Made by a program: the position numbers and the translations under genes
Part shown: piece after piece, positions 1 to 64,000 of the stretch
Layout of the letters: every line of letters begins with the position of its first letter
Position numbering within the stretch: the stretch's first letter is position 1
Assembly: GCF_018132105.1 (NCBI RefSeq)
Contig: NZ_JWHL01000003.1
Location: 62,001-126,000, forward strand
Source of the DNA: Methanocalculus chunghsingensis
GTDB lineage: Archaea; Halobacteriota; Methanomicrobia; Methanomicrobiales; Methanocorpusculaceae
DNA: 64,000 bases
Direction: 5' to 3'
Notes under the pieces: model-generated
What the model was told of the DNA's origin: nothing
Databases searched by the model: none
Seen by the model: the letters and a program-made list of their open reading frames with translations, nothing else

Positions 1-1
1 A

Positions 2-259
2 CTGATCCAGGGATCAGAGATGACGGTGGGATCGAAGACGACGGTCTTTGGGAGTATTCGGGGTGATGATTCGGTACGTGTCTCATCCGGTGCGATGATC
101 CATGGTAATGTCGAAGCGAAGAATGAGGTCTTCATCGAAGAGGATGTCCGTATCCTCGGCAATGTCGAAGGCACGCGGGTGACGATGGATGAGAATGCCA
201 CCGTTGAGGGGGTTATCCGGTCAACCGGCGGCCTGACGATCAGGAGAAAGAAAAAATGA
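2..259 (+). CDS. Bactofilin-like polymer-forming protein, C-terminal part (5' end outside window)
   Basis: The frame is open to the window edge, so the ATG at 20 is probably internal and the true start lies upstream. The visible residues form short beta-strand repeats with regular Val/Gly spacing (VFGSIRG, IHGNVEA, ILGNVEG, VEGVIRS), the right-handed beta-helix pattern of bactofilin/polymer-forming cytoskeletal proteins, and end in a basic RRKKK tail. Members of this family self-assemble into filaments or scaffolds, often at the membrane; the role here is inferred from fold alone. The stop codon overlaps the next start codon as ATGA, so the two genes are probably translationally coupled. A hexapeptide-repeat transferase fragment is the main alternative, but no acyltransferase residues are visible. 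Confidence 0.6.
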   Translation: MIQGSEMTVGSKTTVFGSIRGDDSVRVSSGAMIHGNVEAKNEVFIEEDVRILGNVEGTRVTMDENATVEGVIRSTGGLTIRRKKK

Positions 260-1092
260 ATGTTGCAGAGATTTTAGAGGTCCCGGCAGTATCGTTTGTC
301 GAACCTTCATTTGGATATCTTGCCGGGACGGAGGCACTCTCTGATCTCTTCTCCCTTTCGGCGGTTGAGGGTTCAGCCCGTCTTCTCATCGATACCGAGG
401 ATGAGCCGATGGCGCTTGCCCTCTCGGCAGATGGTTTGACATGGTGGGCGACTGCCTGCCTGTACCGGGATCTGACTGCTGCGGAGGTGGACTGCTTCGA
501 TACCGTCGGGGGAGATCTCTACCAGGTCGAACGGAAGATCTTTGAACGGGCTCTCCGACGATCATTTTCGGAAGAGATCACGACAACCGTCCTTCCTGCA
601 TTTGAGGATCTTCCTCCTGATCGGATCGGAAAGCTTGAGTCACTTATTCACGAGGTCTTTGGATCAACCGGGAGCGGTCCCTGCATCGACTGCTGCTGTG
701 GATCCGGCATTGGATCTGCAATCCTCAGTTCAATGGGGATGGAACCTCTTGCTTATGACAATGACCCCGCACTCATCGCCCGTGGACTCCTCTCCGGACG
801 GCTTGACCCCGAGGGGACACTTCTGATTGATGGACGGTCCGCAGATCTCTTCCTTCCTCAGACGAGTCGCGGCCTTGGAATTATGCTTGGTGAGATCCAC
901 TCATTTGAATCAGTCCTCTGGGAGGAGATCGTCAGTGTGCTCTTTGATCTCTGTGATGAGGTGCTGATCACCGTCGGGACGGAGCGGGAGTCACGGCTCA
1001 TTGTCGAATGGGGTGATGCCTTTGACCGGACGATCGAGGTCTTTGAGAACGAACGTGACCCGATCTATGATCGATGGGTCTGTGTCGGGTAA
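256..1092 (+). CDS. Class I SAM-dependent methyltransferase-like protein
   Basis: The 278-residue protein has a glycine-rich motif I (CIDCCCGSGIGSA, about residues 143-155) followed by a YDNDP motif, which fits the SAM-binding Rossmann fold of class I methyltransferases. The first ~140 residues match no domain I recognise. Three consecutive cysteines inside motif I are unusual. The start is the ATG that overlaps the preceding stop (ATGA) and has a GGAG element a few bases upstream. The substrate is unknown. Coupling to the bactofilin-like gene suggests a shared function but does not reveal it. Confidence 0.6.
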   Translation: MNVAEILEVPAVSFVEPSFGYLAGTEALSDLFSLSAVEGSARLLIDTEDEPMALALSADGLTWWATACLYRDLTAAEVDCFDTVGGDLYQVERKIFERALRRSFSEEITTTVLPAFEDLPPDRIGKLESLIHEVFGSTGSGPCIDCCCGSGIGSAILSSMGMEPLAYDNDPALIARGLLSGRLDPEGTLLIDGRSADLFLPQTSRGLGIMLGEIHSFESVLWEEIVSVLFDLCDEVLITVGTERESRLIVEWGDAFDRTIEVFENERDPIYDRWVCVG

Positions 1093-1162
1093 GGTATCCC
1101 CGGAACATCACCTTTTTTGCATTCGGCTCTTCAGTCTTTCCTGATTTGTTTTCAGGATCGCA

Positions 1163-1171
1163 ATCTATATC
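1163..1171 (+). promoter_or_regulatory. Candidate TATA box for the ahb operon
   Basis: An A/T element reading TCTATATCT lies about 35 bases before the ahbD ATG at 1205, which would place transcription start near 1193 and leave a short leader holding the GAGGGAG ribosome binding site (1198-1204). This is position-based inference. Confidence 0.35.
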
Positions 1172-1204
1172 TTCTGTACCGCCACGAATAAGATCAGAGG
1201 GAGC

Positions 1205-2311
1205 ATGGGTTTGGAATGGAATGATACCGTGAAGAGAGCAACGGATCCACCCCGTCTCATCTCCTGGAATATCACTCTCAGATGCCCGCTGAAGTGTCCC
1301 CACTGCTATGTGGATGCCGGTGCGGCTGAACCCGATGATCTCCTCTCAACAGTCGAGGCAGAAGGTGTCATCGACCAGATCTGTGAGGTTGGATCTCCGA
1401 TCCTGATCCTGAGCGGAGGTGAACCACTCCTCCGGCCGGATATCCTCAGGATCATCAGATACGGAACCGGGAGAGGCCTCAGGATGGTCATGGGAACCTC
1501 CGGGTATGGGCTGGATCCACAGATGGCCCAGGATCTGAATGAAGCAGGACTGAAGGCGGCCGCGATCAGCATCGACTCGACAGATCCTTCTGTCCACGAT
1601 GCGTTCCGCGGGGTGGAAGGTGCCTGGGAGCAGGCGGTTGCAGCAATACGGAACTGCCGTGATGCCGGGATCGGTGTTCAGATCAATATGACGGTGATGC
1701 GGCCTTCGATGCATGAGGTAGATGCCGTCATCAGGATGGGGAGAGAGATGGGGGTCACCGATTATCATATCTTCTTCCCTGTGCATACCGGGCGTGGTGA
1801 GGAGATCGCGCCACTGAACCCTCCGGAGTATGAATCTCTGATAGCTGAAATCCTCAGGATATATGAGAAGACCGGCCTCTCGGTCAGGCCGACATGTGCC
1901 CCACAGTTTCGGCGTATCGCAGATGAGTATGGTATCAGTGATGGTGGATGGGGGCGTGGCTGCCTGGCCGGGATCTCGTACTGCAGGATCTATGCGACCG
2001 GAGAAGTCACGCCATGTCCGTACCTCCCGGTGAGTGCAGGGAACCTGCGGGAGATGACCTTCTCTGATATCTGGACGGGTTCTCCACTCTTTGCACGGCT
2101 CCGCGATCCCGATCAGCTCACCGGCAGGTGTGGTGCCTGTATGTACAAGACGGTCTGCGGCGGCTGTCGTGCACGGGCCTATGCAGGGACACGGAGTGTC
2201 TCCACACGATGGTGTGACGGCCTCCGTCATCCTGAGGCGGCTGATGGCGATCCCACCAGTGAAGACCCCTGGTGCCCCTATATCCCGGCGGGGTGGTCCG
2301 ATACAGACTGA
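1205..2311 (+). CDS. ahbD: AhbD, heme b synthase (radical SAM/SPASM)
   Basis: AhbD converts Fe-coproporphyrin III to heme b by oxidatively decarboxylating two propionates, the last step of the siroheme-dependent (alternative) heme pathway. The 368-residue protein has the radical SAM cluster motif CPLKCPHC (C27, C31, C34), the GGEP SAM-binding motif (LSGGEPLLRP) and a C-terminal SPASM-type cysteine region (GRCGACMYKTVCGGCRARAY, then DPWC) for auxiliary FeS binding. It heads a tight cluster with ahbA, ahbB and ahbC. The opening PRLISWNIT before the cysteine motif resembles AhbD rather than AhbC, which normally has a longer N-terminus. The start at 1205 is preceded at once by GAGGGAG. NirJ-like or PqqE-like proteins are the alternatives, but the neighbours make AhbD much more likely. 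Confidence 0.87.
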   Translation: MGLEWNDTVKRATDPPRLISWNITLRCPLKCPHCYVDAGAAEPDDLLSTVEAEGVIDQICEVGSPILILSGGEPLLRPDILRIIRYGTGRGLRMVMGTSGYGLDPQMAQDLNEAGLKAAAISIDSTDPSVHDAFRGVEGAWEQAVAAIRNCRDAGIGVQINMTVMRPSMHEVDAVIRMGREMGVTDYHIFFPVHTGRGEEIAPLNPPEYESLIAEILRIYEKTGLSVRPTCAPQFRRIADEYGISDGGWGRGCLAGISYCRIYATGEVTPCPYLPVSAGNLREMTFSDIWTGSPLFARLRDPDQLTGRCGACMYKTVCGGCRARAYAGTRSVSTRWCDGLRHPEAADGDPTSEDPWCPYIPAGWSDTD

Positions 2312-2312
2312 T

Positions 2313-2801
2313 ATGCAGGTAGATCGGATTGATCTCCTCATTCTTGATGCTCTTCAGGAGGATCTTCCCCTGGTTCCCCGCCCGTTTGAGATGATCGCTG
2401 ATCGGATCGGGATCACTTCTGCTGATCTCCTCCGCCATATAGAACACCTCCAGGAGATGGGGATCCTCCGCGGGATTACACCTGTCCTTGAGTCCCGGAG
2501 CCTCGGCCTCCATGCAGGCACACTCGTCGCCCTCCATGTGCCTGATGAGAAGGCTGATTGGACGATAGAGATCATCAACAGCTACCCGGAGATCTCCCAT
2601 AATTACCGGCGCGAGCATCACTACTCTCTCTGGTTTACCATCTCCGCTCCGACACATGAGCGTATCTCCCGGATACTCGGCGAGATACAGGAGAAAGCGG
2701 GGCTCCCGGATGAGGATATCCTCAATCTCCCGACGATCCGGTCATATAAGATCGATGTCCGGTTCGACTGTCGTATGGAGGATGCAGATGGATCAGACTG
2801 A
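2313..2801 (+). CDS. ahbA: Siroheme decarboxylase subunit AhbA
   Basis: AhbA with AhbB removes the two acetate-derived carboxyl groups at C12 and C18 of siroheme, giving 12,18-didecarboxysiroheme. The protein is 162 residues: an N-terminal Lrp/AsnC-like helix-turn-helix followed by an AsnC-like ferredoxin fold. The segment HNYRREHHYSLWFT is the conserved His/Arg region of siroheme decarboxylases. The start at 2313 lies one base after the ahbD stop; longer in-frame starts would run inside ahbD. Assigning A rather than B rests on the HNYxRxHxY version of the motif and is less certain than the family. Confidence 0.8.
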   Translation: MQVDRIDLLILDALQEDLPLVPRPFEMIADRIGITSADLLRHIEHLQEMGILRGITPVLESRSLGLHAGTLVALHVPDEKADWTIEIINSYPEISHNYRREHHYSLWFTISAPTHERISRILGEIQEKAGLPDEDILNLPTIRSYKIDVRFDCRMEDADGSD

Positions 2802-3270
2802 TCGCCGGCTCATCATCGAGCTTGAGAGAGGGATCCCCTTAACCGATGAGCCATTTGCTGAGATCGGGCTCCGGCTCGGGATCACTGAGGATGAGGTGAT
2901 CCTCCGGATCCGCCGTCTCCGGGAAGAGGGAATCATACGAAAGATACGTGCCCGGATAAACCAGCGGCAGATCGGGATCATGGCAAATGCCCTTGTTGCA
3001 TGGAAACCTCCGGAGGGCTGGTCCGGCCATGAGGAACTCGCTTCAAAACCCGGTGTGTCACACTGTTATCTCAGGGAACCGGTACCGGGGAGATGGGAGT
3101 ATATGATCTATACCGTTCATCATAAACGGAGCAGGAACGAAGTATATGAAGAGGTCAGGAGCATTGCAGACGAGATCGGAGTTACAGACTATATTGTTCT
3201 CTTCAGTACTGAAGAGCTCAAGCGCCTCCCCGCTGTCCGGATCGATGATAGTACGGAGGATCTGAGATGA
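2788..3270 (+). CDS. ahbB: Siroheme decarboxylase subunit AhbB
   Basis: This is the second Lrp/AsnC-like siroheme decarboxylase subunit, about 160 residues, expected to form a heterodimer with AhbA. The motif HCYLREPVPGRWEYMIYT is the partner version of the His/Arg region. The start at 2788 is chosen because GGAGG (2777-2781) lies six bases upstream; an in-frame ATG at 2782 would sit directly on that site. It overlaps the ahbA end by 14 bases. A much longer open frame from 2656 runs through ahbA and is not believed. Which of the two is A or B could be swapped. Confidence 0.8.
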   Translation: MDQTDRRLIIELERGIPLTDEPFAEIGLRLGITEDEVILRIRRLREEGIIRKIRARINQRQIGIMANALVAWKPPEGWSGHEELASKPGVSHCYLREPVPGRWEYMIYTVHHKRSRNEVYEEVRSIADEIGVTDYIVLFSTEELKRLPAVRIDDSTEDLR

Positions 3271-4460
3271 ACCGGATCACCCAGTGTATGCATGGACGGG
3301 GAACCGTAAGCGATCTTTCCCGGCATGGCTCAGGGAGGACGTCCCGTCATCTTGCATTTTCCGGGATGAACCGCCCGGTCGTCTTCTGGAACCTGACAAA
3401 TGCGTGCAATCTGCATTGTATCCACTGCTACAGCCGATCTGGATCCGATGCGGCAGATGAAAATGAGCTCTCAACAGATGAAGCATTCCGGGTCATTGAT
3501 GATCTTGTTGATGCAGGTGTTCCCCTCATCCTCTTCACCGGGGGGGAGCCCCTCCTCCGCCATGATATCTGTGATCTTGCGGTATATGCCCGGGAAAAAG
3601 GATTATCCATCGCTCTATCGTCAAATGGAACTCTTATAGATGCGAAATATGCGAAAAGAATACAGGAGAGCGGGATCTCGTATGTCGGGATCTCCCTTGA
3701 CGGAGCAGATGCAGAGATCCATAACCGGTTCCGGGGATCAGATGATGCATTTGCACGGACGACGGCGGCATTTGCCCATTGCCTGGATGCCGGCCTCAGG
3801 TGCGGTGTCCGGGTTACCCTCACCCAGGAGAATCTTGGAGAGCTTGAACCTCTCATCGATCTTGCAGTCGATCTCGGGGCATCCCGGTTCTGCCTGTACT
3901 GGCTTGTTCCAACCGGACGGGGGATCGAGAGCTATGACCGGCTGCAGCTTGACGGGAGCCAGGTGGTCGATGCCCTGAACCTTCTGTACAGGAAGGCAAA
4001 GGAGATCGATCCCGCACAGATGGAGTTTCTGACCGTCGACGCTCCACAGGATGCGATCCATCTTCTCGCCTCGATGCGGCATGACGGATCACCCGATCTC
4101 CCTGATGCTGAACGGCTCGTCGCCTCACTCAACGGAGGCTGCAGTGCAGGGACGAAGGTTGCAAACATCGATCACCGGGGAGATATCTATCCCTGCCAGT
4201 TTGCCCGATCCGAGACCTTCCGAATCGGGAATATCCGGGATGCTCCGTTTGCAGCGATCTGGGATGACGATACCAACCCGGTATTACAGCTCTTCCGGAC
4301 CCGCCCGGTCGCCTTTGAAGGAAAGTGCGGATCGTGCAGCCATCAGGTCCTCTGTGGAGGGGGATGCCGGGTGCGGGCGTATATGAAAAATGGCGAGTTC
4401 TTTGCTGAAGATCCCTTCTGCTTCATCAGTGAGAATGGTGATTCTCTGAAGCGGGTGTGA
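3267..4460 (+). CDS. ahbC: AhbC, 12,18-didecarboxysiroheme deacetylase (radical SAM/SPASM)
   Basis: AhbC removes the C2 and C7 acetate groups of 12,18-didecarboxysiroheme to give Fe-coproporphyrin III, the substrate of AhbD. The 397-residue protein has a ~40-residue N-terminal extension typical of AhbC, then CNLHCIHC (C47, C51, C54), FTGGEPLLRH, and a C-terminal SPASM cysteine set (GKCGSCSHQVLCGGGCRVRAY, split here as GKCGSC and CGGGC; then DPFC). The start overlaps the ahbB stop as ATGA, with GGAGG seven bases upstream. With ahbD-ahbA-ahbB it completes the siroheme-to-heme branch. The siroheme-forming genes are not in the window. Confidence 0.85.
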   Translation: MNRITQCMHGRGTVSDLSRHGSGRTSRHLAFSGMNRPVVFWNLTNACNLHCIHCYSRSGSDAADENELSTDEAFRVIDDLVDAGVPLILFTGGEPLLRHDICDLAVYAREKGLSIALSSNGTLIDAKYAKRIQESGISYVGISLDGADAEIHNRFRGSDDAFARTTAAFAHCLDAGLRCGVRVTLTQENLGELEPLIDLAVDLGASRFCLYWLVPTGRGIESYDRLQLDGSQVVDALNLLYRKAKEIDPAQMEFLTVDAPQDAIHLLASMRHDGSPDLPDAERLVASLNGGCSAGTKVANIDHRGDIYPCQFARSETFRIGNIRDAPFAAIWDDDTNPVLQLFRTRPVAFEGKCGSCSHQVLCGGGCRVRAYMKNGEFFAEDPFCFISENGDSLKRV

Positions 4461-4581
4461 CGTTTTTATTAAAATACTAATTATTCTTTTTATATTTTAT
4501 TTATTGTAAATTAAAAATAACTATTTATCAATTAATGAGTAGTATATGGTAACAAAATTTTAACTATCTGGAGGGTCTCCA
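4461..4581 (+). promoter_or_regulatory. AT-rich intergenic region, end of ahb operon and promoter of the PKD gene
   Basis: About 100 bases are strikingly A/T-rich compared with the flanking genes. The T-rich start (CGTTTTTATT after the ahbC stop) could terminate the ahb transcript, and several TATA-like words between 4485 and 4545 could drive the PKD gene. GGAGGG at 4570-4575 is a clear ribosome binding site for the TTG start at 4582. The exact promoter cannot be chosen by eye. Confidence 0.4.
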
Positions 4582-5967
4582 TTGCGGGTAATTATTACAA
4601 GTCTGTTCATCATTTCGTTGTCTCTTATCATCAGCGCATCCGGAGCAGGCCTTGAACCTGTCTCCAGCTTCTCGGCATCTCCGGTATCCGGTGGGGCCGC
4701 ACCACTCAGTGTTCAGTTTACCGACACCTCTGTCGGATCCCCGACAAACTGGTTATGGCTCTTTGGGGATGGTGAGAGTTCAAACCTGCAGAATCCTGTT
4801 CATACCTATACTGATGAAGGCATCTATGATGTGACGCTGACGATATCCAATCCGCATGGTCAGAGTACGATCAAACGGGTCAAATATATCCGTGTCGGCC
4901 TTGAGCCAACCCCTGATTTCATCGCCTCACCTCTTGTGGTGACAACACCCGGAGAAGTTCGGTTTACCGATCTCTCTTCAGGCTCCCCGACATCATGGCT
5001 CTGGTCATTTGGGGATGGCAGCAGTTCGAATGAGGAGAATCCGACGTACACGTATACCGAACCCGGCTTCTATGATGTCACTCTTCAGGTTTCAAATGCC
5101 GTTGGAACGGTGGATCGCATTAAAGAGCGGTACATCGCTGTCGGCTCTCCTCCTGTACCTGAGATTGGGGCATCAAAGACGACGGGACCGGCTCCCCTGA
5201 CAATACATTTTACTGATCTCTCGACCGGATCCCCAACATCATGGCTCTGGTCATTTGGGGATAGTGAAACCTCAACAGAGCAGAACCCGGTGCACACCTA
5301 CAGATCTGCGGGAACATATACCGTATCGCTGATGAGCACCAATCTCTTTGGAACTGAAAAAGCGACCCTGCAGACCAGTATTCAGATCAATCCTCCGGTG
5401 ACGATCACCCCAACATCACCACCATCTCCCGGTCCCGGCCCGGTTGGACCCCCACCGGTTGCAAACTTTAGTGGATCGCCACGGATCGGGGAAGCACCTC
5501 TCACCGTCCGATTTACGGATACCTCTGAGGGAGGGGCGACCTGGTGGCGATGGACCTTTGGAGACGGCCGTATGTCTAACGAGATGTCTCCAGTACATAC
5601 TTACACAACACCGGGGCAATATACGGTAACCCTCGCTGTCCGGAATGATTTTTCATCAAGTGTCAGGATCGAGGAAGATTATATCATCGTCACCGGTGAT
5701 TTTCCCGCACCGGTTCCTCCCTGGACGCCTGCACCTCTGACACCGGTACCCCCGGGTGGGATCACACATACTTCAGGTGGAGCCGGTGGGATACATGAAA
5801 AGAATGAGTCTTCTGTATTGCCGGATAGTACCGACGATCCAGGGAGACCTGTTGGATCCCTTCTCCGTTCATGGTGGTGGGTCCTTCTTGTTCTCGCCGC
5901 CTTCACTGCTGCTGCGTATTATTACTATACCTATGTCTGGAAGGACAAAAGAGATGGATGGTCATAG
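4582..5967 (+). CDS. Secreted or cell-surface protein with four PKD domains and a C-terminal membrane anchor
   Basis: The 461-residue protein starts with a hydrophobic signal peptide (about 1-20) and then has four PKD beta-sandwich domains at roughly 25-110, 112-197, 195-280 and 290-375. Each shows the PKD core VxFTDxSxGxPTxWxWxFGDG..NPxHTY. A Pro-rich linker precedes PKD4 and a second follows it. The C-terminus has one membrane helix (WWWVLLVLAAFTAAAYYYY) and a basic tail. PKD arrays are common in archaeal surface and adhesion proteins. The start is TTG at 4582, supported by GGAGGG seven bases upstream and by the signal peptide. It is a single gene convergent with the phospholipid synthase. 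No enzymatic domain is visible. Confidence 0.8.
   Translation: MRVIITSLFIISLSLIISASGAGLEPVSSFSASPVSGGAAPLSVQFTDTSVGSPTNWLWLFGDGESSNLQNPVHTYTDEGIYDVTLTISNPHGQSTIKRVKYIRVGLEPTPDFIASPLVVTTPGEVRFTDLSSGSPTSWLWSFGDGSSSNEENPTYTYTEPGFYDVTLQVSNAVGTVDRIKERYIAVGSPPVPEIGASKTTGPAPLTIHFTDLSTGSPTSWLWSFGDSETSTEQNPVHTYRSAGTYTVSLMSTNLFGTEKATLQTSIQINPPVTITPTSPPSPGPGPVGPPPVANFSGSPRIGEAPLTVRFTDTSEGGATWWRWTFGDGRMSNEMSPVHTYTTPGQYTVTLAVRNDFSSSVRIEEDYIIVTGDFPAPVPPWTPAPLTPVPPGGITHTSGGAGGIHEKNESSVLPDSTDDPGRPVGSLLRSWWWVLLVLAAFTAAAYYYYTYVWKDKRDGWS
4990..5262 (+). repeat. 27-bp perfect direct repeat inside the PKD gene
   Basis: The same 27 bases occur at 4990-5016 and 5236-5262, encoding the TSWLWSFGD core of PKD domains 2 and 3. 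The flanking bases have diverged. This points to recent duplication or gene conversion between PKD modules. Confidence 0.8.
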
Positions 5968-5979
5968 TTCATCCGGATG

Positions 5980-6582
5980 TTATTTGGTATTGAGTTCCCG
6001 CCAGACATGCAGAAACCGCTGAATGGCGGTGATATGTCCGAGGATCCCAAAGAGAAGGAGCATGATGCCAAGATAGGTCCATGTGAAGAGGCCGGCCGGG
6101 AAGAGGATGTCGGCAATCCCCGCAAGGAGGATCAGGACGAGCCGGTCGGCACGCCCGAGGAGGCCGCCATAGTATCTCCCGACACCGACCGCCTGTGCCT
6201 GGGTTCCAAGATACGAGGACATCAGCACGCCGGTGAGTGCAAAGACACCTATCTCCCAGGAGGCAAACCCTCCGGCAAAGATCCCGATGATGATGAAGAT
6301 ATCAGCATATCTGTCGAGGACATGATCGAGGAAGTCTCCGGTCATCCCTGCAGATCCGAGCTCCCGTGCGATTGCACCATCGATTGCATCAAAGAAGGCA
6401 TTAATGGCGACGAAGAGGACGCCGATCCCTATCTCCCGATACCAGAAGGCGGTCCCTGCGATCATCGCCGCAAGAAGAGCAAGAACAGTTGAGCTGTTGG
6501 GTGTCAGCCCGATGCGTATCGAGAGGCGTGCAACCGGACGTACTATCCCGGTCAGATGGGGTCGGAATTGATCCAGGGTCAT
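5980..6582 (-). CDS. CDP-alcohol phosphatidyltransferase, probable archaetidylinositol phosphate synthase
   Basis: Integral membrane enzyme that transfers an alcohol phosphate onto CDP-archaeol. The family signature is complete: D65xxDG..AR then G82xxxD86xxxD90 (DAIDGAIAR and GDFLDHVLD). There are about five or six hydrophobic segments in 200 residues. By family, a protein of this size in a methanogen with this arrangement is most likely the synthase for archaetidyl-myo-inositol phosphate, but the alcohol substrate is not certain. The start (MTLDQF) is the ATG overlapping the kinase stop (TCAT on the plus strand). An upstream in-frame Met would lie inside the kinase gene. It is the last gene of a minus-strand run with hisC and the kinase. 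Confidence 0.75.
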   Translation of the reverse strand: MTLDQFRPHLTGIVRPVARLSIRIGLTPNSSTVLALLAAMIAGTAFWYREIGIGVLFVAINAFFDAIDGAIARELGSAGMTGDFLDHVLDRYADIFIIIGIFAGGFASWEIGVFALTGVLMSSYLGTQAQAVGVGRYYGGLLGRADRLVLILLAGIADILFPAGLFTWTYLGIMLLLFGILGHITAIQRFLHVWRELNTK

Positions 6583-7094
6583 GGCATCCGGTTCAGCAGG
6601 TAGTCGGACCAGTCGCACCGGCCATGTGATGGTGTCGCCCTGTCGGCAAGGACATCCATGACAAAATCGGCGACCGTCCCGCTATCGGTATCTGTCGTCT
6701 CGAACTCATAAATCACTTCTGATTCAAATGCCTCAAATACCTCGATCAATACAGTATCGAGCGCCTCGGCGAGGGCATTTTCCAGAGCCTTCTCCTCTGT
6801 GTATCCCCGCCGGATAAGCCGCTCGAAAAGGACCTCGGGATTGCAGCGGAGGATAACGATACGATCACAGGGGAGGAGGTGGGCGAGGTGCCCCTCGACA
6901 ACACCCTCGACAGGAGGAAATTCCTCAACCCAGCGGTCCTCATCGATGATTCGGGTATCCCGATCCGGATCAGATCCGATGATATATGGTTCGATGGTAT
7001 CGTTTACCCGGATCACCGGAACTCCCCGCCCCCTGAGGATGTCAGCGACGGTCGTCTTTCCGGTACCGGGCACACCGGTCAGGCCGAGCATCAT
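6579..7094 (-). CDS. AK6/Fap7-type adenylate kinase
   Basis: Small P-loop kinase of 171 residues with Walker A GVPGTGKTT (7-15) and an RRGYTEEKALEN lid segment, matching the archaeal AK6/Fap7 family. Members phosphorylate AMP or dAMP, and in eukaryotes and archaea are linked to the uS11 ribosomal protein and small-subunit maturation. The N-terminal LTGVPGTGKTTVADILRGRG is characteristic. It overlaps hisC upstream and the phospholipid synthase downstream by four bases each (ATGA), so it is cotranscribed. The link between histidine biosynthesis and this kinase is positional only. Confidence 0.8.
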   Translation of the reverse strand: MMLGLTGVPGTGKTTVADILRGRGVPVIRVNDTIEPYIIGSDPDRDTRIIDEDRWVEEFPPVEGVVEGHLAHLLPCDRIVILRCNPEVLFERLIRRGYTEEKALENALAEALDTVLIEVFEAFESEVIYEFETTDTDSGTVADFVMDVLADRATPSHGRCDWSDYLLNRMP

Positions 7095-8158
7095 AGGGAT
7101 CGGATCGCCTCAAGGAATCGTTCGCATTCCCGGTCTGTTCCAATACTCACCCTGATGAACGTCTCTCCAAGACCGGGGAAGCTGTCGCATGATCGCACCA
7201 GCACACCTCTTCGGGCCAGGCTCCTTACGGCATCCTGTGATGATACAGGGTTTGTATCGATGAGGACGAAGTTGGCACCCCCCGGAACGACGGGATAGGG
7301 TATCCTCTCTTCAAAGATGGCCCGCCAGCGTCGTACATGGGCGATGAACCGTCCGGCATAGCCGGGATCGGAGAGGGCACCGACCGCTGCTGCTGCCGAT
7401 ACCATATTCAGGGCAAATGGTGTTGCGGCAGCATGGTAGCAAGGTGCATACCATGCCGGTACAAAGGCATATCCGATCCGAAGACCGGCAAGGCCATGAA
7501 CTTTTGACATTGTCCGGCCGATGATGAGGTTTTCATACTCGGAGAGGAGCGGGATATACTCTGCATCAGAAAACTCGACATACGCATTGTCAAGGAAGAG
7601 GATCCCCTCTATCTCATCGAGGATGGCTGCGATATCCGCAGGTTCGGTGACGGTCCCGGTCGGATTGTTCGGGGAGCAGATGAAGGAGAGTTTCGCCTCC
7701 TTTGCTGCATCGATGAAGGCGTCCGTATCCAGCGTGTAGTCTGGGTTTCGGGGTACATGCCTGATCGCTCCGCCCTGTGCCACAACGGCAAGATCATAAA
7801 AGGAGAAGGTCGGTGATGAGATGGCAACGAGATCGCCGGGTGAGACGAGTGTGCGCACCACCGTTTCGATGATTCCGTCCATCCCGGATCCGGTGACGGT
7901 CGGCGACCATCCATGGACCGATTCAAGCATTGCTCTGAGTGCATCATGGCTGCTGTCCGGGTACCTGTTTACGGAGAGGAGGGCCTCCGACGCCATCGCC
8001 AGGGCCTTCTCTGAAGGAGGGAAGGGGTTTTCATTTGAAGCAAGCTGTGCCACCTCCTCAAACCCGTATTCTGCAGCGATATCCCGGGCTTTTGCGGCGA
8101 AGACATAGCCGCCCCCAAGGTAGCAGTCTCTAACTGCAGATCTCGGTGAGGACCTCAT
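7091..8158 (-). CDS. hisC: Histidinol-phosphate aminotransferase HisC
   Basis: PLP enzyme of fold type I that converts imidazole acetol phosphate and glutamate to histidinol phosphate. In the 355-residue form the substrate region LASNENPFPPS lies near 39-49, the CSPNNPTGTV loop near 161-170, the aspartate binding the PLP pyridine near 190, the PLP lysine at about K219 in RTMSKVHGLAGLRIGY, and a final Arg region FIRVSIG. The start at 8158 overlaps the argD end by 29 bases. A start at 8266 would add 36 residues that read through argD and do not look like protein. hisD lies elsewhere in the window (20990-22240), so the his genes are scattered. Confidence 0.87.
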   Translation of the reverse strand: MRSSPRSAVRDCYLGGGYVFAAKARDIAAEYGFEEVAQLASNENPFPPSEKALAMASEALLSVNRYPDSSHDALRAMLESVHGWSPTVTGSGMDGIIETVVRTLVSPGDLVAISSPTFSFYDLAVVAQGGAIRHVPRNPDYTLDTDAFIDAAKEAKLSFICSPNNPTGTVTEPADIAAILDEIEGILFLDNAYVEFSDAEYIPLLSEYENLIIGRTMSKVHGLAGLRIGYAFVPAWYAPCYHAAATPFALNMVSAAAAVGALSDPGYAGRFIAHVRRWRAIFEERIPYPVVPGGANFVLIDTNPVSSQDAVRSLARRGVLVRSCDSFPGLGETFIRVSIGTDRECERFLEAIRSL

Positions 8159-9263
8159 TGATGACACCTGTTGCCCGATCGATCTCGGCTTCGGTGATGA
8201 TGAGCGGTGGGACGAGCCTGAGATTGCCGTCTGCGGCACAGTTGACGATGATACCCTTCTCAGCACACCGCTCCTGAACCTCCGGGCACTTCTCTCCGAC
8301 CGTGATCCCGATCATCAGGCCGCAAACCCGTGGGTTCCACCTGGCGAGCCCTTCCCTGAACCGCTCCCCTTTTGCAGCGATACCTGGCAGGAGTGATTCG
8401 ATAACATGAAGCGTCGCCATACCGGCGGCGGATGCGAGAGGACCTCCTGCAAAGGTGCTCCCATGCTCGCTCTTTTTAAAGGCAAGCCCTTCCCGTGCGA
8501 CGATAGCCCCGACAGGGAACCCTGATCCAAGTCCTTTGGCAAGGGAGACGATATCGGGCATCACCTTCGTCTGGTGCATTGCAAGCCAGGTGCCTGTCCG
8601 GCCCATCCCGGTCTGCACCTCGTCTGCAATGAGGAGGGCGCCTTTCTCGTCACAGATCTCCCGTACACCTTCAACGAATCCTTCCGGTGGGATGATGATC
8701 CCTGCTTCTCCCTGGATCGGTTCAAGGAGGACAGCGGCGGTATCCGTATCGACAGCAGCACGGAGGCCTTCGAGATCGCCATACTCGACGAAGCTGCATT
8801 TCGGCTCAAGCGGCTCAAACGGCTCCCGGATACCGGGCTTATGCGTCACGGCCAGTGATCCGAGTGTCCTGCCATGGAATCCGTGTATGAAGGAGACCGC
8901 CTTCGTCTTCTTTGTTGCTAAACGTGCGAGTTTCAGCGCCGCTTCGTTTGCCTCCGCACCTGAGTTGGTGAAGAAGACCTGTGAGAGATTGGTGACCTTT
9001 GCGAGTTTCTCGGCAAACTCTGCCTGTCCGGGGACATAGTAGAGGTTTGAACAATGGATCAGCTCCCCGGCCTGCCTGCATATTGCTTTTACCACGTCGT
9101 CATGGCAGTGGCCGGTACTGCAGACTGCAATTCCAGCAACGAGATCGAGGTACTCGTTTCCGTCATCATCCCATACCGTGCATCCTTTCCCTCTCCGGAT
9201 CATCATCGTCCGGGAGAATGCCGGCATATAATATTGCGCATCAATTTTCCGATAATCGCTCAT
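8130..9263 (-). CDS. argD: Acetylornithine aminotransferase ArgD
   Basis: Class III PLP aminotransferase that converts N-acetylglutamate semialdehyde to N-acetylornithine in arginine synthesis. Of 377 residues, the key features are NSGAEANEAALKLAR (100-114), EPIQGEAG (181-188), the PLP-contacting DEVQTGMGRTG (214-224), the PLP lysine K243 in SLAKGLGSGFP, and a late HGSTFAGGP. The ATG at 9263 has a GTGAG element six bases upstream. An in-frame GTG at 9272 overlaps the guaA stop and would add three residues. A role in lysine synthesis is possible for archaeal ArgD-like enzymes, but the sequence looks like standard ArgD. Confidence 0.87.
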   Translation of the reverse strand: MSDYRKIDAQYYMPAFSRTMMIRRGKGCTVWDDDGNEYLDLVAGIAVCSTGHCHDDVVKAICRQAGELIHCSNLYYVPGQAEFAEKLAKVTNLSQVFFTNSGAEANEAALKLARLATKKTKAVSFIHGFHGRTLGSLAVTHKPGIREPFEPLEPKCSFVEYGDLEGLRAAVDTDTAAVLLEPIQGEAGIIIPPEGFVEGVREICDEKGALLIADEVQTGMGRTGTWLAMHQTKVMPDIVSLAKGLGSGFPVGAIVAREGLAFKKSEHGSTFAGGPLASAAGMATLHVIESLLPGIAAKGERFREGLARWNPRVCGLMIGITVGEKCPEVQERCAEKGIIVNCAADGNLRLVPPLIITEAEIDRATGVINEVLTEICS

Positions 9264-9268
9264 TCTTC

Positions 9269-10186
9269 TCACTCGTATTCGATTGTGGCAGGTGGCTTTC
9301 CGGTGATGTCATAGACGACCCGTGCGACACCAGGGATCTCTGATGTAATCCGCGAGGATATCCGTTCCAGTGTTTCATAAGGAAGCCTGATTGGATCGGC
9401 GGTCATTCCATCCCTGGAATTGACTGCACGAACGGCGACGATCCATCCATGAAGCCTGACATCTCCCTTCACACCGGTCCCAAGGCCGATGAGTGCGGCA
9501 AAACATTGCCATGGGGAATATATCTCGATAAGCTCATCCTCAACGATATGATTCGCTTCACGAATGATCCCGACCTTCTCGGGGGTGACCTCTCCAAGGA
9601 CACGCACCGCAAGGCCGGGTCCCGGGAACGGCATTCTGTGTTGGATCTCAGGGGGAAGTCCGAGTGCTCCTGCAACGACCCGGACCTCATCCTTATAGAG
9701 ATCCTGTAGCGGTTCGATGACACCTTTGAATTTGATATCAAGAGGCATTCCACCGACGTTATGATGGCTTTTGATACCACCTTCACTCTCGATACGATCA
9801 GGATAGATCGTCCCCTGAAGGAGATATTCAGCCCCGGTAGCGACTGCTTCCTTTTCAAAGATCCGAATAAACCGCTCTCCAATCGCTTTCCTCTTCTCTT
9901 CAGGGTCGATGATCCCCTCAAGTGCTGCAAAGAACTCAGCAGATGCGTCAACGGTCTTTAAGTTGATTGAGCCGAAGAGCTGCCTGATCCGGGCACTCTC
10001 TCCTTTTCTCATCAGGCCGGTATCCACATAGATCGGAATGAGGCGGTCGCCTATTGCCCGTGCTGCAAGTGCTGCACAGACCGAGCTGTCAACACCACCG
10101 GAGAGTGCCATGACAACATGTCCGTCTCCTGCGGCTTTGCGTATTTCTGCTACTGATTCTTCGATGAATTTTTGTGCATTTACCAT
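9269..10186 (-). CDS. guaAB: GMP synthase subunit B (PP-ATPase)
   Basis: This is the ATP-pyrophosphatase half of the archaeal two-subunit GMP synthase, which adenylates XMP and aminates it with ammonia from the separate glutaminase subunit. The 305-residue protein has the PP-loop SGGVDSS (29-35), the conserved [20 protein letters not shown] stretch and [17 protein letters not shown], and ends in IEYE, as GuaA C-termini do. No glutaminase domain is fused, which is the archaeal arrangement; subunit A is not in the window. It sits four bases after pyrG on the same strand, so two amidotransferase-type nucleotide enzymes form one unit. Confidence 0.9.
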
Positions 10187-10190
10187 ATGG

Positions 10191-11777
10191 TCACCTCTCT
10201 GCTGTCTTCTTCTCTGCCATACAGGCCTTCACAAATCCGAGGAAGGGGGGCGAAGGGCGGGTTGGCCGTGATCTGAACTCAGGGTGGAACTGGGTTGCAA
10301 AGAAGAATGGATGATCCGGGATCTCCAGTATCTCCATTCTGTCGCCATTCCTTCCTGAGAATATGAGCCCTTTCTCTTCAAGGAGCGGGATGTATTCAGG
10401 ATTTACCTCGTATCTGTGGCGGTGCCGCTCCGTGATCTCACCCCTCTCATAGAGCTTCTCTGCCAGGGTTCCGGCTCTGATGGAGATCGGATAGTCTCCA
10501 AGACGCATCGTCCCCCCGAGATCGGTCTCATTCTCCTGTTCGGGGAGGATCATGATAACATGCGTCCCCTCTCCCATCTCCTCGCTCGTGGCATCCGGTA
10601 TGGCTGCACGATGTCGTGCATACTCGATGACGGCAAGCTGAAACCCGAGGCAGAGGCCAAGAAGAGGTATCTTCTTCTCACGGGCACACCGAATCGCCTC
10701 AATCTTTCCTTCGATCCCACGTGAGCCGAATCCCCCGGGGATAAGGATGCCATCAACCTCGCTCAGGACTCCATTGGTACAGTCTTCAGCATCGATCCAC
10801 CGGATATTCACCTCGGTTGAGAGGGATCGCCCGGCATGTTTGAGCGCCTCCTTGATGCTGATATAGACATCCTCGATTCCGTACTTGGTGACGATTGCAA
10901 CGGTGATACGGTTGGTATACTCTCGTGTGACAATCCGGTACCAGTCATTTGATGGCTGGCGGACCTCCAGCTGAAGGAGATCGGTGAGAACATCCGCCAG
11001 CCCCTCCTTCTCAAGCTCCATTGGGACATGATACGTATCCGGTACCGTCGTTGCACTGATGACCGCCTGCTGCGGGACATCACAGAAGGCAGAGATCTTT
11101 CTCTTTGTATTTGATCCGATGGGGAGATCGCTTCTGCCGACGATGATATCCGGGTAGAGCCCAAGTTCCCTGAGTGCCTTGACTGAATGCTGGGTCGGCT
11201 TCGTCTTGAGGTCACCCATGGTATCGGCGGGGACGAGGGTGACGTGAATCAGGACGAAGTCGCCTGGTGCAGCCTCCCCATGCATCTGCCGCACCGCTTC
11301 AAGGAACGGCATGCTCTCGATATCGCCGACAGTCCCTCCGACTTCAACGATACAGGCATCTGCTGCCCCTTCGCTCCCTCTCCAGCTCTCTGCAGCAGCT
11401 TTGATCTGACATTTGATCATATCGGTTATATGCGGAATGATCTGAACCGTCTCTCCAAGATAGTCTCCCCGTCGTTCTTTCTCAATGACGGTCCGGTAGA
11501 CCTTTCCTGTGGTGATATTATGATCATTCGTCAGCTCGATATCCATGAACCGCTCATAGTTTCCAAGATCGAGATCGACCTCGGCACCATCACGGAGGAC
11601 GAAGACCTCGCCGTGCTGAGCAGGATTCATGGTGCCCGCATCGATATTGAGATAGGGATCGATCTTCACTGCTGTGACGATATAGCCCCTGTTCTTCAGA
11701 ATTCTTCCAATCGAGGCGGCGGTGATCCCTTTTCCAAGACCACTCATCACCCCTCCGGTAACAACAATATACTTCAC
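10191..11777 (-). CDS. pyrG: CTP synthase PyrG
   Basis: CTP synthase converts UTP to CTP with glutamine and ATP. The 528-residue protein begins [17 protein letters not shown], the hallmark N-terminus with its P-loop, and carries a C-terminal class I glutaminase domain with the nucleophile in [17 protein letters not shown] and a late [14 protein letters not shown] segment containing the catalytic His and Glu. The start is GTG at 11777, the position matching the family; the longer frame from 11813 adds twelve unrelated residues. It is the first gene of the minus-strand run into guaAB, argD and hisC. Confidence 0.92.
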
Positions 11778-11859
11778 ACAGAACCCCGCTTTATAACCGT
11801 CTCTTCTGTACAACTATTATCCTTCGCATCCTTTGAGTAAAGAGGTGTATATCTGCTTC

Positions 11860-12276
11860 TTAATGGGGAGAGACGATCGCAAACGAAGCGGTCGTCTTTG
11901 CAAGGAGTTCGCCGGATCCATCCCCTCTCCTCACCTCGCCCTCCATAAAAGCAACTCTCCGCCCACGTCTCAGAACCCATCCGCGCGCGATGATCGTCCC
12001 TTCCCGTGCCCCCCTCAGAAAACTTGTCGTCTCGGAGATGGTTGCGATCCCCTCTCCTTCAGAGAGGAGTGTGTAGAGGCCAAGCGCCATCGCTTCATCG
12101 GCGAGGGCGACGAATATGCCTCCCTGGAGCCACCCGACACCGTTATGCATCGTCGGCGTTACTTCCATGGAGAGCTCTGCAGTTCCGTCACCAAACGAGA
12201 TGACGGAGACCCCCATCGTCCTGAAGAAGGGGTTGGCCATGTCGGAATCTTCCCTGAGTCGTCTGATATAATCCAT
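11860..12276 (-). CDS. PaaI-like hotdog-fold thioesterase
   Basis: The 138-residue protein fits the PaaI/YdiI hotdog family. The segments MHNGVGWLQGGIFVALADEAMALG and TISETTSFLRGAREG correspond to the central helix with the catalytic acid and to the following strand. Such proteins hydrolyse acyl-CoA thioesters, but the substrate here is not predictable. The ATG at 12276 (MDYIRRLRE) matches the usual N-terminus; a GTG at 12285 would add three residues. It is separated from pyrG by about 80 bases and is divergent from the PEGA gene. Confidence 0.75.
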   Translation of the reverse strand: MDYIRRLREDSDMANPFFRTMGVSVISFGDGTAELSMEVTPTMHNGVGWLQGGIFVALADEAMALGLYTLLSEGEGIATISETTSFLRGAREGTIIARGWVLRRGRRVAFMEGEVRRGDGSGELLAKTTASFAIVSPH

Positions 12277-12322
12277 CGAATACACATTCCATCAGGTGCT
12301 CTTAAAGATTGTTCAGGGTATA

Positions 12323-12330
12323 CTTTATAT
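12323..12330 (+). promoter_or_regulatory. TATA box for the PEGA protein gene
   Basis: CTTTATAT lies about 40 bases before the ATG at 12365, with GAGG at 12354-12357 as the ribosome binding site. The spacing is right for a short-leader archaeal transcript. Confidence 0.4.
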
Positions 12331-12364
12331 CAGAGTAGATTCCTTGAAAAGATGAGGAAAACTC

Positions 12365-13045
12365 ATGGTTTCTTTTAAAAACTGGATGGTACTTTTCATC
12401 GCAATAGCGATGATCCTTCCTGCAGCATCGGCGATGACAGGGCCGATCGGGGGGGATAAAGCATGGTTTAAGGTGATCAGCAATGTTGATGGTGCGGATG
12501 TCTACTTTGGTGGGGAGTACAAGGGACAGACCACCAATGGCGAGCTCTACATCGAGTATTATGTGACCGGCACCCCGGTAACGACCTACATGGTCCGAAA
12601 AGATGGATACACTCCCTACTCCGGCTCGATCAATCAATACCCGGCACAGGGAGAGGTTGTTGATCTCTATGCAACCCTGCAGCCTGCTGAGCCGGCCCCG
12701 GCGCCTGCACCCATTGGTGGGAGTACCGGATACTACACCGTCTATGCAAACGTTGATGGTGCAAGCGTCTACTTTGACAATGATTACAAGGGAACAACAG
12801 CCAATGGCGAACTGACCACACAGGTCTACACCACCGGGACACCCTACCAGACATACCGCGTCTCCAAGGCCGGATACGCCGACTTCACCAGCCAGATCAC
12901 CGACTGGCCGGCAGCCGGCGAGACGGTGAAGCTCCATGCAACCCTTCAGCAGCAGCCTGAGCCGACCCCGTCTCCGATCTCTCTCCTGACGGTTCTTGCA
13001 GCGTTTGCAGGTATCGCTTTGATCCTTTCCAGAAGGAAGGATTAA
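12365..13045 (+). CDS. Exported protein with two PEGA domains and a C-terminal membrane anchor
   Basis: The 226-residue protein has a signal peptide (about 1-24, ending near PAASA), two tandem PEGA-type beta domains (about 35-115 and 120-198), Pro/Ala-rich linkers, a final hydrophobic segment (SPISLLTVLAAFAGIALILS) and a basic RRKD tail. The domains align with each other (VISNVDGADVYFGGEYKG versus VYANVDGASVYFDNDYKG; VTGTPVTTYMVRKDGY versus TTGTPYQTYRVSKAGY), so they arose by duplication. The C-terminus resembles archaeal sorting anchors (Pro-rich, helix, Arg cluster), but no named tripeptide motif is evident. It is probably displayed on the cell surface. Confidence 0.8.
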   Translation: MVSFKNWMVLFIAIAMILPAASAMTGPIGGDKAWFKVISNVDGADVYFGGEYKGQTTNGELYIEYYVTGTPVTTYMVRKDGYTPYSGSINQYPAQGEVVDLYATLQPAEPAPAPAPIGGSTGYYTVYANVDGASVYFDNDYKGTTANGELTTQVYTTGTPYQTYRVSKAGYADFTSQITDWPAAGETVKLHATLQQQPEPTPSPISLLTVLAAFAGIALILSRRKD

Positions 13046-13057
13046 TCTCTTTTTTGT

Positions 13058-13504
13058 ATGGTTGTTATTCGAGGTTTTGAGGAGCCGGATTTTCATCAGG
13101 TTGTCACCCTTGAGGTGGGAAGCTCAGGTTCAGTATATGGTGCTTCGGTCTTCATCAGGCAGATGCAGGCACTGGCGGCTCCGACGTTCTTTGTATCTTC
13201 CGTGGATGATCAGATCACCGGGTATGCAATCGGGTCGCTCGTCTCAGGCGCTCCCGAGAAGGGCTGGATCCTCCGGCTCCAGGTGGCCGAGCCATATCGG
13301 AGACAGGGTATCGCAAGAATGCTTCTGGATCGCCTCCATGATGAATTCGGGAATATGGCTGTCCGGGAGGTTTTTCTATCGGTGTCTCCGGCAAACAGCC
13401 GGGCGGTTCCGCTGTATCTCTCGTTTGGATATGAGGAGGTCGGGTTCCGGAAGGAGTACTTCGGACCGGCTGAAGACCGGCTGATCCTGAGGAGACGAAT
13501 CTGA
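13058..13504 (+). CDS. GNAT-family N-acetyltransferase
   Basis: The 148-residue protein has the acetyl-CoA-binding motif A (LRLQVAEPYRRQGIARMLLDRL, with RRQGIA as the R/Q-x-x-G-x-G/A core) at about 78-95, followed by VFLSVSPANSRAVPLYLSFGYEEVG, the standard beta-bulge and C-terminal strand of GNAT enzymes. It resembles RimI-like protein acetyltransferases, but the substrate is unknown. There is no convincing ribosome binding site before the ATG, so it may be leaderless. It follows the PEGA gene by 12 bases with a T-run between. Confidence 0.8.
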   Translation: MVVIRGFEEPDFHQVVTLEVGSSGSVYGASVFIRQMQALAAPTFFVSSVDDQITGYAIGSLVSGAPEKGWILRLQVAEPYRRQGIARMLLDRLHDEFGNMAVREVFLSVSPANSRAVPLYLSFGYEEVGFRKEYFGPAEDRLILRRRI

Positions 13505-13559
13505 TCCTGTTGCCGCTATAAGAAAACCCTTAATGGCATTGTTCCCGATATCTTACTAC

Positions 13560-14075
13560 ATGAAACTCCTGATAGCTGTAGCACCAGACCGGTTCCGTGA
13601 TGAGGAACTGAGCGAGCCACTGAAGGTCTTCAACGCCGAGGGGATCGAGGTCGTCATCGGATCGACACAGACCGGCGAATGCCTTGGGATGCTTGGGGAT
13701 CGGGTTGAGGCGACGGTCACCTTCGCTGACGCAGATCCGGACGAGTATGATGGCATCGTTATCATCGGCGGGATCGGGTCACAGGACTTCCTCTGGACCA
13801 GCGCCGAGCTTGTCGGAGTTGTGAAGGACCTTTTTGAGCGTGGAAAGGTCGTCTCTGCCATCTGCCTATCCCCCGCGATCCTTGGGATTGCCGGTGTCCT
13901 GAACGGGCGTCGGGCGACCTTCTTCGTGAGTCCCGCATCAAACCGTGTCATGGATGAGGCCGGTGTGATCATCTCAAAGGATCCGGTTGTGACAGATGGA
14001 ACGATCGTGACCGCCAACGGGCCTGGTGCTGCAAAGGCTTTTGGAGAAGCGGTTGTTGCTGCATTGAAACAATAA
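13560..14075 (+). CDS. DJ-1/PfpI family protein
   Basis: The 171-residue protein begins MKLLIAVAPDRFRDEEL and has the PfpI-type Rossmann fold with the nucleophile elbow AICLSPAIL (cysteine about 106) and the upstream glutamate in DRFRDEE. Family members act as glyoxalases, deglycases or chaperones. The residue after the cysteine is Leu instead of the His of classical CHG motifs, so protease activity is unlikely. The start at 13560 is chosen by alignment; an in-frame ATG at 13533 would add nine atypical residues. No Shine-Dalgarno is visible, so the message may be leaderless. Confidence 0.75.
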   Translation: MKLLIAVAPDRFRDEELSEPLKVFNAEGIEVVIGSTQTGECLGMLGDRVEATVTFADADPDEYDGIVIIGGIGSQDFLWTSAELVGVVKDLFERGKVVSAICLSPAILGIAGVLNGRRATFFVSPASNRVMDEAGVIISKDPVVTDGTIVTANGPGAAKAFGEAVVAALKQ

Positions 14076-14079
14076 TTCC

Positions 14080-14775
14080 ATGCCACAGGTTGAAGAGAGG
14101 AACTGCAGCCTTATCATTCCTGCATATAACGAAGAGGGGAGGATCCAGGCATTCCTCCGGGATCTCCTGACATTCGAAGGGGAGGTGATCATCGTTGCCG
14201 ACGGGACGGATAGTACAGCGGATCTCGTCTCTGCATTCATCCGGAGCCATCCTGATCGGAGTATCCACTGCCTCTCGTTTGAGGCCCGTCTTGGAAAGGG
14301 TGGTGGTACCATCGCCGGGATGAGGGCTGCAACCCGCCCCTGTATCGGATTCTGCGATGCGGATGGATCCACCTCGGTTGGAGAGATGAAGCGGCTCTTC
14401 TCACGGCTCGATGCTGCAGATGGTGTCATCGGATCCCGCTGGGTTGCCGGATCGGTCATCCCGGTTCGTCAGGGTCTTCTTCGGCGATTCCAGAGCAGGC
14501 TCTTTAATATGATCATCCGGCTCCTCTTTGGGCTTACCTACTCCGATACACAGTGCGGTGCAAAGGTCTTCCGTGGCGAGGTTCTCGATGAAATTCTGGA
14601 TGATGTCTCGTCTACCGGGTTTGAGTTTGATGTCGAGCTCCTTTGGAGGGCGAAGATGGCAGGGTATGCCATCATCGAGGAGCCGATTGAATGGAGTGAT
14701 CGGGGCGGATCGAGTGTCGGGCTGAAAGATGCCCTGCTGATGCTCGTCGGCCTTCTTCGGATCAGGTTTCTATGA
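14080..14775 (+). CDS. Family 2 glycosyltransferase (dolichyl-phosphate sugar synthase-like)
   Basis: The 231-residue protein begins CSLIIPAYNEEGRI (about 9-22), the GT2 nucleotide-sugar motif, followed by FCDADGSTSVGEM with the metal-binding DxD (91-95 region) and IGSRW. The late DTQCGAKVF and EFDVELLWRAK motifs match dolichyl-phosphate glucose/mannose synthases. It likely transfers a sugar from a nucleotide donor to a polyprenyl phosphate for surface glycan assembly. Its stop overlaps the next start (ATGA), which ties it to the TPR protein downstream. Confidence 0.8.
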   Translation: MPQVEERNCSLIIPAYNEEGRIQAFLRDLLTFEGEVIIVADGTDSTADLVSAFIRSHPDRSIHCLSFEARLGKGGGTIAGMRAATRPCIGFCDADGSTSVGEMKRLFSRLDAADGVIGSRWVAGSVIPVRQGLLRRFQSRLFNMIIRLLFGLTYSDTQCGAKVFRGEVLDEILDDVSSTGFEFDVELLWRAKMAGYAIIEEPIEWSDRGGSSVGLKDALLMLVGLLRIRFL

Positions 14776-16559
14776 TGAATGGTGAGAACGATACACTGGA
14801 GCGGGCGTTCCATCTCCATGAGGCAGGGATGTTTGAGGAGTCGCTCGCCCTCTGCCAGGAGAGGGGTGATCCCGCATATGATATCCTTGCAGCAGAGAAC
14901 CTCGCCTCGCTTGGCCGGCTCTCTGAGGCGAAAGCGGCATATCTTGATCTCATCCGGTCGGTTCCGGGATCGGCCCGTCTCCACCGGGGTCTCGCTCGGG
15001 TTCTTGAGCTCCAGGGTGATGCATCCGCGTTCAGGGAGTACATGGTGGCGGTCCGGCTCGATCCCGGTGATCGCCCCGCCCTCACCAGGTACGCCGCCCT
15101 CCTGACAGAGAGGGGTGATCACCGGGCTGCTATCCCTGTCCTGAAGATTCTTCTTCGGCAGCGGAAGGATCTCGCTGCTCTTCCCCCCCTGATCGCCTCT
15201 CTCATCGCCATCGGCGAAGGTGAGGAGGCGATCGCTCTGTACAATCAGTATGGATCCGGGGATGATCACCTCCATCTCTATATCGAGGCGCTCATCGCCT
15301 GCGGGCGATATGAGGATGCCGCTGATCTTGCCGGGAAGAGATGGGTCGGGGATAACGATTCACTCCTTCGCCGCCTCTGGCTCTCCTCCCTCTCAAAGAT
15401 CCGTCCTGATGAGGCCTATACCGGATACCTCAAGGCCATTGAAGACGGGGGAGATCCTGAACTTATCTTTGAAGCGGCCCTCCTTGCGAAACAGCTTGGG
15501 TACGTGGATAAGGCAGGAGATCTCCTGCAACAGCTCCTGGCAGATGCCTATGATCCCATCTACCATCTGGCATTCTGTGATCTGCTGGCGCGGAGCGGGT
15601 CGATGGAGCGGGCATCAGAGGAGTTCTCCAGACTCGTCTCATCCCAGCTCGGGACGCTCGAAGATCCCGACTCCCTGATCCTGATCATCAGAAAGTATAT
15701 TTGGTTCCTCCTCTCCCGGATGCCTGAAAAGGAGGCGGTGAAACAGGTGAACGAGCTCCTTGCACCACACCCTGCCTGGTTCTGCCTCATCCCGCTTGGT
15801 GAGATGTATGAGCAGCTTGGCGATCATGTTGCTGCACGGGATGCCTGTTACCGGGGATACAGAAGTGACTATATCCGTGGCGGGCTTGCGTATGCCGCAT
15901 ATCTTGCACGTGTCGGCGATGAGCGGGAGAGCGAGAAGGTGATGCTCTATATTCTTTCACACCTCTCAAAGGTGCAGGATCTCGAGATGGTGGCGGGGGC
16001 CATCGTCCATGGCGAAGAGAAGCTGTACCGGAAGAGGCGGATCTCTTCGTCCCTTCAGCAACGGCTACTGAAGGAACTCCCTTCGCTGAGTGCGGAAGGC
16101 CGGGAGATCCTCGCCGTCACCTCACTCTATGCCGCATCCGGTGCCGTTGATGAAGGGGATTACCAGGCATGCAAGGAACACTGTCTGACCGGCCTTGACG
16201 TGATGCCCTGTTATCCCTCCTCGATCAGAATCGAGGATTTCATCCCGCTCCTTGGTTTTGCAAAAGAGCATGCACTGACCGAGGATCCGGTGATGCTCCG
16301 GAGAGGCGGGGAGGAGAAGGAAGAGGAGATCCCTCTTGCAGCGCTTCTCCATCTGGATGAGCGGGAGGAGAAGGCGGTTGACTTTATCAGGAAGCATACG
16401 GAGACGCATGAGATGGAGCTTCGCACCCTCCTTGGGACACGAAGGGTTGCCGGGATCATCAACGGAATTATCCGGAAAGCAGGAGATGCCGGGCTTTCGA
16501 TTATAGAACGACGAGGAATGTCAGAACATGGTGAGGTCTATGCCTGGATTGGAACGTGA
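14772..16559 (+). CDS. TPR-repeat protein with C-terminal winged-helix-like domain
   Basis: The 595-residue, mostly helical protein has degenerate tetratricopeptide repeats over about 1-480 (LHEAGMFEESLALCQERG, LASLGRLSEAKAAYLDLIRS, LLTERGDHRAAIPVLKILLR, LIACGRYEDAADLAGKRW). The last ~70 residues (LDEREEKAVDFIRKHTETHE, then TRRVAGIINGIIRKA and a hydrophobic end) look like a winged helix. No enzyme motif is visible. It overlaps the glycosyltransferase upstream and the DUF2791-type ATPase downstream, so it is probably a scaffold or partner of that ATPase. The association with the ATPase is inference from overlap. Confidence 0.65.
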   Translation: MMNGENDTLERAFHLHEAGMFEESLALCQERGDPAYDILAAENLASLGRLSEAKAAYLDLIRSVPGSARLHRGLARVLELQGDASAFREYMVAVRLDPGDRPALTRYAALLTERGDHRAAIPVLKILLRQRKDLAALPPLIASLIAIGEGEEAIALYNQYGSGDDHLHLYIEALIACGRYEDAADLAGKRWVGDNDSLLRRLWLSSLSKIRPDEAYTGYLKAIEDGGDPELIFEAALLAKQLGYVDKAGDLLQQLLADAYDPIYHLAFCDLLARSGSMERASEEFSRLVSSQLGTLEDPDSLILIIRKYIWFLLSRMPEKEAVKQVNELLAPHPAWFCLIPLGEMYEQLGDHVAARDACYRGYRSDYIRGGLAYAAYLARVGDERESEKVMLYILSHLSKVQDLEMVAGAIVHGEEKLYRKRRISSSLQQRLLKELPSLSAEGREILAVTSLYAASGAVDEGDYQACKEHCLTGLDVMPCYPSSIRIEDFIPLLGFAKEHALTEDPVMLRRGGEEKEEEIPLAALLHLDEREEKAVDFIRKHTETHEMELRTLLGTRRVAGIINGIIRKAGDAGLSIIERRGMSEHGEVYAWIGT

Positions 16560-17835
16560 ACGGGAGAGCGATCTGAGGCTTGAGAGTGTCGGGATCATTA
16601 ATGCCCTCCGCAGAGGGACGGTCCCGGCATCCGGCCTTGAACGGCTTGCTGTTGGAATCGATGCAGAAGAGCGGGCGATCACCGATCAGCTCGACTATGT
16701 GGCGACCGGCCGGTCCGATCTGAAGTTCGTCCGGGGCGATTATGGGAGCGGGAAGACCTTCTTCGTCTGCCGGGCTCTTGAGATAGCCCGATCCAGCGGA
16801 TTTGTCACCTCCCATCTGGTCATCTCCCCTGATACCCCGCTGCATAAGATCGCATCGATGTACAGCGCCATCATCGGCGGTCTCAGGACGGAGAGCGGGG
16901 AGCGGGCGCTCAAATCAATCATCGACTCATGGATCTACCGGGTCGAGGAGCGGCTGATCGCGGTCGGTGGAGATGAGGATGAGGAGAAGCTTGAGCAGGA
17001 TGCATCCGCTGAGATTGAGTCCCTCCTCCTCCGTATCTCCGAAGAGAACAGCGGGCTTGCTGCTGCGGTCAGGACATACTATCATGCGAATAACCGGTGC
17101 GATTTCGCCGTTGCCCAGGCGGCCCTCGGCTGGATCGCCGGGGAAGGGACCGTCGGCCGGGCCTTCAAGTCCGAGGCCGGCGTGAAAGGTGCCGTGGATG
17201 AGGGGACCGCCCTCCCCTTCCTCCGGGGGATCACCCGAATCATCGTTCAGGCTGGCTACCGGGGCCTCGCGATCGCTATCGATGAGACCGAGACGGCCCA
17301 GGGGTCATCCCGTCCCCTCAGGGAGAAGGGATACGTGAATCTCCGGCGGATCGTTGATGCTGTCGACCGGAACGAATCTCCGCATACCTTCTTCCTCTTC
17401 ACCGGCACTCCGTCCTTCTTCGAAGGGTCAAAGGGGATCCGATCCCTCCCCCCGCTCTATGATCGTCTCCAGACGATCGAGGATGACGGGTTTGCCAATC
17501 CCCTCCAGACACAGATCGTCCTCGCACGGTTCGATGAGACGCGGCTTGAGGCGGTGGCAGCAAAGGTTGTTGAGATCTATGGGGAGGCCTATGGGGAGGT
17601 TGACCGGAGCCGGGTGAATCTCCGGTTCATCAGGGCGATGATCACCCGGGTCACCTCCCGGTTCGGGGGCAGGGTCGATGTCATCCCCCGGATCTTCCTC
17701 CGGGAGTTTGTGGATATCCTGGATAAGGCTGCTCTGCATGAGGAGTATGATCCGATGCAGAAGTACCGGTTCGAGGGGGGATCGGAGAAGGATGTCACGG
17801 AGGAGGAGCGGGCGGTGATGGAGGTTGCGTGGTGA
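16540..17835 (+). CDS. BrxD-like (DUF2791-type) P-loop ATPase
   Basis: The 431-residue ATPase has Walker A RGDYGSGKTFF (about 65-75) and Walker B LAIAIDETETAQ, followed by REKGYVNLRRIVDAVD and FLFTGTPSFFEG. This arrangement matches the ATP-binding family found as BrxD in some BREX defence systems and beside Ter-type stress genes. The start at 16540 has GGTGAGGT just upstream and overlaps the TPR gene by 20 bases; an ATG at 16528 is also in frame. No PglX methyltransferase, PglZ phosphatase, BrxL or helicase is nearby, so this is not a BREX locus. What the ATPase acts on is unknown. Confidence 0.7.
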   Translation: MPGLERERESDLRLESVGIINALRRGTVPASGLERLAVGIDAEERAITDQLDYVATGRSDLKFVRGDYGSGKTFFVCRALEIARSSGFVTSHLVISPDTPLHKIASMYSAIIGGLRTESGERALKSIIDSWIYRVEERLIAVGGDEDEEKLEQDASAEIESLLLRISEENSGLAAAVRTYYHANNRCDFAVAQAALGWIAGEGTVGRAFKSEAGVKGAVDEGTALPFLRGITRIIVQAGYRGLAIAIDETETAQGSSRPLREKGYVNLRRIVDAVDRNESPHTFFLFTGTPSFFEGSKGIRSLPPLYDRLQTIEDDGFANPLQTQIVLARFDETRLEAVAAKVVEIYGEAYGEVDRSRVNLRFIRAMITRVTSRFGGRVDVIPRIFLREFVDILDKAALHEEYDPMQKYRFEGGSEKDVTEEERAVMEVAW

Positions 17836-17846
17836 GGTGAGCAGCT

Positions 17847-18743
17847 ATGGGATTATTTGACTTCCTCAGAAAAAGCGACTTCAACAAAGGGGTCGAGCTC
17901 TCTCTAGCCGGCCGCTATGACGAAGCGCTCGCCTTATTTGACCGCTCCCTTGCCCGCCACCCCGGCCATGCCGATACCTGGCACAACCGTGGTGCTGCAC
18001 TGAGCAATCTCGGCCGCCATACCGAAGCGATCGAGTCCTATGATATGGCATTGACGCTTGAGCCCGGCCATTGTCCGGCATGGATCAACCGGGGCAATTC
18101 CCTTGAGGCGGTCGGCCGGTACGAGGAGGCGCTTGAGTCCTATGACCGGGCACTGGCGATTAATCCGAAGCATGCCGGTGCCTGGAATGACCGTGGACTG
18201 GCACTCGGTGCTCTTGGACGGTATGACGAGGCCCTGGACGCCTTTGATCAGGCGGTCCATCATGATGCCGGGTTTGCCCTCGGATGGACCAACCGGGGCC
18301 ATGCCCTTGAGGTACTGGGGCGGCATGAGGAGGCGCTCGACTCGTATGATCGGGCACTGGCAATCGAGACCCGGTATGTGGATGCATGGTCTCTCCGTGG
18401 AGCACTCCTCTATGCCCTCGGCAGATATGAGGAGGCGGTTGAATCATGCGATCGGGCGATTGCGATCTACCCGGAGTTCTGCCATGCATGGTACGTCCGG
18501 GGCTCTGCCCTCGATGCCCTTGGGAAGCATGCGGAAGCTATCGAATCATGGAAGAAGGTGATCACCTTTGATACAGCAGCCCGGTTTCAATGGTACTACC
18601 GGGGGCTGGCGCTCGCCCGGCTTGGGCGGTATGCCGAGGCGGGTGAGGCCTATGCAAAGGCACGTGAGAGCCCACGGCTCTGCATTCTTGATCCCGGTGA
18701 TGAGGAGATCCGGGAGCCACGGGAGAGGATGGATTCTCCGTAG
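17847..18743 (+). CDS. TPR-repeat protein
   Basis: The 298-residue protein consists of about eight regular 34-residue TPR units (pattern AWxxRGxALxxLGRYEEALESYDRALAIxP) from about residue 12 to 280, after a short N-terminal MGLFDFLRKSDF. There is no signal peptide or membrane helix, so it is probably a cytoplasmic protein-binding scaffold. It starts 11 bases after the ATPase stop, with GAGGTGAGCAGC before the ATG, so the three genes 14772-18743 look like one transcript. The repeats are close to consensus, unlike the degenerate TPRs of the first gene, so the two TPR proteins are not simple duplicates. Confidence 0.8.
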   Translation: MGLFDFLRKSDFNKGVELSLAGRYDEALALFDRSLARHPGHADTWHNRGAALSNLGRHTEAIESYDMALTLEPGHCPAWINRGNSLEAVGRYEEALESYDRALAINPKHAGAWNDRGLALGALGRYDEALDAFDQAVHHDAGFALGWTNRGHALEVLGRHEEALDSYDRALAIETRYVDAWSLRGALLYALGRYEEAVESCDRAIAIYPEFCHAWYVRGSALDALGKHAEAIESWKKVITFDTAARFQWYYRGLALARLGRYAEAGEAYAKARESPRLCILDPGDEEIREPRERMDSP

Positions 18744-18934
18744 ATGGGTGAGGGAGCTGATCTGATCCGGGCCTGCCTGGTGACCCGGTCGGATCCCGCC
18801 GTCGTGAGAACCTTTCATGCTTTTTCAGTATATTCGAGAATGAAAAGTAAAAGAAGGGATATAATCTGACGTTTCCCGGCTTCGGGTCGTGAAAGAAGGG
18901 CAGAAAAAATCCAGATGGGGACCTTCTCCGATGA

Positions 18935-18991
18935 CCGTTCTTTACTGGTGATATACTCTTTATAACGAACCTTTTCAATAGCAAAGAACGG
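18935..18991. repeat. 9-bp inverted repeat with 39-bp spacer
   Basis: CCGTTCTTT at 18935-18943 and its exact complement AAAGAACGG at 18983-18991 flank 39 bases. It could be a protein-binding site, a terminator-like fold or the remnant ends of a small mobile element. There is no adjacent target-site duplication that I can see. Confidence 0.45.
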
Positions 18992-19006
18992 TTGTTTGCG
19001 ATACAG

Positions 19007-19204
19007 TTAATGATCTTTCAAACTTCCCTCAGGATCTAAGGGGATATATTCACCATTATTGTCAATCCCGGCTATCCTCTTCCATTCAAGGAAGGCTTGC
19101 TCTCGTCAAATCATCTCTGCAATCAAATCGTCAAAACTCTGGCCCGGCTTTTTCAGATTATGAAGACCCCGCCAAGCTGATTCTTTCACTGGAGTTCATT
19201 ACAT
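19007..19204 (-). pseudogene. Decayed antitoxin gene (VapB/ribbon-helix-helix-like)
   Basis: Read on the minus strand in one frame, this gives PVKESAWRGLHNLKKPGQSF then DDLIAEMI, an in-frame TGA at 19106-19108, then REQAFLEWKRIAGIDNNGEY and IPLDPEGSLKDH before a TAA stop. The KxPGxSFDDLI core and the acidic, hydrophobic tail ending near a PLD motif are typical of small archaeal VapB-like antitoxins. An ATG at 19204 is followed at once by TAA and TGA, so the N-terminus is broken too. No toxin gene is recognisable beside it. Sequencing error could explain one of the stops, but not easily all three. Confidence 0.6.
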
Positions 19205-19437
19205 TGAGGTAATTTCAGGGTCAGGATTACTGGATGACATGGAGGACTATCTGAGCATAGAAGCTATACATGTGTATATACCGTTCATAAGAATCCTGAT
19301 TGCCATACTATCCACTACAATCTCAAAGGGTAATTTCGATGAAACAATCTGCCCGCTCCCTACCGATACACAAAATACGTCTCAACGACCAGATCCTCAT
19401 ACAATTGTCAGAACCACAAGCCCTACCAGGTGACCCT

Positions 19438-20394
19438 ATGAAGAAGACCCAGTATATAACAGATATCAGTGATGGAAGGCCGGTTGACACTCTCTTCCTC
19501 CTTGAGAGCATTGAAGAGAAGAAGAAGCGGCAGGACGGGAAGTATCTCCATGCCATCCTCTCGGACAGGACCGGGAAGATACCATGCAAGATCTGGGGGA
19601 TTGCATCCCAGACCACAGAAGAGATCGAGATGCTCGGCCGGAGCCTTCAGCCGGGAGAGGTCTACCGGATCAGGGGGGGTGCGAAGGTCTACAATGGCGA
19701 CTGCGAGGTGAATGTCAATGAGGGTGTGATGGACCTCGCCGCCCCGGTTGCCATCCCGGCATCTGAGAAGGGGGAGTACATCTATTCGCCGGTGGATATC
19801 AAAGAGACGGCTAAAGAGATCCAGAACCTCGCAGCAACAATAAAAAACGGCCAGCTAAAACTGATCGTCTCTCTCGCCCTGATGGACGTGGGCGGATTCT
19901 ATGAGAAGCCTGCCGCCAAGAAACGCCACCATGATTATGCAGGAGGACTTGCTGAACATACCCTCGAGACCGCTAAGATAGCGGTTGCCATGGTTGATGC
20001 GCAGAAGAGCTTCAAACTTGATCGTGACCTGGTCATCGCCGGAGCCCTCCTCCATGATATCGGCAAGGCACTCTCATTTGAAGAGAAAGGTATCGGGTTT
20101 GCCGCCCGCCCCGAGTACGATCTCATCGGCCACATCCCGCTTGGGATCACCTTCCTGGAGAGGTTCAGGGACTACTGTGATGAGGCAATCTTCCTTCATC
20201 TTCTCCATATCGTCCAGTCACATCATGGCGACCACGGCGATGTGGCGCCACGGACATCGGAAGCCTGGGCGGTGCACCTCGCTGATATCTCGAGTGCAAC
20301 ACTCCGTGAGACCGCAGATGATATCGCAGGGCTTGCCCGGGGCGAAGGAAAGTGGCGGGGAGAGAAGGGTGGGAGGCCGGTGTATAGGATATAG
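19438..20394 (+). CDS. YhaM-type OB-fold/HD-domain exoribonuclease
   Basis: The 318-residue protein begins with an OB-fold nucleic-acid domain (about 1-105: GKYLHAILSDRTGKIPCKIW) and continues with an HD phosphohydrolase domain carrying GGLAEHTLETAKIA, the HD pair in LLHDIGKA and a late HLLHIVQSHHGDHG. This is the architecture of YhaM, a 3'-5' exoribonuclease. The start at 19438 is chosen because GGTGACC lies just upstream; earlier in-frame starts from 19300 add residues unlike the family. It is flanked by the decayed antitoxin region and by HicBA. Confidence 0.75.
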   Translation: MKKTQYITDISDGRPVDTLFLLESIEEKKKRQDGKYLHAILSDRTGKIPCKIWGIASQTTEEIEMLGRSLQPGEVYRIRGGAKVYNGDCEVNVNEGVMDLAAPVAIPASEKGEYIYSPVDIKETAKEIQNLAATIKNGQLKLIVSLALMDVGGFYEKPAAKKRHHDYAGGLAEHTLETAKIAVAMVDAQKSFKLDRDLVIAGALLHDIGKALSFEEKGIGFAARPEYDLIGHIPLGITFLERFRDYCDEAIFLHLLHIVQSHHGDHGDVAPRTSEAWAVHLADISSATLRETADDIAGLARGEGKWRGEKGGRPVYRI

Positions 20395-20470
20395 GATTAT
20401 TTCCCTTCCACAAATTCTCTATTGGAAGGCATGTGAGTAGATTTATGATCCTGCCTGTTATCTCATGTAC

Positions 20471-20707
20471 TCACGAGATCTCATATCTTTTCAAAAAAAC
20501 ATCTCTTGGAATACCTGCCTGAGTACAGATACTTCGAAGGGTCGATGATTTAATATGAGGATGATTTGGGATAGTCATTGGAGTGATCGATCCATCAGCA
20601 TTTTTCCTGGCAAGAGAGATGTGATTGCCGGTCATGATGACCAGAAAGTCAAGAGATTCCAATGTTTTCAGTACTTTTTTCAGAGGTGCATCATGTGGAA
20701 ACTTCAT
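20471..20707 (-). CDS. hicA: HicA-like mRNA interferase toxin
   Basis: The 78-residue protein has the double-stranded-RNA-binding-like HicA fold: N-terminal PLKKVLKTLESLDF, the segment GNHISLARKN containing the catalytic His (H29) and a C-terminal LRSICTQAGIPRDVFLKRY. HicA toxins cleave mRNA until neutralised by HicB. It lies 13 bases after the HicB-like gene. A GAGG lies before the ATG at 20707. Confidence 0.75.
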   Translation of the reverse strand: MKFPHDAPLKKVLKTLESLDFLVIMTGNHISLARKNADGSITPMTIPNHPHIKSSTLRSICTQAGIPRDVFLKRYEIS

Positions 20708-20720
20708 CGATATGGCCTCA

Positions 20721-20936
20721 TTATACAGCTATTTCTGCGACGAATGTTTCCATGATATCGTTATTTTCGAATGCCTCCGGACCAAATGATTCTATATGAA
20801 AGTGTATAGCAGAACGTATCCCGGCAAGTGCTTCTTCGTATGTGTCACCTTCAGCGATAACAACTCCTTTTAAACCAATGGGATAGGCGATATACCCATC
20901 CGGATGTTTTTCAATAATAATTTTTATTCTTTCCAT
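20721..20936 (-). CDS. hicB: HicB-like antitoxin, short form
   Basis: The 71-residue protein has the partial RNase H-fold of HicB: KIIIEKHPDGYIAYPIGLKG then AEGDTYEEALAGIRSAIHFH. It lacks the C-terminal ribbon-helix-helix or HTH DNA-binding domain of full-length HicB, so autoregulation by this protein alone is doubtful. The ATG at 20936 has GGGTGT a few bases upstream; a GTG at 20948 would add four residues. The antitoxin gene comes before the toxin gene, the reverse of the common hicA-hicB order. Confidence 0.7.
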   Translation of the reverse strand: MERIKIIIEKHPDGYIAYPIGLKGVVIAEGDTYEEALAGIRSAIHFHIESFGPEAFENNDIMETFVAEIAV

Positions 20937-20989
20937 AACTACACCCACTATACCTCTTGATGGCTCTCCTTCATATGCATTCCTGCTGC

Positions 20990-22240
20990 CTAGCCCCGCC
21001 GCCTCACCCGCACCGACTCCGCATGTGCCGCAAGCCCCTCGGCCTCTGCGAGAGCCTCCACCACATCCCCGATTGCGTCAAGCCCCTCCTCGGTGAGGAT
21101 CTGGACCTGTGACCGGGTGCAGAAGTGGTGGACATCAAGGCCGGAATAAACAGAGGCATACCCTGCCGTCGGAAGCACATGGTTTGTACCGGATGCATAA
21201 TCCCCGCAGGCGACCGGCGTATACGGCCCGACAAAGATCGATCCCGCATGCCCGACCTCTTGTAAGAGTGCCATCGGGTCGGCGACCTGGAGCGAAAGGT
21301 GCTCAGGCGCAATCGCATCCATCACCCGGATCGCCTCGGCACGATTCGAGGCGATCACGTACCCGGAATGGGCAAGTGCCTTCTCGATGATCTCCTTTCT
21401 TGGTGCTGATGCCAGCATCCGTTCAATCTCTCTCCCAACCCTGTCGGCAAGCCCTGCATCTGTTGTGACCAGAACGCTTGCCGAATGGGGATCATGCTCG
21501 GCCTGGGCGAGGACATCGGCCGCGATATAGGAGGGATCAGCCGTCATATCCGCGATGATCCCGATCTCAGACGGCCCGGCCGGGAAGTCGATCTCAGCCT
21601 CACCCCGGAGGAGCATCTTCGCCGCCGTCACATAGACATTGCCTGGCCCGACGATCTTTGCCACTTTTCCAATCGTCTCTGTCCCGATAGCCATCGCCGC
21701 AATCGCCTGTGCCCCGCCGACACGATACCCCTCATTCACCCCGGCGATATCCATCGCAACAAGGGTAAGGGGATCGCCGGGCGGTGGGGTGCAGATACAG
21801 ATCTCAGGCACACCTGCAACCCGTGCAGGAACGGCCGTCATCAGGACGGTCGATGGATACGCCGCCCTCCCGCCTGGCACATAACAGCCGACCCGGTCAA
21901 GCGGGCGTGTCCTGACACCAAGGGTTACCCCCGGCTCAATCTCTTCGAGCCAGAGGGAACGTGACTTCTGGAGTTCATGGAAATGCGTGATCCTGGCCTC
22001 TGCCTCGCAGAGCGCTTCGATGAGGCGGTCGTCCACCTCATCATATGCCTCTTCGATCTCTTCGGGCAGAATGACCGGTGAGCCACCCTCGAATCCGTCA
22101 AACCGCCTTGAGAGCTCAATAAGCCCGGCATCCCCGTCTCTTCGGACAGTATCGATGATCTCCCGGACTGATCCCAGCACACCGGAGATATCACCCCGGC
22201 GCCTCTCTCTCCAGCCCCTGGTATCAAGTGGCTTCCACAT
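20990..22240 (-). CDS. hisD: Histidinol dehydrogenase HisD
   Basis: HisD oxidises L-histidinol to L-histidine in two NAD-dependent steps and needs zinc. The 416-residue sequence has the family blocks GCYVPGGRAAYPSTVLMTAV, GGAQAIAAMAIGTET, KIVGPGNVYVTAAK, FPAGPSEIGIIAD, ADVLAQAEHDPHSAS and the late NHVLPTAGYASVYSGLDVHH carrying metal and catalytic His residues. The ATG at 22240 is preceded by GAGTGATT; an in-frame GTG at 22246 would add two residues. It is transcribed away from the metallo-hydrolase gene. Confidence 0.92.
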   Translation of the reverse strand: MWKPLDTRGWRERRRGDISGVLGSVREIIDTVRRDGDAGLIELSRRFDGFEGGSPVILPEEIEEAYDEVDDRLIEALCEAEARITHFHELQKSRSLWLEEIEPGVTLGVRTRPLDRVGCYVPGGRAAYPSTVLMTAVPARVAGVPEICICTPPPGDPLTLVAMDIAGVNEGYRVGGAQAIAAMAIGTETIGKVAKIVGPGNVYVTAAKMLLRGEAEIDFPAGPSEIGIIADMTADPSYIAADVLAQAEHDPHSASVLVTTDAGLADRVGREIERMLASAPRKEIIEKALAHSGYVIASNRAEAIRVMDAIAPEHLSLQVADPMALLQEVGHAGSIFVGPYTPVACGDYASGTNHVLPTAGYASVYSGLDVHHFCTRSQVQILTEEGLDAIGDVVEALAEAEGLAAHAESVRVRRRG

Positions 22241-22285
22241 AATCACTCATGTACCGGGAGATCCATTGAATCTTTCCAGAGATGC

Positions 22286-22426
22286 ATGGATCAGGCTCCA
22301 TACAAAGAGGTGGTGGCAGAGGGATCACCCGACTGCCAATGCCTGGTGGATGACTGTTATCTGGATGTGGAGACAATGAGTACACCAGATGGAATGCACA
22401 GTCCTTGCAAGCGGCAGCACCGGTAA
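22286..22426 (+). CDS. Candidate small cysteine-containing ORF (46 residues)
   Basis: An ORF of 46 codons starts in the hisD/hydrolase intergenic region and overlaps the first 38 bases of the hydrolase gene in another frame. The product contains DCQCLVDDCYLD, with three cysteines in a CxCx4C arrangement. There is no strong ribosome binding site. It might be a coupled upstream ORF or chance. I do not recognise the family. Confidence 0.2.
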   Translation: MDQAPYKEVVAEGSPDCQCLVDDCYLDVETMSTPDGMHSPCKRQHR

Positions 22427-23177
22427 CTGCATCTATATCAGCAATGGAAGGAGTGCCCTCATCATTGATGCGGGGCTCTCAAAGAAGGAGATGCTTGCCA
22501 GGATCGAGGCATCAGGAGGGGATCCCGGCCTGGTGGATGCCATTCTCCTCACTCACGAACATACCGACCATGTCCGGGGAGCTGACGCACTTGCACGATC
22601 CCTTGGTCTCCCGCTCATCGGAACAGGGGGGACACTGACTGCCTTCCGGTCCACACGACAGGCTATCAAGAAGCCGCCGGAACAGACCTGCTGTAAAAAG
22701 GGGGTCACATTCACTACCGGCGACTTTGAGGTGACCCCGTTTGCCGTATCGCATGATGCCGCCGAGCCCTGTGGCTATGCGGTCAAATCAGATGGCCTCC
22801 TCCTCTCAATCATGACAGATACCGGTATCATCACCACCGAGATGATGGAGATCCTCGCCCGGAGTGACGGGATCGTTTTAGAATCGAATCACTGCCCGGA
22901 TATGCTCTCCACCGGCCCGTACCCTGAGTACCTGAAACGGAGAATACGCAGCCGTACCGGGCATCTCTCAAACACAATGGCAGCAGAATGCCTCAGGGAT
23001 CTCCATGGATCACTCCATACCGTCATCCTTTCCCACTTAAGCGAGGTGAATAATACTCCGGCCCGGGCCTTTGCATCCTCGCAGGAGGCACTCGGCCTTG
23101 ATATGAGTTACATCGATCTCTATGTGGCATCACCGGATATCGACTGCTCCTGCCTCTCGCAGACAATAAAAATATAA
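22389..23177 (+). CDS. Metallo-beta-lactamase-fold hydrolase (YycJ/WalJ-like)
   Basis: The 262-residue protein opens CTVLASGSTGNCIYIS, the hallmark start of the YycJ/WalJ branch, and has the metal motif THEHTDH (55-61), a later His in FAVSHDAAEPCGYAV, the Asp of MTDTG and LESNH, and a final His in VILSHLSEVNN. It likely acts as a phosphodiesterase or exonuclease on nucleic acids. Cysteines cluster oddly in the middle (TCCKKG) and at the end (DCSCLS). There is no strong ribosome binding site at the ATG. Confidence 0.8.
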   Translation: MECTVLASGSTGNCIYISNGRSALIIDAGLSKKEMLARIEASGGDPGLVDAILLTHEHTDHVRGADALARSLGLPLIGTGGTLTAFRSTRQAIKKPPEQTCCKKGVTFTTGDFEVTPFAVSHDAAEPCGYAVKSDGLLLSIMTDTGIITTEMMEILARSDGIVLESNHCPDMLSTGPYPEYLKRRIRSRTGHLSNTMAAECLRDLHGSLHTVILSHLSEVNNTPARAFASSQEALGLDMSYIDLYVASPDIDCSCLSQTIKI

Positions 23178-23203
23178 AAGGAATGGTGCTGGAATCAGCA
23201 GGA

Positions 23204-24481
23204 TCAGGAGATTCTTCGGATCGCTATTGTGGCACCGATTATCTCCATCCCATGATCACGGATCGGCTCTGCCTTCAGCGTTACCAGATTCTTTCCACCC
23301 GATCTGCTGACAAGGTACCAGTCTTCATCGAGCATCCGGATGGTGCCGCTCTCAAGGACAGAGTCCAAGGGGAGCTGGCAGATATCTCCGGCCGACGACT
23401 CGAGAAGCAGGACGGATGAGACCGGGAGGTCGGCGGCATCTTCCTGTATCCATCCCGTCATCTCCTCCGCGATGCGGTTGATCAGGACGATATTCTGTTC
23501 CCTGTCGATGCTGATCACCCCTTCAGCAGCCGGGAGGAGGGTGATGTCAAGATCCGCAATCTCAGAGAGGAGGGTCTCCTCAACCCATCTCTGCTCGGTC
23601 ATATCGATATAATGGAGCATCTGTTCAAGCTTTTCATTAGCCTTCCGGAGCTCGCTTGTCCTCTCAGCGACCAGCTCCTCAAGATGCTCACGATGGCGCT
23701 CAAGCTCCTCCTCGGCATGGATACGATCGGTGATGTCACGGAAGATGAGAACGGTTCCAAAGAGGCTCCCCCGATCATCACGGATAGGTGCTGCCGTGTA
23801 CTCGACATACCGGCGTTTACCATCCCGGGAGGTGAGGGTCATCGTCTCCTCTGATATGATCGTCTTCTGATCGATCAGGGCACGAAGGACGGGATCGGGT
23901 GCATGATGGCCGGTATCGCCGATCTCAATCTGGAATATCTTCGATGATGGCTTCCCGATCGCATCCTTATCAGTGATTCCGGTCAGCCCGACTGCAACAG
24001 GATTCATGAATTTGATCATCGCATCCGTGTCGGTAGCGATGATCCCCTCTCCCATGCTTCGTATCATCGTTGAGATCCAGCGTTCACTCTCACGGAGTTT
24101 CTTCTCCATCGAGGCTTTATAGAGGGCGATCTCGATCACCGTCAGGACATCCCTCTCTTCAAATGGCTTGAGGATATACCCAAAGGGCTCTGTCACCTTT
24201 GCCCGGCCGATCGTCTTCTCATCTGCATAGGCGGTCAGGTAGATGACCGGTATCTCCATCTCCTGCCTGATGATCCCGGCTGCCGTGATCCCGTCCATCT
24301 CCCCTTTCAGGACGATGTCCATCATCACAAGGTCAGGCTTATGCTGGGCAACCTTCTCAACTGCATCCTCACCATAGCTTGAGATGCCGAGGACATCATA
24401 TCCAAGCGCCTGAAGACGGATTTTTAAGTCCATCGCAACGATGGCTTCATCTTCAACTATCCATACCCGTGTTGCTGCCAT
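23204..24481 (-). CDS. Response regulator with REC and two PAS domains
   Basis: The 425-residue protein has an N-terminal receiver domain (about 1-120; VEDE acid pair, phospho-Asp in LVMMDIVLKG near 55, conserved Thr/Lys in YLTAYADE and ILKPFEERD), a PAS domain with PAC extension (about 133-262), a coiled coil (HREHLEELVAERTSELRKAN) and a second PAS-like domain. There is no kinase or output domain. It starts five bases after the kinase gene, so it is the likely partner of that kinase. Confidence 0.82.
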   Translation of the reverse strand: MAATRVWIVEDEAIVAMDLKIRLQALGYDVLGISSYGEDAVEKVAQHKPDLVMMDIVLKGEMDGITAAGIIRQEMEIPVIYLTAYADEKTIGRAKVTEPFGYILKPFEERDVLTVIEIALYKASMEKKLRESERWISTMIRSMGEGIIATDTDAMIKFMNPVAVGLTGITDKDAIGKPSSKIFQIEIGDTGHHAPDPVLRALIDQKTIISEETMTLTSRDGKRRYVEYTAAPIRDDRGSLFGTVLIFRDITDRIHAEEELERHREHLEELVAERTSELRKANEKLEQMLHYIDMTEQRWVEETLLSEIADLDITLLPAAEGVISIDREQNIVLINRIAEEMTGWIQEDAADLPVSSVLLLESSAGDICQLPLDSVLESGTIRMLDEDWYLVSRSGGKNLVTLKAEPIRDHGMEIIGATIAIRRIS

Positions 24482-24485
24482 TCCT

Positions 24486-25508
24486 TTACCTCCGCTCTTT
24501 ATATTGTAATGCCTGGAAGTTTATCTTAAATTCGGTTCCATGATCCCTCTTCAATGCGACCTTTCCATCAAGTTGTGAGACGAGGGATGATACCAGCATG
24601 AGCCCGAGGGAATCACTCTGATCGAGGTCAAATCCTTCCGGCAGTCCGATGCCGTCATCTCCGATGATCAATGAATAGCCTGCATCATCATTTGCAGAGA
24701 GCATGATCCATATCGCCCCCTCCCTCCCATCCGGAAAGGCATGCCTGAGTGCATTTGAGATCAGCTCATTGAGGATCAGTCCAAGCGGGATCGAGGTGTC
24801 CGGGTTGAGGTGAATCGGTGGAACCTCGTACCTGATGCAGACACGCTTCGCAAATGAACTGTACTCTCTCAGCAGGCTCTGGGTGATCCGGGTTGTATAC
24901 TCGGCAAAGTCGATCTTCCCGATATCTTTTGATCGATAGAGATGCTCATAGACATAGCCAAGTGCCCGCACCCGGTTCTGGCTGTCTGTCATATATCCGA
25001 GAACTGTCGGATCATGAACAAACTGGGCCTGGAGATGAAGAAGGCTTGAGATCACCTGGAGATTATTCTTGACCCGGTGGTGAACCTCACGGAGAAGGAC
25101 CTCCTTCTCGGCGAGTGCATCTTTGAGTCTCATCTCCGTCTCCTTTGTACCAGATACACCTGATACCGAGATGAGGAAATACTCCTCCCCCTGGAGAATG
25201 ATCTGGCGGGGTTGCAGCAGCAGCTCGTCCTCACCGTTCGCCAGTCCGGAAAACTGCTGGATCAATCCTTCTCTCCCCACCATGACGCCGTTTCTGATCC
25301 GTTGTGCCAGCATACCGTTTGTTGAGGCGTGATCTCCGGAGATCTGCAACAGGGACGAGAGTGGGATATGAAGCCCGACCCCTTCATCCACTCCGGTGAT
25401 CGAAGCGAGCTCCCTGTTGAGTGCCACGACTTCATCCCCCTGTCTCTTCATGATGAACATCGCCTGAGGTGATTGCAGGAATGATTCGATAAAAATCTCG
25501 TTATTCAT
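24486..25508 (-). CDS. PAS-domain sensor histidine kinase (HisKA_2 type)
   Basis: The 340-residue soluble kinase has a PAS-like input domain (about 10-120), a HisKA_2 dimerisation helix with the phospho-acceptor His (about H143) in LREVHHRVKNNLQVISSLL, and a HATPase_c domain with LILNELISNALRHAF, GDDGIGLPEG and SLGLMLVSSLVSQLDG. There are no membrane helices. It overlaps the upstream gene by four bases (ATGA) and is followed at once by the REC-PAS regulator. Confidence 0.87.
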   Translation of the reverse strand: MNNEIFIESFLQSPQAMFIMKRQGDEVVALNRELASITGVDEGVGLHIPLSSLLQISGDHASTNGMLAQRIRNGVMVGREGLIQQFSGLANGEDELLLQPRQIILQGEEYFLISVSGVSGTKETEMRLKDALAEKEVLLREVHHRVKNNLQVISSLLHLQAQFVHDPTVLGYMTDSQNRVRALGYVYEHLYRSKDIGKIDFAEYTTRITQSLLREYSSFAKRVCIRYEVPPIHLNPDTSIPLGLILNELISNALRHAFPDGREGAIWIMLSANDDAGYSLIIGDDGIGLPEGFDLDQSDSLGLMLVSSLVSQLDGKVALKRDHGTEFKINFQALQYKERR

Positions 25509-26698
25509 GTTTCTCCTATCTGTAGCACCGTCATTGCAAACCTGTCGACAACCGAGATGAGAGCCTGGGATCCCCTCCTCTCCCTTATCGGATCGTGCGA
25601 GAAGATATCTGCTTCAAGATATGTCAGGGACTCCATCAGATAGTCAAGTTTGGGATAATACTCATAAAAGAGTTTGCGTTTTGCGATTACATCTCTTTCA
25701 TTCCCTAAAATGACCTCAAATGCATAATCGAGGAGGTGGAGGAGATGGGGGGGGAGTCCACGGATGATCGCCAGTTTCCTGAACCGATAGTACATCTGGA
25801 TCTTTTTTGTTGCAAGTGATATCCTGAGTCCATAATAAATCGGCTCCGCATTATCAGGCATCACCCGTATCATCGTCCTGAGGATGAGTGCCGCCGTCTC
25901 GATCGATTCATTCCTCAGTGCATCATACAATGCCACCCGCAAAAACCTGATATCCTCTGGAAAATCCCTCATGGCATCCCTGATGATCTCATCATGCCGT
26001 CTTTGATCTCCCTCCCGATCAGCCACCGCAAGGGCGATCCAGACGAACCAGGATTCATGAGGAAACCATCTCCTCGCCTCTTCATACACCTCGTGGAAGA
26101 TACGAAAAAGAAGGTCTCTCTCCGCCTCATTCAGAAGAGGATGCATCGTGAGAGGTGGGCGTCTGTGTGCCATCTCCATCAGCTGCTCCCGTGCATTGAG
26201 GATCATATCTGATGGCCGGGGATCCGGTTCCCCGGGAGATTGAATCTTTGAACTCTTCAGATCAATGCGGATATAGCAGTAGGCACGTGCCGATCCGATC
26301 AGAGGATCCTGCGCCTGATATTTCTTCAGGAGTACCAGGCCCCGCTCGTAATTACCCTGCAGAATACGGTACAATCCTGAGACGAGATCGAGAGCTCCCC
26401 GTCCCCCTCCCTTCTTTATTTGTGCGAGGGCTGTTCCAAGCTCTTCGTTATACGAGGCATCGTTCTTCAGCGGACTTCTCCGGAAGATATGACAGGCGAC
26501 CCCATCCATGAAGAGGTTATACTCAGGCTCAGAAAGTCGGGGGGCTGTCTGGTTCACTGTAGACTGGACATGGGCAAAGAATGCAGGGAGCGACCTGTCT
26601 ATTGAATTGATATTCTTTTCAATATACTCAGAGAGGCGATCTCCCAGCTGTTTCAGATGATCCTGTGTGTATGTATCTGAAACAATCACATCTTCCAT
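25505..26698 (-). CDS. Alpha-helical protein of unknown function, first gene of a sensory operon
   Basis: I do not recognise a named family. The 397-residue sequence is almost all helix, with TPR-like pairs in the centre and C-terminal half (IIRDAMRDFPEDIRFLRVAL, AALILRTMIRVMPDNAEPIY) and an N-terminal coiled segment (KQLGDRLSEYIEKNINSIDR). No signal peptide or catalytic motif is seen. Its overlap with the histidine kinase gene (ATGA) suggests it works with that kinase, for example as a scaffold or input subunit. Confidence 0.6.
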   Translation of the reverse strand: MEDVIVSDTYTQDHLKQLGDRLSEYIEKNINSIDRSLPAFFAHVQSTVNQTAPRLSEPEYNLFMDGVACHIFRRSPLKNDASYNEELGTALAQIKKGGGRGALDLVSGLYRILQGNYERGLVLLKKYQAQDPLIGSARAYCYIRIDLKSSKIQSPGEPDPRPSDMILNAREQLMEMAHRRPPLTMHPLLNEAERDLLFRIFHEVYEEARRWFPHESWFVWIALAVADREGDQRRHDEIIRDAMRDFPEDIRFLRVALYDALRNESIETAALILRTMIRVMPDNAEPIYYGLRISLATKKIQMYYRFRKLAIIRGLPPHLLHLLDYAFEVILGNERDVIAKRKLFYEYYPKLDYLMESLTYLEADIFSHDPIRERRGSQALISVVDRFAMTVLQIGET

Positions 26699-26719
26699 AC
26701 AGAAGAAGGTTCAACACTC

Positions 26720-28405
26720 TTATATTAATGTATTCTTTCGAGGAGGGCTCTGATCACCGTTTCGCTCACCAGCGAGACGATATCGCCCGATGATTGAGGA
26801 GAGTGACTCGATCTCGTCCATCCGCTTATCATCCCGGATACGGACAAATCTTGGGAACCTGAGTGCATATCCGGACGCATAGTTCGGGCTCTTCTGGATC
26901 TCTGAGTAGCCTATCTCAAAGATGATTCCCGGCTCAAAGGTGACCTCCTTTCCAGATTCGCTGATGACACGATCCTTGAAGAGATCGTAGAGGATGCCCA
27001 GTGTCTCATCATTGATGCCGGTTGCTACCCTGCTCACCGGAAGGAGGTGGTCCTGGTCATCCCGGCATGCAAGGAGGAACGATCCGAAGTGACGGGCTCT
27101 TCGCCCCTCGCCCCATTCACCTCCGATCACGGCGAGATCCATCGTCTCAACCTCAGGTTTGCATTTGATCCAGTGCTTCCCCCGGTTCCCTGGAATATAG
27201 GGGGATGCCGGAACCTTCAGCATAATCCCCTCATGGCCTTCATCGAGTGCGGCATGGTAGAATGCCAGCAGCTCTTCCTCATCTGATGATCGAATCTGTG
27301 GTGCAACCGATCCGGTGACGGATTCCTCAAGGATCAGCCGTCGCTCGGTGAGGGGGAGATCGATGAGGCTCCTGCCATCCTTATAGAGGATATCAAAGAC
27401 GAGGGGGATCATCTCGATCTCACCGACATGCCCCGCCACATCATGTTTCCTCCGGATCCGCCGGAGAACTGTCTGAAACGGCATGGGACGGCCGTCTTTG
27501 ATGGCGATCACCTCGCCATCGAGGATAAGATCCCCGGAACAGACGGCGTTGAGCTTCTCAGCAACATCAGGGAGTGCATCGGTGAGATCCTCAAGCCTCC
27601 GGGAGTAGATGATCGTCCGATCGTCAGATCGGTGAAACTGGAACCTGCTGCCATCATATTTGAACTCGGCCGCTACCTCGCGGGAGCCTGTGATCATATC
27701 CTGGATCGTTCCGGCCTGGGCAAGCATCACTTTCACCGGCCTGAAGAGCTCAATGTTCACCTTCTCCAGGGCACCGGGATCTGATTTCGCAAGACGTGCC
27801 ACCTCACCGAGATCGTTGATCACCTGGTGTGCACGATCAACGAGGGGCGGGTTCACCCCGAAGGCACGGGCGATGGCATCCCGCACATTCCCTTCCCCCA
27901 CACCTATTCGCAGCTCCTCAAGCATCAGACGGGTGAGATATCGCCCGTCAAGCGGTGAGGCATTTGAGAAGAGGAGTTGAATATTCCGTTGCTTCTCCCT
28001 CTGTGACTTTGCCCCGCCGGTATCTGCCATCCGTTCAAATGTCACGTACACCTCTGCAAGTGTCAGCTCCTCACCCGGGAAGAGGCGTGCCTGCTGGGTC
28101 TTCTCCCTGAGGAGAAATAATTCAACCGCTTTTCCTGCATCCCCTGTCTTGTTGACAAGCATGACGATATCAGAGCGCTTCTTTCCCCCCACATACGCGA
28201 CTGCATCATAGAGGAGGTTTGGACCGATACCGAGGTTGGTCGGGCTCCAGTCAGGGAAGATGAGGCCCCGGATGAACCGGACAAAGATCGGGAGATCCTC
28301 CTCATCAAGGTCAGGGAGAACTCCTGCAATGAGGTCGATCATCTCAAGCCGGCCGGAGAGCTGCTCAATTCTCTCACACCAGAGGGCAAATTCAGAAAAC
28401 AGCAT
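26720..28405 (-). CDS. lig: ATP-dependent DNA ligase (archaeal replicative type)
   Basis: The 561-residue ligase has the archaeal N-terminal DNA-binding domain (about 1-215), the adenylation motif [14 protein letters not shown] with the nucleophilic Lys at about 249, motif [14 protein letters not shown] followed by [15 protein letters not shown] (motif IV) and the C-terminal OB-fold KHWIKCKPE (motif V) to [15 protein letters not shown] (motif VI). It seals nicks in replication and repair. It ends the minus-strand block that includes NreA. Confidence 0.93.
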
Positions 28406-28456
28406 AGACGTGGTTATACCTCTTCTCAGGAATGAATGAAGGTATGGATCTGGCTC

Positions 28457-29608
28457 TCAGAAGAAGTCGGCGAATGTCCTCTGGACCCTTACATCCCGGA
28501 TAAGATCCGACTGGTGCCGCCAGAATGATGATCCAAGAAGACTGGTGATCATCTCTTCAGCCTGGGGGAGATCCAAAGAGACAATCCCCCCGGATCGCAT
28601 CGCCTGCCGTGCCGCTTCCCGGATGACCCAGGTTCCAAGTGGTGCCCAGTACTCACCTGAGATGTCACGGATGACGAGGGCACGGGCGCATCTCCCGACC
28701 TGGGCAAGATGCTCAAGGACAGCGAGGCGGGCTGAATAGTATGCCCCTGCAATCGGTGAATATCCCCTCTTCTTCCTCCCCTCGCCATCCACCACCACGA
28801 CATCCCCGGTATCTCCCCAGAGGGACTGCTTCTGCCACCGCTCTATCATCTCGAACCGGAAGTCGGGTGACGGAATGAGGAGGATGACGAGATGGTTTCC
28901 ATGCAGAAGAGATGAGTATATCATGATATCACCAAGCGGGGGGAGGCGTTCCACCTGCTTTCTGAGCTGGAGTGAGACCATATCGTCCACAGCGGTGATC
29001 GCCCAGCGTGTCGGTACAAACCGCCGTTTCGATCCGAGGAGGCCTGCTGTCAGCAGGTCGGTGATCCGATAGACATCGATCCCCTCCTGATGAAGCGCCG
29101 AAACCGCCTCGGTTGCAAGGATATCGGTATCGGATGTATACCGATCGACCGCCGGTTCGATGACTGCGTTATCGATGATATCGACCTTCTTCAGCTGGCC
29201 TGAGAGGCCGATGGGTGCGATGGTCCCGTCAAAGGAGAGGCCGAACTGGACCGGTTTTACAAAGGTCGCCTCCACATCCAGAGGTCGGCGGGAGAGGGCG
29301 ACCTCCTGCGACTTCTCAAGGACTGAGCCGATGGGTTGTGTTCCCCGGATGGTTCGTGACCGGATCGCGACGATATCATCTATCGAGAGATTCCCTGTAA
29401 TCCAGTCGGTCGGTACATCGGGTTCACGGAGGAGGAGCGGGCCACCAACGACCTTGGGGTAACCCCCGCTCCCGATAAAGACGGAAGGGGCAGGGCCCAT
29501 ATATTCGGAGACCGGTTTCTCATTCGTCTGTGCATAGAAGCGCTGCATGATCGGGCACTTTGGAAGTCCGCAGAGCCCCTTCCCCTTGCATTCTGCACAA
29601 CGCTTCAC
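28457..29608 (-). CDS. nreA: NreA-like archaeal DNA repair protein
   Basis: The 383-residue protein matches the archaeal Nre family, which acts with PCNA in repair of DNA damage. It begins VKRCAECKGKGLCGLPKCPI, a four-cysteine zinc-binding motif, and ends QRTFADFF, a PCNA-interacting (PIP) motif at the extreme C-terminus. The start is GTG at 29608, which overlaps the upstream stop (GTGA) and gives the family N-terminus; a longer frame from 29677 is rejected. Its neighbour downstream is DNA ligase, also a PCNA client, so the pair forms a repair cluster. Confidence 0.85.
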   Translation of the reverse strand: MKRCAECKGKGLCGLPKCPIMQRFYAQTNEKPVSEYMGPAPSVFIGSGGYPKVVGGPLLLREPDVPTDWITGNLSIDDIVAIRSRTIRGTQPIGSVLEKSQEVALSRRPLDVEATFVKPVQFGLSFDGTIAPIGLSGQLKKVDIIDNAVIEPAVDRYTSDTDILATEAVSALHQEGIDVYRITDLLTAGLLGSKRRFVPTRWAITAVDDMVSLQLRKQVERLPPLGDIMIYSSLLHGNHLVILLIPSPDFRFEMIERWQKQSLWGDTGDVVVVDGEGRKKRGYSPIAGAYYSARLAVLEHLAQVGRCARALVIRDISGEYWAPLGTWVIREAARQAMRSGGIVSLDLPQAEEMITSLLGSSFWRHQSDLIRDVRVQRTFADFF

Positions 29609-30642
29609 CGCAGATCCCTCACGATCCGGATAGTGCCGGAATATGTACGCAGGATATCTCTTACCAGCCGGTCCCAACAGAACTCTGCATCCTGGGGGAT
29701 CGAGGCTGCAATCTCCCGCCCGAGATCATCATCAGTTCCGCAGATGACATGGGTCACAACTGAGCCGGGGGCATAGGTCTCAGGAACGATCCCGTCGGCA
29801 TCCCCATCGGTGATCCCAAATACCGGAACCCCCTGGACAGCCCCGATATGGCCACATACAGCGGTTGTGTCATCGCCGATGGTGATGATACCGGCGAGAT
29901 TCGGCGTGATGATCCGGTAGATATCGAGTGCTGCATGATCGATGATGGCGATCTTTCCGCATACAGGTGCCCTCCGGGCCGGGGTCTCCGGAAGGGATGA
30001 ACGAATCTGGCCGCTTTTGCACCATGCACGGTCGAGCGGGGGGCATCCGATGGCAATCAGCTTCTCCATTCCATGCGGCTTGACCCGGATGCCTGATATC
30101 GGATTGAGGGTGCCATTATCACGGGAGAGGATCACTTCTCCGGCGGTGGCATACCCGATAGTGATCCCTTCCACACAGACCGGCTCACCTGGGAGACAGC
30201 CATGGATCGTCCGTATCTCCGGAGTGTTTCGGCAGGATGATGATACTTCGACAACCGGACAGCCGATCCGTTCTGCGACATATTCAGCAAGCTCCCTGTC
30301 TCCTTCATTCCAGAGATAACAGGTCTGATCCGAGCATTCAATATGCACAAGCCCCCTCCCGCCTGTGATCCTGCCGGCGACGATCTCACCAAACCATCGC
30401 CCTGACTCCGGGGTCTTCCCCCTGTTCACCAGAATACTATCTCCTGTCATCTTGTTGATGACAAACGATGGAGGGAGATCAGCAGGTGTGATAGCAAGAC
30501 CACTCTCTGCGGCGGCAGTTCTCCCCATCACTCCTGCAACGATCAGGTGATCCGGAGCAAGAATTCTGTTGATCCTTGCGGCATCCCCTTCATCGAAGAC
30601 AGACGGGCCATGGAATATGCAGGTGAGGGGTCGGGATCGCAT
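29605..30642 (-). CDS. Conserved methanogen protein (DUF2117-like)
   Basis: The 345-residue protein starts at MRSRPLTCIFHGPSVFDEGD; the open frame upstream to 30795 reads through the promoter region and is rejected. It contains DHLIVAGVMGRTAAAESGL, HIECSDQTCYLWNEGD, PEIRTIHGCLPGE and TIGDDTTAVCGHIGAVQGVP. I believe it belongs to the methanogen-restricted DUF2117 family, but that is from memory of the pattern. The function is unknown. It overlaps nreA by four bases (GTGA), so it may be part of the same unit. Confidence 0.6.
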   Translation of the reverse strand: MRSRPLTCIFHGPSVFDEGDAARINRILAPDHLIVAGVMGRTAAAESGLAITPADLPPSFVINKMTGDSILVNRGKTPESGRWFGEIVAGRITGGRGLVHIECSDQTCYLWNEGDRELAEYVAERIGCPVVEVSSSCRNTPEIRTIHGCLPGEPVCVEGITIGYATAGEVILSRDNGTLNPISGIRVKPHGMEKLIAIGCPPLDRAWCKSGQIRSSLPETPARRAPVCGKIAIIDHAALDIYRIITPNLAGIITIGDDTTAVCGHIGAVQGVPVFGITDGDADGIVPETYAPGSVVTHVICGTDDDLGREIAASIPQDAEFCWDRLVRDILRTYSGTIRIVRDLR

Positions 30643-30724
30643 CTGATCATTGTATGGTGATTCTCCGGGATAGTATTGTGGATTGATAACACCTGATAAA
30701 CAAAAAGTATTAATAAATAAAACA

Positions 30725-30736
30725 CTTATATAAAAA
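30725..30736. promoter_or_regulatory. Bidirectional TATA-like promoter element
   Basis: CTTATATAAAAA reads as a TATA box on both strands (CTTATATAA is close to palindromic). It lies about 80 bases before the DUF2117-like start on the minus strand and about 235 before the dehydrogenase ATG on the plus strand. Confidence 0.45.
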
Positions 30737-30807
30737 TTGTCCAAGAAGGACACACCATCCAGACCGGGCGCGCCACAATCCGGCACGTCCTCCACCTTAG
30801 CACCTGG

Positions 30808-30845
30808 GATGCTGCCACCCGTCTTTCTTCAGGTGGCAGATCATC
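30808..30845 (+). other. Strong RNA hairpin in a long leader or candidate small RNA
   Basis: GATG-CTGCCACC pairs with GGTGGCAG-(AT)-CATC: eight plus four base pairs with a two-base bulge and a 12-base loop. It sits about 75 bases after the TATA element and 120 before the dehydrogenase start. It has no T-tract, so it is not an evident terminator. Confidence 0.45.
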
Positions 30846-30965
30846 ACCTCATCCCTGTCTGCGGAGCGCACCCGGTATCCAGTCTTCTTTCTCTCATCCT
30901 CGGTTAGGAGATGCCGGTTTATTTATCATTTCGAAGGAGGGAATAGTATCATAGGGGATCTTCTG

Positions 30966-32120
30966 ATGACTATTGACACTCTTCGTAAGTTTGTGATGCC
31001 CGAGGTGATCATCGGGGATGGCGCACGAAACCGGGCAGGTCTCTATCTTGAAAACTACGGAATACAGCATCTTCTCCTCGTCACCGACCCCGGGGTCATC
31101 AGGGCAGGGTGGGTTGACGAGATCAGTACCCTCGCAGAAGATCACGGCGTCGATCTGACGGTCTTCGATGGCGTATCTGAAAATCCCAGGACCGATGAGG
31201 TTCATGCAGGAGCAGGGCTATACCATCGTGCCGGGTGTGATGGCATCCTTGCCATCGGGGGCGGCAGCCCGATGGACTCTGCGAAGGGGATATCCATTCT
31301 TGCCACAAACGGCGGGGATATCCGTGGATACGAAGGTGTTGACCAGATCAGGCAGATGGGCCCGCCCCTCATCTGTATCCCGACAACGGCAGGAAGCTCA
31401 GCGGATGTCTCCCAGTTTGCAATCCTCACCGATCAGGCCGCAAAAAGGAAATTTGCGATCATCAGCAAGATGATCATCCCTGATATTTCACTTATCGATC
31501 CCGCCCTCCTCGCAACGCTCCCGCGTGAGTTCGTCGCATACTCAGGGTTTGATGCCCTGACGCATGCCATCGAGGCGTATGTCTCAACCGGGAGCTCGCC
31601 ACTGACCGATCTCCATGCATGTGAGGCGATACAGCTGATACGAACCGCACTCCCGAAGGCATACAGGAGCCGGGATGATTCCTCTGCTGCATTATCGATG
31701 ATGCTTGGAAGCCTTCATGCAGGCCTTGCCTTCTCGAATGCGAGCCTCGGTCTCGTTCACGCAATGGGCCATGCCATCAGTGGCATGTATAATCTCCCCC
31801 ATGGCGAGGTGAACTCGCTCCTTCTTCCATATGTCATCCGGCATAATTTCCCTGCAGCGAGAGAACGATACAACAGGATCGCCACGATGCTTGGTCTTCC
31901 TGTGGGTAAGATACATGAGAATGGGCCTGATGCCATCATCGATGCCATCAGGTGCCTTGGAGAAGACGTTGGGATCACCGGCACGCTCGGAGATCGTGGG
32001 ATGATGAGCAGTCATATCCCTGATCTCGCCTCATCAGCAGTTCTGGATCCCTGTATTGTCACAAATCCGAACATCCCTGAAAGGGAGGAGGTTATTGCTC
32101 TTTATGAAGCGGCGCTCTGA
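30966..32120 (+). CDS. Iron-containing (type III) alcohol dehydrogenase
   Basis: The 384-residue protein belongs to the Fe-ADH family, with the NAD(P)-binding GGGSPMDSAKG (about 98-108), PTTAGSSADVS and the metal ligands Asp and three His in SGFDALTHAIEAYVS and GLVHAMGHAISGMYNLPHGE. It oxidises an alcohol or reduces an aldehyde with NAD(P); the substrate is not predictable. The ATG at 30966 has GGGGATC just upstream. It overlaps the downstream kinase gene by 17 bases. Confidence 0.85.
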   Translation: MTIDTLRKFVMPEVIIGDGARNRAGLYLENYGIQHLLLVTDPGVIRAGWVDEISTLAEDHGVDLTVFDGVSENPRTDEVHAGAGLYHRAGCDGILAIGGGSPMDSAKGISILATNGGDIRGYEGVDQIRQMGPPLICIPTTAGSSADVSQFAILTDQAAKRKFAIISKMIIPDISLIDPALLATLPREFVAYSGFDALTHAIEAYVSTGSSPLTDLHACEAIQLIRTALPKAYRSRDDSSAALSMMLGSLHAGLAFSNASLGLVHAMGHAISGMYNLPHGEVNSLLLPYVIRHNFPAARERYNRIATMLGLPVGKIHENGPDAIIDAIRCLGEDVGITGTLGDRGMMSSHIPDLASSAVLDPCIVTNPNIPEREEVIALYEAAL

Positions 32121-33783
32121 ACCCGGTCTGCGTGAACAACAGCTGCTCCGGGAGAAGATACTTGGATTCGGAGAAGGATCGCTCCGAAAGAGCCACTATC
32201 CCGAGCTTCGGGTTCGTCTCCTTGAACTTGAGCGTTTTCGTTTTATTCTGGATCAGATCGATCTTGGGATCATGATCATCGGGATGAATGATGATACCAT
32301 CCTGGATTGCAATGAGGAGACCTGCCGTCTCTTTGGAAAGAGCAGGCGGGATCTCGTCGGTACGACGATCGAATCGCATCTTCATGATGCCGGCTGGTAC
32401 AGCCGGATGAAGGAGGCAGGGGGTGGGGTTGAGATCCTTGCCTCTCCCCACTTTTCCACAGTATCTCCCCGATATCTGGAGGTGGCACTCCACCAGGTCT
32501 CTTTCGGCGGGGATGCGTACCTGATCACCATCGTCCGGGATATTACCGATGAAAAGGCTGCATCCGATACCATTGTGCGAACCAGGGATATGTTTGCTGC
32601 CGCCTTCAGGCTGAGCCATATGCCTGATGCATCCGAGGGCCGTATCCTCACTGAAGCACTTCAGAAGACCGTTTTACTTACGCAGAGCAGATACGGAATA
32701 CTCGGGGTTGTCAGTCACGACGAACGCTTCTTCACCACCTACAGATCTGATGCCGGGTCATCCAGCCAGTCCGGGATCTCCCCGATTGGGAAGAACGGCC
32801 CCTGGGAACGGATCATGGTGGGGAATGGCGCATCCATCGCCGATGAAGGAATTCGTATGGATCTTCCGATCACAGACGGGGGATCTGTTGTTGCGATCAT
32901 CTCACTCTTTGAGAAGGCCGTTCCATATGACGATCTCGATCTGAAGCAGGCGATGTACCTTGGCGAGATCCTCTGGCAGGTTATTCTCAGGCGAAGGGCC
33001 GAGGATCGCCTCAGGAGACTGAACGCCGAGCTTGAGGATCGGGTAAGTCGAAGGACGGCAGAGCTTGCCATTGCAAACAGTGAGCTTGAAGCCTTCACCT
33101 ATTCCGTCTCCCATGATCTCAGGACCCCGCTGCGGAGTATTGACGGTTTCTCGCTGGCTCTTCTTGAAGATTTCGGTGAGTCTCTTCCTGCTGAAGCATC
33201 CGAATATCTCCGGCGTATCCGGGCTGCGTCACAGAGGATGGGTGATCTCATCGAGGATCTCCTCCTCCTCTCGAGAATCTCCCGAAAGGAGATCCGGCGC
33301 GAGACCTTCTCACTCTCTGATCTCGCCGCAGAGATTATTGCCGATATATCATCCTCGCATCCAAGGGCGAATGTCTCAGTTCATATATCTGAGGGGATGT
33401 TCGTCTCCGCAGACCGGAGGATGATTCGGATCGCTCTGGAAAATCTCCTTGGAAATGCGTGGAAGTTTACCGTGGGGAAGGAGAGGACCGAGATTTCATT
33501 TGATATGAGGGATGATGGGATCACCCCCGTCTATAGTATCTCTGATAACGGTGCAGGATTTGATATGGTCTATGCAAAGAAGCTCTTCCTCCCCTTCTCC
33601 CGCCTTCACTCAAATGAGGAGTTTCCGGGTACCGGGGTTGGCCTTGCAACCGTATCCCGTATCATCCGCAAGCACGGGGGAGCCATCCGTGCCGAAGCGG
33701 CCGTTGGGGCCGGAGCAACCTTTTATTTTACTTTGGGAACCAAAAATGAGATAGGAGAAGAAGAAAACCATGTTTCAGGATGA
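32104..33783 (+). CDS. Sensor histidine kinase, PAS and GAF-like input
   Basis: The 559-residue soluble kinase has a PAS domain (about 45-160; DLGIMIIGMNDDTILDCNEE), a GAF-like domain (about 175-300), a coiled coil (LNAELEDRVSRRTAELAIAN), HisKA with the phospho-acceptor His in YSVSHDLRTPLRSIDGF (near 337) and HATPase_c with ENLLGNAWKFT, DNGAGFDM and FPGTGVGLATV. The start at 32104 lies inside the end of the dehydrogenase gene, with GGAGGAGG about 13 bases before it. An upstream frame start at 32056 is less likely. A receiver protein gene overlaps its end. Confidence 0.87.
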   Translation: MKRRSEPGLREQQLLREKILGFGEGSLRKSHYPELRVRLLELERFRFILDQIDLGIMIIGMNDDTILDCNEETCRLFGKSRRDLVGTTIESHLHDAGWYSRMKEAGGGVEILASPHFSTVSPRYLEVALHQVSFGGDAYLITIVRDITDEKAASDTIVRTRDMFAAAFRLSHMPDASEGRILTEALQKTVLLTQSRYGILGVVSHDERFFTTYRSDAGSSSQSGISPIGKNGPWERIMVGNGASIADEGIRMDLPITDGGSVVAIISLFEKAVPYDDLDLKQAMYLGEILWQVILRRRAEDRLRRLNAELEDRVSRRTAELAIANSELEAFTYSVSHDLRTPLRSIDGFSLALLEDFGESLPAEASEYLRRIRAASQRMGDLIEDLLLLSRISRKEIRRETFSLSDLAAEIIADISSSHPRANVSVHISEGMFVSADRRMIRIALENLLGNAWKFTVGKERTEISFDMRDDGITPVYSISDNGAGFDMVYAKKLFLPFSRLHSNEEFPGTGVGLATVSRIIRKHGGAIRAEAAVGAGATFYFTLGTKNEIGEEENHVSG

Positions 33784-34213
33784 GACGATCCTTCTCGTTG
33801 AGGATAACCGTGATGATGAACTCCTGACCCTGCGGGCATTTACCCGCAACAGGATTGCAAACCCGATCGTCGTCGTCCGTGATGGTGAGGAGGCGCTGGA
33901 TTACCTCTTTGCCAGGGGATCATACGCCGCCCGTCAGCAGGATTCCTTTCCGGTTCTGATCCTGCTGGATCTCAAACTGCCGAAACTGGATGGGCATGAG
34001 GTGCTCAGGGCTATTCGGCAGGATGAGAGAACCCGTCTGATCCCGGTCATCATCCTGACGACCTCCGCAGAGGAGGAGGATATCGTTGCGAGCTATGATC
34101 TTGGGGCAAACAGTTATATCCGCAAACCCGTTGACTTCTCAGAGTTTATGGAGGCGATACGACTGGTCGGTACCTACTGGCTCATCCTGAATGAACAACC
34201 CAGATTGAGGTGA
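33770..34213 (+). CDS. Single-domain response regulator (Rcp1-type)
   Basis: The 147-residue protein is one receiver domain: VEDNRDDELL acid pocket, phospho-Asp in LILLDLKLPKLDG (near 64), switch Thr in VIILTTSAEEED and Lys in SYIRKPVDF. The loop FARGSYAARQQDSFP after helix 3 is the insertion seen in Rcp1-like regulators. It overlaps the kinase by 14 bases and the next gene closely, so all three form one phosphorelay operon. It probably receives phosphate from the upstream kinase. Confidence 0.87.
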   Translation: MFQDETILLVEDNRDDELLTLRAFTRNRIANPIVVVRDGEEALDYLFARGSYAARQQDSFPVLILLDLKLPKLDGHEVLRAIRQDERTRLIPVIILTTSAEEEDIVASYDLGANSYIRKPVDFSEFMEAIRLVGTYWLILNEQPRLR

Positions 34214-34218
34214 TATTC

Positions 34219-35235
34219 ATGCACGAGAAACTCCGGGTACTTATCGCAGAAGATACAGAGGATGACGCACTCCTTCTCCTCAGGGCACTCAGAAAAGGAG
34301 GTTTTGATCCGGATTCCATCCGTATCTGGACCGAAGAGGGCCTTCTATCTGCACTTTCGGATGACGGTTGGGATATCATTCTCACCGACTACCATATGCC
34401 CGGATTTGGTGGGGATAATCTCATCCGGACGGTCAGGGAACGGGGATATGATATCCCGATCATCATCGTCTCCGGTGCAATAGGGGAAGAGGCCGCCGTC
34501 TCCCTGCTGAAGGACGGGGCTGCCGATTATGTGATGAAGGATAATCTTATCCGCCTTATTCCGTCAGTGAACCGGGCACTGCTGGAGGCCCGGGACCGGC
34601 AGGAGCGGCGACGGGCCGAGGATGCGCTCCGTGACTCGGAAGAACGGTACCGGAGCATGATGAGGCAGATATCAGAAGGTATTCTTCTCATTGATCGAAA
34701 TACCCGTCGGATCATCGAGTCAAATGAGATGAGCTCCCGGATTCTTGGATTCAAGGAGCGGGATCTCCTCAGAATGACCATTGATGGGATTGCAGAGGGC
34801 TTTTTCCCAACAGATCTCAGAAAGAGCCGGATCTTCGAAGGGGGTATCCTGACGCCCGACGGGCGCTCGATTGACCTTGAGGTGAGTATCAGCCCCATCT
34901 CCATTAAGGACTGTCCGGACGGAGTTTCAGCTGTCATCCGTGATATCTCTGAGAAGAAAGATCTTGAAAGGCGGCAGATTAAGGCGTTTCTCCAGATAGA
35001 CCATAATATCGAACAGTTTGCAATTCTTGCGGATCATATCAGAAATCCGCTACAGGTGATCCTTGGATACTCTATCCTCTCTGAGGATGCAACCTCAGAG
35101 GAGGTCATGGCCCAGGTCTACCGGATAAATGATATCATACGGCAACTCGATCATGGATGGATCGAATCTGAGAATGTCCGCCAGTTCCTCAGAAGAAACT
35201 ATCGTGTTGGGGATGAGCCGGGCGACCTCCGCTGA
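34219..35235 (+). CDS. REC-PAS protein with an isolated DHp-like C-terminus (no ATPase domain)
   Basis: The 338-residue protein has a receiver domain (about 1-120; ILTDYHMPG phospho-Asp, VSGAIGEE, KD lysine in VMKDNL), a PAS domain (about 148-265) and a helical C-terminal part (DHNIEQFAILADHIRNPLQV) resembling a histidine-kinase dimerisation helix with HxxRNPL, ending in IESENVRQFLRRNY. There is no HATPase domain, so it cannot autophosphorylate. I recall the same ending in many methanogen sensory proteins, so it looks like a natural end, not a truncation. The ATG at 34219 has GAGGTGAT four bases upstream. Confidence 0.78.
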   Translation: MHEKLRVLIAEDTEDDALLLLRALRKGGFDPDSIRIWTEEGLLSALSDDGWDIILTDYHMPGFGGDNLIRTVRERGYDIPIIIVSGAIGEEAAVSLLKDGAADYVMKDNLIRLIPSVNRALLEARDRQERRRAEDALRDSEERYRSMMRQISEGILLIDRNTRRIIESNEMSSRILGFKERDLLRMTIDGIAEGFFPTDLRKSRIFEGGILTPDGRSIDLEVSISPISIKDCPDGVSAVIRDISEKKDLERRQIKAFLQIDHNIEQFAILADHIRNPLQVILGYSILSEDATSEEVMAQVYRINDIIRQLDHGWIESENVRQFLRRNYRVGDEPGDLR

Positions 35236-35237
35236 TC

Positions 35238-35888
35238 TCAGGTGATGAGGAGGAGGCCGACAGACCGGATATTGCCATGGATGATCTTTCCGTACTCCAG
35301 ATCGGCACATGGGATCGGATCGATTTCCCATCCGACCTTTCGTGCTGTTGCAAAGACATCCATACCCACCGCCTCCATACTCGGCCGCACCCGGTCCATC
35401 ATCCTGCATCTCCGGCGAAGGCTCTCATCAACGGATCCTTCAGCCTCTTCGGCGATGCAGGTCTCACAGAAGATGCATGGGTATGCTCCAAAGGCAAACG
35501 CCTTGTAATACCCATCATAAAACGCTCTCTTCTCCAGTTCCCACATCGTCTCCCAGATCCAGAGGATCATCCTGCGATAGAATGAGTGGAAGTCGGGAGG
35601 AATATCCTCCGGCCGGATCTCCGGATGTGCGGGATCCCCGTCGAACCTGACAAGCATCGCGGTTCTGTATCCTGAGAGGACCTTTCGCATCTCCTCCGGC
35701 GACGGGGTGTACGGAGGGCAGCTAAGGTGTTTACCGTACCCCTTACAACCAAAACGGCACTTCATCCGGACCCATTCTGCAACCACAATCTCCCCGACAG
35801 GGATGATCGCGGGAATGCCCCCCTTCTCTTCTGCAAATGCCGAGAGAAGAGAGAGTTCATCAGAGAGATTTTGTTTTGCCATCTCCAT
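35238..35888 (-). CDS. DUF2284-type putative metal-binding protein
   Basis: The 216-residue protein has a cysteine motif near the N-terminus (CRFGCKGYGKHLSCPPYTP) and a second one (CIFCETC), the typical pattern of the DUF2284 family, predicted to bind an iron-sulfur cluster or zinc. No experimental function is known to me. The ATG at 35888 (MEMAKQN) is used; another Met precedes it. It is convergent with the REC-PAS gene and does not overlap RibL. Confidence 0.75.
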   Translation of the reverse strand: MEMAKQNLSDELSLLSAFAEEKGGIPAIIPVGEIVVAEWVRMKCRFGCKGYGKHLSCPPYTPSPEEMRKVLSGYRTAMLVRFDGDPAHPEIRPEDIPPDFHSFYRRMILWIWETMWELEKRAFYDGYYKAFAFGAYPCIFCETCIAEEAEGSVDESLRRRCRMMDRVRPSMEAVGMDVFATARKVGWEIDPIPCADLEYGKIIHGNIRSVGLLLIT

Positions 35889-35940
35889 CACATCAGGATG
35901 GGACTCTTCCTGATATCTGATAAAGGTTGGTCTGGCTGGC

Positions 35941-36375
35941 TCACCGTGAAGGGGGATGGCCGCGTTGCATCAGGGCACGTTCGATGATCTTTGAGGATGA
36001 ACAGAGTTCACAACCGCGGTACTCATCGATCCGGACAACAGGGATCTCAAAGCCATGGCTTCTGAGCTCTGCCTCGAGACTCTCCGGGGCGAACCGCTGG
36101 TTACATCCGATGGTGATGATGTCAGGGGCAATATCCCGGATTGGCTGGAATTTATCGGTCTTATCTCCCAGAACCGCATGATCGACCGGCTTTAATCCAA
36201 GAACCATCCTGAGCCGCTGATCCTCGGGGATGATCGGTTTTGGTTTATGCCTGACATTCTCATCCCTGGCAACGATCACCCAGAGTTCATCCCCAAGCGC
36301 TTTTGACTCTGCCAGATAGAAGAGATGGCCGGGGTGGATGATATCAAATGTCCCGGTTGCAACGACGCGGGTCAT
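35941..36375 (-). CDS. ribL: Archaeal FAD synthase RibL
   Basis: The 144-residue nucleotidyltransferase begins TRVVATGTFDIIHPGHLFYL, with the HxGH ATP-binding motif, and continues with VIVARDENVRHKPKPIIPE, matching the archaeal RibL family that adenylates FMN to FAD. It lacks the fused riboflavin kinase domain of bacterial RibF. A glycerol-3-phosphate cytidylyltransferase is a possible alternative; the cysteines near the end (GCELCSSSKI) favour RibL. It overlaps the JAMM gene by four bases. Confidence 0.82.
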   Translation of the reverse strand: MTRVVATGTFDIIHPGHLFYLAESKALGDELWVIVARDENVRHKPKPIIPEDQRLRMVLGLKPVDHAVLGDKTDKFQPIRDIAPDIITIGCNQRFAPESLEAELRSHGFEIPVVRIDEYRGCELCSSSKIIERALMQRGHPPSR

Positions 36376-36743
36376 GGAAGAACCTCCAGTCCACGTGGTG
36401 TTCCATCACGTGAGAAGGCCTGCCAGTCATCCGGCCCGTATGGATACCCGATGATCAGATGGCAGCTTCCAAATCTCGGAAAGAAACTGATGTCCGCATC
36501 AGATGGGTGAATGACGCCGTTTGGATGGCTGTGTGCACTGCCGGCGAAACTCATGCCAAGTGGGATCATGTCAGTGAATATGGACGCACTCCGCTCATCA
36601 AGCCGGGTGCCGGGGAGGAGATTGATGTCGGATAGCACTCCATCCTCCGCAATCAGGAGGGCGACAAACTCCAGAGGATGCTGGCTCTTCGCCATCTCAA
36701 GGAGTGTGGAGAGTGTATCGCGACTGATGGCATGAATATTCAT
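36372..36743 (-). CDS. JAMM/MPN+ metalloprotease-fold protein
   Basis: The 123-residue protein has the JAMM zinc motif: Glu25 (HPLEFVALL) and AHSHPNGVIHPSDAD with H71, H73, S81 and D84. Archaeal stand-alone JAMM proteases cleave ubiquitin-like SAMP conjugates, so it may be a desampylase. Its stop overlaps the ribL start as ATGA, so both are cotranscribed. Motif completeness suggests an active enzyme. Confidence 0.8.
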   Translation of the reverse strand: MNIHAISRDTLSTLLEMAKSQHPLEFVALLIAEDGVLSDINLLPGTRLDERSASIFTDMIPLGMSFAGSAHSHPNGVIHPSDADISFFPRFGSCHLIIGYPYGPDDWQAFSRDGTPRGLEVLP

Positions 36744-36827
36744 TGTCTGTAATTATGTGCGCCTGCTGACTATGAAAGCTTGTGGCAGGATACATTTCAT
36801 CAATCCTGCCTGCATATTTCATAGTGA

Positions 36828-37553
36828 ATGAAGGGGCAATGCTGGATCGATGGTGAAGAGATCATCTTTTATATTGCCATCAACCGCCGGCGAAAGCGTA
36901 CAGCCCTTGCTATCCGGGATGATCTCTCAGTTGAGATCAGATCTCCATCTCCCCTCTCCAGGGAGACGGCCGTCTCCTTACTGAAAGCTGAAGCCTGCTG
37001 GATCAGGAAGGCACGCATGAGAAAGGAAGAGATTCTCGAGAAGACGCCGGTGCAGGAATATGAAGACGGGGCAACGATTCCGTTCCAGGGATGCCTCCTC
37101 ACGATCCGGCATACCAGAACAGGGAATGGCTACTTCGCATATATCGCAGGGAATGAGCTGTATCTCTCCCTCCCTCAGGGAAGAGACGCTGTGGATGAGA
37201 GAGAGCGGATTGTCCAGGCGGTCATCAGGTGTTACTCTTCTGCGATCCTCCCCTTTGCTGAAGAGGTCGCAGGGCGGACGGCAGAGGCGATCGGTGTTCC
37301 CATACCCCGTATCAGGTTCGGCTACCAGAAGCGGCGGTTCGGATCATGCACACAGAAGAACGGGATCATCCTCAATATTCGTCTTGCTCTGGCGCCACCC
37401 GTGTACCTGGAGTACACCATTGTTCATGAGGTCTGCCATCTCCGGGAGGCGCATCATCAGAAGCAGTTCTGGGAACTCGTCGAATCAGTCCTTCCCGAAT
37501 ATCGGACTTTTCATGCGAACCTGCAGAAAGAGGGGATGCGGTATGCTTTGTGA
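36828..37553 (+). CDS. YgjP-like (DUF45) zinc metallopeptidase-fold protein
   Basis: The 241-residue protein matches the YgjP/DUF45 family: QKRRFGSCTQKNGIILNIRL followed by the zinc motif HEVCHL (H200, H204) and the third ligand region HHQKQFWELV. Such proteins are predicted metal-dependent hydrolases. There is no clear Shine-Dalgarno before the ATG, so it may be leaderless. It is convergent with the MntA-HepT-like gene, with a GC-rich hairpin between. Confidence 0.82.
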   Translation: MKGQCWIDGEEIIFYIAINRRRKRTALAIRDDLSVEIRSPSPLSRETAVSLLKAEACWIRKARMRKEEILEKTPVQEYEDGATIPFQGCLLTIRHTRTGNGYFAYIAGNELYLSLPQGRDAVDERERIVQAVIRCYSSAILPFAEEVAGRTAEAIGVPIPRIRFGYQKRRFGSCTQKNGIILNIRLALAPPVYLEYTIVHEVCHLREAHHQKQFWELVESVLPEYRTFHANLQKEGMRYAL

Positions 37554-37556
37554 ACT

Positions 37557-37577
37557 ACCCCCCGCTTGCGCAGGGGG
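37557..37577. terminator. GC-rich hairpin between convergent genes
   Basis: CCCCCGC-TTGC-GC-A-GGGGG can form seven base pairs with a one-base bulge. It lies just after the ygjP-like stop and just past the end of the minus-strand gene, so it could be a bidirectional transcription end. Similar palindromes also mark the ends of IS200/IS605 elements, but no transposase is nearby. Confidence 0.35.
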
Positions 37578-37593
37578 CTTCTCGCATGTGGAG

Positions 37594-38238
37594 TTAAAAG
37601 AATCTGCGAAGCCCCGTCTTCTCCACTCTACTGACACCCGCCTCGCCACCAAGTGCCCCCCTGATAGCCGGCACCCTCCTCTGTACCATCGTCCAGATGA
37701 GCTGCAGGTCAGTTCCATAGCATGATCCGGTCACCTCAGGAAGTGCCATCAGCGCCTGCCATGGGACCGAAGGGTGAGCAGCTTTACTCTCCACTGAAAT
37801 ACAGCGTGAGAGGAGGCCAATGGCATTGAGCGTTGCCAACACCCCTGCCTGGGTCTTTCTGTCCTGCAGGAAATCATGATACTGCATCCCCTGACAGAAG
37901 GTCTCGATATCCGAGAGTGATGAAATGATCTCTCTGAGAAAGAGCCGGGAATGTTTATGGTTTGCCGCCACTCCTTCGAAGATGAGTGGTTGTAGTTCCT
38001 CCCGTACTCCCTGCATGGAGATGATCGTTATATTCTGGCCGGTCTTCTCCCTGATATAGGTGAAAAGGCCTGCCATATCGAGGAGATCCCGATCATCTGA
38101 TAGGGCCACGATAACAGAAACCTCCCCGTCCCCCTGGAGCTTCGGGCCGAATGTGCCAAGTTTTGTCACACCAAACTTCTCTGTCATCTCAGCTTTCAGA
38201 TTTTTGAGAATGGACGTTATCTCCTGCCGTGATCTCAC
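37594..38238 (-). CDS. Fused MntA-HepT-like protein with eroded active sites
   Basis: The 214-residue protein aligns with a minimal nucleotidyltransferase (about 1-92: EITSILKNLKAEMTEKFGVT) joined to a HepT/DUF86 HEPN domain (about 96-195: LREIISSLSDIETFCQGMQY then FLQDRKTQAGVLATLNAIG). In active MntA the motif after the first strand is GSxARG...DxD; here it is GTFGPKLQGDGEVSVIVAL, with the Ser and both metal-binding Asp lost. In active HepT the motif is RNxLIHxY; here the position reads LPEVTGSCYG, without Arg and His. Normally these are two separate genes of a toxin-antitoxin pair. The frame is intact, so the product may be a non-catalytic descendant. Confidence 0.65.
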   Translation of the reverse strand: MRSRQEITSILKNLKAEMTEKFGVTKLGTFGPKLQGDGEVSVIVALSDDRDLLDMAGLFTYIREKTGQNITIISMQGVREELQPLIFEGVAANHKHSRLFLREIISSLSDIETFCQGMQYHDFLQDRKTQAGVLATLNAIGLLSRCISVESKAAHPSVPWQALMALPEVTGSCYGTDLQLIWTMVQRRVPAIRGALGGEAGVSRVEKTGLRRFF

Positions 38239-38283
38239 CTTTCATCCCTCCTGTTCATCTCTCTCCTATCATTATCGCCGGTT

Positions 38284-38637
38284 TTATCGATCTCTCCCCA
38301 TATCCTGCCGGAACCGCTCCTCCATATAGCGGGATACATTCTTTGTATTCCGGCTCTTCTTTCTTCGCCGCATCTCTCTCTGGCGCTGAAGGGAGATGAT
38401 CATGGTGACTGAGACGTATGAGAAGAAGATGAGGAGTGCTATTGCCATCGCCAGAAAGAGATAGGCGACGATACCGGGGGTCTGGTAGAGGACCATTGCA
38501 GATGATCTCTGATTGTATCGATACCCGATAGCTCTTTCTCTCTGTCTTTCTCCGGGTGGTGGGATTCTGCCGTGGAGATCCTCTGGGGGGATATCGTCAC
38601 CCTTCCCGTAATGGGAGGGTGCTGACATATGCTGCAT
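38284..38637 (-). CDS. Small single-pass membrane protein
   Basis: The 117-residue protein has a polar N-terminus rich in Pro and Arg, one membrane helix (IVAYLFLAMAIALLIFFSYV, about 58-80) and a strongly basic C-terminal tail (RRRKKSRNTKNVSRY). No family is recognised. It overlaps the end of the ABC permease by 41 bases on the same strand, so it is part of that operon and may be an accessory subunit. A second Met three codons later is an alternative start. Confidence 0.5.
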   Translation of the reverse strand: MQHMSAPSHYGKGDDIPPEDLHGRIPPPGERQRERAIGYRYNQRSSAMVLYQTPGIVAYLFLAMAIALLIFFSYVSVTMIISLQRQREMRRRKKSRNTKNVSRYMEERFRQDMGRDR

Positions 38638-39679
38638 ACCGGTTGAGGAGGACTGAGAGGAGGACTGCGACTGCAACCACTCCTGCAAGAATGAGCCAGT
38701 GCAGAGATCCGATCGTCCCGACAGCCAGGCGCACCAGGAGATTCAACGGGTTGTATGGTACTGACATGATGAAGATGATCACCACCACGATTGCCGTTGA
38801 GAAGACGAACTGGGCACTCGTCCTCTCGCGATAGTGAAGGGCAACCAGGGCACCGATAAGGATCAGAACCATCGAACCGGCGATGACATGGAGGAGCATC
38901 TGCACCGGATTCTGGACAGCGATCCCGTTAATCCAGAGGAGGGCGAGCCATGCAGCAGACTGGACCGGAACGATAAGGATACAGGCGAGTATCTTCCCCC
39001 AGATCATCTCCCCGTAGGTCACCGTCGTTGAGAGGAGTGTCTCGAGTGTTTTGGACTGGTATTCTTCGGTGATGAGGTCGATGATCAACGCGGCAGAGAT
39101 GATCGCCGGCATGAAGACGAGGAGCGGGATGAGAAGGCCAAAGACAAACTCATAGTAATTTGATCGGCCGCCGGTATCAGGGAAGTTCAGCTGGATCGGG
39201 TTCATTATCAGCCGATTCGAACGCACGCTCCTGAGTTCCTCCTCGTAGACGAGGAACGCCTCCTTCATCTTCACCTCAACAACGGCTGCCTGAATGTCAT
39301 TCTGGAGCGTATAGAGTGTGACGATGACAGGACCGGGATCATCCGGAGGGATCTCCGGAACCCAGATGACGGCGGACAACTGCCGTTCTTTCAGTAATGC
39401 GATTGCAGAATCGAGATCGAGATTGTATAGGGCGAGATCCCTTCGATCATCGATAATCCGGGAGAGATCGCCCTCCTCACCGACATAGCCGATTCCATAC
39501 TCGACACCCTGGTATCCGGCAAGAGCGTCGGGATCGTACATTGAGGTGAGGCCGATCATCAGAAACGATGAGAAGAGGGCGATAAAGAGCTGCAGGAGGA
39601 TGGCGAAGACGATGGTCTTCTCTGCATAGATCCCGGAGAGCTCCTTTCGTGCAATAATTCCAATGTTTCGGCTTTTCAT
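38597..39679 (-). CDS. ABC-2 type transporter permease
   Basis: The 360-residue permease has an N-terminal helix (about 20-45), a large extracytoplasmic loop (about 50-165) and five C-terminal helices (about 175-350), the NatB/ABC-2 topology. The ITEEYQSKTLETLLSTTVTYGEMIWGKI segment is the conserved coupling region before the membrane core. Its start overlaps the stop of the upstream permease-protease gene (TAATG). The ATPase is probably the divergent gene at 41632. The substrate is unknown. Confidence 0.82.
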   Translation of the reverse strand: MKSRNIGIIARKELSGIYAEKTIVFAILLQLFIALFSSFLMIGLTSMYDPDALAGYQGVEYGIGYVGEEGDLSRIIDDRRDLALYNLDLDSAIALLKERQLSAVIWVPEIPPDDPGPVIVTLYTLQNDIQAAVVEVKMKEAFLVYEEELRSVRSNRLIMNPIQLNFPDTGGRSNYYEFVFGLLIPLLVFMPAIISAALIIDLITEEYQSKTLETLLSTTVTYGEMIWGKILACILIVPVQSAAWLALLWINGIAVQNPVQMLLHVIAGSMVLILIGALVALHYRERTSAQFVFSTAIVVVIIFIMSVPYNPLNLLVRLAVGTIGSLHWLILAGVVAVAVLLSVLLNRYAAYVSTLPLREG

Positions 39680-41487
39680 TATGGGATCACCCCGATGACA
39701 GCGAGATTATAGATGGCATGAATGACGGTTGCGCAACATATCCCCGGGATATACATCCGGAGCCCCCCGGCCTTCAGGGCGATAGCGACGACCCCGAGGC
39801 AGACTGCATGGAGGAGGAAGGGCATCCAGAGCAGTTCAAGGGAGAGGAAGAGGATGCTCCCAAAGACCGACTCTGTCACCTGGGCGATGGTCGCAAAGAG
39901 GAGGAGCTTCTCTCCTGCAAGGAAGCCGAGTGCCGTCGCTCCTGAACCGAAGATGACATGCCGCCATCCCAGTCCTCCGGGAAGTATCTTCGCAAGTGCA
40001 TAGATCCCGATCGACTTCGCGATCTCCTCGGTTGCAGCGGCAAAGCCGATCAGGAGGAGGAGTGATAGTGGCATCGGGAGGTTGAAGACGAAGACAAGCC
40101 CCATCAGCTGTACCATGAAGACGAAGGGGATGACGAGTGCTCCAAGACTGAAGAGGGAGGGGAGGGTGTATTTCGTCGATATTCCGGCTGTTATAAACTC
40201 AATCGTCCGTGGAATGAGGTGATGGAACGAGAAGAGTCGTTCTTCATTGAAATTCACCACCCCTGCGTAGAGAAGGATTGCACTGGTGAGATAAAAGAGT
40301 GCGGTGGAGTAGATATAATCGGCGAGTGTAAATGCATCCCCCTGAATCTCAAGGACTATCAGGGTGAGCGGGGAGACGAGTGCGATCACATGGACATTGG
40401 CAAAGATGCTTGGGAAGAAGAGGTAGGATGTTGCGACTGTTGAGAAGAATATCGAGAGGAAGGAGAGTTCTTTGAAACTCCGGGCAAGCATGCCAATGAC
40501 GAGGGCGGCAGCAAGGAAGAAGAGGATGACCGGGATGAGAGGGAGGATGATGATCGGAGGGAGGCTACTGATGAGAATGATCAGACCCGATATGGCAAGC
40601 ATCAGCAGGAAGTAAGGGAGTGCCTTTCCGAGGATGATGGCTGATGGTCGATACGGTGTTGAGAGGAGGATCTCTCCACGCCGTTCGATCCGTTCGTTCA
40701 TAATACTCATCATGAAGAACTGGGAGGTGAAGTAGAGCGGGAAGATGAAGACGAAGATCAGGATGATCGAATCGAACGGAAGTGGCGGGGCAAGCTGTGC
40801 CGGTGTCCTGAATGTCCCCGTCTCAGATTCAAACCCAAGGGTCTGTGTGTACCGCCGTATCTGATCATCCTGCACTGCGGACCTTGAGATCTCTGCCCTG
40901 AGCTGATCAGGTTCGTAGGGGATTGTTACATCGGGGGTCGCTACCGGGACGACCGGCCGCTCTGGAACCGGTGCCCTCTCTTCCGGAACCGGCGATATCC
41001 GCTGGCCAGCCTGTGTGGCGGTAAAATCAAGAAGGCTTTTTTCATACCTGCGATCTATCCAGAGCGGATATGCCGCATACAGGTCCGGTTCTTCAGCATT
41101 GATGAGTGAGGTATAGCTCTCATACACCAGGCTGAGTGCCCCAAGGGCCGCTCTCCCCTTCTCATCATCATGGACGTAGACCTCACTCCCAAGGATAATG
41201 ATGTCAAAGAACTCCCTGTTTTCCCAGAGAGATGCCCCATCATCGGTAAAGACGGTGAACCGGCTGTCCGTTGCTATCATCTGCCCGGCCTCCTGATTAT
41301 CGGTTCCCAGGCGGTAGATCCCATCCTGCAGATGTACCCCGCTTGATGCCGCAAATCCGGAGGCGAGGATGAGAAGGACGAAGAGGATGATGGCAGCAGG
41401 CAGCACACCACGACCCATCGTTCCGAGGGTCCGGCGAAGCTCCCATCGGGAGATGACGCTGATCTGCCTGAGCATATGCATCCACAT
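39679..41487 (-). CDS. ABC-2 permease fused to a PrsW-type intramembrane protease domain
   Basis: The first ~410 residues are an ABC-2 permease: one N-terminal helix, a large external loop with a Pro-rich stretch, then the coupling segment MNERIERRGEILLSTPYRPS and about six helices. Residues ~430-602 are a second membrane domain with the PrsW motifs EEIAK (487-491), FLAGEK (Glu 526), LLHAVCL (His 560) and VIHAIYNL (His 590). PrsW-like enzymes are putative membrane-embedded metalloproteases. There is no stop or frameshift between the parts. The start could also be Met5 (41475). It is divergent from the ABC ATPase and coupled to the second permease. Confidence 0.78.
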   Translation of the reverse strand: MWMHMLRQISVISRWELRRTLGTMGRGVLPAAIILFVLLILASGFAASSGVHLQDGIYRLGTDNQEAGQMIATDSRFTVFTDDGASLWENREFFDIIILGSEVYVHDDEKGRAALGALSLVYESYTSLINAEEPDLYAAYPLWIDRRYEKSLLDFTATQAGQRISPVPEERAPVPERPVVPVATPDVTIPYEPDQLRAEISRSAVQDDQIRRYTQTLGFESETGTFRTPAQLAPPLPFDSIILIFVFIFPLYFTSQFFMMSIMNERIERRGEILLSTPYRPSAIILGKALPYFLLMLAISGLIILISSLPPIIILPLIPVILFFLAAALVIGMLARSFKELSFLSIFFSTVATSYLFFPSIFANVHVIALVSPLTLIVLEIQGDAFTLADYIYSTALFYLTSAILLYAGVVNFNEERLFSFHHLIPRTIEFITAGISTKYTLPSLFSLGALVIPFVFMVQLMGLVFVFNLPMPLSLLLLIGFAAATEEIAKSIGIYALAKILPGGLGWRHVIFGSGATALGFLAGEKLLLFATIAQVTESVFGSILFLSLELLWMPFLLHAVCLGVVAIALKAGGLRMYIPGICCATVIHAIYNLAVIGVIP

Positions 41488-41631
41488 AGCCAGAAATACG
41501 GTCGTTATCCTATAAAAGGATCTTCAAAGATGCAGGGTCCGGAGAATCACCCTCCACGTAATTAAACGGCATCCTCGACCTGAAGGTGCTTATTCGGGAA
41601 GTTTTATTCATCGTGGTGCCGATTGTGAACT
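41488..41631. promoter_or_regulatory. Divergent promoter region of the ABC exporter
   Basis: The 144 bases between the two divergent transporter units carry A/T-rich words on both sides (TATCCTATAAAAGG near 41510 and TTTTATTCAT near 41602). It probably holds both promoters; TATCCTATAAAAGG is positioned for the minus-strand permeases only if the leader is very short. Confidence 0.35.
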
Positions 41632-42525
41632 ATGATCCATGGCCGGGGTATTCGGAAAGAGTTTAATGGCTATACTGCACTGAAGGGGGTCGATATTGAT
41701 CTCCCGGAGAGCGGAATCTTTGGGATCATCGGTCATAATGGCGCAGGGAAGACGACACTGTTGAAGATCCTCTCCGGTCTTCTCACTCCTACCGAAGGTA
41801 CTCTCATCATTGATGGAATTGATGTCATCGCAGATCCGACTGAGCTGAAGATGCGTCTCGGCTACCTGCCGGAGGAGTCGCGCCTCTATGATACGATGAC
41901 GGTGGATGCCTATCTGAATTTCTTTGGGGAGATCTATGGGATGAGCCGATCTGAGATACAGCGACGCTCCGACGAACTCCTCACCTCCCTCAACCTCGAC
42001 CATAACGGGAAGAAGATCGGCGAACTCTCAAAAGGAATGCGGAGGAAGGTTGCGATCGCGCGATCAATTCTCCATGATCCCGATATCCTTGTCTATGATG
42101 AAGCCACCTCCGGCCTCGATCCGATGACCTCGCGGTTCATCACCGCCTATCTCCGCACCCTCAGGCGGGAGGGCAAGACGATCATCATCTCCGCACACAA
42201 CCTCTACCAGGTGGAGGAGATCTCAGACTGGGTGCTGATCCTCTCAGAAGGTGTCGAGGTCGCGTCAGGTTCCATGGATGAGCTCCGGGAGAGGTTCGGC
42301 TCGATAACCTATTATATCCATTTCCTGATCGATGATCCCGCTTCTCTCAGGGAGATCGCGGATATCATCCCTGATGACGGCATGTACAGGGCGAGTGTGA
42401 AGACCCTTGACGGATTGAATGCTGTTACCGCCCAGATCTCCTCCTCCGGGGGGCGTGTTGAACGGATTGAGTCACGATATCCAAGTCTTGAAGAGATGCT
42501 GATGGCTGTCGGGAAGAATGGATAA
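41632..42525 (+). CDS. ABC transporter ATP-binding protein (exporter type)
   Basis: The 297-residue ATPase has Walker A GHNGAGKTTLLK (about 34-45), Q-loop, signature LSKGMRRKVAIAR, Walker B ILVYDEATSGLDP and the H-loop in IIISAHNLYQVEE. The ~70-residue C-terminal extension (YYIHFLIDDPASLREIADII) is like that of Na+ or drug exporter ATPases. It is transcribed away from the two permeases, so the three form one transporter with a split layout. The final region resembles NatA/CcmA-type proteins. Confidence 0.87.
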   Translation: MIHGRGIRKEFNGYTALKGVDIDLPESGIFGIIGHNGAGKTTLLKILSGLLTPTEGTLIIDGIDVIADPTELKMRLGYLPEESRLYDTMTVDAYLNFFGEIYGMSRSEIQRRSDELLTSLNLDHNGKKIGELSKGMRRKVAIARSILHDPDILVYDEATSGLDPMTSRFITAYLRTLRREGKTIIISAHNLYQVEEISDWVLILSEGVEVASGSMDELRERFGSITYYIHFLIDDPASLREIADIIPDDGMYRASVKTLDGLNAVTAQISSSGGRVERIESRYPSLEEMLMAVGKNG

Positions 42526-42538
42526 TGATACTGCCTTC

Positions 42539-42561
42539 ATCTCCTTTTCAGCGAAGGAGAT
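42539..42561 (+). terminator. Hairpin after the ABC ATPase gene
   Basis: ATCTCCTT and AAGGAGAT form a perfect 8-bp stem with a 7-base loop, 13 bases after the stop codon. No T-tract follows, so its role as terminator is uncertain; it may protect the 3' end. Confidence 0.35.
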
Positions 42562-42620
42562 TGCGGCAAAGGGTAAAACTGAAACAAGACGATGATAGCC
42601 ATAAAAGAAGTCATGAAAAC

Positions 42621-42693
42621 GGGCCTGAAGGGATTTGAACCCCTGACCTACGGATTAAGAGTCCGTCGCTATTCCTAACTAAGCTACAGGCCC
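42621..42693 (-). tRNA. tRNA-Lys (anticodon CUU)
   Basis: A 73-base cloverleaf on the minus strand: acceptor GGGCCTG/CAGGCCC with seven perfect pairs, D-arm GCTTAGTTAGGAATAGC, anticodon stem ACGGA/TCCGT with loop CTCTTAA (anticodon CTT), variable AGGTC and a T-arm with TTCAAAT. The 3' CCA is not encoded and there is no intron. Confidence 0.95.
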
Positions 42694-42724
42694 TCTGTTT
42701 GACCTAATACCGTTGATTTCATAC

Positions 42725-42734
42725 CTATATATTA
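42725..42734 (-). promoter_or_regulatory. TATA box of the tRNA-Lys gene
   Basis: On the minus strand TAATATATAG lies about 35 bases before the tRNA 5' end, the usual archaeal spacing for a short 5' leader removed by RNase P. Confidence 0.5.
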
Positions 42735-42790
42735 CTTGTGAATTACGCCTGAAACAGCATTATTATCTGGTAGCCCCAATAAGAATAGGT

Positions 42791-44263
42791 ATGGCGGATG
42801 GAGGCAAAGGTGACCCGAGGCCGAAGGTTCGGTATATGGTATTTGGCTGCGGGAGCATCGGCTATAACGTCATCGAAGAGCTTCTCAAAGAGACGAATAA
42901 TATTCTGGTCATCGATTCTGATGAGAAGAGGGTTGAGGATTTAAAAGATCAAAAATATCAGGCACTTGCCCGTGACATTTCAGATCCGGATCTCTTTAAA
43001 GACCTTCCAATCCCGGAGATCGTCTTCATCCTCTCAAGCAATAAAGAAGCCAATCTCAATGCCGTGGAACAGACAAAGAAGACGCATCCTCAGGCATTCT
43101 CGATAGCACGGGCAGTTGATCTCTTCTCGGTCGATACCCTCGCTGAAGCAGGAGCCGACGTTGTTCTCTATCCTCAGCAGGTGGTGGCAAAGTCCGCAGT
43201 CCATCATATGAAGACGCTGACCGCCGCACGGAGTGCGCATCGGCTCTATTCAGTCTTTGAGGGGTGGACCGGCACTCTTGGCGTACTCACCCACAGAAAC
43301 CCGGATCCGGATTCCATCTCAAGTGCCATGGCCCTCTGCGCCATTGCACAGGAGGCAGCACAAGGGCAGTTAACCTGTCGCATCCTCTATGAAGGGACCG
43401 TCGGCCACCAGGAGAATCGTGCCTTCGTCAACCTTCTCGATATTCAGATGGAGAGGATGACCCCGGAGAAGCTTGCAGAATGTAACCATCTTGCCCTGGT
43501 TGACTCTCCGGGACCGGGAATCAATAATGATCTCAATCCCGGCACCCAGGTTGATATCATCATCGATCATCACAGCATCGAGGGGATAGAACGCAGTTAT
43601 AAACCTGATTTTATTGATATCCGGCCTGAGAGCGGTGCGACTGCGAGCATCTTCGCCCAGTACCTTCAGGAACTTGACATCAGAATCGATACGAAGATCG
43701 CAACAGCCCTCTACTACGGCATTCGCGCAGATACCCGGGAGTTCCGGCGCAATGTCACTCCAAATGATCTCTATAACGCAGCATATCTTCTTCCCTTATC
43801 TGATACTGATCTCCTTGACAAGATCATGTCCCCATCATTCTCACAGGAGACGCTTGAGGTTATGGGGAATGCCATCTCCACCCGCTCCATTAAGAACGGA
43901 TATCTCTTCTCAAATGTCGGGTTTATCAGGAATCGGGATGCGATTCCACAGGCGGCTGATATGCTGGTAAATCTTGAGGGTGTAACGACAGCACTCGTCT
44001 ATGGCATCACCGATGCCCATATCATCATCTCTGCCCGTAATAAGGATATCCGGGTGCATATCGGCAATGTCCTCAAGGAAGCCTTCGGGGACTTCGGTGA
44101 TGCCGGCGGCCACGGGACAATGGCGGCTGCACAGATTCCATTAAACTACTTCTCGATGGTCCGGGATAAAGAAGACCTCCTGAAAATGATCATCGATCCG
44201 ATCCTTCACAAATTTACTGATATCGTTGGTATTGATGATAATGGGGATAAAAATGAGGTTTGA
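42791..44263 (+). CDS. TrkA-N (RCK)-DHH/DHHA1 phosphoesterase fusion protein
   Basis: The 490-residue protein has an N-terminal NAD-binding RCK domain (about 14-130; MVFGCGSIGYNVIEELLKE and VIDSD), then a DHH phosphoesterase domain with THRNPDPDS, ALVDSPGP, IIDHH and a DHHA1 part ending in GDAGGHGTMAAAQIP. DHH enzymes of this group cleave short nucleic acids or cyclic dinucleotides. No potassium channel gene is beside it. The start at 42791 (MADGG) is chosen over an earlier in-frame one because the upstream residues look random. Confidence 0.82.
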   Translation: MADGGKGDPRPKVRYMVFGCGSIGYNVIEELLKETNNILVIDSDEKRVEDLKDQKYQALARDISDPDLFKDLPIPEIVFILSSNKEANLNAVEQTKKTHPQAFSIARAVDLFSVDTLAEAGADVVLYPQQVVAKSAVHHMKTLTAARSAHRLYSVFEGWTGTLGVLTHRNPDPDSISSAMALCAIAQEAAQGQLTCRILYEGTVGHQENRAFVNLLDIQMERMTPEKLAECNHLALVDSPGPGINNDLNPGTQVDIIIDHHSIEGIERSYKPDFIDIRPESGATASIFAQYLQELDIRIDTKIATALYYGIRADTREFRRNVTPNDLYNAAYLLPLSDTDLLDKIMSPSFSQETLEVMGNAISTRSIKNGYLFSNVGFIRNRDAIPQAADMLVNLEGVTTALVYGITDAHIIISARNKDIRVHIGNVLKEAFGDFGDAGGHGTMAAAQIPLNYFSMVRDKEDLLKMIIDPILHKFTDIVGIDDNGDKNEV

Positions 44264-44873
44264 GGAGTTTGAGCCTCATTACCTTGAGATCCTTGATTAC
44301 TTCGGCTTTGACCGGGAAGGTGATGAGGAGGCTGCACGCCTCCTCTCAGAGCTGCTTGATCGTGATGATCTTTCACTTCTCAGGGATCGGATCTCAGGCA
44401 ATGTCGTGACGGTCTGTGGAAATGCAGAGATCCTCAGAGAGCAGCTCAATGATATCGAAGGTGTCGTCATTGCTGCAGATGCTGCGGCCCTCGTCCTCTA
44501 TGATGCGGGTATTCTTCCTGACGTCATCTTCACCGATCTCGATGGTGCCGATGATCCCTTCATCACGATGAGTGACGAGGGGGCTCTCATCGTCGTTCAT
44601 GCTCATGGTGACAACAAACCTCTCCTCTCCCGCTGGGTTTCACGACTGAAGGGGCCTCTTGTCGGTACCACGCAGAGCCGGCCATTTGATGGAATCCATA
44701 ACTTTGGCGGCTTCACCGATGGTGACCGTGCCGTATTTGCCGCAGACGCACTCGGGGCAGAGAAGATCATCATCCTCGGCTTCGATCTCTCGGACACCTC
44801 TGTCGATCCGATGAAGCGGGGGAAACTCCTCTGGGCACGGAAACTGCTCGGGATGATCGGCTATGACCTCTGA
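44253..44873 (+). CDS. mptE: 6-hydroxymethyl-7,8-dihydropterin pyrophosphokinase MptE
   Basis: The 206-residue protein is the archaeal, non-homologous equivalent of FolK in tetrahydromethanopterin synthesis (MptE/DUF115). Its middle has VTVCGNAEILREQL, VIAADAAALVL, VIFTDLDGADD and VVHAHGDNK, characteristic of the family. The start at 44253 is preceded by GGGGAT and overlaps the DHH gene by 11 bases. It overlaps the radical SAM gene downstream by 11 bases. This is one of the best signs of a methanogen-type folate pathway. Confidence 0.85.
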   Translation: MRFEEFEPHYLEILDYFGFDREGDEEAARLLSELLDRDDLSLLRDRISGNVVTVCGNAEILREQLNDIEGVVIAADAAALVLYDAGILPDVIFTDLDGADDPFITMSDEGALIVVHAHGDNKPLLSRWVSRLKGPLVGTTQSRPFDGIHNFGGFTDGDRAVFAADALGAEKIIILGFDLSDTSVDPMKRGKLLWARKLLGMIGYDL

Positions 44874-46512
44874 CGCCCTTATTATCGACGGGTATGTCGA
44901 TGAACCCGCATGCCTTGGGGTCCCTCCGTACATCTCCCCGTATATCAGGACGGTCGCTGGTGTTCTCTATCATGCAGGGTACCGGGTACAATACAGGACG
45001 ATCGATGAGATCCGATCTGCACCGCAGGAGGTGCAGAGCCTCCGGAATATCCCCCTTGTTGTCGTGATTGCCGGCCAGACGGTGCCTGGCAAGTATCTTG
45101 CAGGGACTCCTGCAACCGCAAATGAGCTTCACCAGATCGGATCGCTCTTTGAGGGGAGTTCTGCGCTGCTGGGTGGCCCGGTCGTCCATGGGATCTCATC
45201 GGGCGGGGGTACGCGGGCAGTGAAGGAGCTGATGGCCGGGTACCGTGAACTCCTTACCGGCGATCCCGCAACCGCACTTCAGCGGTTCCTGGAAGGATCT
45301 GATCCCGCTGGTGACGAGGTGTACGATGAGAGCAGGATATGGAGCATCCTCGGGGCGGAGATCATCAGGGATCACCCGCTCTATCCGAATATCATCATCG
45401 AACTTGAGACTGCAAAAGGATGCTCCCGCTCCACCACAGGGGGCTGTTCCTTCTGCACAGAGCCGTTCTATGGGCCGCCCAGGTACCGTCCCATATCAAT
45501 GGTGGAAGAGGAAGTCTCTGCCCTGTATGCCGCCGGTGCCCGTCACTTCCGCCTCGGCCGTCAGCCGGATCTCCTTGCCTATGGAACAGGGGGAGGAGAA
45601 TTTCCGATCCCGGATCCGGAGAAGATCCGATCCCTCTTTACGGCCATCCGCCGGGCAGCACCGGATCTCCGGACCCTTCATATCGATAACGTCAATCCGG
45701 GGACGATCGCTCATCACCAGGAGGCGTCGCGTGAGGCGCTGGCTGCAATCGTTGAAAATCATACTCCGGGGGACATTGCAGCATTCGGGATGGAGACCGC
45801 AGATCCCGCCGTCATCTCGGCAAATAATCTGAAGGCATCACCGGATGAGGTGATGGATGCTATCCGGATCGTCAATGAGATCGGGGGGCGGCGGGATGCA
45901 GACGGGGTACCGCATCTCCTTCCCGGACTGAACTTCGTCTGCGGGCTTGCAGGTGAGACGGAAGAGACCTACGACCGAAACCGTGCCTTCCTTGAAGAGC
46001 TTCTCTCCTCGGGGCTGCTGGTCCGGCGAGTGAATATACGTCAGCTGATGCCGTTTGAAGGGACACGTGCCTATGAGGAGAATACTCTTGATCAGCACCA
46101 TCCACTCTTTCGTTCTTTTAAGGAATGGACCCGGAAGAGATTCGACCCCGTCATGCTCGAAGCCGTCTTTCCGATCGGGACGGTGCTGCGGCAGGTTGCC
46201 GTGGAGGTTGCCGGCCCTCTCTCGCTTGGCCGCCAGATGGGAACATACCCGATCCTTGTTGGTCTCCCACTGGCCTTTGAGAAGGGGGACCTCCTTGATG
46301 CAGCTGTTGTCGGATATGGAAGCAGATCGCTCACCGCTCTTCCTGTACCGATCATGATCAACCAGCTGCCGGCATCTGCACTGAAGGCACTCCCCGGCAT
46401 CGGAAAGAAGACCGTGGCATCGATCATGGTCCGGCGCCCGTTTCAGGATATCAACGCCTGGAAGAAGGTGACCGGGGGCACTCTGATCGATGATCTGATC
46501 ACCTTCGTCTGA
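44863..46512 (+). CDS. Radical SAM protein with CX7CX2C motif and C-terminal helix-hairpin-helix
   Basis: The 549-residue protein has an N-terminal Rossmann-like (B12-binding type) region (about 1-150), a radical SAM barrel whose cluster cysteines read GCSRSTTGGCSFC (C187, C195, C198), thus CX7CX2C instead of CX3CX2C, and a C-terminal helix-hairpin-helix (LKALPGIGKKTVASIMVRRP, about 508-530). FGMETADP and NFVCGLAGETEETYDRN fit the MiaB/elongator-like radical SAM group. The HhH suggests nucleic acid binding. Substrate unknown; it is coupled to mptE by overlap. Confidence 0.72.
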   Translation: MTSDALIIDGYVDEPACLGVPPYISPYIRTVAGVLYHAGYRVQYRTIDEIRSAPQEVQSLRNIPLVVVIAGQTVPGKYLAGTPATANELHQIGSLFEGSSALLGGPVVHGISSGGGTRAVKELMAGYRELLTGDPATALQRFLEGSDPAGDEVYDESRIWSILGAEIIRDHPLYPNIIIELETAKGCSRSTTGGCSFCTEPFYGPPRYRPISMVEEEVSALYAAGARHFRLGRQPDLLAYGTGGGEFPIPDPEKIRSLFTAIRRAAPDLRTLHIDNVNPGTIAHHQEASREALAAIVENHTPGDIAAFGMETADPAVISANNLKASPDEVMDAIRIVNEIGGRRDADGVPHLLPGLNFVCGLAGETEETYDRNRAFLEELLSSGLLVRRVNIRQLMPFEGTRAYEENTLDQHHPLFRSFKEWTRKRFDPVMLEAVFPIGTVLRQVAVEVAGPLSLGRQMGTYPILVGLPLAFEKGDLLDAAVVGYGSRSLTALPVPIMINQLPASALKALPGIGKKTVASIMVRRPFQDINAWKKVTGGTLIDDLITFV

Positions 46513-46529
46513 GGATAAAGCGAATATCT

Positions 46530-49280
46530 ATGTACGGCATATTGGATAATATGCCGCCAAAAGCCGTTCCGGAGGATGAACCCAATCTTCTATGGCATAC
46601 GCTTGGGATCAGGGAGATCCGGGATCGGCTTGAGACTGGTGATGATGGCCTCCCTGCACTGGAGGCAGCGCGACGATCAGAGGAGTATGGCAAAAACAGC
46701 CTCCCTGAGAGGAAACCCCCCTCCAGAATCCGTATCTTCTTCCGGCAGTTTGCAAGCCCTCTCATCTATGTCCTCATCGCCGCTGGTGTTCTCTCAATAG
46801 CATTTGAAGACTGGACCGATGCGATCTTCATCTTTGCTGTCATCTTTTTAAATTCAGGCATCGGGTCCATCCAGGAGTGGAAGGCGGAGAAGAGTGCGGC
46901 CGCTCTTGTGCAGATGCTCAGGATTTACGCCCGGGTGCGGCGGGATGGGCATGAAGAGAAGATCTCAGCTGAGGATCTGGTTCCCGGTGATATCGTCATC
47001 CTTGAGTCCGGGAGCCGGGTGCCTGCTGATCTTCGGATCATCTCCGCTTCATCACTCGCTATCGATGAATCTCTCCTGACAGGGGAATCCGAGCCGACAA
47101 AGAAGAGGACGGTGACATTACCTGAGGGTACAGCAGTCGCCGATCGTCACAATATGGCGTATGCCGGGACAACCGTCGTATCCGGCCGGGGTACCGGAAT
47201 CGTTACGGGAACCGGTCTCCGGACAGAGATCGGAAAGATTGCAGCCTCCGTCAGCAGTTCAGCGATGGGGAAGCCCCCGCTCCTCATCCGGATGGAAGCC
47301 TTTGCTCAGAAGATCAGCATCGCCGTCCTCTTTGCATCCGCCCTCATCGCCGTTATTGTTCTCTCCCAGGGTGAGCCTCCCCGTGAGGTCTTCTTCCTGG
47401 CAATCGCCCTTGCAGTCGCCGCAATACCGGAAGGCCTTCCTGTTGCCCTGACCGTCGCCCTTGCCATTGCAACCGGACGGATGGCTGAGCGGCATGTGAT
47501 CGTGAGGCAGTTATCAGCTGTCGAGAGCCTTGGAAGCTGCACGGTCATCGCAAGTGACAAGACGGGAACACTGACGGTGAACCAGCAGACTGCCCAGGTC
47601 GTTATCCTCCCCGATGGTACCGAATATACCGTATCCGGTGAGGGATACACTGGAGAAGGAGAGATCACTCTCTCCGGAGATACCAGTGTATCCTCCGAAG
47701 AGCCGATTTTCACGCTTACAAAGGCTGCCATCATCGCAAATGAAGGAGATCTCAGGGAGCGTAATGGCGAGGGATGGCTCTCCCATGGAGATGCGATGGA
47801 TATCGCCCTCCTTGCCCTCGGATACAAGGCAGGTATTGATCCGGCCGTCATCCGTGATGAGATTGCAGTATTGGCAGAGATCCCGTTCTCATCAGAGAAC
47901 AGGTTCACCTCCGTCTGGTATCAGGAGGGGGATGAACGGAGGGTTGCCGTCAAAGGGGCGCTTGAGGTCATCCTCCCCGGCTGCAGGACGATGCTCACTG
48001 GTGAAGGGAGTCTCCCCGTCGATGCAGAGGCGATTGAGAGGCAGATAGACTCCCTGACCGGGAGGGGATACCGTGTTCTCGCGATAGCCGGGGGGCTCTC
48101 CGACCCCGAAGAGGTGAAAGGGGGTCCGCCCCCGCTCCTCGAACTCTATGGCCTTGTTGGTTTTATCGATCCCATCAGGCATGATGTCTACGAGTCCGTT
48201 CGTGAGTGCAGGGAGGCTGGTGTCGATGTTGTGATGATCACAGGCGATCATCCAAAGACCGCCCTCGCGATTGCACGGCAGCTTGCTATTGCCGATGATG
48301 AAGGGGATCTCATCACCGGGAGCGATCTCGCGGCGGTCGGCGCTCCTGACAGTCCTGCCTTCCTCTCAATGGTGCAGGACCGGCATGTCTTTGCACGGGT
48401 GAGCCCGGATCAGAAGCTGCATATCGTCAATGCCCTGAAGGCATCGGGGGAGTTCGTTGCTGTCACCGGTGATGGCGTCAACGATGCACCGGCTCTTCGA
48501 TCCGCCAATATCGGGGTTGCAATGGGATCGGGGACCGATGTTGCCAAGGATACCGCCTCGATGATCATCACGGACGACTCCTTCTCGTCTATCGTCGCCG
48601 GAATCGAGGAGGGGCGGTATGCCTATGACAATGTCAGGAAGGTAACCTATCTCCTCGTCTCGACAGGGTTTGCTGAGGTCGCCCTCTTCATCGCAGCCCT
48701 TGCAATAGGACTTCCCCTTCCCCTCATCGCTGTCCAGCTTCTCTGGCTGAACCTTGTGACAAACGGTATCAAAGGGGTGACCCTCGCATTTGAGCCAGGC
48801 GAAGCAGGCGCGATGCAGCGGCCACCACGGAGTCCTGATGAGCCCGTCTTCAATGATGTCATGATGCGCCAGATCGTTGTTGCAGGCCTGACGATGGGGG
48901 GGATCGCCCTTGCCAGCTGGTACTGGCTCCTGGGTACCGGGTACTCAGAGAGTGAGGCGCGCAACCTCATCGTCCTTCTGATGGTGATGCTTGAGAACTT
49001 CCATGTCTTAAACTGCAGATCAGAATACCGGTCGTTCTTTAAAATTCCCATCCAGACAAACCTCTATCTCTTCGGGGGCATCGTCGCCGCCCAGGTGATC
49101 CATACCGGCGCCATGTACATCCCATTCTTCCAGGATGTCCTTGGCATCGCCCCTGTCTCTGCCACAGAATGGGTAATGGTGATCATCCTCTCCTCCAGCG
49201 TTCTGCTGGTGATGGAGATCTATAAATTCATCATCAACAGGAGGGGGACGGCGGAGGGCGATCTCCTTGTCACCTCCTGA
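46530..49280 (+). CDS. P-type cation ATPase (P2, Ca2+-ATPase-like)
   Basis: The 916-residue pump has the full P2 layout: N-terminal cation ATPase domain, TGES (about 187-190), PEGLPVALTVALAIATGRM in M4, the phosphorylation motif DKTGTLT (near 342), KGALEV in the nucleotide domain, TGDHPKTA, GDGVNDAPAL and M5-M6 WLNLVTNGIKGVTLAFEP. PEGLP and this spacing fit Ca2+ or possibly Na+ pumps; ion specificity cannot be fixed. The ATG at 46530 is used; Met8 (46551) is an alternative. Confidence 0.88.
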   Translation: MYGILDNMPPKAVPEDEPNLLWHTLGIREIRDRLETGDDGLPALEAARRSEEYGKNSLPERKPPSRIRIFFRQFASPLIYVLIAAGVLSIAFEDWTDAIFIFAVIFLNSGIGSIQEWKAEKSAAALVQMLRIYARVRRDGHEEKISAEDLVPGDIVILESGSRVPADLRIISASSLAIDESLLTGESEPTKKRTVTLPEGTAVADRHNMAYAGTTVVSGRGTGIVTGTGLRTEIGKIAASVSSSAMGKPPLLIRMEAFAQKISIAVLFASALIAVIVLSQGEPPREVFFLAIALAVAAIPEGLPVALTVALAIATGRMAERHVIVRQLSAVESLGSCTVIASDKTGTLTVNQQTAQVVILPDGTEYTVSGEGYTGEGEITLSGDTSVSSEEPIFTLTKAAIIANEGDLRERNGEGWLSHGDAMDIALLALGYKAGIDPAVIRDEIAVLAEIPFSSENRFTSVWYQEGDERRVAVKGALEVILPGCRTMLTGEGSLPVDAEAIERQIDSLTGRGYRVLAIAGGLSDPEEVKGGPPPLLELYGLVGFIDPIRHDVYESVRECREAGVDVVMITGDHPKTALAIARQLAIADDEGDLITGSDLAAVGAPDSPAFLSMVQDRHVFARVSPDQKLHIVNALKASGEFVAVTGDGVNDAPALRSANIGVAMGSGTDVAKDTASMIITDDSFSSIVAGIEEGRYAYDNVRKVTYLLVSTGFAEVALFIAALAIGLPLPLIAVQLLWLNLVTNGIKGVTLAFEPGEAGAMQRPPRSPDEPVFNDVMMRQIVVAGLTMGGIALASWYWLLGTGYSESEARNLIVLLMVMLENFHVLNCRSEYRSFFKIPIQTNLYLFGGIVAAQVIHTGAMYIPFFQDVLGIAPVSATEWVMVIILSSSVLLVMEIYKFIINRRGTAEGDLLVTS

Positions 49281-49349
49281 TGACTGTGGAAAACCCTTTG
49301 TCTGGTTCCACCCAACGTATACGAGAACAGAGCAGATCGAGGGATCCAG

Positions 49350-52300
49350 GTGGAAGACGTCACAGGCAGCTATACCCCGCATGGGGTTGAGGAGGAGGCA
49401 CGGGCATTCTGGTGTGCTGAGGATACCTACAAAAAAGTAAAGGAACTGAGGAAAAACGGACGACCATTCTTCTTTGTTGATGGTCCTCCCTATACCACAG
49501 GGTATATTCATCTCGGAACAGCTTGGAACAAGATCCTCAAGGATGCTATTCTGCGGTACCACCGGATGCATGGTCTCGATGTCATCGACCGCGCAGGATA
49601 TGATATGCATGGCCTCCCCATTGAGGTGCGTGTCGAAAACGAGCTTGGTTTTGAATCCAAAAAAGATATCGAGACCTTCGGGATCGATAAATTCATTGAA
49701 AAATGCAGGGATTTCGCCGTCACCCATAAAGAGATTATGAGCCGACAGTTCTCTGATCTCGGGGTCTGGCTGGATTTCGAGAACCCGTATCAGACCATCT
49801 CGGATGACTATATTGAGGCTGCCTGGTATACGCTCAGGCGTGTCAGTGAAGAGGGGATGCTTGAGCGTGGATACCGTGTCGTCAACTGGTGCCCACGATG
49901 CGAGACCGCGATCGCTGATGCAGAGGTTGAGTACTGGGATGAGACCGATCCGTCGATCTATGTCAAGTTCCCGATACAGGGTCTCACCGATGAGTATCTC
50001 GTCATCTGGACGACAACACCATGGACACTTCCCGCAAACGTCGCCGTCGCCGTCTCGGCTGAGGCAACATATGCACGGGTCCGCGCCATCCGTGACGAGG
50101 TCGCCGAGATCCTCTGGATTGCCGAAGAGCTTGTCGAGGGCATCCTGAAGGCAGGCAGGTACCAGGACTACGAGATTCTTGGGACAAAGAAGGGATCTGA
50201 CCTGGTTGGAACCACCTATGACTCCCCGCTCCTCGATACCGTTCCGATGCAGGCATCGATCCCTCATCGGGTTGTTGCCGCAGACTTTGTCGCGATGGAA
50301 CATTCAGGGATGGTCCATATCGCTCCCGGCCATGGATGGGACGACTATGTCCTCGGTCTGAAAGAGAATCTCCCGATAGTCTGCCCGGTTGATGGAACCG
50401 GGGCATTCACGGAAGAGGCAGGGGCTTTTGCCGGCCGTCCCGTCAAAGAGCCTGAGACGAATAAGGATGTGGTCAGAGCCCTTGGTCCGGCTCTGATTGC
50501 CGAGAAGAAGCTGACACACCGGTACGGCCACTGCTGGCGGTGCAAGGCTCCAAACATCTTCCGGGCCACCTCTCAGTGGTTCATCAGGGCAAGCGAGGCG
50601 AAAGAGAAGATGCTCACCTCGATCAGGGATGATGTGACCTGGTATCCTGACTGGGCGGGGAGTGCCCGGTTCCATGACTGGATTGACGGGGTACGGGACT
50701 GGTGTATCTCCCGCCAGAGATACTGGGGTATCCCGATCCCGGTCTGGGTCTGCTCCTCCTGTGATGAATACAAGGTCGTCGGGAGATTCTCTGAACTTGA
50801 GGAACTCTCAGGGATGACGATCACCGACCCCCATCGCCCGATGGTCGATGCGATCACCATACCCTGTGCCTGTGGGGGAACAATGCGCAGGGTCGAGGAT
50901 ATCTTCGATGTCTGGTTCGATTCAGGTGTGGCATCATGGGCAACACTCAGCTATCCGGGTGAACAAGAGGCATTTGATACCCTCTGGCCTGCTGACTTCA
51001 TCACAGAAGGGCAGGATCAGACCCGGGGCTGGTTCTATTCACAACTCTGCCTCTCCCAGATCGCTTTTGGGCAGCCTGCATACAAAAAGGTCCTGATGCA
51101 TGGATTTGCCCTTGATGCACAGGGGAAGAAGATGTCAAAGAGCTTTGGCAATGTCGTCACCCCCGAAGAGGTCGTCGAAAAGTTCGGTGTCGATGTTCTG
51201 CGGCTCTACATCCTCTCTGCAAGTGCTCCATGGGACGATCTGAAGTTCAACTGGGAGGGTGTCAGGACAGTACACCGGGCATTAAATATCCTCTGGAATG
51301 TCTATCGGTTCCCGATCCCGTATATGCGCCTTGATCGCTTCTCGCCAGCGGTTGATACAGACGGAGTCTATGATCCCTCGGCAATTGGTGCGATTGCCTC
51401 GTCGGGTGCTGTTGAGGATCGCTGGCTGATATCAAAGACGAACTCACTCATCTCCGAATTCAGCGAGGCGATGGATGAGTATCAGATCCATCGTGCAACA
51501 CGCCGTCTCCAGACCTTCATCGTTGATGATCTCTCGCGCTGGTATGTTCAGCTGGTCCGGCAGAGGATGTGGCTTGAAGAGGAGTCTGAGAGCAAGCAGC
51601 AGGCCTATGAAACGATGTACTATGTGATGCGGTCGCTTGTCCGTGTTGCCGCCCCCGTCATCCCACACCTCGCCGAGAAGATGTACAGAAACCTGAAGCT
51701 TGGTGGTGACCCGGAGAGTGTCCATATGCTCGACTGGGTGGCACCGGATACATCTCTCATCAATCCCGGAATCGAAGGGGCGATGCGTGTCGTCCAGTCC
51801 TTTGATGATGCTGTTGCAAATGCGAGGCAGGCCGGTAAAAGGAAACTGCGCTGGCCGGTAGGGGAGGTCATCATCGTTACAGAGAGTGATCAGGTGAAAG
51901 AGGCGATTGCTTCCCTCCTCACCCTCTGCAAGGCACGTGCCAATTGCAGGGATATCACCGTCGTCTCCGGCACCTGGGATCGGATCCTCTGGACCGCTGA
52001 GCCACAGATGAAGAAGATTGGTCCGGAATTTGGAAAAGAGGGGCCGCTCCTGAAACGTGCCATTGAGGAGGCTGATGGAACCGCTCTTCGTGCGCAGATA
52101 CGTAAGGGTGGTTCTGCAACGATCCCAATCGGGGATCGCGACGTTACAATAACCCCGGATCACGTTGCCTTCAGTGAAAAACTTCCTGACAATGTATTCT
52201 CAGCCCGGATGCCGGATGCGACCGTCTACATCGATGTCACCCTCACCGATGATCTCGAGGCGGAAGGGTATGCACGTGAGGTTATCAGGCGTGTTCAGGA

Positions 52301-52544
52301 GATGCGCAAACAGATGGATCTCGCCGTTGATGATACTATCAAAGCGACGATCGTCATCGGAGAGCCGCGTATTCTCGGCCTCCTTGAAGGATCCCAGGAC
52401 TGGATTGCCGGAGAGATCCGGGCATCATCCCTCCTTTTTGCCCAGCAGAAGGGTGGTGATCCTGTAAGCGGCGGTCTTGCTACAGAATGGGATATCGAAG
52501 GGATATCTGTCTGGATAGCCCTCGTGCAATCAGATAAGGAGTGA
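49350..52544 (+). CDS. ileS: Isoleucyl-tRNA synthetase IleS (archaeal/eukaryotic type)
   Basis: The 1064-residue enzyme has the HIGH-type motif GYIHLGTAW (about 51-59), an editing domain with WTTTPWTLPANVAVAV, a KMSKS motif (KKMSKSFGN, near 592-600) and a long anticodon-binding and C-terminal domain. The start is GTG at 49350 (MEDVTGSY), with GAGGGATC upstream. Length and motifs fit archaeal IleRS. The gene end overlaps the end of thg1 by 15 bases on the opposite strand. Confidence 0.93.
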   Translation: MEDVTGSYTPHGVEEEARAFWCAEDTYKKVKELRKNGRPFFFVDGPPYTTGYIHLGTAWNKILKDAILRYHRMHGLDVIDRAGYDMHGLPIEVRVENELGFESKKDIETFGIDKFIEKCRDFAVTHKEIMSRQFSDLGVWLDFENPYQTISDDYIEAAWYTLRRVSEEGMLERGYRVVNWCPRCETAIADAEVEYWDETDPSIYVKFPIQGLTDEYLVIWTTTPWTLPANVAVAVSAEATYARVRAIRDEVAEILWIAEELVEGILKAGRYQDYEILGTKKGSDLVGTTYDSPLLDTVPMQASIPHRVVAADFVAMEHSGMVHIAPGHGWDDYVLGLKENLPIVCPVDGTGAFTEEAGAFAGRPVKEPETNKDVVRALGPALIAEKKLTHRYGHCWRCKAPNIFRATSQWFIRASEAKEKMLTSIRDDVTWYPDWAGSARFHDWIDGVRDWCISRQRYWGIPIPVWVCSSCDEYKVVGRFSELEELSGMTITDPHRPMVDAITIPCACGGTMRRVEDIFDVWFDSGVASWATLSYPGEQEAFDTLWPADFITEGQDQTRGWFYSQLCLSQIAFGQPAYKKVLMHGFALDAQGKKMSKSFGNVVTPEEVVEKFGVDVLRLYILSASAPWDDLKFNWEGVRTVHRALNILWNVYRFPIPYMRLDRFSPAVDTDGVYDPSAIGAIASSGAVEDRWLISKTNSLISEFSEAMDEYQIHRATRRLQTFIVDDLSRWYVQLVRQRMWLEEESESKQQAYETMYYVMRSLVRVAAPVIPHLAEKMYRNLKLGGDPESVHMLDWVAPDTSLINPGIEGAMRVVQSFDDAVANARQAGKRKLRWPVGEVIIVTESDQVKEAIASLLTLCKARANCRDITVVSGTWDRILWTAEPQMKKIGPEFGKEGPLLKRAIEEADGTALRAQIRKGGSATIPIGDRDVTITPDHVAFSEKLPDNVFSARMPDATVYIDVTLTDDLEAEGYAREVIRRVQEMRKQMDLAVDDTIKATIVIGEPRILGLLEGSQDWIAGEIRASSLLFAQQKGGDPVSGGLATEWDIEGISVWIALVQSDKE

Positions 52545-53255
52545 AGAGAGGTACTTCCTCCCCTCTTCCGTATGGAAGATTGGAGGGTTTCTGTCCGGGA
52601 CGATCCGTGATCGTATTGTCATCGTCTCTTCTTCGGTTACCGGATTATATCCCTGATATTCTTCCTCTCTTCTGCAGACAATGACTCCGCGCCTCTGCCA
52701 TGCTGGCGTCTCTGCAAGGTTTATCCCCCGGGAATACATCATCTCATGCATTGCCGGTGTGTTCATCCTGTGGAGTCTCTCCTGGACTTCTGTCGGAGGA
52801 TATCCCTCCTCTCCAAGCGCCCACTGGCAGTATGCGTTATTGTGGTTTCTCCATGCCTCCTTCTGACGCCAGATGAGATACTCAACAGCAATATCATTTG
52901 ATACCGGTATAATGCGTGCATCAAATGAGATTGGATCACTCAACCCGAGCTCCAGGGTCAGCGCGCTTGCAGCATATGATGCGGCAACTGAATCGAGCTT
53001 CTCGATACGCCCCTCAAATGGAAGGGTTCTGAGGAAGAGATTGATCTCATCGGAGAAGGTGTAGGCAACCTGAAAAGAGAGGCCGCTCCTCCCAAGAAGG
53101 AGCGAGGCAACCGCCTCCATTGCGTCTGCCAGCCTCTGATCAAACGGTTTTGTAAGGGATAAAGCCCGGGCTGTACTGCGAAAGGATCGCCCGTCCAGCC
53201 TGATGAAACAGGGGGCCGTCGTCCGAAGTGCAGAGAAGATCTCCCGGTCTTTCAT
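52530..53255 (-). CDS. thg1: Thg1-family tRNA guanylyltransferase
   Basis: The 241-residue protein has the Thg1 palm fold motif CFIRLDGRSF (about 16-25) and the catalytic TFSDEINLF (about 66-74), with RNHNNAYCQW further on. Archaeal Thg1 adds G-1 to tRNA-His or repairs 5' ends by 3'-5' polymerisation. It overlaps the PRC-barrel gene (ATGA) upstream and is convergent with ileS. Confidence 0.87.
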   Translation of the reverse strand: MKDREIFSALRTTAPCFIRLDGRSFRSTARALSLTKPFDQRLADAMEAVASLLLGRSGLSFQVAYTFSDEINLFLRTLPFEGRIEKLDSVAASYAASALTLELGLSDPISFDARIIPVSNDIAVEYLIWRQKEAWRNHNNAYCQWALGEEGYPPTEVQERLHRMNTPAMHEMMYSRGINLAETPAWQRRGVIVCRREEEYQGYNPVTEEETMTIRSRIVPDRNPPIFHTEEGRKYLSSLLI

Positions 53256-53524
53256 TCAAACTGGTCCCGTGCGGCAGACGTCTTGAATGCCCCCGGAATA
53301 TGACGAATCAGAACGATATCAGAAACCTCTTTTATGAGGCGGTATGGTATCTTGACACCCTTAAACGCCTTTAGATCGATTATGTCGGGATTAATCTTTG
53401 TGACTGCAATTGCTGCCATCTTCTTATTATCGACATCAATAATAACATCCTCAATATTTCCAATAAATACGGCTCTGTCGGTATAGACACTCATGCCAAA
53501 GAGATCTGTAATCTGCCACTTCAT
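53252..53524 (-). CDS. PRC-barrel domain protein
   Basis: The 90-residue protein is one PRC-barrel: MKWQITDLFGMSVYTDRAVF then GNIEDVIIDVDNKKMAAIAV and IPYRLIKEVSDIVLI. Stand-alone archaeal PRC-barrel proteins are small and of uncertain function; some act with RNA-processing or division proteins. It overlaps thg1 by four bases, so it may act with it. It is divergent from the site-2 protease. Confidence 0.8.
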   Translation of the reverse strand: MKWQITDLFGMSVYTDRAVFIGNIEDVIIDVDNKKMAAIAVTKINPDIIDLKAFKGVKIPYRLIKEVSDIVLIRHIPGAFKTSAARDQFE

Positions 53525-53575
53525 AGGTATCTGTTCAAGATATATACTAAATACTTAAAAAAGATAATCCTCTTC

Positions 53576-54715
53576 ATGGATGGATCGCTGGAGATAGGAA
53601 GGGTTTTTGGCATACCCGTTCGTCTACATTTCACATTTCTACTCGTCATTCCTCTCTTTGCCTGGATCATCGGCAGCCAGATCGGTCTGACGGTTGACCT
53701 TATCGAAGGTATCTTCGATATTCCGATCGATCGGACGATTATCACGCAGCAATACATACCCTATCTCCTCGGTGCACTGGTTGCGCTCTCCCTCTTCTTC
53801 TGTGTCTTTGTCCATGAACTCGCCCATTCCCTTATCGCACGGGCAAAAGGCATCAAGATAAACTCGATCACCCTGATCATCTTCGGGGGTGTCGCTTCAA
53901 TGGAGGAGACCCTCCCGGATCCGAAGGTTGAGCTGCCAATGGCACTTGCCGGTCCACTGACAAGCCTTGGTCTTGGGATTCTCAGTTTCATCCTCGTCTA
54001 TGTCGTCGATGCCTTCGTCACATCGGCACCGATCGCCGGGGTCCTTGTCTATGGTTTTGGCTACCTTGCGCTCCTCAATGTTCTCCTCTTCGGATTCAAC
54101 CTCCTTCCTGCATTTCCGATGGATGGGGGGCGCGTCCTCCGTGCCTGGCTCGCCAAGCGGATGCCCCTTCACCAGGCGACCCGGATCGCCTCAGATATCG
54201 GAAGGGGTTTTGCCATCCTCTTTGGGATCGTCGGCCTTCTCTCCTTTAACTTCCTCCTGATCATCATCGCATTCTTCATCTATGTCGGTGCAGGCCAGGA
54301 GTCCTCAATGGTGACGACCAATTTCCTCCTCCAAGATGTGAGTGTCGGTGAGATCATGTCCACCGATCTCCGCGTTGTTGAGCCGACGATGCCCCTGCAT
54401 GAGGTGATCAGGCTGATGTACTCGACAAAACACCTTGGTTTTCCGGTTGTTGACAGGGGAGAGCTGATCGGGATCATAGCACTTGCAGATATTCACCGGA
54501 CGGGCGAGATCGACCGTGAGGCGATGCAGGTCCGTGATGTGATGAGCCGTCAGCCGGTAACGACCCTTCCTCCGACGGCATCCGTGACCGAGGCTTTGAA
54601 GATGATGACAATGCAGAATATCGGCCGGATCCCTGTTGTCGAGGACGGCCAGCTGGTCGGCATTGTTACACGGACAGATATTCTGACCGTCCTTGAATTA
54701 AAAGAGATGAATTAG
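53576..54715 (+). CDS. Site-2 protease (M50) with tandem CBS domains
   Basis: The 379-residue membrane metalloprotease has HELAH (80-84) in an early helix and the third metal ligand in NLLPAFPMDGGRVLRAW (near 178-194), with about six membrane helices in residues 1-240. Two CBS domains follow (about 255-310 and 320-375; MSTDLRVVEPTMPLHEVI and DVMSRQPVTTLPP). CBS pairs bind adenosyl ligands and may gate the protease. Start ATG at 53576 follows an A/T-rich stretch; it may be leaderless. It is convergent with the MoeA-PBP gene. Confidence 0.87.
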   Translation: MDGSLEIGRVFGIPVRLHFTFLLVIPLFAWIIGSQIGLTVDLIEGIFDIPIDRTIITQQYIPYLLGALVALSLFFCVFVHELAHSLIARAKGIKINSITLIIFGGVASMEETLPDPKVELPMALAGPLTSLGLGILSFILVYVVDAFVTSAPIAGVLVYGFGYLALLNVLLFGFNLLPAFPMDGGRVLRAWLAKRMPLHQATRIASDIGRGFAILFGIVGLLSFNFLLIIIAFFIYVGAGQESSMVTTNFLLQDVSVGEIMSTDLRVVEPTMPLHEVIRLMYSTKHLGFPVVDRGELIGIIALADIHRTGEIDREAMQVRDVMSRQPVTTLPPTASVTEALKMMTMQNIGRIPVVEDGQLVGIVTRTDILTVLELKEMN

Positions 54716-56565
54716 AGGTGAAGGGTCTGTACAGTGCCGGTTTCGCCGGTTCTGTACCCCCCCATCCCGGAGAGGATCGATCTGAAGGAGTCGGATCCGA
54801 TGGTTTCAATGAGCGCAGAGATTCGGGGATCCGGAAGGTCCTCGGTCATGATCGCCAGTTCATATCGTTCGGTGCCGATCGGAACAAACGAGAGTCCGGC
54901 CGTCTCTGCTGCAGATGCGACACAGAGCCCTGTATCTGCCTCCCCGCTCTTCACAGCAAGGGCAACGGCAAGATGTGTGGTCATCTCACGGGTATATCCC
55001 GTGATCGATCCCGGATCGATTCCTCTCTCCTTCAGAAGATGATCAAGGAGCATTCTGGTTCCTGATCCCTTCTGCCGGTTTACGAATGAGCCGGTGGTGA
55101 TATCCTCAAAAGAGAGGCCTTCCCGTGAGACGATCCCCTGCTCCCGTTCGGCGACACAGACGAGCGTCACCTCCTCGCCAGGGAGGTACCGTTCCAGGTA
55201 CCGGAGATTATAGGTTCCGTCAGGTGCAAGGAGATGCATCGGTGCCGCATGGCAATGCCGCCGCTTCAGAGCCAGCACCCCTCCCATGCTTCCGATATGT
55301 GCAGAGTGGACGGGGAGTGGTGCAAGGAGATCAGCCATCCTGTCAAGGGCGGGATCATGGCTTCCGGCCAGGATGAGGCCGGATCGTATCGTCTCCTCAG
55401 AGACAGAGAGCGTGATCTCAACACTCTGCCCCGTCTCAGCACCTTCACTATCCCGGGGAATCCGTAATACTCCGTTCGATCGGACCGCGCTCATCTGGAC
55501 GCCGGCTCCGCGGGAGAGGGGTGTGGCGATCATCCGGCCGGCGACCTCGCCTGCTGTCATCAGGACAAACTCGTCTGTTCCGATATCTGAAGCGAGTGTT
55601 CTGGTAAGTTCGGCGGTGATAGTGCCATAGTCCGGAGGTCTGGCTCCAGCCATCCTGATGACCGGGGTGATGATCTCACGGATGATCGTCAATGCGGAGA
55701 GTGGATAGCCGGGAAGACCGATGATCGGCGTTGCATTGATTCTCCCGACGATCACCGGTTTTCCGGGTTTGATCGAGACACCATGGATGAGAACTTCGCC
55801 GAGCTCTTCGATGATCCGGGCAGTGTAGTCTTTCGTCCCTTTTGATGATCCCGCGGATACTATCACGAGATCACAACTCTCCACTGCCTCGCTGATCGCA
55901 GACCTTATGGCGTCCTGCTCATCTGCCACCGGGGGATAGAGGATCGCATCGACACCCAGGGATCTGAGGTGGGCTGCCGCCATCAGGCAGTTACTCTCAA
56001 CGACCTGGCCGGGTCCCGGGCGGGTTCCATGCGGAACAAGCTCGCTCCCGGTCGGGATCAGCCCTGCCCTGAGGGAGGAGACTGCGAGATCGGTGATGCC
56101 ATATGCGGCGAGTGCACCGATATCATGGTACATGATCCGATGGCCCCGCGGAATGGCCATCTCCGATTCGGCAATATCCTCTCCGACCGGCCGGACATGC
56201 TGCCAGGGAGCAGCCGGCCTCCGGATCGTATACCTTCCCTCATGCTCCTCAACATCCTCGATCATGATCACTGCGTCTGATCCCGGAGGAAGGACATTTC
56301 CTGTATTGACCCGGACGGCACTATCAAGGAGAATCGGTTTTTTATCTGTTGCGCCAGTCGTATCCTCTGATCGAACCGCAATCCCGTCCATAGCTGAGAG
56401 ATGGGCTTCCGGTACTGAGTAATATGCAAAGACCGGTTCTGCAGTAACCTGCCCGACACTCTCAAGGAGCGGGATACGGACGACCCGTCTCTCTGGAGGG
56501 CACCGGGTCATGATCGTCTCTATCGCCTCTTCGAGGGAGACGAGAGAGAGGTACCGGTTTACCAC
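54712..56565 (-). CDS. MoeA-type molybdopterin molybdenumtransferase fused to a periplasmic-binding-protein-like domain
   Basis: Residues ~1-400 are MoeA: SVPEAHLSAMDGIAV, NTGNVLPPGSDAVIMIED, GEDI, PTGSELV, SAGSSKGTKDYTA, KPGKPVIVG and LPGYPLSAL. Residues ~410-617 form a PBP-like domain (LILAGSHDPALDRMADLLAP, NRQKGSGTRMLLDHLLKERG) of the kind fused to MoeA in many archaea; it may sense molybdate, tungstate or a substrate. It overlaps the preceding moeA by seven bases, so the pair is one unit. Confidence 0.87.
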   Translation of the reverse strand: MVNRYLSLVSLEEAIETIMTRCPPERRVVRIPLLESVGQVTAEPVFAYYSVPEAHLSAMDGIAVRSEDTTGATDKKPILLDSAVRVNTGNVLPPGSDAVIMIEDVEEHEGRYTIRRPAAPWQHVRPVGEDIAESEMAIPRGHRIMYHDIGALAAYGITDLAVSSLRAGLIPTGSELVPHGTRPGPGQVVESNCLMAAAHLRSLGVDAILYPPVADEQDAIRSAISEAVESCDLVIVSAGSSKGTKDYTARIIEELGEVLIHGVSIKPGKPVIVGRINATPIIGLPGYPLSALTIIREIITPVIRMAGARPPDYGTITAELTRTLASDIGTDEFVLMTAGEVAGRMIATPLSRGAGVQMSAVRSNGVLRIPRDSEGAETGQSVEITLSVSEETIRSGLILAGSHDPALDRMADLLAPLPVHSAHIGSMGGVLALKRRHCHAAPMHLLAPDGTYNLRYLERYLPGEEVTLVCVAEREQGIVSREGLSFEDITTGSFVNRQKGSGTRMLLDHLLKERGIDPGSITGYTREMTTHLAVALAVKSGEADTGLCVASAAETAGLSFVPIGTERYELAIMTEDLPDPRISALIETIGSDSFRSILSGMGGYRTGETGTVQTLHL

Positions 56566-57761
56566 AGGATCACCTCCACAGCCGCACCCTCCTCATATCC
56601 TTCCCTGGAGGCAGGGACCCTCACATACCCGTCACTCTGGACGAGGGTATGGAGCAGTCCTGACTTTGAGAAGAGCGGTTGTGCAGTCCCGTCACGGACC
56701 CTGACCCTGACATAATCCTCTCTCCCCTTCGCAGACGGAATGGCTGCTGTGAGGAGGGCAGGGACCGTTCGTACCGGTATCTTCTGGCCGCTCATCGCTT
56801 CGAGGAGGGGTGCAGCAATCGCAAGGAGGACGATGAATGCCGACGAGGGGTGGCCAGGAAGCCCGATGACGGGGCGGCCGGCGATGTCGCCGATGATCGT
56901 CGGTTTTCCCGGTGAGAGGGCAATTCCGTGAACGAGGACCTTCCCAAGCGTTGAGATCACCTCTGCAGAGGCGTCCCGTTCATCTTTTGAGCTTCCACCA
57001 GAGATGAATACGGCATCGGCACGCTGTACTGCTTCCTGTACTGCAGATCTGAGGTCTTCAGGATTATCCCTGATAATGCCACAAGAGACCGGAATACAGC
57101 CGCATTGCCTGATGAAGGTCTCACAGACGATGCTGTTGACATCCCGTACCTGGCCAGGTAACGGATCTGCTGTCGGGGGTATGAGTTCGTCTCCTGTAGC
57201 AATGACTGCGATTCGTGGTATCCGTCTCACCGGAAGGGAGAGGATACCTGCTGCGGCAAGGACACCGGCATCCTGTGGGAGAATTCTTCTTCCCGCCTGG
57301 AGAATGATCTCCCCCTCTGCAAAATCCTCATCATATGCAACGATATTCTCCCCGGGTGCCGCCGGCCGGTTCACGAGAATCTGATCCCCCATCTCCTCGG
57401 TGTATTCTATCATGACGACGGCATCTGCGCCCTTCGGCACCATCCCGCCAGTCGGGACATATCTGCATGTACCCGGCTTGATCTCTCCCGGATCTGGTGA
57501 TCCCATCTCAACCCGGCCGGTGCTGATGAGCATTGAGGGGAGTGCCTCACCTGCACCAGCGGTGTCTGGAGCGGTGACGGCATACCCATCCACGATTGAC
57601 CGGGAAAAGCCGGGCATATCATCGGGTGCGGTGATATTCGAACCGAGAATGCGAAAAGGGGATTCTTCCAGTCCAACCATCTCAACACCGGGATCCGGTG
57701 CGATGGCAAGGAGTGAAGCGATCGCCTCTGCAACCGGAATGACCCGGAGAAACCTGCTCAT
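56559..57761 (-). CDS. moeA: Molybdopterin molybdenumtransferase MoeA
   Basis: The 400-residue enzyme inserts Mo or W into adenylated molybdopterin. It contains SRSIVDGYAV, GTCRYVPTGGMVPKGADAVV, GENIVAYDEDF, ATGDELIPP, SGGSSKDERD and LPGHPSSAFIV. The start (MSRFLRVIP) overlaps the preceding 58-codon gene (ATGA); a longer frame from 57782 adds seven residues that read through that gene. It lacks the PBP-like extension of its neighbour, so the two MoeA copies are specialised, perhaps one for Mo and one for W. Confidence 0.88.
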   Translation of the reverse strand: MSRFLRVIPVAEAIASLLAIAPDPGVEMVGLEESPFRILGSNITAPDDMPGFSRSIVDGYAVTAPDTAGAGEALPSMLISTGRVEMGSPDPGEIKPGTCRYVPTGGMVPKGADAVVMIEYTEEMGDQILVNRPAAPGENIVAYDEDFAEGEIILQAGRRILPQDAGVLAAAGILSLPVRRIPRIAVIATGDELIPPTADPLPGQVRDVNSIVCETFIRQCGCIPVSCGIIRDNPEDLRSAVQEAVQRADAVFISGGSSKDERDASAEVISTLGKVLVHGIALSPGKPTIIGDIAGRPVIGLPGHPSSAFIVLLAIAAPLLEAMSGQKIPVRTVPALLTAAIPSAKGREDYVRVRVRDGTAQPLFSKSGLLHTLVQSDGYVRVPASREGYEEGAAVEVILW

Positions 57762-57934
57762 TTGAAGCAACCCAGCTGACAACCGCGAATTTTGATACCG
57801 TTCTTGTTGCAGTACCGGGAGATATCGAACTTCTCGATGCCGTACTTCTCAGAGATGGCAAATGCCATCTCGCACTGGATCTCTTTCTCAATTCCTTCGG
57901 CTTTGAATGCCGCTGCTATTGCATCTGCTGACAT
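57758..57934 (-). CDS. Small conserved-looking protein with C-terminal CQLGCFK
   Basis: The 58-residue product begins MSADAIAAAFKAEGIEKEIQ and ends IKIRGCQLGCFK, with cysteines in QCEM, RYCNK and CQLGC. The helical first part followed by GIKIxxCQLG resembles small HTH-like proteins that I associate with molybdoenzyme loci, but I cannot name the family. Its stop overlaps the moeA start (ATGA), strong evidence for a real, cotranslated gene. It heads the moe operon. Confidence 0.7.
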   Translation of the reverse strand: MSADAIAAAFKAEGIEKEIQCEMAFAISEKYGIEKFDISRYCNKNGIKIRGCQLGCFK

Positions 57935-58025
57935 ACAAGTATCGTTGTATTCCTATGATATAGCATTTACAGATCAGGATAATAAGAGCAGGACTCATTA
58001 GCCTGCAGCACGTACGTTTTCCGAT

Positions 58026-59348
58026 ATGGTTACAGCGGTTCTTTACTCACGGATCGATCCGGCAGGTGTGTTGATACACTCTGCAATCAATGATCTCATC
58101 GATGAAGAGGGAGAGGCAGCATGGCCTCTCCTCTCTGATGAGATCATTGTGCATGAGATTGAGGGGCGTCTCATCTATGAGCGCGGTCTTGATCAGAAGG
58201 TCGATGCAGATCGGATCATCTTCCTTTCACGCCATACCAGTACCCGTCCCGAACCTGTCCTGACGGTTCATGTGACCGGGAACTTCCGGGAGGCTCTGTA
58301 CGGCGGAGAATCTGATGAACTGGCTGCTGCAGATCCCGGGATGATGCAGGCTGTATTGAAGAATCTTCTTCGCTATGCTCCCCCCGGATATCGTGCAGGC
58401 TATGAGGTGACACACCATGGCCCGTCTGATCTGACAACCCCGTCTCTCTTCGTTGAGGTCGGCAGTACTGAGGTGGAGTGGCGTGATCCCAGAGCAGCAC
58501 GGGCGGTCGCAATGAGTGTCCTTTCTGCAGTACCCGGAACCGACACGATCCCGATGATCGGGTTTGGCGGGACGCATTATGCGGTGCGTCAGACGACCAT
58601 CGCAGCAGAGACACGGGGGGCATTCGGCCATATCGCCCATTCCCGCGAAGCTGGAGAGATCACGGCTGAAACGGTCCGACGGATGGTGGAAAGGAGCGGA
58701 GCTGTCGCCGGTTATATCGACAGGAAGGCGGTTTCAACAACTGATGCGCATCGTATCGCAGCTCTTCTTCGGAAGGCGGATCTCCGGGTCCTCTCTGAAG
58801 GCATGCTCCGGAGTATGGGTGATATTCCATGGAATACCTGGTGCAGTGCCTCTGATCTGGCAGAGAAGGCTGCCCCGGGATCCAGGATCCGAAACCATGG
58901 TATCTCTCGGGATGAGGAGCTCACTATTGTCTCTCTCCCCGATATTCTCCTTACTGAGGCGCTCAGGTTCCATGCGGAGGAGTTCATTGCTTTTCTTGAT
59001 ACCATATCCCCATGTATCCGAATCGAAAAAGCCGGGGTCCCTGCCCTCCCTCTCTTTATAGGTTATCGTGAGACGGGATCACAATTAGCAAGTGATTTAA
59101 TAACCCTGTGTGTACAACAGATTACGAAACATCATCATTCTGTCATGGAGGGTGATCGCCTTATCATCAGAAGAGATCGTTTCGATCCCGAGCGCGCGCG
59201 TAAGCTCGGGGTGCCATCTGGCCCGCTCTTCGGCATGCTTGCCAATGGGCAGCCTGTCACTGTTGGAGATCGGGTCATCAGGCCGGATATGGTCTGCTCC
59301 TGTGAGATACAGGAGATAAAAATCCCGGGATTGGAGAGTTATACATGA
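58026..59348 (+). CDS. dtdA: D-aminoacyl-tRNA deacylase DtdA
   Basis: The 440-residue protein is the archaeal/plant GEK1-type deacylase that removes D-amino acids from mischarged tRNA, protecting translation. It contains [41 protein letters not shown] and a late [16 protein letters not shown]. It needs zinc and is unrelated to bacterial Dtd. Its end overlaps the ftsZ start by four bases (ATGA), so both are translated from one mRNA. Confidence 0.9.
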
Positions 59349-60514
59349 GATCAATCGTGGAAGAGGCATTATCACGGAAGAAGATGGAGGAAGCAGAAGA
59401 GACCGGATCTCATCCATCATCATATGAAGGCAGTTCTGTTGTGGACGCTCCGGAGAGGTCAGTGCATGTTGGAGATATGGAGGACGACGATTTTGATGAT
59501 ATCCTTCAGAGTCTCCGTACCATTATCACCGTTGTCGGATGTGGTGGCGGTGGGTCAAATACCATCACCAGAATGTTTGAAGAGAATATTCATGGTGCAC
59601 GGATGATTGCGGTTAATACTGATGCCCAGCATCTTGCCATGACCCGTGCCGACAAGAGGATTCTGATCGGCAGACAGACGACGAAGGGTCTTGGTGCGGG
59701 TGCTGTTCCCCGGCGTGGGGAAGAGGCCGCTATCGAGAGTGAAGACGATATTCACAAGAATATCGCCGGAAGCCACATGGTCTTTGTCACCGCAGGTCTC
59801 GGTGGAGGTACCGGCACAGGTTCTGCACCAATTGTTGCAAAAGCAGCACGTGAAGAGGGTGCCCTGACAATAGCCGTCGTGACACTGCCGTTCACAGCAG
59901 AAGGTGCAAACCGCATGGATAATGCGGAGCTCGGCCTTGAATATCTCCGTGATGTTGCGGATACCGTCATCGTTGTTCCAAACGACCGGCTCCTTGAGGT
60001 GGTTCCCCGGCTCCCCCTCTCCACCGCCTTTAAGGTTGCTGATGAAGTCCTGATGAAGGCTGTGAAGGGGATCACCGAGCTGATCACCCTCCCCGGACTT
60101 GTTAACCTCGACTTTGCCGATGTGCGATCTGTCATGGAACAGGGTGGCATCGCGATGATCGGGATGGGCGAATCTGACTCCGAAGATAAGGCGATCGACT
60201 CGGTCAAGAAGGCGCTCCGCTCTCCACTCCTCGATGTTGATATCTCTGGAGCCACGGCTGCGCTTGTCAATGTCGTCGGCGGCCCGGATATGACGATGTC
60301 CGAGGCTGAAGGTGTTGTTCAGGAGATTTATGAGAGGATTGATCCAAACGCCAGAATCATCTGGGGTGCCCAGATCGACCCGGCGATGCAGAACCGGATG
60401 AGGACGATGTTAATCGTCACCGGTGTCCAGTCCCCGCAGATATATGGAAAGGCCGATTATGCCCCTGGCTCTTCGCGTCTTCAGAAACAGTATGATATCG
60501 ATTTTCTCAAGTGA
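59345..60514 (+). CDS. ftsZ: Cell division GTPase FtsZ
   Basis: The 389-residue tubulin homologue forms the division ring. Its GTP-binding parts are [11 protein letters not shown] (about 63-73), the signature GGGTGTGSA (153-161), TLPFTAEG and the synergy-loop region [19 protein letters not shown]. The first ~55 residues are an acidic, disordered extension, as in archaeal FtsZ1. The start is the ATG overlapping the dtdA stop. It is followed by secE and spt5, a typical euryarchaeal order. Confidence 0.93.
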
Positions 60515-60520
60515 TGTACC

Positions 60521-60730
60521 ATGGATATGCCTGAGTTCAAGAAACCGAGCCTCAAAGGTCTTAACCTGAATGAGGAGTTATTTCGCAAGTACATCCGTGT
60601 CCTGAAACTGGCACGGACCCCAACCAAGGAAGAGTTTTCAAAGATCGCCCTCGTTGCAGGGATTGGTATTCTGGTCATCGGGCTGATTGGATTTGTGATC
60701 TATGAATTTATGCTCGTGCTCCCCTCCTGA
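60521..60730 (+). CDS. secE: Preprotein translocase subunit SecE (Sec61 gamma)
   Basis: The 69-residue protein has an amphipathic segment ([20 protein letters not shown]) and one C-terminal membrane helix ([20 protein letters not shown]), the SecE/Sec61-gamma form. It clamps SecY in the translocon. The ATG at 60521 or the one six bases later could be used. It lies between ftsZ and spt5. Confidence 0.9.
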
Positions 60731-60735
60731 TCACC

Positions 60736-61209
60736 ATGACCGAGGTAGATAATCATTATTATGCTATCAAGACGACCTCCAAACAGGAGCGTGCAGTTGC
60801 TGACTCGATATTCCGCACCATTGAGCGGAGGCTTCTTGATATCAAGGTTCATTCGGTTATCGTTCCTGAGGAACTGAAGGGATATGTTATCGTCGAGTCT
60901 CCTGAGAGTCATAGCAGGATCCAGGAGCTGGTTGAGAGTATCCCGAGTGCCCGTTCTGTTGTTCCTGGTGAGACGAGCCTTGAAGAGGTACAGCATTATC
61001 TCGTTCCAAAGCCGGTCGTATCAGGTATCGAAGAGGGTACGATAGTCGAACTGATCGCCGGACCGTTTAAGGGAGAGAAGGCGGTTGTTAAACGAATTGA
61101 TATCGGCAAAGAGGAGATCACCGTCGAATTATATGAGAGTATCGTTCCAATCCCGATCACCGTCCGCGGAGACCATGTCAGGGTCATCGAGCGGAAGGGC
61201 GAGGAATAA
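60736..61209 (+). CDS. spt5: Transcription elongation factor Spt5 (NusG)
   Basis: The 157-residue protein has an NGN domain (about 5-88; [26 protein letters not shown]) and a C-terminal KOW domain (about 100-150; [20 protein letters not shown]). It binds the RNA polymerase clamp with Spt4 and links elongation to translation. It is the last gene before the stalk operon promoter. Confidence 0.93.
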
Positions 61210-61273
61210 TTATATGCGCAGAGGAGCCTGATCTTCTCCTCCCTTTCTTTTGTACTGATGATATCCCATCATC

Positions 61274-61283
61274 TTTATCATAT
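61274..61283 (+). promoter_or_regulatory. Candidate promoter of the ribosomal stalk operon
   Basis: TTTATCATAT lies about 70 bases before the L11 ATG, placing the start near 61305, just before the leader hairpin. The T-rich TTTCTTTTGT at about 61244 may end the upstream transcript. Confidence 0.35.
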
Positions 61284-61311
61284 CTGCCGTTGACATATAC
61301 AGACCACAGCT

Positions 61312-61333
61312 GAGAGCCCTTCAAAGGGCGCTC
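61312..61333 (+). promoter_or_regulatory. Hairpin in the L11 leader
   Basis: GAG-A-GCCCT-TCAA-AGGGC-G-CTC forms three and five pairs with one A/G mismatch, six bases before the GGTGAT ribosome binding site (61339-61344) of the L11 gene. Confidence 0.4.
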
Positions 61334-61347
61334 GGCATGGTGATACT

Positions 61348-61824
61348 ATGGCAGAAACTGTCGAGGTACTGGTACCCGGCGGTAGAGCGACCGCAGGCCC
61401 GCCACTGGGCCCTGCGCTGGGTCCTCTCGGCATCAACGTGAAGGCCGTCGTCGACGAGATCAACTCGAAGACGAAGGAATTCAACGGAATGACTGTGCCT
61501 GTTACGGTGGAGGTCGACGATAAGAAGAACTTCACCATCTCGGTGGGTATCCCGCCGACGACAGCACTGATTCTGAAAGAAGTTGGTTCCGAGAAGGGGT
61601 CATCAAGCCCCAACACCCAGCCGGTTGGTAATCTGCCGCTCGAAGCGATCATTCGGATCGCTCGCATGAAACAGGAGTCGATGCTCTCCTATGACCTCAG
61701 AAATGCGGTCAAGGAAGTGGTCGGTACCTGTCGCTCCGTTGGAGTGACGGTCGAAGGCATGAAGTCGAAAGACGCTATTGCCGCGATCGATGCGGGCCAA
61801 TTCGATGATCAGCTGAATGCATAG
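61348..61824 (+). CDS. rpl11: 50S ribosomal protein L11
   Basis: The 158-residue protein has the N-terminal PGGRATAGPPLGPALGPLGI and the C-terminal RNA-binding domain (LEAIIRIARMKQESMLSYDL). It binds the GTPase-associated centre of 23S rRNA. It begins the L11-L1-L10-L12 operon. Confidence 0.96.
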   Translation: MAETVEVLVPGGRATAGPPLGPALGPLGINVKAVVDEINSKTKEFNGMTVPVTVEVDDKKNFTISVGIPPTTALILKEVGSEKGSSSPNTQPVGNLPLEAIIRIARMKQESMLSYDLRNAVKEVVGTCRSVGVTVEGMKSKDAIAAIDAGQFDDQLNA

Positions 61825-61836
61825 ACATAGAGACAA

Positions 61837-61871
61837 CCATAGGAGATCGCATACGCGGTCGAAGACTATGG
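61837..61871 (+). promoter_or_regulatory. Candidate L1 autoregulatory hairpin at the L1 ribosome binding site
   Basis: CCATAG (GA) GATCGC-ATAC-GCGGTC (GAAGA) CTATGG forms two six-pair stems with an asymmetric internal loop, the layout of the L1-binding motif in 23S rRNA and in methanogen L1 mRNAs. The GGAGG ribosome binding site (61870-61874) begins in the last two bases of the stem, 9 bases before the ATG at 61884, so bound L1 could block initiation. Confidence 0.55.
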
Positions 61872-61883
61872 AGGCATCATCAA

Positions 61884-62525
61884 ATGGTTGATAAAACCCA
61901 AATTCTCAAGGCCGTATCCGAGGCTATCGAACTGGCGCCAGAACGGAAGTTCCGTGAGAGTGTCGACCTGACGGTCAACCTCAAGAACATCGACATGGCC
62001 CAGCCGAAAAACCGTATTGATGAGACGATTCTTCTGCCTGAGAGTGCAGGCACCAAAAAGATCGCGGTCTTGGGCAAGGGAGAGATTACTTCACAGGCGA
62101 AAGAAGCGGGAGTTGATGTCATCATTGGCCCCGATGAGATTGAACGCCTGGGAGGTGCTCCACGTGAAGCCAGACAGGTTGCATGTGAGTACAACTTCTT
62201 CCTTGCAGAGACTGCCGTTATGCCACTTGTTGGCCGATGGTTAGGTCCAAGACTTGGTCCACGCGGCAAGATGCCGATGCCTATCCCTCCAGGACAGGAT
62301 ATCAGACCTATCGTTGAGCGTCTGCGTGGTTCCATCAGGGTCCGAACAAAGGATAAGATGAGTTTCTCGGCGAAGGTAGGGACGACAGAGATGTCGCCTG
62401 AACAGATAACCGAAAATATCAACACTATCCTGAAGAGAGTTGAGGCAAGCCTGGATCAGGGGCCACAGAATATCCGCTCGGTCTTCGTCAAGACGACGAT
62501 GGGCCCTGCAGTGAGGGTGATCTAG
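61884..62525 (+). CDS. rpl1: 50S ribosomal protein L1
   Basis: The 213-residue protein is full-length archaeal L1 with GKGEITSQAKEAGVDVIIG and PRLGPRGKMPMPIPPGQDI. It binds the L1 stalk of 23S rRNA and, in methanogens, can repress its own operon by binding a mimic of that site in the mRNA. The structured 59-base spacer upstream fits such control. Confidence 0.96.
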   Translation: MVDKTQILKAVSEAIELAPERKFRESVDLTVNLKNIDMAQPKNRIDETILLPESAGTKKIAVLGKGEITSQAKEAGVDVIIGPDEIERLGGAPREARQVACEYNFFLAETAVMPLVGRWLGPRLGPRGKMPMPIPPGQDIRPIVERLRGSIRVRTKDKMSFSAKVGTTEMSPEQITENINTILKRVEASLDQGPQNIRSVFVKTTMGPAVRVI

Positions 62526-63374
62526 ATGGCAGTGTACACACGCCACCTTCCTCAGTGGAAGCGGGACGAGATTGAAGCGGTGAAGAAGAACGTAGAGGAG
62601 TATGGCCTTGTGGGTCTCATTGACACATACGGCATTCCCGCTACACAGTTCCAGCAGATTCGTCGGAACCTCCGGGGTACCACAGAGATTAAAGTGATGC
62701 GAAACACGCTCATTGAGCATGCGTTCACAGAACTTGGTGGTCACTTTGAGGAGCTGAAAGAGCATATCACCGGCCACTCTGCACTGATCTTCACAAACGA
62801 CAATCCCTTCAGGCTCTTTAAAGCCCTTGAGCAGACGAAGACGAAGCGTACCGCCAAAGCTGGCGAGATCGCTCCTGAGGATATCGTTGTTGCAAAAGGA
62901 CCAACCAGCTTTAGGCCAGGTCCGATTGTCAGTGAGCTCCAGCAGGCAGGCATTCCTGCGACCATCGAAAGTGGTAAGGTCAAGATCCGTGAGACGAAGA
63001 CGATTGTAAAGGCTGGAGAGCCTATCGACCGCAAGCAGGTCGGTATTCTTGCAAAACTCGGTGTTGCACCGATGGATGTTGGTATCTCCCTTCACGTCGC
63101 TCTGTATCAGGATCAGTTGTACCTCCCCGATGTACTTGGCATTGACGAGACCGAATATTATAACAAGCTCGTTCTTGCTGTCCAGCAGGCATTCAATCTC
63201 TCGGTTAATGCAGCCTATCCGACTGCGTTTACCATCGAGACGATCATTGGAAAGGCTGTCCGCGATGCACGCGGTCTCGGTATAGAGGCTGCTATCTATG
63301 AGAAGGCTGTCATTGATGACATCATCTCAAAGGCATACAGACAGATGAACACAATCAAAGCATTAGTAGAATAG
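62526..63374 (+). CDS. rpl10: 50S ribosomal protein L10 (P0), short form
   Basis: The 282-residue protein has the rRNA-binding N-terminal domain (MRNTLIEHAFTELGGHFEEL) and helices that bind L12 dimers (RDARGLGIEAAIYEKAVIDD), and ends in TIKALVE. It lacks the charged GLGALFG-type tail common in other archaeal P0 proteins. The ATG follows the L1 stop directly. Confidence 0.95.
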   Translation: MAVYTRHLPQWKRDEIEAVKKNVEEYGLVGLIDTYGIPATQFQQIRRNLRGTTEIKVMRNTLIEHAFTELGGHFEELKEHITGHSALIFTNDNPFRLFKALEQTKTKRTAKAGEIAPEDIVVAKGPTSFRPGPIVSELQQAGIPATIESGKVKIRETKTIVKAGEPIDRKQVGILAKLGVAPMDVGISLHVALYQDQLYLPDVLGIDETEYYNKLVLAVQQAFNLSVNAAYPTAFTIETIIGKAVRDARGLGIEAAIYEKAVIDDIISKAYRQMNTIKALVE

Positions 63375-63384
63375 GTGACGAATT

Positions 63385-63693
63385 ATGGAGTATATCTACG
63401 CTGCTCTCTTATTGCACTCTGCAGAAAAACCAATTGAGGAAGAATCCGTCCAGGCAGTTCTCTCTGCCGCAGGTATCGCTGTTAACGAATCCCGTGTGAA
63501 GGCACTCATCGCCGCCCTTGATGGCGTTGATGTTGAGGAAGCCATCAGCAAGGCAGCCGCTGCACCAGTAGCCGCCGCCGCAGCAGCACCTGTTGCCGCC
63601 GCAGCAGCACCTGCTGAAGAGGAAGAAGAAGAAGAGAAGAAGGAAGAGGAAGAAGAGTCCGGAATGGCCGGCCTTGGTGCCCTCTTCGGCTAA
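63385..63693 (+). CDS. rpl12: 50S ribosomal protein L12 (P1), archaeal type
   Basis: The 102-residue acidic stalk protein has the helical dimerisation domain ([20 protein letters not shown]), an Ala-rich hinge, a Glu/Lys-rich stretch and the conserved end [10 protein letters not shown], which recruits translation GTPases. The GTG of the Ala-rich DNA stretch ([16 protein letters not shown]) is repetitive. It ends the operon. Confidence 0.96.
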
Positions 63694-63706
63694 TTTTTTT
63701 TATTTT
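63694..63706 (+). terminator. T-tract terminator of the stalk operon
   Basis: TTTTTTTTATTTT directly follows the L12 stop codon. Oligo-T runs are the main intrinsic terminator signal of archaea. Confidence 0.65.
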
Positions 63707-63782
63707 CGTACGTTTTCTCCCCAACCGACACAGTCGTTTCCTTTTGTTCAGTTGATCAGATGCTGATCATTTCAGGGGATAA

Positions 63783-64000
63783 TCAGACAGCCGTCTTCTG
63801 AGATGTGACGATCAGTTCGGTTTCGGCAATCTTCGTGCAGAGGTCCTTTCTTTTTCTTACCGGCCACAGGTCATAGAGGAAAAACTGGACCGGCCTCCAG
63901 AGTGCGACCCACCCGATGATGATCAGCGACTCTGCGATAAGCTCAGCGAGGGATCCCTGTTCAAAGATCTCATTTGCATGCTGGCTGATCGTCAGACAGA
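63783..64000 (-). CDS. C-terminal end of a membrane protein (5' part outside window)
   Basis: The minus-strand frame is open from the window edge to TGA at 63783-63785, giving about 72 residues. The end contains ANEIFEQGSLAELIAESLII, a hydrophobic IIIGWVALWRPVQFFLYDLW and a basic VRKKRKD. The WRPxxFFLYDLWP segment recalls C-termini of small conserved membrane proteins of unknown function. No start is visible in the window. Confidence 0.55.
   Translation of the reverse strand, partial: CLTISQHANEIFEQGSLAELIAESLIIIGWVALWRPVQFFLYDLWPVRKRKDLCTKIAETELIVTSQKTAV

Follow-up and report, generated by a model that had tools for sequence, protein, structure and literature searches.

Production and secretion of peptides from lipoprotein leaders in Staphylococcus aureus depend on both an intramembrane protease, Eep, and an ABC transporter, EcsAB (PMC7157817). 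In the EcsAB/PptAB and Eep (RseP) systems, a protease and an ABC exporter act on the same hydrophobic peptides, with Eep, a metalloprotease of the site-2 type, being a separate protein. The best-known activity of PrsW is the cleavage of RsiW at site 1; a published survey, in its section on domain fusions, interprets combinations with sensory domains as signalling peptidases and names toxins, PilZ, cNMP-binding, FHA and Zn-ribbon domains and DUF2324 as partners, with no ABC permease among them (PMC3482391). An ABC permease and a glutamic intramembrane protease are found in one chain in the NCBIfam family NF041647 (ABC transporter permease subunit/CPBP intramembrane protease). Membrane proteolysis in archaea is poorly understood, and a recent review lists what the PrsW-like protease of Haloferax volcanii does as unknown (PMC9263693). 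According to the same source, the PrsW-like HVO_0408 of this species is raised in a mutant of the rhomboid RhoII.

Here we describe an archaeal locus in which a putative protease is physically tied to what appears to be an ATP-driven transporter. The window, by which we mean the whole 64,000-nucleotide stretch of Methanocalculus chunghsingensis (Methanomicrobiales) DNA that was analysed, contains a gene for an ABC-2 permease fused to a PrsW-type domain, together with genes for a second permease and an ATPase (Table 1). As in NF041647, permease and protease share a chain, but the protease there is of the CPBP type and that of the window fusion is of the PrsW type; at E 0.1, the model gave no match among 30 orthologues of the fusion. 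The second permease scores 39.5 bits against NF041647, below the 435-bit cut-off, and we rejected this match as a lead because the model gives matches below the cut-off in 13 of 14 control genomes. Whereas the ABC permease/CPBP fusion is already catalogued, the permease/PrsW version is widespread and appears to be undescribed: we found no paper describing it in the literature that we searched.

Table 1. Features of the locus, in window positions.
Feature	Position	Strand	Basis
Fusion gene, ABC-2 (type V) permease + putative PrsW-type intramembrane protease, 602 aa	39679..41487	(-)	Single ORF; orthologues in 174/232 class genomes; dN/dS about 0.1
Permease part, residues 1-411: TM1, ectodomain about 49-236, TM2-TM6	40255..41487	(-)	ABC2_membrane_3 in 29/30 orthologues; Foldseek best match; loop charges
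Putative PrsW-type protease domain, residues 425-602, all-helical model, about five membrane helices	39682..40215	(-)	PF13367 in orthologues; AF2; profile alignment
Motif 1, EExxK (E487, E488, K491)	40015..40029	(-)	119/119 fusions
Motif 2, FxxxEK (F522, E526, K527)	39907..39924	(-)	119/119 fusions
Motif 3, His (H560)	39808..39810	(-)	118/118 fusions having that residue
Motif 4, HxxY[N/D] (H590, Y593, N594)	39706..39720	(-)	H and Y in 118/118; N in 114, D in 4
Second ABC-2 permease, 360 aa	38597..39679	(-)	PF12698 above cut-off; adjoins fusion in 32/32 loci
ABC ATPase, DrrA-like, 297 aa, divergent	41632..42525	(+)	PF00005 2.8e-30; beside fusion in 29/32 loci
Small, basic membrane protein with a single pass, 70 aa; confined to Methanocalculus among the genera looked at	38284..38496	(-)	Homologues of 48-70 aa at the same place in other Methanocalculus loci

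Integrity and spread of the fusion gene

The preliminary description of this DNA had proposed a full ABC-2 permease fused to a membrane protease, and this is borne out by one ORF in the window and by the same fusion in relatives. The fusion was found in 174 of the 232 genomes of the class, with no internal stops among the matches listed. When only good genomes are counted, an uninterrupted fusion ORF is present in 116 of 135 genomes of the class, representing 36 of 40 genera, and the fusion is present in 188 of 322 genomes of the phylum (82 of 136 genera). About half of the species sampled across the phylum carry it, and most matching genomes have a single copy. Because one-ORF orthologues are so widespread, the objection that two genes, separate in all relatives, have been joined by a frameshift falls.

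The ratio dN/dS is about 0.1 in the permease half and about 0.1 in the protease half, which points to purifying selection on both and therefore to a fusion that is the product of neither chance nor a frameshift. We rejected the possibility that a frameshift or an assembly artefact joins two genes, since the ORF is uninterrupted in orthologues across the class and the phylum, which already refutes it. Nothing speaks for such an artefact, whose probability we regard as negligible; the exception to the general pattern is one partial genome (locus L158, 6941-8696), where the gene is split into two overlapping ORFs in different frames, through either a frameshift or an assembly error. That the permease and the PrsW-type protease form one intact protein is, in our judgement, nearly certain.

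The PrsW-type domain

In the published model of PrsW, the motifs are EExxK, FxxxE, an additional His within helix five that is missing from CAAX proteases, and HxxxD/N one helix further on (PMC4602095). The fusion has in common with the PrsW family (PF13367, MEROPS M82; Bacillus subtilis PrsW) the EExxK and FxxxE motifs, the penultimate-helix His and the last-helix HxxxN/D. The residues highlighted previously (E487/E488, K491, E526, H560 and H590) lie where they had been placed, and the EExxK, Glu and two His motifs to which they were assigned proved invariant in all 119 fusions compared, a set of distinct and widely diverged proteins of which one is truncated. The window protein is nevertheless much diverged from the PrsW family, and differs from it in sitting behind an ABC-2 permease and in being tied to an ATPase and a second permease.

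PF13367 scores above its cut-off at the corresponding position in many orthologues, the best reaching 32.3 bits against a cut-off of 23.5 with most of the profile covered; the Pfam profile search did not detect this family in the window's own copy or in the other Methanocalculus copies. When a wider profile of the protease domain, built from 119 rows, was compared with stand-alone PrsW proteins from the same class, 151 columns aligned (P 1.2e-4, probability 54%), with EExxK, FxxxE and HxxYN/HxxFN in register, and two unrelated profiles used as controls gave P values of 0.09 and 0.73. Direct profile comparison of a narrow alignment (A2) with PrsW gave a weak match (P 0.004, probability 8%), and a sequence-profile search of the PDB with this alignment gave none. 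The protease domain has a confident AF2 model (pLDDT 90.6), which places the motifs in helices; that of the full fusion is of moderate quality (mean pLDDT 67.9) and its ectodomain is poor.

APH-1 of gamma-secretase is a known distant relative within the CAAX/PrsW/APH-1 superfamily, and APH-1 chains take ranks 2, 5 and 8 among the structural matches of the protease-domain model, with TM scores up to 0.49 and E-values above 1. Rce1 is absent from the best 50 of these matches. At such E-values, the fold comparison is in favour of the PrsW assignment but does not prove it. The motif HExxH is absent from the 602-residue sequence, so this is not an Eep-type protease, and the likeness to Eep would be functional only. 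The motifs and profile matches indicate that the C-terminal part of the fusion is a PrsW-type domain and a putative glutamic intramembrane protease.

A different possibility is that the locus encodes an ordinary exporter of small molecules or lipids in which the PrsW-like part is structural and non-catalytic. This would agree with the best Foldseek match of the permease part, a mycobacterial ABC efflux pump, and with the RefSeq name of one homologue, ABC transporter permease subunit. However, 119 widely diverged proteins all keep the catalytic-motif residues, and buried Glu and His residues in membrane helices would not be expected to persist without catalysis. We therefore consider a non-catalytic role improbable.

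Over 40 sequences, the loop charges of the fusion are consistent with a defined orientation in the membrane. The N terminus carries +4.0 and the ectodomain, which is about 180 residues long, carries -13.9; loops 2-3, 4-5, 6-7, 8-9 and 10-11 are positive, and the remaining loops are neutral or negative. This alternation matches the positive-inside rule, so that an N-in, C-out topology is predicted. E487 and E488 are predicted to lie mid-membrane; for E526, H560 and H590 the prediction is the middle to outer half, a placement compatible with cleavage of the site-1 type at the outer side.

The predicted topology also bears on the chief rival to the extraction-and-cleavage model set out below, namely an ATP-gated regulatory protease. 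Here the ABC part would carry no cargo but would use ATP to gate the protease or, by way of the ectodomains, to sense conditions outside the cell, and a membrane-bound regulator or a surface protein would be cut at site 1 by the PrsW part. Such a role would suit the size of the ectodomain and the predicted position of the catalytic pocket toward the outer half, and it has precedents in the site-1 cleavage of RsiW by PrsW and in the PrsW fusions with sensory domains that are read as signalling peptidases (PMC3482391). Against it, 32 loci share no neighbouring gene for a regulator or an anti-sigma-like protein. The target would also have to be of another kind, since archaea, to our knowledge, have no sigma factors. 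We regard a regulatory protease as rather unlikely.

The gene unit and its proposed function

The second permease gene lies directly 3' of the fusion in all of 32 diverse loci from across the phylum, and the ATPase gene was detected alongside in 29 of them. Fusion and second permease genes overlap or abut; in the window the ATG of the second permease overlaps the fusion stop by one base. The profile of the second permease is related to the N-terminal part of the fusion (P 1e-7, profile comparison), so the two permeases are relatives and plausibly form a pair. The ATPase gene starts 144 bases from the fusion and runs in the opposite direction; its Walker A, signature and Walker B motifs are intact (GHNGAGKTT, SKGM and YDE, invariant in 17 orthologues). 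The second permease and divergent ATPase that had been described next to the fusion are thus both present and conserved with it.

The permease half of the fusion belongs to the ABC2 clan, PF12698 (ABC2_membrane_3) being found in 29 of 30 orthologues at E 0.1. The ATPase, with its DrrA-like C-terminal domain, and the permease fold resemble those of the type V ABC exporters DrrAB, NosDFY and the mycobacterial pump 8k1n. The window system differs from these in having a protease domain and two unequal permeases; we know of no protease domain carried by DrrAB, NosDFY or 8k1n.

Among 33 genomes scored as negative for the fusion, 32 are also without the second permease; the other genome turned out to carry both genes. 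As judged from this co-occurrence, the three genes stand or fall together and form one gene unit. The ATPase gene is divergent in methanogen-like loci and co-directional in loci taken as haloarchaeal, so the adjacency has outlived a rearrangement. In the fusion gene tree, family labels change 18 times, the minimum possible, and inheritance has therefore been mostly vertical, with losses. Within the window's family, the sister genus, which we infer to be Methanocorpusculum, is without the fusion in the genomes listed, and the four tested are also without the second permease. Its nearest relatives retain the unit, and this genus serves as an example of loss. A search of plasmids for the fusion gave one haloarchaeal match, in Haladaptatus, and a search of phages gave none. 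A link to archaeosortase A and the sorting of surface proteins was uninformative, TIGR04125 being present in 322 of 322 good genomes and the fusion in 188. Promoter and terminator scans, which do not cover archaeal promoters, were at chance level.

We propose, with a probability of roughly 45%, that the unit extracts or exports membrane peptides at the expense of ATP and cleaves them near the outer face. The three genes would encode one type V (ABC-2) exporter, made up of the ATPase, a permease A with the PrsW-type protease at its C terminus and a permease B. Driven by ATP hydrolysis, the permease pair would take in hydrophobic peptides of the membrane or small membrane proteins, candidates being signal-peptide remnants, lipoprotein leaders and damaged single-pass proteins, and the attached protease would cleave them near the outer membrane face during extrusion. 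Membrane-resident substrates, such as small membrane proteins and the leader peptides that signal peptidases leave behind, would best match an ATP-driven pair of permeases that has a proteolytic site alongside. The role of the unit would be resident envelope maintenance or peptide release. The sequences show the anatomy of the proteins, their conservation, the gene unit and its inheritance; we infer complex formation, topology, catalysis, substrate and coupling in this model, and we assume the direction of export from the family.

The proposed system would be a fused counterpart of EcsAB/PptAB with Eep. It is a more doubtful step to see in it an ABC transporter that powers an intramembrane protease, with extraction and cleavage in one complex, as an undescribed, phylum-wide ABC counterpart of the AAA+ membrane proteases that clear the membrane. 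The unit could show whether an ABC transporter drives intramembrane proteolysis, which separate-gene pairs like EcsAB-Eep only suggest. It is mostly single-copy and vertically inherited, and the phylum includes genetically tractable groups, which makes direct tests possible.

Cargo and neighbouring genes

The preliminary description had seen in this locus a candidate for a new peptide-export system, a claim that is only partly supported as regards a dedicated one. The fusion, the second permease and the ATPase stand as a unit, but the dedicated cargo does not: a search for small peptide genes near the fusion found none that recurs across the 32 loci, where ORFs of at least 60 aa were analysed, and inheritance is vertical. 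No neighbour beyond the three genes is conserved across these loci; in seven loci, the analysis 3' of the second permease gene extended to ORFs as short as 35 aa. The small basic membrane protein that had been counted in the cluster is present in the window, but it is conserved in Methanocalculus only and was not found in the other genera looked at, and it may be an accessory rather than a core part. It was placed at 38284-38496, which gives it 70 aa, as in its relatives. We rejected a dedicated cargo gene beside the unit, as none is among the conserved neighbours at these ORF sizes and the small protein is confined to its genus.

CPBP proteases, which are related, have been linked to bacteriocin processing, and bacterial C39-type ABC exporters with a peptidase process such cargo. 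By analogy, the unit might be a cargo-specific exporter that removes the leader of a dedicated bacteriocin-like or signal peptide encoded elsewhere in the genome, or an immunity pump against peptides of this sort. Unlike the C39 peptidase-containing exporters, the window system has no C39 Pfam domain and, among ORFs of at least 60 aa, no recurring small neighbour, the three genes alone being conserved. Vertical inheritance in mostly single copy is unlike an antagonistic cassette, as is the near absence of matches in phages and plasmids. We consider a cargo-specific role unlikely, and favour a general function for the proposed exporter over a dedicated peptide because of the missing cargo gene and the broad vertical distribution; vertical inheritance likewise makes a resident envelope function likelier than a cargo-specific or antagonistic cassette.

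In seven Methanoregula-like loci (L033, L038, L041, L053, L061, L068 and L086), an insert of roughly 1 kb lies between the ATPase and fusion genes, in the divergent promoter region. Some of the inserts encode an MBL-fold hydrolase, others a secreted protein of about 290 aa that is rich in proline and threonine. The inserts are not conserved and represent recurrent insertion of unrelated gene types at one spot. In one distant family of the phylum, a gene for a RuBisCO-like protein adjoins the unit (L193, 2526-3893). Beside the window's ATPase gene, a TrkA/DHH-type protein, a 215-aa protein and a radical-SAM protein (42713-46512) form a block that recurs across many of the order's genera, which makes the position in the chromosome an old one. 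Downstream of the unit (37594-38238) lies a gene for a 214-aa protein with a HepT-like C-terminal domain (PF01934 above cut-off), which is conserved within the genus, with an identity of only about 50%.
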